From Deltaproteobacteria bacterium (lineage in GTDB: Bacteria; Desulfobacterota; DSM-4660; Desulfatiglandales; B25-G16): 8,551 bases of DNA. The stretch is from positions 1-8,551 of the forward strand of contig JAFDHR010000104.1 in assembly GCA_019308645.1 (NCBI GenBank), read 5' to 3'. Positions 1 to 8,551 of the stretch are shown piece by piece. The position numbers and the translations under genes are program-made. Each line of letters starts with the position of its first letter. The stretch's first letter is position 1. The notes under the pieces are model-generated. The model searched no databases. It was not told the origin of the DNA and saw only the letters and a list, made by a program, of their open reading frames with translations.

Positions 1-1
1 T

Positions 2-289
2 GCCGATGAGGTATTGAGCACCGGAGGAATGTGCCAATACGCCAGGAGAGATGATGTCAGCCAAATGACAGTGGGTACTGAGATAGGTATAATACATAGG
101 CTTAAGAAGGAGAACCCAGGTAAGAAATTTATCCCCGCCTCAGAGTCGGCCGTCTGTCCAAATATGAAGCTAATCACACTAGAAAAGGTATTATGGTCTT
201 TGGAAGAGATGGCTCCCCAAGTAAGAGTTTCTGAGGAAATTCGCCTTGAGGCAAAGGCTGCTGTGGACAGAATGATAGAAGTAGTCTAG
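2..289 (+). CDS. nadA: Quinolinate synthase NadA, C-terminal part (5' end outside window)
   Basis: NadA condenses iminoaspartate with dihydroxyacetone phosphate to quinolinate, an early step of de novo NAD synthesis in the cytosol, and carries an oxygen-sensitive [4Fe-4S] cluster. The reading frame is open from base 2 to a TAG at 287-289, so about 95 C-terminal residues are present and roughly the first two thirds of the gene lie to the left. Family hallmarks are visible: VGTEIGIIHRLKKENP followed by AVCPNMKLITLEKVLWSLEEM. The Cys of CPNMK (codon 155-157) is the third cluster ligand by family knowledge. A further Cys in STGGMCQYA is not one of the known ligands. Most NadA proteins end soon after this point, so the C-terminus looks complete. 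The downstream spacer of about 150 bases before a separate promoter suggests that nadA ends its transcription unit here. Identification is secure. Confidence 0.95.
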   Translation, partial: ADEVLSTGGMCQYARRDDVSQMTVGTEIGIIHRLKKENPGKKFIPASESAVCPNMKLITLEKVLWSLEEMAPQVRVSEEIRLEAKAAVDRMIEVV

Positions 290-404
290 ACCAGGGGATA
301 GGAAGGAGGCATGGAAGGGACTACTAATGAGATTATTTTTATTGCAAGTTAGCCATAGGTAAGATTTTAGACAGAACAAGTCACCAAAGACCTTTTTATT
401 TTTC

Positions 405-433
405 TTGACACCTATACTGGATTTTTGTATTTT
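405..433 (+). promoter_or_regulatory. Candidate sigma70-type promoter of the Rrf2 gene
   Basis: A consensus -35 box TTGACA (405-410) is followed after 17 bases by TATTTT (428-433), which matches four of six positions of the -10 consensus. Transcription would start near 440, inside or just before the inverted repeat at 438-460, about 40 bases upstream of the Rrf2 start codon. Spacing and position are ideal, but this rests on sequence match alone. Confidence 0.55.
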
Positions 434-437
434 ATCA

Positions 438-460
438 TTGTTGACCTTTTTAGTCAACAA
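438..460 (+). promoter_or_regulatory. Perfect inverted repeat, candidate operator of the Rrf2 regulator
   Basis: TTGTTGAC (438-445) and GTCAACAA (453-460) are perfect reverse complements separated by 7 bases, giving a 23-bp dyad. It overlaps the predicted transcription start and lies 17 bases before the Rrf2 ATG. Rrf2 proteins bind as dimers to dyads of about this size and often repress their own gene, so autoregulation is a reasonable inference. A simple RNA hairpin is the alternative. Confidence 0.5.
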
Positions 461-477
461 AACAATTGATAATAATC

Positions 478-915
478 ATGAAGCTTTCTACAAGGGCGCG
501 ATATGGCACCAGGGTATTGTTGGAGCTATCCCTTCACTGGGGTGAAGGCCCGGTGCTTCTGAAAGACATTTCCCAAAGACAACAAATTCCCCTACCCTAT
601 CTGCAGCAGCTAATCGGACCTCTCGTAAAAGAAGGAATAATAAAAACTACCCGGGGAGCTCGGGGTGGGATATCGCTTCTTAAGCCTCCCAAGGAAGTTA
701 TACTCAGCGAGGTAGTCCAGATCCTTGAGGGCTCAACTACTCCAGTCGCCTGTGTGGATAATCCTGAGTTGTATTCTCGTTCAGACACTTGCGTCACTCA
801 TGATATCTGGGCTGAGGTAAAAAAGGCAATGGACCGGGTTTTGGAATCTACAAGTTTTGAGGATCTGGTCGAGCGTAAAAAGGAAAAGATACGCCAAAAG
901 CAATTTAGGAAATAA
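478..915 (+). CDS. Rrf2-family (IscR/CymR-like) transcriptional regulator
   Basis: A 145-residue Rrf2-type DNA-binding protein. Residues 1-70 form the winged helix-turn-helix, recognised by the start MKLSTRARYGTRVLLELS, the helix region around QQIPLPYLQQLIGPLVKEGII, and the wing TTRGARGGISLLKPP. The C-terminal half has the linker and the sensory segment with Cys92, Cys105 and His108. Many Rrf2 proteins have three Cys here plus a fourth ligand for an iron-sulfur cluster (IscR: Cys92, Cys98, Cys104, His107). In this protein the middle Cys position is Tyr99 (PELYSRSDTC where relatives have PELCPRSDSC), so a normal cluster site is incomplete. I chose ATG 478 over the in-frame TTG at 466 because MKLSTRARYG is the usual Rrf2 N-terminus. 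No strong ribosome binding site precedes it. The target is unknown; the gene is followed after 6 bases by a DUF39-like remnant, which hints at a former sulfur-metabolism operon. Confidence 0.9.
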   Translation: MKLSTRARYGTRVLLELSLHWGEGPVLLKDISQRQQIPLPYLQQLIGPLVKEGIIKTTRGARGGISLLKPPKEVILSEVVQILEGSTTPVACVDNPELYSRSDTCVTHDIWAEVKKAMDRVLESTSFEDLVERKKEKIRQKQFRK

Positions 916-921
916 GAAAAG

Positions 922-1074
922 ATGAAAAATGACACAATAGTAGTTACTGCCAAAGAGACAATAGATGTTGTTAAACAGAAGGGTATTAAAAGAGCGGTCA
1001 TAGAGGTAGATGTGGTTACTACTGGTACTCTCGGTCCCATGTGTTCATATGCATACACTCTGATAAAGCCCTAA
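922..1074 (+). pseudogene. Truncated N-terminal remnant of a DUF39 / homocysteine biosynthesis protein
   Basis: A 50-codon frame starts 6 bases after the Rrf2 stop. Its middle reads IVVTAKETIDVVKQKGIKRA and then EVDVVTTGTLGPMCS, which I recognise as the N-terminal signature of the DUF39 (HcyBio) family. Those proteins normally continue with SGAFLNFGHS and run for several hundred residues. Here homology stops right after MCS, the frame reads YAYTLIKP and ends at 1072-1074. None of the three downstream frames to 1190 gives recognisable DUF39 sequence, so this looks like a 3' deletion rather than a simple frameshift. DUF39 proteins take part in making homocysteine from aspartate semialdehyde in some anaerobes. 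The assignment is from memory of the motif and was not checked by search. Confidence 0.6.
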
Positions 1075-1191
1075 TGTTGAATTTACCATATACGATGTCA
1101 AGGTGAATCTCTTATCGGTAAGGGTAATTGTTTCCTTTAAGTATGGGAAATAAGCTTAACAAGAAATTGAATCTTTTAGAGGAGACTAGAT

Positions 1192-1809
1192 ATGGATAAT
1201 TTAACAGGCAAACTCGATGGGCTTGATTGGGTCACCAATCCAGATAAGGTGAGAAAGAAAATCATAGATGCGGCCAGTGTCCTCTATGCCAGAAAAGGCT
1301 TTGCAGACACCTCCCTTCAAGAGGTTTCCGAAAAGGCAGGTGTGACCAGGACGGTCACGCGCTACCATGTGAAGACAAAGTCAGAAATCATGAGAATGAT
1401 TATGGAAGATATCCTTACCTCCTTTCAGGAAAACCTCATCAAGATAATTAAAGGCATTGATGATCCTAAGGAGAAGTTAACCGATGCGCTCTACATTTAT
1501 TTAAAAATAGTCGATCAGCAAAAAGAGAAGGCGCTTTTGATCTATCAGAAATCCAGTTCTCTTGACAGGGCTTCCAAGTCACGGGTGATGCAACTCGAGG
1601 TAGATGTGAGCAGTATTTTCGCACAAATAATCAATGAAGGCATCGAACAGGGTGTATTTAAAAACGTTGATGTTGACTTAATGGCCTACAATATCATGAT
1701 GCTGGCTCACATGTGGGCCCTAAAGAGATGGCATTTCAAGAAGCGTCTCAGTCTTGATGCATACTTCAAACTCCAACTGGAAATTATAACGGATGCTTTA
1801 AAAAAATGA
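1192..1809 (+). CDS. TetR/AcrR-family transcriptional regulator
   Basis: A 205-residue one-component regulator that should bind DNA as a dimer and respond to a small ligand not identifiable here. The DNA-binding part spans residues 20-66: a helix with RKKIIDAASVLYARKGFADT, then SLQEVSEKAGV and the recognition region VTRTVTRYHVKTKSEI. The last part is unusual, since most family members have a LYHYF-like segment where this one has TRYHV. The rest is all-helical, ending with MAYNIMMLAHMWALKRWHFKK, typical of TetR ligand domains in the WALKRW group. The start at ATG 1192 is well supported by AGAGGAG at 1178-1184, seven bases upstream. It stands alone between a degraded gene and the ATPase operon, with about 130 bases to the next start. 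It might control the ATPase genes, but no clear dyad was found to support this. Confidence 0.9.
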   Translation: MDNLTGKLDGLDWVTNPDKVRKKIIDAASVLYARKGFADTSLQEVSEKAGVTRTVTRYHVKTKSEIMRMIMEDILTSFQENLIKIIKGIDDPKEKLTDALYIYLKIVDQQKEKALLIYQKSSSLDRASKSRVMQLEVDVSSIFAQIINEGIEQGVFKNVDVDLMAYNIMMLAHMWALKRWHFKKRLSLDAYFKLQLEIITDALKK

Positions 1810-1894
1810 GAGACCTCTGGAATCCTACAGATTCTGACACTAAGGAAATATTTTTTTATCAATCCGTTTACAGTAAAACTCGTCTTTGTAAGAT

Positions 1895-1925
1895 TTGAGA
1901 TTTTTTGGTTCTCTATTAATATAAT
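1895..1925 (+). promoter_or_regulatory. Candidate promoter of the V-type ATPase operon
   Basis: TTGAGA (1895-1900) and a perfect TATAAT (1920-1925) are separated by 19 bases, slightly more than the 17 preferred. The start point would fall within about 10 bases of the first ATPase start codon, implying a very short leader. An alternative pair is TTTACA (1867-1872) with TAAGAT (1889-1894), spaced 16. The 1810-1936 spacer is AT-rich and holds nothing else clear. Either pair could drive the operon; neither is certain. Confidence 0.35.
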
Positions 1926-1942
1926 AAGCCAGTTGAGTGGCC

Positions 1943-2251
1943 ATGGATGACATAATAAAAAAGATCATAGAGGTTGAGAAAGTATGTTCAGAAGATATCG
2001 AAAGTGCAGGACTGGAATATAAAAAGAAAATTGAAAACTTAAGATACGAGCTTGAAAATAAAAAGGCTCAGGCAAAGGCTGAAATTCTTGAAAGCAATAA
2101 AAAGAGATTTAAGTCAGCGGTTGAAGAGGCCAATGAACATGTTAAGAAGGAATTGAATGAAATACATAAGGAAAAGGACCTGCTGATTCAGGATAGGGAG
2201 CTCTGTAAGGCGATAAAGGAAAGGATAGTTTTAATTGTCTTAGGAACCTAA
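1943..2251 (+). CDS. V-type ATPase peripheral-stalk subunit G/H-like coiled-coil protein
   Basis: A 102-residue, highly charged, almost entirely helical protein (Lys/Glu-rich, with KIENLRYELENKKAQAKAEI in the middle) that would form a long coiled coil. It ends in a short hydrophobic tail, KERIVLIVLGT, as in G/H subunits whose C-termini finish with a VLG-like sequence. Size, coiled-coil nature and its place as first gene before subunit C fit the G/H (NtpF/AhaH) subunit, which pairs with E in the peripheral stalk. Sequence identity to that family cannot be shown by eye because coiled coils look alike. A GTG at 1937 is an alternative start two codons upstream. I prefer ATG 1943, although neither has a good ribosome binding site. 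The next gene begins 16 bases after its stop. Confidence 0.6.
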   Translation: MDDIIKKIIEVEKVCSEDIESAGLEYKKKIENLRYELENKKAQAKAEILESNKKRFKSAVEEANEHVKKELNEIHKEKDLLIQDRELCKAIKERIVLIVLGT

Positions 2252-2267
2252 AACCCTGGTCTGAAAA

Positions 2268-3239
2268 ATGAACCAGAATGCAGACAAAATCTACCTGCAT
2301 GCAAAGATTCATGCCTTGCGCGATCAGATGCTAAGGCGGAATGATTATATTAAAATAATCAATGCGCAAAAACCTCATCTCGCTTTCCCCACTCTTATAT
2401 CAGAAAATGACGCAGAAGACCATAATAAGACCAAGGAAATAATATTTCGCAACCAAATAAAGAAATTACTGCTTTTTATAGAATCAAGTGACTGTTACAG
2501 GGCTCTTTTTAAGGCTTTTTTACGTTTTTTTGAGACAGGTAATGTTAAGCTGCTTCTGGCAAAGGCTTTTAGCAGAACTATGGTTATCGAGCAGTGGAAT
2601 GATATAAGCCCATATAATGCATTTGAGAAGAATTTGTTAGAAAGAGATATATCACTGGATGAGTTTAAGTCCCTGCTTGGCAATACCTATCTTAATAATG
2701 TGATAGCAGATGATTTCCCTGCCAGGTATGAAGAGCTTGAGAGCAGGATCGATTTTTATGCTGTCAGATATTTCTTTGATTTTTCGAGAGAGATTTTGTT
2801 TCCTCAGAGCCGCATCTTTCAGGAGGTTATGCTCAGGAAGATTGTTTTGCTCAGGATTGTCTGGAGTTTTCGCCTCAGCCAGAACTACGGTTGGCATGAT
2901 GATAAGATTTCGAGCCATCTGACCTCTCTCTATGATTTTATCGATGAATTCGATGATAGGGCTGAACTGATCATCAAAATAGAGAGACAGATGAATAAAG
3001 AACTTAACCGATCCTCAGGCGGCATCCCTGAAGTTTCATATATTGAAAATGAACTGGAGAGGTATTTCTGGTCCTATATCTGGAAGAATTTTTCAAGAGA
3101 TTTCCATTCCATATACTGTGTTATTTCATACCTCTGGCTGCTCTATTATCAGATACAAAATCTATTCCGGATAATTGAAGGCCTTCGATTTAATGTCCCC
3201 CCAGACATAATTTCTAAGAAAATTATCTGTGAGGTTTAA
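2268..3239 (+). CDS. ntpC: V-type ATPase subunit C (V0 d-like, 39 kDa family)
   Basis: A 323-residue soluble helical protein of the AC39/NtpC family, close to the usual 330-350. In the complex it caps the proteolipid ring and links it to the central shaft (D and F). The evidence is the aromatic, charged helical composition throughout, the segment YLNNVIADDFPARYEELESR followed by DFYAVRYFFDFS, and above all the C-terminal block with SIYCVISYLWLLYYQIQNLF and IIEGLRFNVPPDIISKKI. That block corresponds to the family's ending in which a helix with 'aYl..ke.EirniriI..gk..g.pp..i' is conserved. It sits directly before subunit I with a 1-base gap between stop and start, as expected for co-translated V0 parts. 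ATG 2268 follows CTGAAAA, with no clear Shine-Dalgarno sequence. Confidence 0.85.
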   Translation: MNQNADKIYLHAKIHALRDQMLRRNDYIKIINAQKPHLAFPTLISENDAEDHNKTKEIIFRNQIKKLLLFIESSDCYRALFKAFLRFFETGNVKLLLAKAFSRTMVIEQWNDISPYNAFEKNLLERDISLDEFKSLLGNTYLNNVIADDFPARYEELESRIDFYAVRYFFDFSREILFPQSRIFQEVMLRKIVLLRIVWSFRLSQNYGWHDDKISSHLTSLYDFIDEFDDRAELIIKIERQMNKELNRSSGGIPEVSYIENELERYFWSYIWKNFSRDFHSIYCVISYLWLLYYQIQNLFRIIEGLRFNVPPDIISKKIICEV

Positions 3240-3240
3240 C

Positions 3241-5187
3241 ATGTTTTCCAAGGCTGACATCAGAAAAGTTAGGATAGGACTTCAAAGGAAGCTATACGAT
3301 GAATTGATCTATGAGCTGGGGAAGGAGAAACTGATTCATCTGACTAAGCAGGATTTTGAAGAAATGTCGACTGATGCAGAAATGGAGGCTGAACTGAACG
3401 AGGAGGAAACAAAGGTCAGGGAAATAATCACGGTGACCGAATCACTCCTTTCAGCCCTGAACCTCGAAAGTGATGGCAGAATCGATAGTGCTGATAGGGT
3501 TGTTTTTCAGGTAGCTTATAAGGGTGATATAGCCAGTGATGAGACCTATCTAAGTTCTGTCAGAAAAAAGATTCAGCAGTATGAAAAATTACATATAGAG
3601 CTTTTGAGAAAAATCGAACATACCCAGGAGCTGATTTCAATCCTTGAAGAGTTAATCTCGATTGGTATCGATGCAGATGTGATCAAAAGAATGAAGCTGT
3701 GCAGCTTTGTTTTTGGGAAAGTACATGCTGATTTTCATGAAGACCTGTCAGATGCACATGATTCATATATTATAAGACAACACGGCAGACATACTATCGG
3801 CATTACAATGTCTGAGAAAAAAAAAGAAATGCTGGAGTTTTTAGAAAAATACGGCTTCGAAGATGAAACCGAGAAGATTAACTCGAGCGAGTTGCGGGCT
3901 GCATCAACCAGCCATCTGCGAAGGAGGATTTATATCCTGAAGGGCCGCCTGAAAAGGATTGAAGACTGTTTCAAAAGGATGAAGGATGGATGGATAACAA
4001 AATTATCAGGGCTTTATGCTGGTTACCTGGAACGTGAGACCGTGATTGATGCAGAGAAGATGTTCCTCTTTTCCCGGGAAGCCATGTTTCTAAGCGGCTG
4101 GATGGATAAAAAAGACACTGACAGACTGGCTTCAGTCTTACGGAGGGTATGTGGAGAGAACTTTTTTCTTGTAGTCTCAACCAAAGCCGAAAGGAATGCA
4201 CCGGTAGTTCTGAAAAACAATCGTCTGTTCAAACCCTTTGAGCTTCTGGTTAAAAATGCCGGGCTGCCTGGAAATACGGAAATGGACCCCACACCATTTG
4301 CAGCCATCACCTATGTCCTTATGTTTGGAGTAATGTTCGGGGACGTTGGGCAGGGACTTGTACTTGCTCTTGCGGGACTTGTTATGAAACTGATTGCCAG
4401 AAGGAGAAAGAAGGGAGATATTTTTCTTGCTGATGCAGGCAGTATCCTGCAACTTTGTGGAGTTTCTGCTACAGTTTTCGGGTTTTTCTATGGAAGCCTC
4501 TTCAGCAATGAACACATACTACCTGCGCTGTGGTTTCATCCTATGGAGAACATAATGTCTCTCTTTTTTGCTGTGATAATGATGGGAGTGGCCTTTATAA
4601 CAGTAGGTATTCTGTTAAACATCATAAACGGTCTCCTGATGAGAGACTATAGCGATGCCCTTTTTGGGGCACGGGGGCTGGTCGGGCTTATGATCTATGC
4701 AGGGTTAATATTTCTGTTTGTTCGTTATATTAAAACAGGGGTATACCCTGTAACGTCAGAGCTTATTGCCTTTATCATTGTTCCGCTATGCATCTTTTCG
4801 ATGAGAAATATACTGGGATTCTTTTTTCTGGGTAATAAGCATCCCTTCCCCCATGGGGTCTTAGAATATGTTGTAGAAACACTTATAGAGATAATTGAGA
4901 TGCTTTCAGGTTTTTTTGGAAATACCATTTCATTTATCAGGGCTGGTGCTTTTGCACTCAGTCATGCGGGGCTCAGTATCGCAATCTATACGCTTGCACG
5001 TATTATAAATCCCGATATCACAACAATTGCTGCGTTGATGGTACTTATAGTGGGGAATATATTTATTATTTTACTTGAAGGACTTATCTGCGGGATACAG
5101 TCAATGAGGCTGGAATACTATGAATTTTTTGGAAAGTTTTTTAAGGGTGACGGTAGTGCCTTTACCCCCTTTTCACTAAGAAAATAG
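3241..5187 (+). CDS. ntpI: V-type ATPase subunit I (V0 a-like ion-channel subunit)
   Basis: A 648-residue stator subunit forming the two half-channels that bring ions to the c ring. Residues 1 to about 345 are the cytosolic, coiled-coil-rich arm that binds peripheral stalks. From about 350 on there are seven to eight hydrophobic segments, starting with MDPTPFAAITYVLMFGVMFG and then GDVGQGL, a conserved stretch of the family. The segment SFIRAGAFALSHAGLS contains Arg567 and His575; Arg567 corresponds to the essential channel arginine (Arg735 of yeast Vph1p), and the eight-residue spacing to His matches Vph1p His743. The length is normal (600-670) and there are no frame breaks. ATG 3241 was chosen over GTG 3229 because GAGG (3231-3234) lies just upstream and the GTG start would overlap subunit C. 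It is followed by K after 23 bases. Confidence 0.95.
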   Translation: MFSKADIRKVRIGLQRKLYDELIYELGKEKLIHLTKQDFEEMSTDAEMEAELNEEETKVREIITVTESLLSALNLESDGRIDSADRVVFQVAYKGDIASDETYLSSVRKKIQQYEKLHIELLRKIEHTQELISILEELISIGIDADVIKRMKLCSFVFGKVHADFHEDLSDAHDSYIIRQHGRHTIGITMSEKKKEMLEFLEKYGFEDETEKINSSELRAASTSHLRRRIYILKGRLKRIEDCFKRMKDGWITKLSGLYAGYLERETVIDAEKMFLFSREAMFLSGWMDKKDTDRLASVLRRVCGENFFLVVSTKAERNAPVVLKNNRLFKPFELLVKNAGLPGNTEMDPTPFAAITYVLMFGVMFGDVGQGLVLALAGLVMKLIARRRKKGDIFLADAGSILQLCGVSATVFGFFYGSLFSNEHILPALWFHPMENIMSLFFAVIMMGVAFITVGILLNIINGLLMRDYSDALFGARGLVGLMIYAGLIFLFVRYIKTGVYPVTSELIAFIIVPLCIFSMRNILGFFFLGNKHPFPHGVLEYVVETLIEIIEMLSGFFGNTISFIRAGAFALSHAGLSIAIYTLARIINPDITTIAALMVLIVGNIFIILLEGLICGIQSMRLEYYEFFGKFFKGDGSAFTPFSLRK

Positions 5188-5199
5188 TAGTCCTATAAT

Positions 5200-5206
5200 G
5201 GAGGAG
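5200..5206 (+). promoter_or_regulatory. Strong ribosome binding site of subunit K
   Basis: GGAGGAG ends four bases before the K start codon and is the best Shine-Dalgarno sequence in the ATPase region. Since the proteolipid is needed in many copies per complex, a strong site here fits the stoichiometry. The other ATPase genes have weak or no recognisable sites. Confidence 0.75.
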
Positions 5207-5210
5207 TATT

Positions 5211-5579
5211 ATGATTAAAAAAATAGCATCATCCGGGATATTGTTTTTTATTGTGGGTCTGACTGCTGCCTTTTTCATGCTTTCACAGGCTGAGCTGCAG
5301 GCAGAAGACAGACCGTCAACAGCAGAGAAAGAAAAAATTTCTTCAGAGGCGGTGTTAAGCGGGGATGGCCTGGCATTTGCCTTTATTGCGGCAATGGGAG
5401 CGGTTGGTTTATCCTGTTTGGCGAGTAGTTATGCGCTTGGAAGGATCGGTTCCGCAGCTCTTGGCGCTATGAGTGAAAAGCCGGAGCTCGGAGGCAGGGC
5501 CCTGATCTTTCTCGGGCTGGCGGAAGGAATAGCCATTTATGGGCTGATTGTTGCAATTATGATCCTGACCAAGATTTAA
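5211..5579 (+). CDS. ntpK: V-type ATPase subunit K (proteolipid c subunit, single hairpin)
   Basis: A 122-residue membrane protein forming the rotating c ring. Residues 8-25 are a hydrophobic N-terminal helix resembling a signal peptide (ending ..AAFFMLSQAELQA), followed by a polar linker rich in Glu and Ser (about 27-50). The true hairpin follows: helix one about 52-76 (GLAFAFIAAMGAVGLSCLAS), a polar loop GAMSEKPELGG, and helix two about 95-120. Helix two contains GLAEGIAIYGLIVAIMI with Glu105, the ion-binding carboxylate of the family. Only one hairpin is present, unlike the duplicated 16-kDa type. No Gln is seen in helix one, which leans towards proton rather than sodium coupling, but this is a weak inference. 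The N-terminal helix may be cleaved. The stop codon TAA (5577-5579) lies within the left copy of the direct repeat flanking the inserted element. Confidence 0.93.
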   Translation: MIKKIASSGILFFIVGLTAAFFMLSQAELQAEDRPSTAEKEKISSEAVLSGDGLAFAFIAAMGAVGLSCLASSYALGRIGSAALGAMSEKPELGGRALIFLGLAEGIAIYGLIVAIMILTKI

Positions 5580-5584
5580 AGTTT
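5577..5584 (+). repeat. Left copy of 8-bp target-site duplication (TAAAGTTT)
   Basis: TAAAGTTT occurs exactly here and again at 5806-5813, immediately outside the two ends of the terminal inverted repeats. The identity stops at both edges (T versus C before, G versus A after), as expected for a target duplication made on insertion. This copy includes the K stop codon. Confidence 0.8.
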
Positions 5585-5624
5585 GTATCTACTCAGGTAT
5601 CTTGCCACAAAGACACAAAGACCC

Positions 5625-5646
5625 GCCTGCCGGATGGCGGGCAGGC
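5625..5646. repeat. GC-rich hairpin inside the MITE-like element
   Basis: GCCTGCC (5625-5631) and GGCAGGC (5640-5646) are perfect complements around an 8-base loop. An alternative pairing uses CCCGCC (5622-5627) with GGCGGG (5636-5641). It is the most GC-rich part of an otherwise AT-rich element. Confidence 0.7.
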
Positions 5647-5685
5647 ACCAAAACTATAGAATTATTCTTTATTATAGCCTTTTTT

Positions 5686-5705
5686 AATCCCGATAAATCG
5701 GGATT
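5686..5705. repeat. Perfect 9-bp palindrome inside the MITE-like element
   Basis: AATCCCGAT and ATCGGGATT flank a central AA, giving a 20-base perfect dyad. It has no T-run after it in either direction that would make it a classical terminator; on the + strand a TTTTTT run precedes it. Confidence 0.75.
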
Positions 5706-5708
5706 GAA

Positions 5709-5733
5709 ATTAATGAGCCTGAGGCTCATTAAT
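5709..5733. repeat. Perfect 12-bp palindrome inside the MITE-like element
   Basis: ATTAATGAGCCT (5709-5720) and AGGCTCATTAAT (5722-5733) are perfect reverse complements around a single central G. It begins 3 bases after the preceding palindrome, and the two may stack in RNA or form a cruciform in DNA. It is not followed by a T-run, so termination is not obvious. Confidence 0.8.
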
Positions 5734-5805
5734 GAGAAAACTACGTTATTCAATTTATATTCATCTCTTCTTTGTGCCTTTGTGCCTTGGTGGCTGAATA
5801 GTTAC

Positions 5806-5813
5806 TAAAGTTT
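5806..5813 (+). repeat. Right copy of 8-bp target-site duplication (TAAAGTTT)
   Basis: This is an exact second copy of the sequence at 5577-5584. It lies between the right end of the element and the start codon of subunit F. Joining the two copies into one gives a K stop codon followed by five bases and then the F ATG, the tight spacing expected in this operon. Confidence 0.8.
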
Positions 5814-6119
5814 ATGGAAAAAATATATATACTGGGAGATATCCATACGGTTACTGGCTTTCGGCTTGCCGGGGTCGAAGGAAGGGTTGCAGATAGGGAA
5901 AGTGTAGATATACACCTTAATGAACTTCTAAAAAGAGGGGATGCAGGGGTAATAGTTATTACCCGGGAGCTGGCCGAAGAGATACCGGAAAAGATTTACA
6001 GTGTCAATTTAAACTCGGTCACACCGGTGATCATTGAAATACCCGGCATTGATGACTCAAGGGGTTTTAGCACGTCAATACTCAATTATATTACTGAAGC
6101 ATTGGGAATATCCATTTGA
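5814..6119 (+). CDS. ntpG: V-type ATPase subunit F (central shaft)
   Basis: A 101-residue soluble protein of the AtpF/NtpG family (usual length 95-115) that, with D, forms the rotating central shaft coupling the A3B3 head to the ring. The N-terminus MEKIYILGDIHTVTGFRLAG matches the family signature (beta strand, GD, then VTGFrLAGveG). GDAGVIVITRELAEEIPEKI and TPVIIEIPG follow, completing the Rossmann-like fold before a short C-terminal helix. The start is certain from the family, but no Shine-Dalgarno sequence is present. Before the MITE-like insertion, translation was probably coupled to the end of K; now 234 bases separate the two genes. E begins 11 bases after the stop. Confidence 0.9.
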   Translation: MEKIYILGDIHTVTGFRLAGVEGRVADRESVDIHLNELLKRGDAGVIVITRELAEEIPEKIYSVNLNSVTPVIIEIPGIDDSRGFSTSILNYITEALGISI

Positions 6120-6130
6120 GTAACTGAAAA

Positions 6131-6790
6131 ATGGAAGACAATACTTTGAAAACAAATAGGGATGAGACAGCACTGATAAACTCACTCAGAGAAAATTCTG
6201 CCCACAAAAAAAGTGTTATTATGCAGCGTGCTGACGATGAGATAAGCAAGCTGGAGAAGAGCTATATCTCAGATATAGAAGAATTAAAAAAGAAGATCAA
6301 TGATGAGACCGGCAGTAAAATTGATCAAGAGCTTTCAAAGATTAGAAACAGGGCACTCATTGAGAAAAAGAAGCTACAGTTGCGCATTATAGAAGATTTT
6401 ATTGCAACCATGATTGAAGAGGCGATCTGTGAACTGAGAAGTAGTGGCAAAGATAGATATAAAGAATTTTTACTGGATGCAATGGATGAATCGCTTTCAC
6501 AGATCAAGGGAGGGGAGGCTCTGGTTTACATCTCAGAAGAGGATATGATGCTGGAGGGAACAAATATTAAAGAGACTATTATGCAGAAAGCAGGACATTC
6601 ACCGGACATCAGTATAGTTGTGGATAAAGATATAACTCAAGGGGGGGCTATTGTTTTTGATAAAGAAAGAGGTCTCTATTACAACAGCACCATTGAGAGA
6701 ATTGTATATAGAAAATTCGATGAGATACGCAAAAAAGTCTTAAACATTCTTTCTGAAAGGAACATTATTAATAACCAACTAACCAGGTGA
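6131..6790 (+). CDS. ntpE: V-type ATPase subunit E (peripheral stalk)
   Basis: A 219-residue protein, slightly longer than the usual 185-210. Residues 1 to about 110 form a long charged helix (LEKSYISDIEELKKKINDET, then LIEKKKLQLRIIEDFI) that pairs with the G/H-like subunit. Residues about 110-205 form the globular alpha/beta domain that binds the top of the head: SGKDRYKEFLLDAMDES, GEALVYISEEDM, and the conserved stretch DITQGGAIVFDKERGLYYNS close to the C-terminus, followed by TIERIVYRKFDEIRKKVLNI. The GG(a/v)iv...g...vd/nnT-like pattern is the best family marker. ATG 6131 follows CTGAAAA, the same bases that precede the start of subunit C (CTGAAAAATG in both), without a clear Shine-Dalgarno sequence. 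A 201-base spacer with hairpins separates it from A. Confidence 0.88.
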   Translation: MEDNTLKTNRDETALINSLRENSAHKKSVIMQRADDEISKLEKSYISDIEELKKKINDETGSKIDQELSKIRNRALIEKKKLQLRIIEDFIATMIEEAICELRSSGKDRYKEFLLDAMDESLSQIKGGEALVYISEEDMMLEGTNIKETIMQKAGHSPDISIVVDKDITQGGAIVFDKERGLYYNSTIERIVYRKFDEIRKKVLNILSERNIINNQLTR

Positions 6791-6874
6791 AATTGAAAGC
6801 CCAATAATTTAATATATCGGAATTTCTACAACTTACTGAAATTAGAGGTTTTAATGACAACCGATTTATGCCAT

Positions 6875-6899
6875 CCGGGCCGTAGGCCCTACAGGCCGG
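6875..6899. repeat. GC-rich imperfect palindrome in the E-A spacer
   Basis: A 25-base dyad centred on C6887. CCGGGCCGTAGG and CCTACAGGCCGG are complementary at 10 of 12 positions. It stands out strongly from the AT-rich surroundings and resembles dispersed REP-like sequences, though I do not recognise the family. It has no T-run after it. Confidence 0.65.
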
Positions 6900-6908
6900 A
6901 GTCCAATT

Positions 6909-6921
6909 GGGGCGAAGCCCC
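6909..6921. repeat. Small perfect hairpin GGGGC-GAA-GCCCC in the E-A spacer
   Basis: Five G-C pairs close a GAA triloop, nine bases after the preceding palindrome. The pair of hairpins may protect or shape the operon RNA between E and A. No riboswitch or terminator pattern could be recognised around it. The rest of the spacer (6791-6874 and 6922-6991) also holds an AATTTC/GAAATT dyad (6821-6826 and 6838-6843) and no gene. Confidence 0.65.
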
Positions 6922-6991
6922 TAAGTTCGAGGATAGGAAAGTGTGAACACAACTTTAAGTAGATACAGCGCAAGAAGCTAAAGAGGCAAAG

Positions 6992-7645
6992 GTGGAAGAG
7001 TCAGCTATAACAGGAAGAATTATAAGCGTTAATGGTCCTATTGTTAAGGCTAAGGGTTTAGTGGAAATCAGCATGTTTGATATCGCAGAGGTTGGACCGG
7101 ACAGGCTTATTGGTGAGGTTATAAGGCTTGAGGAGGATCTTGCCATTATACAGGTTTATGAGGATAATACAGGTCTGAAACCGGGAGATGAGGTGCGATC
7201 CTATGGCAGACCATTATCTGTTTTGTTAGGACCCGGGCTGATTGCAAACATTTATGATGGTATCCAGCGCCCCCTCATAGGAATTGCAGAAAGCTGTGGA
7301 AACCACATCCTCATGGGAACTGCAGATAGATGTTATATTAAAAAAGGGATAAAGATAGCTCCCCTGGATCCTGAAAAGAAATGGGATTTTAAACCCACTG
7401 TCAAGGAGGGGGATGTCGTAAAGGAGGGTTCTGTAATTGGAGAACTTCAGGAAACTGAATTAGTCCTTCATAAAACAATTGTGCCACCGGGAATCACAGG
7501 AAAGGTTGAATTTATTGCTGAGGCCGGAGGATATTCAATAGAAGATCCTATATACACAATTGATCAGGGCAAAAAGATCTATAATGGAAAACTTGCCGAT
7601 TACTGGCCTGGTAACACCTCTCATTACCGGGCAAAGAATACTTGA
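6992..7645 (+). CDS. ntpA: V-type ATPase catalytic subunit A, N-terminal fragment (frame broken)
   Basis: This frame encodes the first roughly 206 residues of subunit A: the N-terminal beta-barrel ([55 protein letters not shown]) and the bulge, or non-homologous, domain (DWDF-like [15 protein letters not shown] through [20 protein letters not shown]). Homology reaches the WP at 7604-7609, the beginning of the family's WPVRxPRP motif. The frame then runs on with [11 protein letters not shown], which is out-of-frame reading of the next conserved block, and stops at 7643-7645. The GTG start at 6992 has AAGAGG (6981-6986) five bases upstream. The frame is open back to 6959, but without an ATG. 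The rest of the gene continues in another frame from about 7611. On its own this fragment lacks the nucleotide-binding domain and cannot be catalytic. Confidence 0.85.
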
Positions 7646-8551
7646 TACCTTTTTCCCTATTGCCAGAGGCGGCACCGCTGCAATTCCCGGAGGGTTTGGG
7701 ACCGGTAAGACTATGACTCAGCATGCTCTTGCAAAGTGGTGCAACGCAGATATTATTGTGTATATTGGATGTGGTGAGAGAGGCAACGAGATGACAGAGG
7801 TGCTAAACGATTTTCCGCGGCTTGTTGATGAGAGAACCGGAAGGCCGCTAATGGAAAGAACGGTCATGATTGGCAATACATCGAATATGCCTGTTCCTGC
7901 ACGGGAGGTAAGTATTTATACTGGCGTTACTATTGCAGAGTATTACAGAGATATGGGTTACAGCGTTGCAGTCATGGCGGATTCTACCTCACGCTGGGCT
8001 GAAGCACTTCGAGAGCTGTCAAGCAGATTAGGAGATATGCCTGCAGAGGAGGGCTTCCCACCGTATCTTGCAACCAGGCTTGCAGAATTCTATGAAAGGG
8101 CAGGCCTTGTAGAGACACTATCGAATGAGGAAGGCAGCATAACAATTATCGGAGCCGTGTCTCCGCCTGGTGGTGATTTCTCAGAGCCTGTTACACAGCA
8201 CACTACCAGATTTATACGATGTTTCTGGGCCCTTGACAAGATTCTTGCAGATGCACGGCACTATCCTTCAATAAGCTGGATAGATAGCTATACAGAATAT
8301 CTTAATGAGATTCAAGAATGGTGGAGTGAACTTGAAAGTGAGTGGATCGCGCTGCGAAATGATGCAATAAATATATTGCTGGAGGATACCAGGCTTCAAC
8401 AGATAGTTAAGCTTGTTGGTCCCGATGCATTGCCTGTGGGTCAGCGATTCATCCTTTTCTGCGCTGAGATCATTAAGAATGCATTCCTGCAGCAGAATTC
8501 TTTTGATCCCAAGGATATGTATTGCAGTCCTGACAAGCAGATAAAGCTCCT
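7584..8551 (+). CDS. ntpA: V-type ATPase catalytic subunit A, nucleotide-binding and C-terminal part (runs off window)
   Basis: The frame is open from ATG 7584 to the window edge. True homology starts at [16 protein letters not shown] (from 7611). The P-loop GGFGTGKT lies at 7689-7712; relatives mostly have GPFGSGKT, so Pro is replaced by Gly and Ser by Thr. The catalytic loop [13 protein letters not shown], the block [38 protein letters not shown] (Walker B region) and [15 protein letters not shown] all follow in order. The helical C-terminal domain then starts and is cut by the window edge, perhaps 50-60 residues short of the end. Every catalytic motif is intact, so this part has been kept under selection until recently or is still used. 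The ATG at 7584 lies in the region overlapping the upstream fragment and is not a normal start for this family. Either it is a real split or recently broken gene, or the break is a sequence or assembly error. Confidence 0.85.
7604..7616 (+). other. Frame-change and deletion junction within subunit A gene
   Basis: Tgg-cct (WP) in the first frame is followed directly by gta-aca-cct (VTP) in the next frame. In the family about 18 residues run from this W to the P before the (L/M)xTGQR motif. Here the same span takes 16 bases instead of about 54, so roughly 38 bases are missing, a number that by itself produces the frame change. The lost stretch holds the conserved VRxPRP linker. Confidence 0.7.

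Follow-up and report, generated by a model that had tools for sequence, protein, structure and literature searches.

Mobile insertion cassettes (MICs) carry a passenger gene between the ends of an insertion sequence (IS). In the section of PMC3281130 that deals with them, MICs are described as non-autonomous elements moved by an IS, and two rows for IS66 in a table of the same paper give the value 8, taken here as the length of the target duplication; MICs also come up in PMC3913671. Within the IS66 family, an element of the ISBst12 group, ISDge4 of Deinococcus geothermalis, has the ends GTGACTACTCAGCA and GTAACTGCTCAGCA and an 8-bp repeat, CCTCGATG, according to the relevant part of PMC12898284. 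A term search of a review on miniature inverted-repeat transposable elements (MITEs; PMC10969869) returned no occurrence of "IS66". The GxxExxY protein family (TIGR04256; PF13366, a nuclease fold) is named in PMC8934634 and PMC12085832, and PF13366/PDDEXK_3 is named in PMC9756366. Mobility of GxxExxY genes is not described in the passages of the open-access literature where the family is named, and no description of its function was found in the portions of that literature covered.

We describe herein a 221-bp element between two genes of a V/A-type ATPase operon. The window, that is, the whole stretch of DNA that was analysed, comprises 8,551 nucleotides of contig JAFDHR010000104.1; loci and genomes used for comparison are designated by L and G numbers. 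The evidence taken together makes it very likely that the element is a MITE-like transposon, non-autonomous and with ends of the IS66 type (ISBst12-group-like), and a relic of a cassette that carried a GxxExxY gene.

The element between ATPase subunits K and F

The 221-bp segment is enclosed by the exact 8-bp duplication TAAAGTTT (5577-5584 and 5806-5813). Its terminal inverted repeats match at 10 of 12 positions when GTATCTACTCAG is compared with CTGAATAGTTAC in reverse complement; in the inner arms, CACAAAGACACAAAGA/TCTTTGTGCCTTTGTG, 15 of 16 positions are paired (Table 1). A preliminary description of this DNA had reported the bracketing duplication, the end match, and the pairing of the arms, and all three were confirmed. 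The arms can also be placed in alternative registers, one of 17 nt at 88% and one a 40-nt arm pair at 75%. An exact 8-bp repeat next to ends that match at no fewer than 10 of 12 positions, 60-600 bp apart, occurs only once in the window, and 200 mononucleotide shuffles of the window yielded one such case in total. The DNA fold of the element is stronger than that of 200 shuffles (z -7.4), as is to be expected from inverted arms. No Pfam or NCBIfam match was obtained for the element's own 68-aa open reading frame (ORF), nor did a search of plasmids return any match to the element. Like a MITE, the window element is short, is devoid of a transposase, and has inverted ends and a target duplication.

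Table 1. Features of the insertion and of the genes on its two sides (window coordinates)
Feature	Position	Strand	Remarks
V/A-type ATPase subunit K, frame intact	5211..5579	+	PF00137 (ATP-synt_C)
Left 8-bp target-site duplication TAAAGTTT	5577..5584		The stop codon of subunit K (5577-5579) lies within it; the empty sites of 4 relatives have one copy
Left terminal inverted repeat GTATCTACTCAG	5585..5596	+	Agrees with the right end at 10/12; alignable with 17 further copies
Left inner arm, 8-bp iterated word CACAAAGA	5604..5621	+	Repeat listing of the window
Nested palindrome CCCGCCTGCC..GGCGGGCAGG	5619..5646		Missing from the similar copy L138; dispersed independently elsewhere
Putative GxxExxY gene 3'-end remnant, broken by two palindromes	5655..5741	-	Window copy scores 38; shuffles reach at most 31 and 27
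Nested palindrome AATCCCGATAAATCGGGATT	5686..5705		Missing from L138
Nested palindrome ATTAATGAGCCTGAGGCTCATTAAT	5709..5733		Common to several copies
Right inner arm, CTTTGTGC iterated	5769..5793	+	Repeat listing of the window
Right terminal inverted repeat CTGAATAGTTAC	5794..5805	+	Identical to the ends of IS66 element L111
Right 8-bp duplication copy	5806..5813		Followed directly by the ATG of subunit F (5814)
V/A-type ATPase subunit F, frame intact	5814..6119	+	PF01990 (ATP-synt_F)

Neither the stop codon of K (5577-5579) nor the start codon of F (5814) is broken by the insertion. A scan of genome contigs for subunit I kept 80 loci, the close ones being L001-L004, with 87-92% protein identity (L004 over part of the protein) and 88-95% identity in the adjoining DNA. 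At the K-F junction, all four of these relatives lack the element and contain one copy of the 8-mer, and their flanks together with that copy match the window at 40, 39, 35, and 38 of 41 positions (L001-L004, respectively). The 8-mer of the empty site is TAACGTTT in L001 and L002, one base from that of the window; in L003 it is TAACGGTT and in L004 TAACATTT, each of which is two bases away. The preliminary description had claimed a recent non-autonomous transposition that preserved both reading frames. The four empty sites, each with a single 8-mer, agree with this claim, as do the further copies and the full-length element with the same ends described below, and the word "recent" is apt on the scale of relatives whose adjoining DNA is 88-95% identical.

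The gaps of this ATPase operon collect small elements. Between subunits F and E, L002 contains a GxxExxY gene within GACGCAGAT arms (8640-9170), L001 (4225-4370) and L004 (1753-1895) contain arms without the gene in the same place, and the window (6119-6131) and L003 contain neither. This is what loss of the gene from an arm unit would look like, with gain of the gene as the alternative. The gap between E and A varies in short repeats among relatives (window 6800-6960, L002 9856-10169, L004 2649-2761), and in L002 another element with ends of the same type and a flanking repeat at 6/8 (12051-12176) occupies a further gap, after subunit A. The subunit A reading frame of the window is itself split (7480-7760), 38 bp being missing near 7610 relative to L002 and L003, with a frameshift; the loss is either a real deletion or an assembly error.

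Copies in relatives and the probable mobilising family

When the right-end pattern plus two bases was searched on both strands with up to two mismatches, 49, 85, 9, and 31 matches were counted in G001-G004, versus 20, 16, 13, and 15 for the same pattern read backwards; G001, G002, and G004 are above this control and G003 is not. A 24-base end pattern allowing up to three mismatches found 17 of 61 genomes (G002 and its relatives), and its control found none. With the window element as the query, G002 yielded 67 matching stretches and G004 yielded 47, with 40 candidates scored per genome, and G001 and G003 yielded none; the element type is accordingly multicopy, as MITEs are, in relatives G002 and G004. 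Eighteen copies, the window's included, could be aligned over ends, arms, and core; they had been chosen for likeness to the window element and represent one arm class. The palindrome CCCGCCTGCC..GGCGGGCAGG (5619-5646) is also dispersed alone, since 42 listed matches (of 114 tallied) cover only about query positions 31-62. Of these palindrome-only matches, 33 are in G004 and 9 in G002, and one adjoins a larger match. Short palindromes would have been inserted into some copies of the element, the window copy among them.

The duplication was assessed in 38 pairs picked by their ends alone; it played no part in that choice, though the first scan, by which the IS was found, did use it. Exact abutting repeats were present in 14 of the 38 pairs at length 8 (one being the 1642-bp IS itself) and in one at length 5, with none at 6, 7, 9, 10, or 11, in a set that was drawn from L001-L004 and from loci fetched for an end match and is uninformative on genome-wide frequency. 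Twenty pairs were within one mismatch at length 8, and 15 had flanks that matched at no more than 4 of 8 positions. Dealing the flanks anew 1000 times gave no exact repeat and a mean of 0.17 pairs within one mismatch. In a second set of 13 new pairs, from 30 further loci (L196-L225), four were exact and seven within one mismatch at length 8, none was exact at 5-7 or 9-11, and five matched at no more than 4 of 8.

A full-length element with these ends and an 8-bp duplication was found in G001 (L111). This IS is 1642 bp long, has GTAACTATTCAG-type ends that agree at 12/12 positions, is flanked by the exact duplication TAAAAATA, and encodes a 507-aa transposase in one long coding-strand ORF that spans it; antisense ORFs of 83-142 aa are also present. 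The 507-aa ORF matches DDE_Tnp_IS66 (3.1e-47), DUF6444, and zf-IS66, and scores 321.7 bits with transpos_IS66 versus a cut-off of 180. Compared with autonomous IS66 elements in other genomes, the window element shares 10/12 positions at the left end and 12/12 at the right. A motif-free search of 30 IS66 loci required GT..AC ends, inverted at no fewer than 9 of 14 positions, and 8-bp repeats differing by one base at most. The same 12-bp ends came up at L167 and L169 (43% identity), 12/12 on both sides and with exact repeats; L181, L184, and L186, which are remoter, had exact repeats and ends of the GTAAC type, and nothing was found at the remaining 25. The IS66 homologues L166, L168, and L170 carry the end motif on both sides (up to three mismatches) with no matching flanking repeat. 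A plasmid search with the 1642-bp IS gave partial matches of 69-71%, two of them annotated as IS66 among the 8 of 11 records listed.

Judged from these comparisons of sequence, the 221-bp element was very probably moved by an IS66-type transposase, by transposition. An IS66-family transposase acting in trans would recognise the GTAACTATTCAG-type ends, and insertion at TAAAGTTT with an 8-bp stagger and duplication would preserve the stop codon of K and the start codon of F. The preliminary description had proposed that the 8-bp duplication constrains the choice of transposase family, and had pointed to further copies and a full-length transposon as the things to look for. Relatives do contain copies that share these ends and have 8-bp repeats, the full-length transposon is the IS of G001, and the duplication length does help to point to IS66.

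The core and the GxxExxY gene

Read on the minus strand, the core of the element matches the final ~62 nt of a GxxExxY gene (TIGR04256; PF13366). The core of copy L123 can be aligned to the terminal 62 nt of the L239 gene, up to the stop codon, with a score of 81; 300 shuffles reached a maximum of 28 and the opposite strand 23. In the frame of the gene, the L123 sequence reads FLINFNVPRIKKTI versus FLINFNVPLIKEGI. The cleaner copies L099 and L123 scored 83 versus 23 and 28, and the window copy scored 38 with the end of the L239 gene versus 27 (200 shuffles). Among the 18 window-like copies, 15 were clearly above 200 shuffles when compared with the GxxExxY 3' end, two (L135 and L002) were above by no more than 3 points, and L087 was not above. 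A shared palindrome accounts for part of the similarity between the core and some GxxExxY genes, which gave high opposite-strand scores; the L123-L239 comparison is free of this effect. As shown by alignment, then, the core carries a degraded 3' end of a GxxExxY gene on its minus strand. The idea that the 5' end of the gene was kept as well was rejected, the best head score being 26 and control loci reaching up to 30. The preliminary description did not reach this far: the core looks like the remnant of a passenger gene, not of an IS.

GxxExxY genes were also found in relatives. TIGR04256 matched nine times in G002 (seven over the cut-off) and five times in G004 (four over), with no match in G001 or G003, and 11 of 12 further relatives had a match, 10 of them over the cut-off. 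From relatives, 44 GxxExxY loci were fetched, and the gene was located by tblastn in 41. IS66-type ends bracket 12 of these 41 loci, nine of them with a duplication of at least 6/8, whereas 100 scrambled ends bracketed a mean of 0.87 loci (maximum 7) and a mean of 0.01 (maximum 1) with a duplication. L232 and L239 have a common flank and may represent a single insertion present in two genomes. Arms of the CAC(A/C)AAG-like kind found in the window occur in L232, L239, and L255; in L249, L250, and L156 such arms are present, though no good combination of ends and duplication was obtained in this test. In L232 and L250, the GxxExxY coding frame contains a G+C-rich palindrome similar to the nested one at 5619-5646, and this palindrome seems to keep the frame open. 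The element would be what an internal deletion left of a mobile insertion cassette that consisted of IS66 ends, iterated inverted arms, and a GxxExxY gene, and is probably a gene-stripped GxxExxY mobile cassette.

Three other explanations have to be weighed against a GxxExxY cassette mobilised by IS66. Several IS families, for example IS256, ISL3, and IS1595, make 8-bp duplications, and a MITE moved by another such family could resemble IS66 elements at its ends by coincidence. The distribution of the transposase lends this some weight, as IS66 transposase was not found in most copy-bearing relatives searched, including the copy-rich G002 and G004. It was found in one of the four nearest relatives, in one of 15 further ones, and in 36 of 297 genomes of the phylum; the NCBIfam IS66 model matched in three of 16 relatives, over the cut-off in two, and the match in G303 has different ends. 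The assemblies of relatives are mostly in many contigs, from which repeats are easily lost, and the transposase gap stands nonetheless. However, a close-relative IS66 element and two remoter homologues bear the exact 12-bp ends together with exact duplications, and a coincidental likeness is therefore highly improbable.

The second explanation retains IS66 and dispenses with the gene: an ordinary, internally deleted IS66 element with an IS-derived core, which is the usual origin given for MITEs in the pertinent part of PMC3189936. Against the interiors of three IS66 elements, though, the core showed no similarity beyond shuffles, and the GxxExxY 3' end scores far above shuffles in 15 of 18 copies. 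As far as these three elements can tell, the core is not IS-derived. The deleted-IS explanation was rejected on the first of these results and is, in our view, unlikely; because the core is not from the parent IS, the element is filed as MITE-like and IS66-type rather than as a deleted IS. In the third explanation, the segment is not mobile but regulates the ATPase operon as a conserved RNA or an attenuator. This would account for the strong fold (RNA z -8.6), but that fold follows from the inverted arms. Such a role is hardly credible, and was rejected, given the absence of the segment from all four close relatives, the lack of an Rfam match at the gathering score, and the position of both terminator-like sites on the minus strand.

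The gene and its arms extend beyond the relatives with IS66-type ends. A GxxExxY gene was present in 20 of 50 genomes behind other loci of the subunit I scan. The arm analysis kept 29 of 30 distant loci (L259-L288; 20 genomes) and 34 of 44 near ones, those with no gene match or less than 150 bases of flank being dropped. IS66-type ends surrounded the gene at none of the 29 distant loci. Inverted arms with a score of at least 15 were present at 18 of the 29 distant and 11 of the 34 near-relative loci and at none of 544 control ORFs (any ORFs of 100-200 aa in L005-L080); at a score of at least 12, the numbers were 19, 20, and 8, respectively. Arms therefore often accompany the gene, and the IS66 ends seem to have been added locally. 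The arm words vary among loci (CACAGAG, GACAGGATT, CACGGAT, CGCGAAA, and CACGAATG) and not every arm is a word array; as periodicity reached significance in 18 of the 39 arms analysed, "iterated" is true of many arms, not all. The residues G..E..Y and D..E.K are conserved partly by construction, 45 of 75 loci having been chosen by patterns that contain them. A wider reading, possible but put forward tentatively, is that GxxExxY genes together with inverted arrays of 8-10-bp words form a widespread, undescribed class of bacterial mobile unit, in which the nuclease-fold protein would target the arms of its own unit and every unit would have a word of its own. The IS66 ends would then be a shell added by some lineages, and many intergenic CACAAAG/CACAGAG/CACGGAT repeats, the window's included, would be debris left after loss of the gene.

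Relation to known systems

As a MITE-like element, the insertion is ordinary; its passenger-gene origin and the wider arm pattern deserve attention. An intergenic repeat is tied to a definite transposase family, and a route is suggested by which MITEs arise from passenger-gene cassettes and not from the IS itself. The GxxExxY family gains a concrete genomic setting, namely inverted word arrays and sometimes transposon ends, in which its role becomes testable. The arm words did not turn up in the open-access literature searched, and the earlier suggestion that the element family is undescribed is not contradicted by that literature.

In the parts of PMC9769881 and PMC3189936 that describe them, MITECca01 and MITEPsy1, respectively, are short and multicopy, have inverted ends, and contain no transposase, like the window element, and MITEPsy1 also makes a target duplication; these two are tied to IS982 and, questionably, to IS5. 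The ISBst12 group, as represented by ISDge4, has ends similar to those of the window element and shares the 8-bp duplication, and its single transposase gene is matched in the presumed parent, L111. The window element differs in having no transposase and in a core that, as far as tested, is not IS-derived. To the GxxExxY family (TIGR04256, PF13366) it is linked by the 3' end of such a gene, which appears to persist in the core. The arrangement of a passenger between IS ends, typical of MICs, fits the gene-carrying relatives, with IS66-type ends, a GxxExxY passenger, and iterated inverted arms; the window copy, in which a remnant takes the place of an intact passenger gene, has lost the gene.
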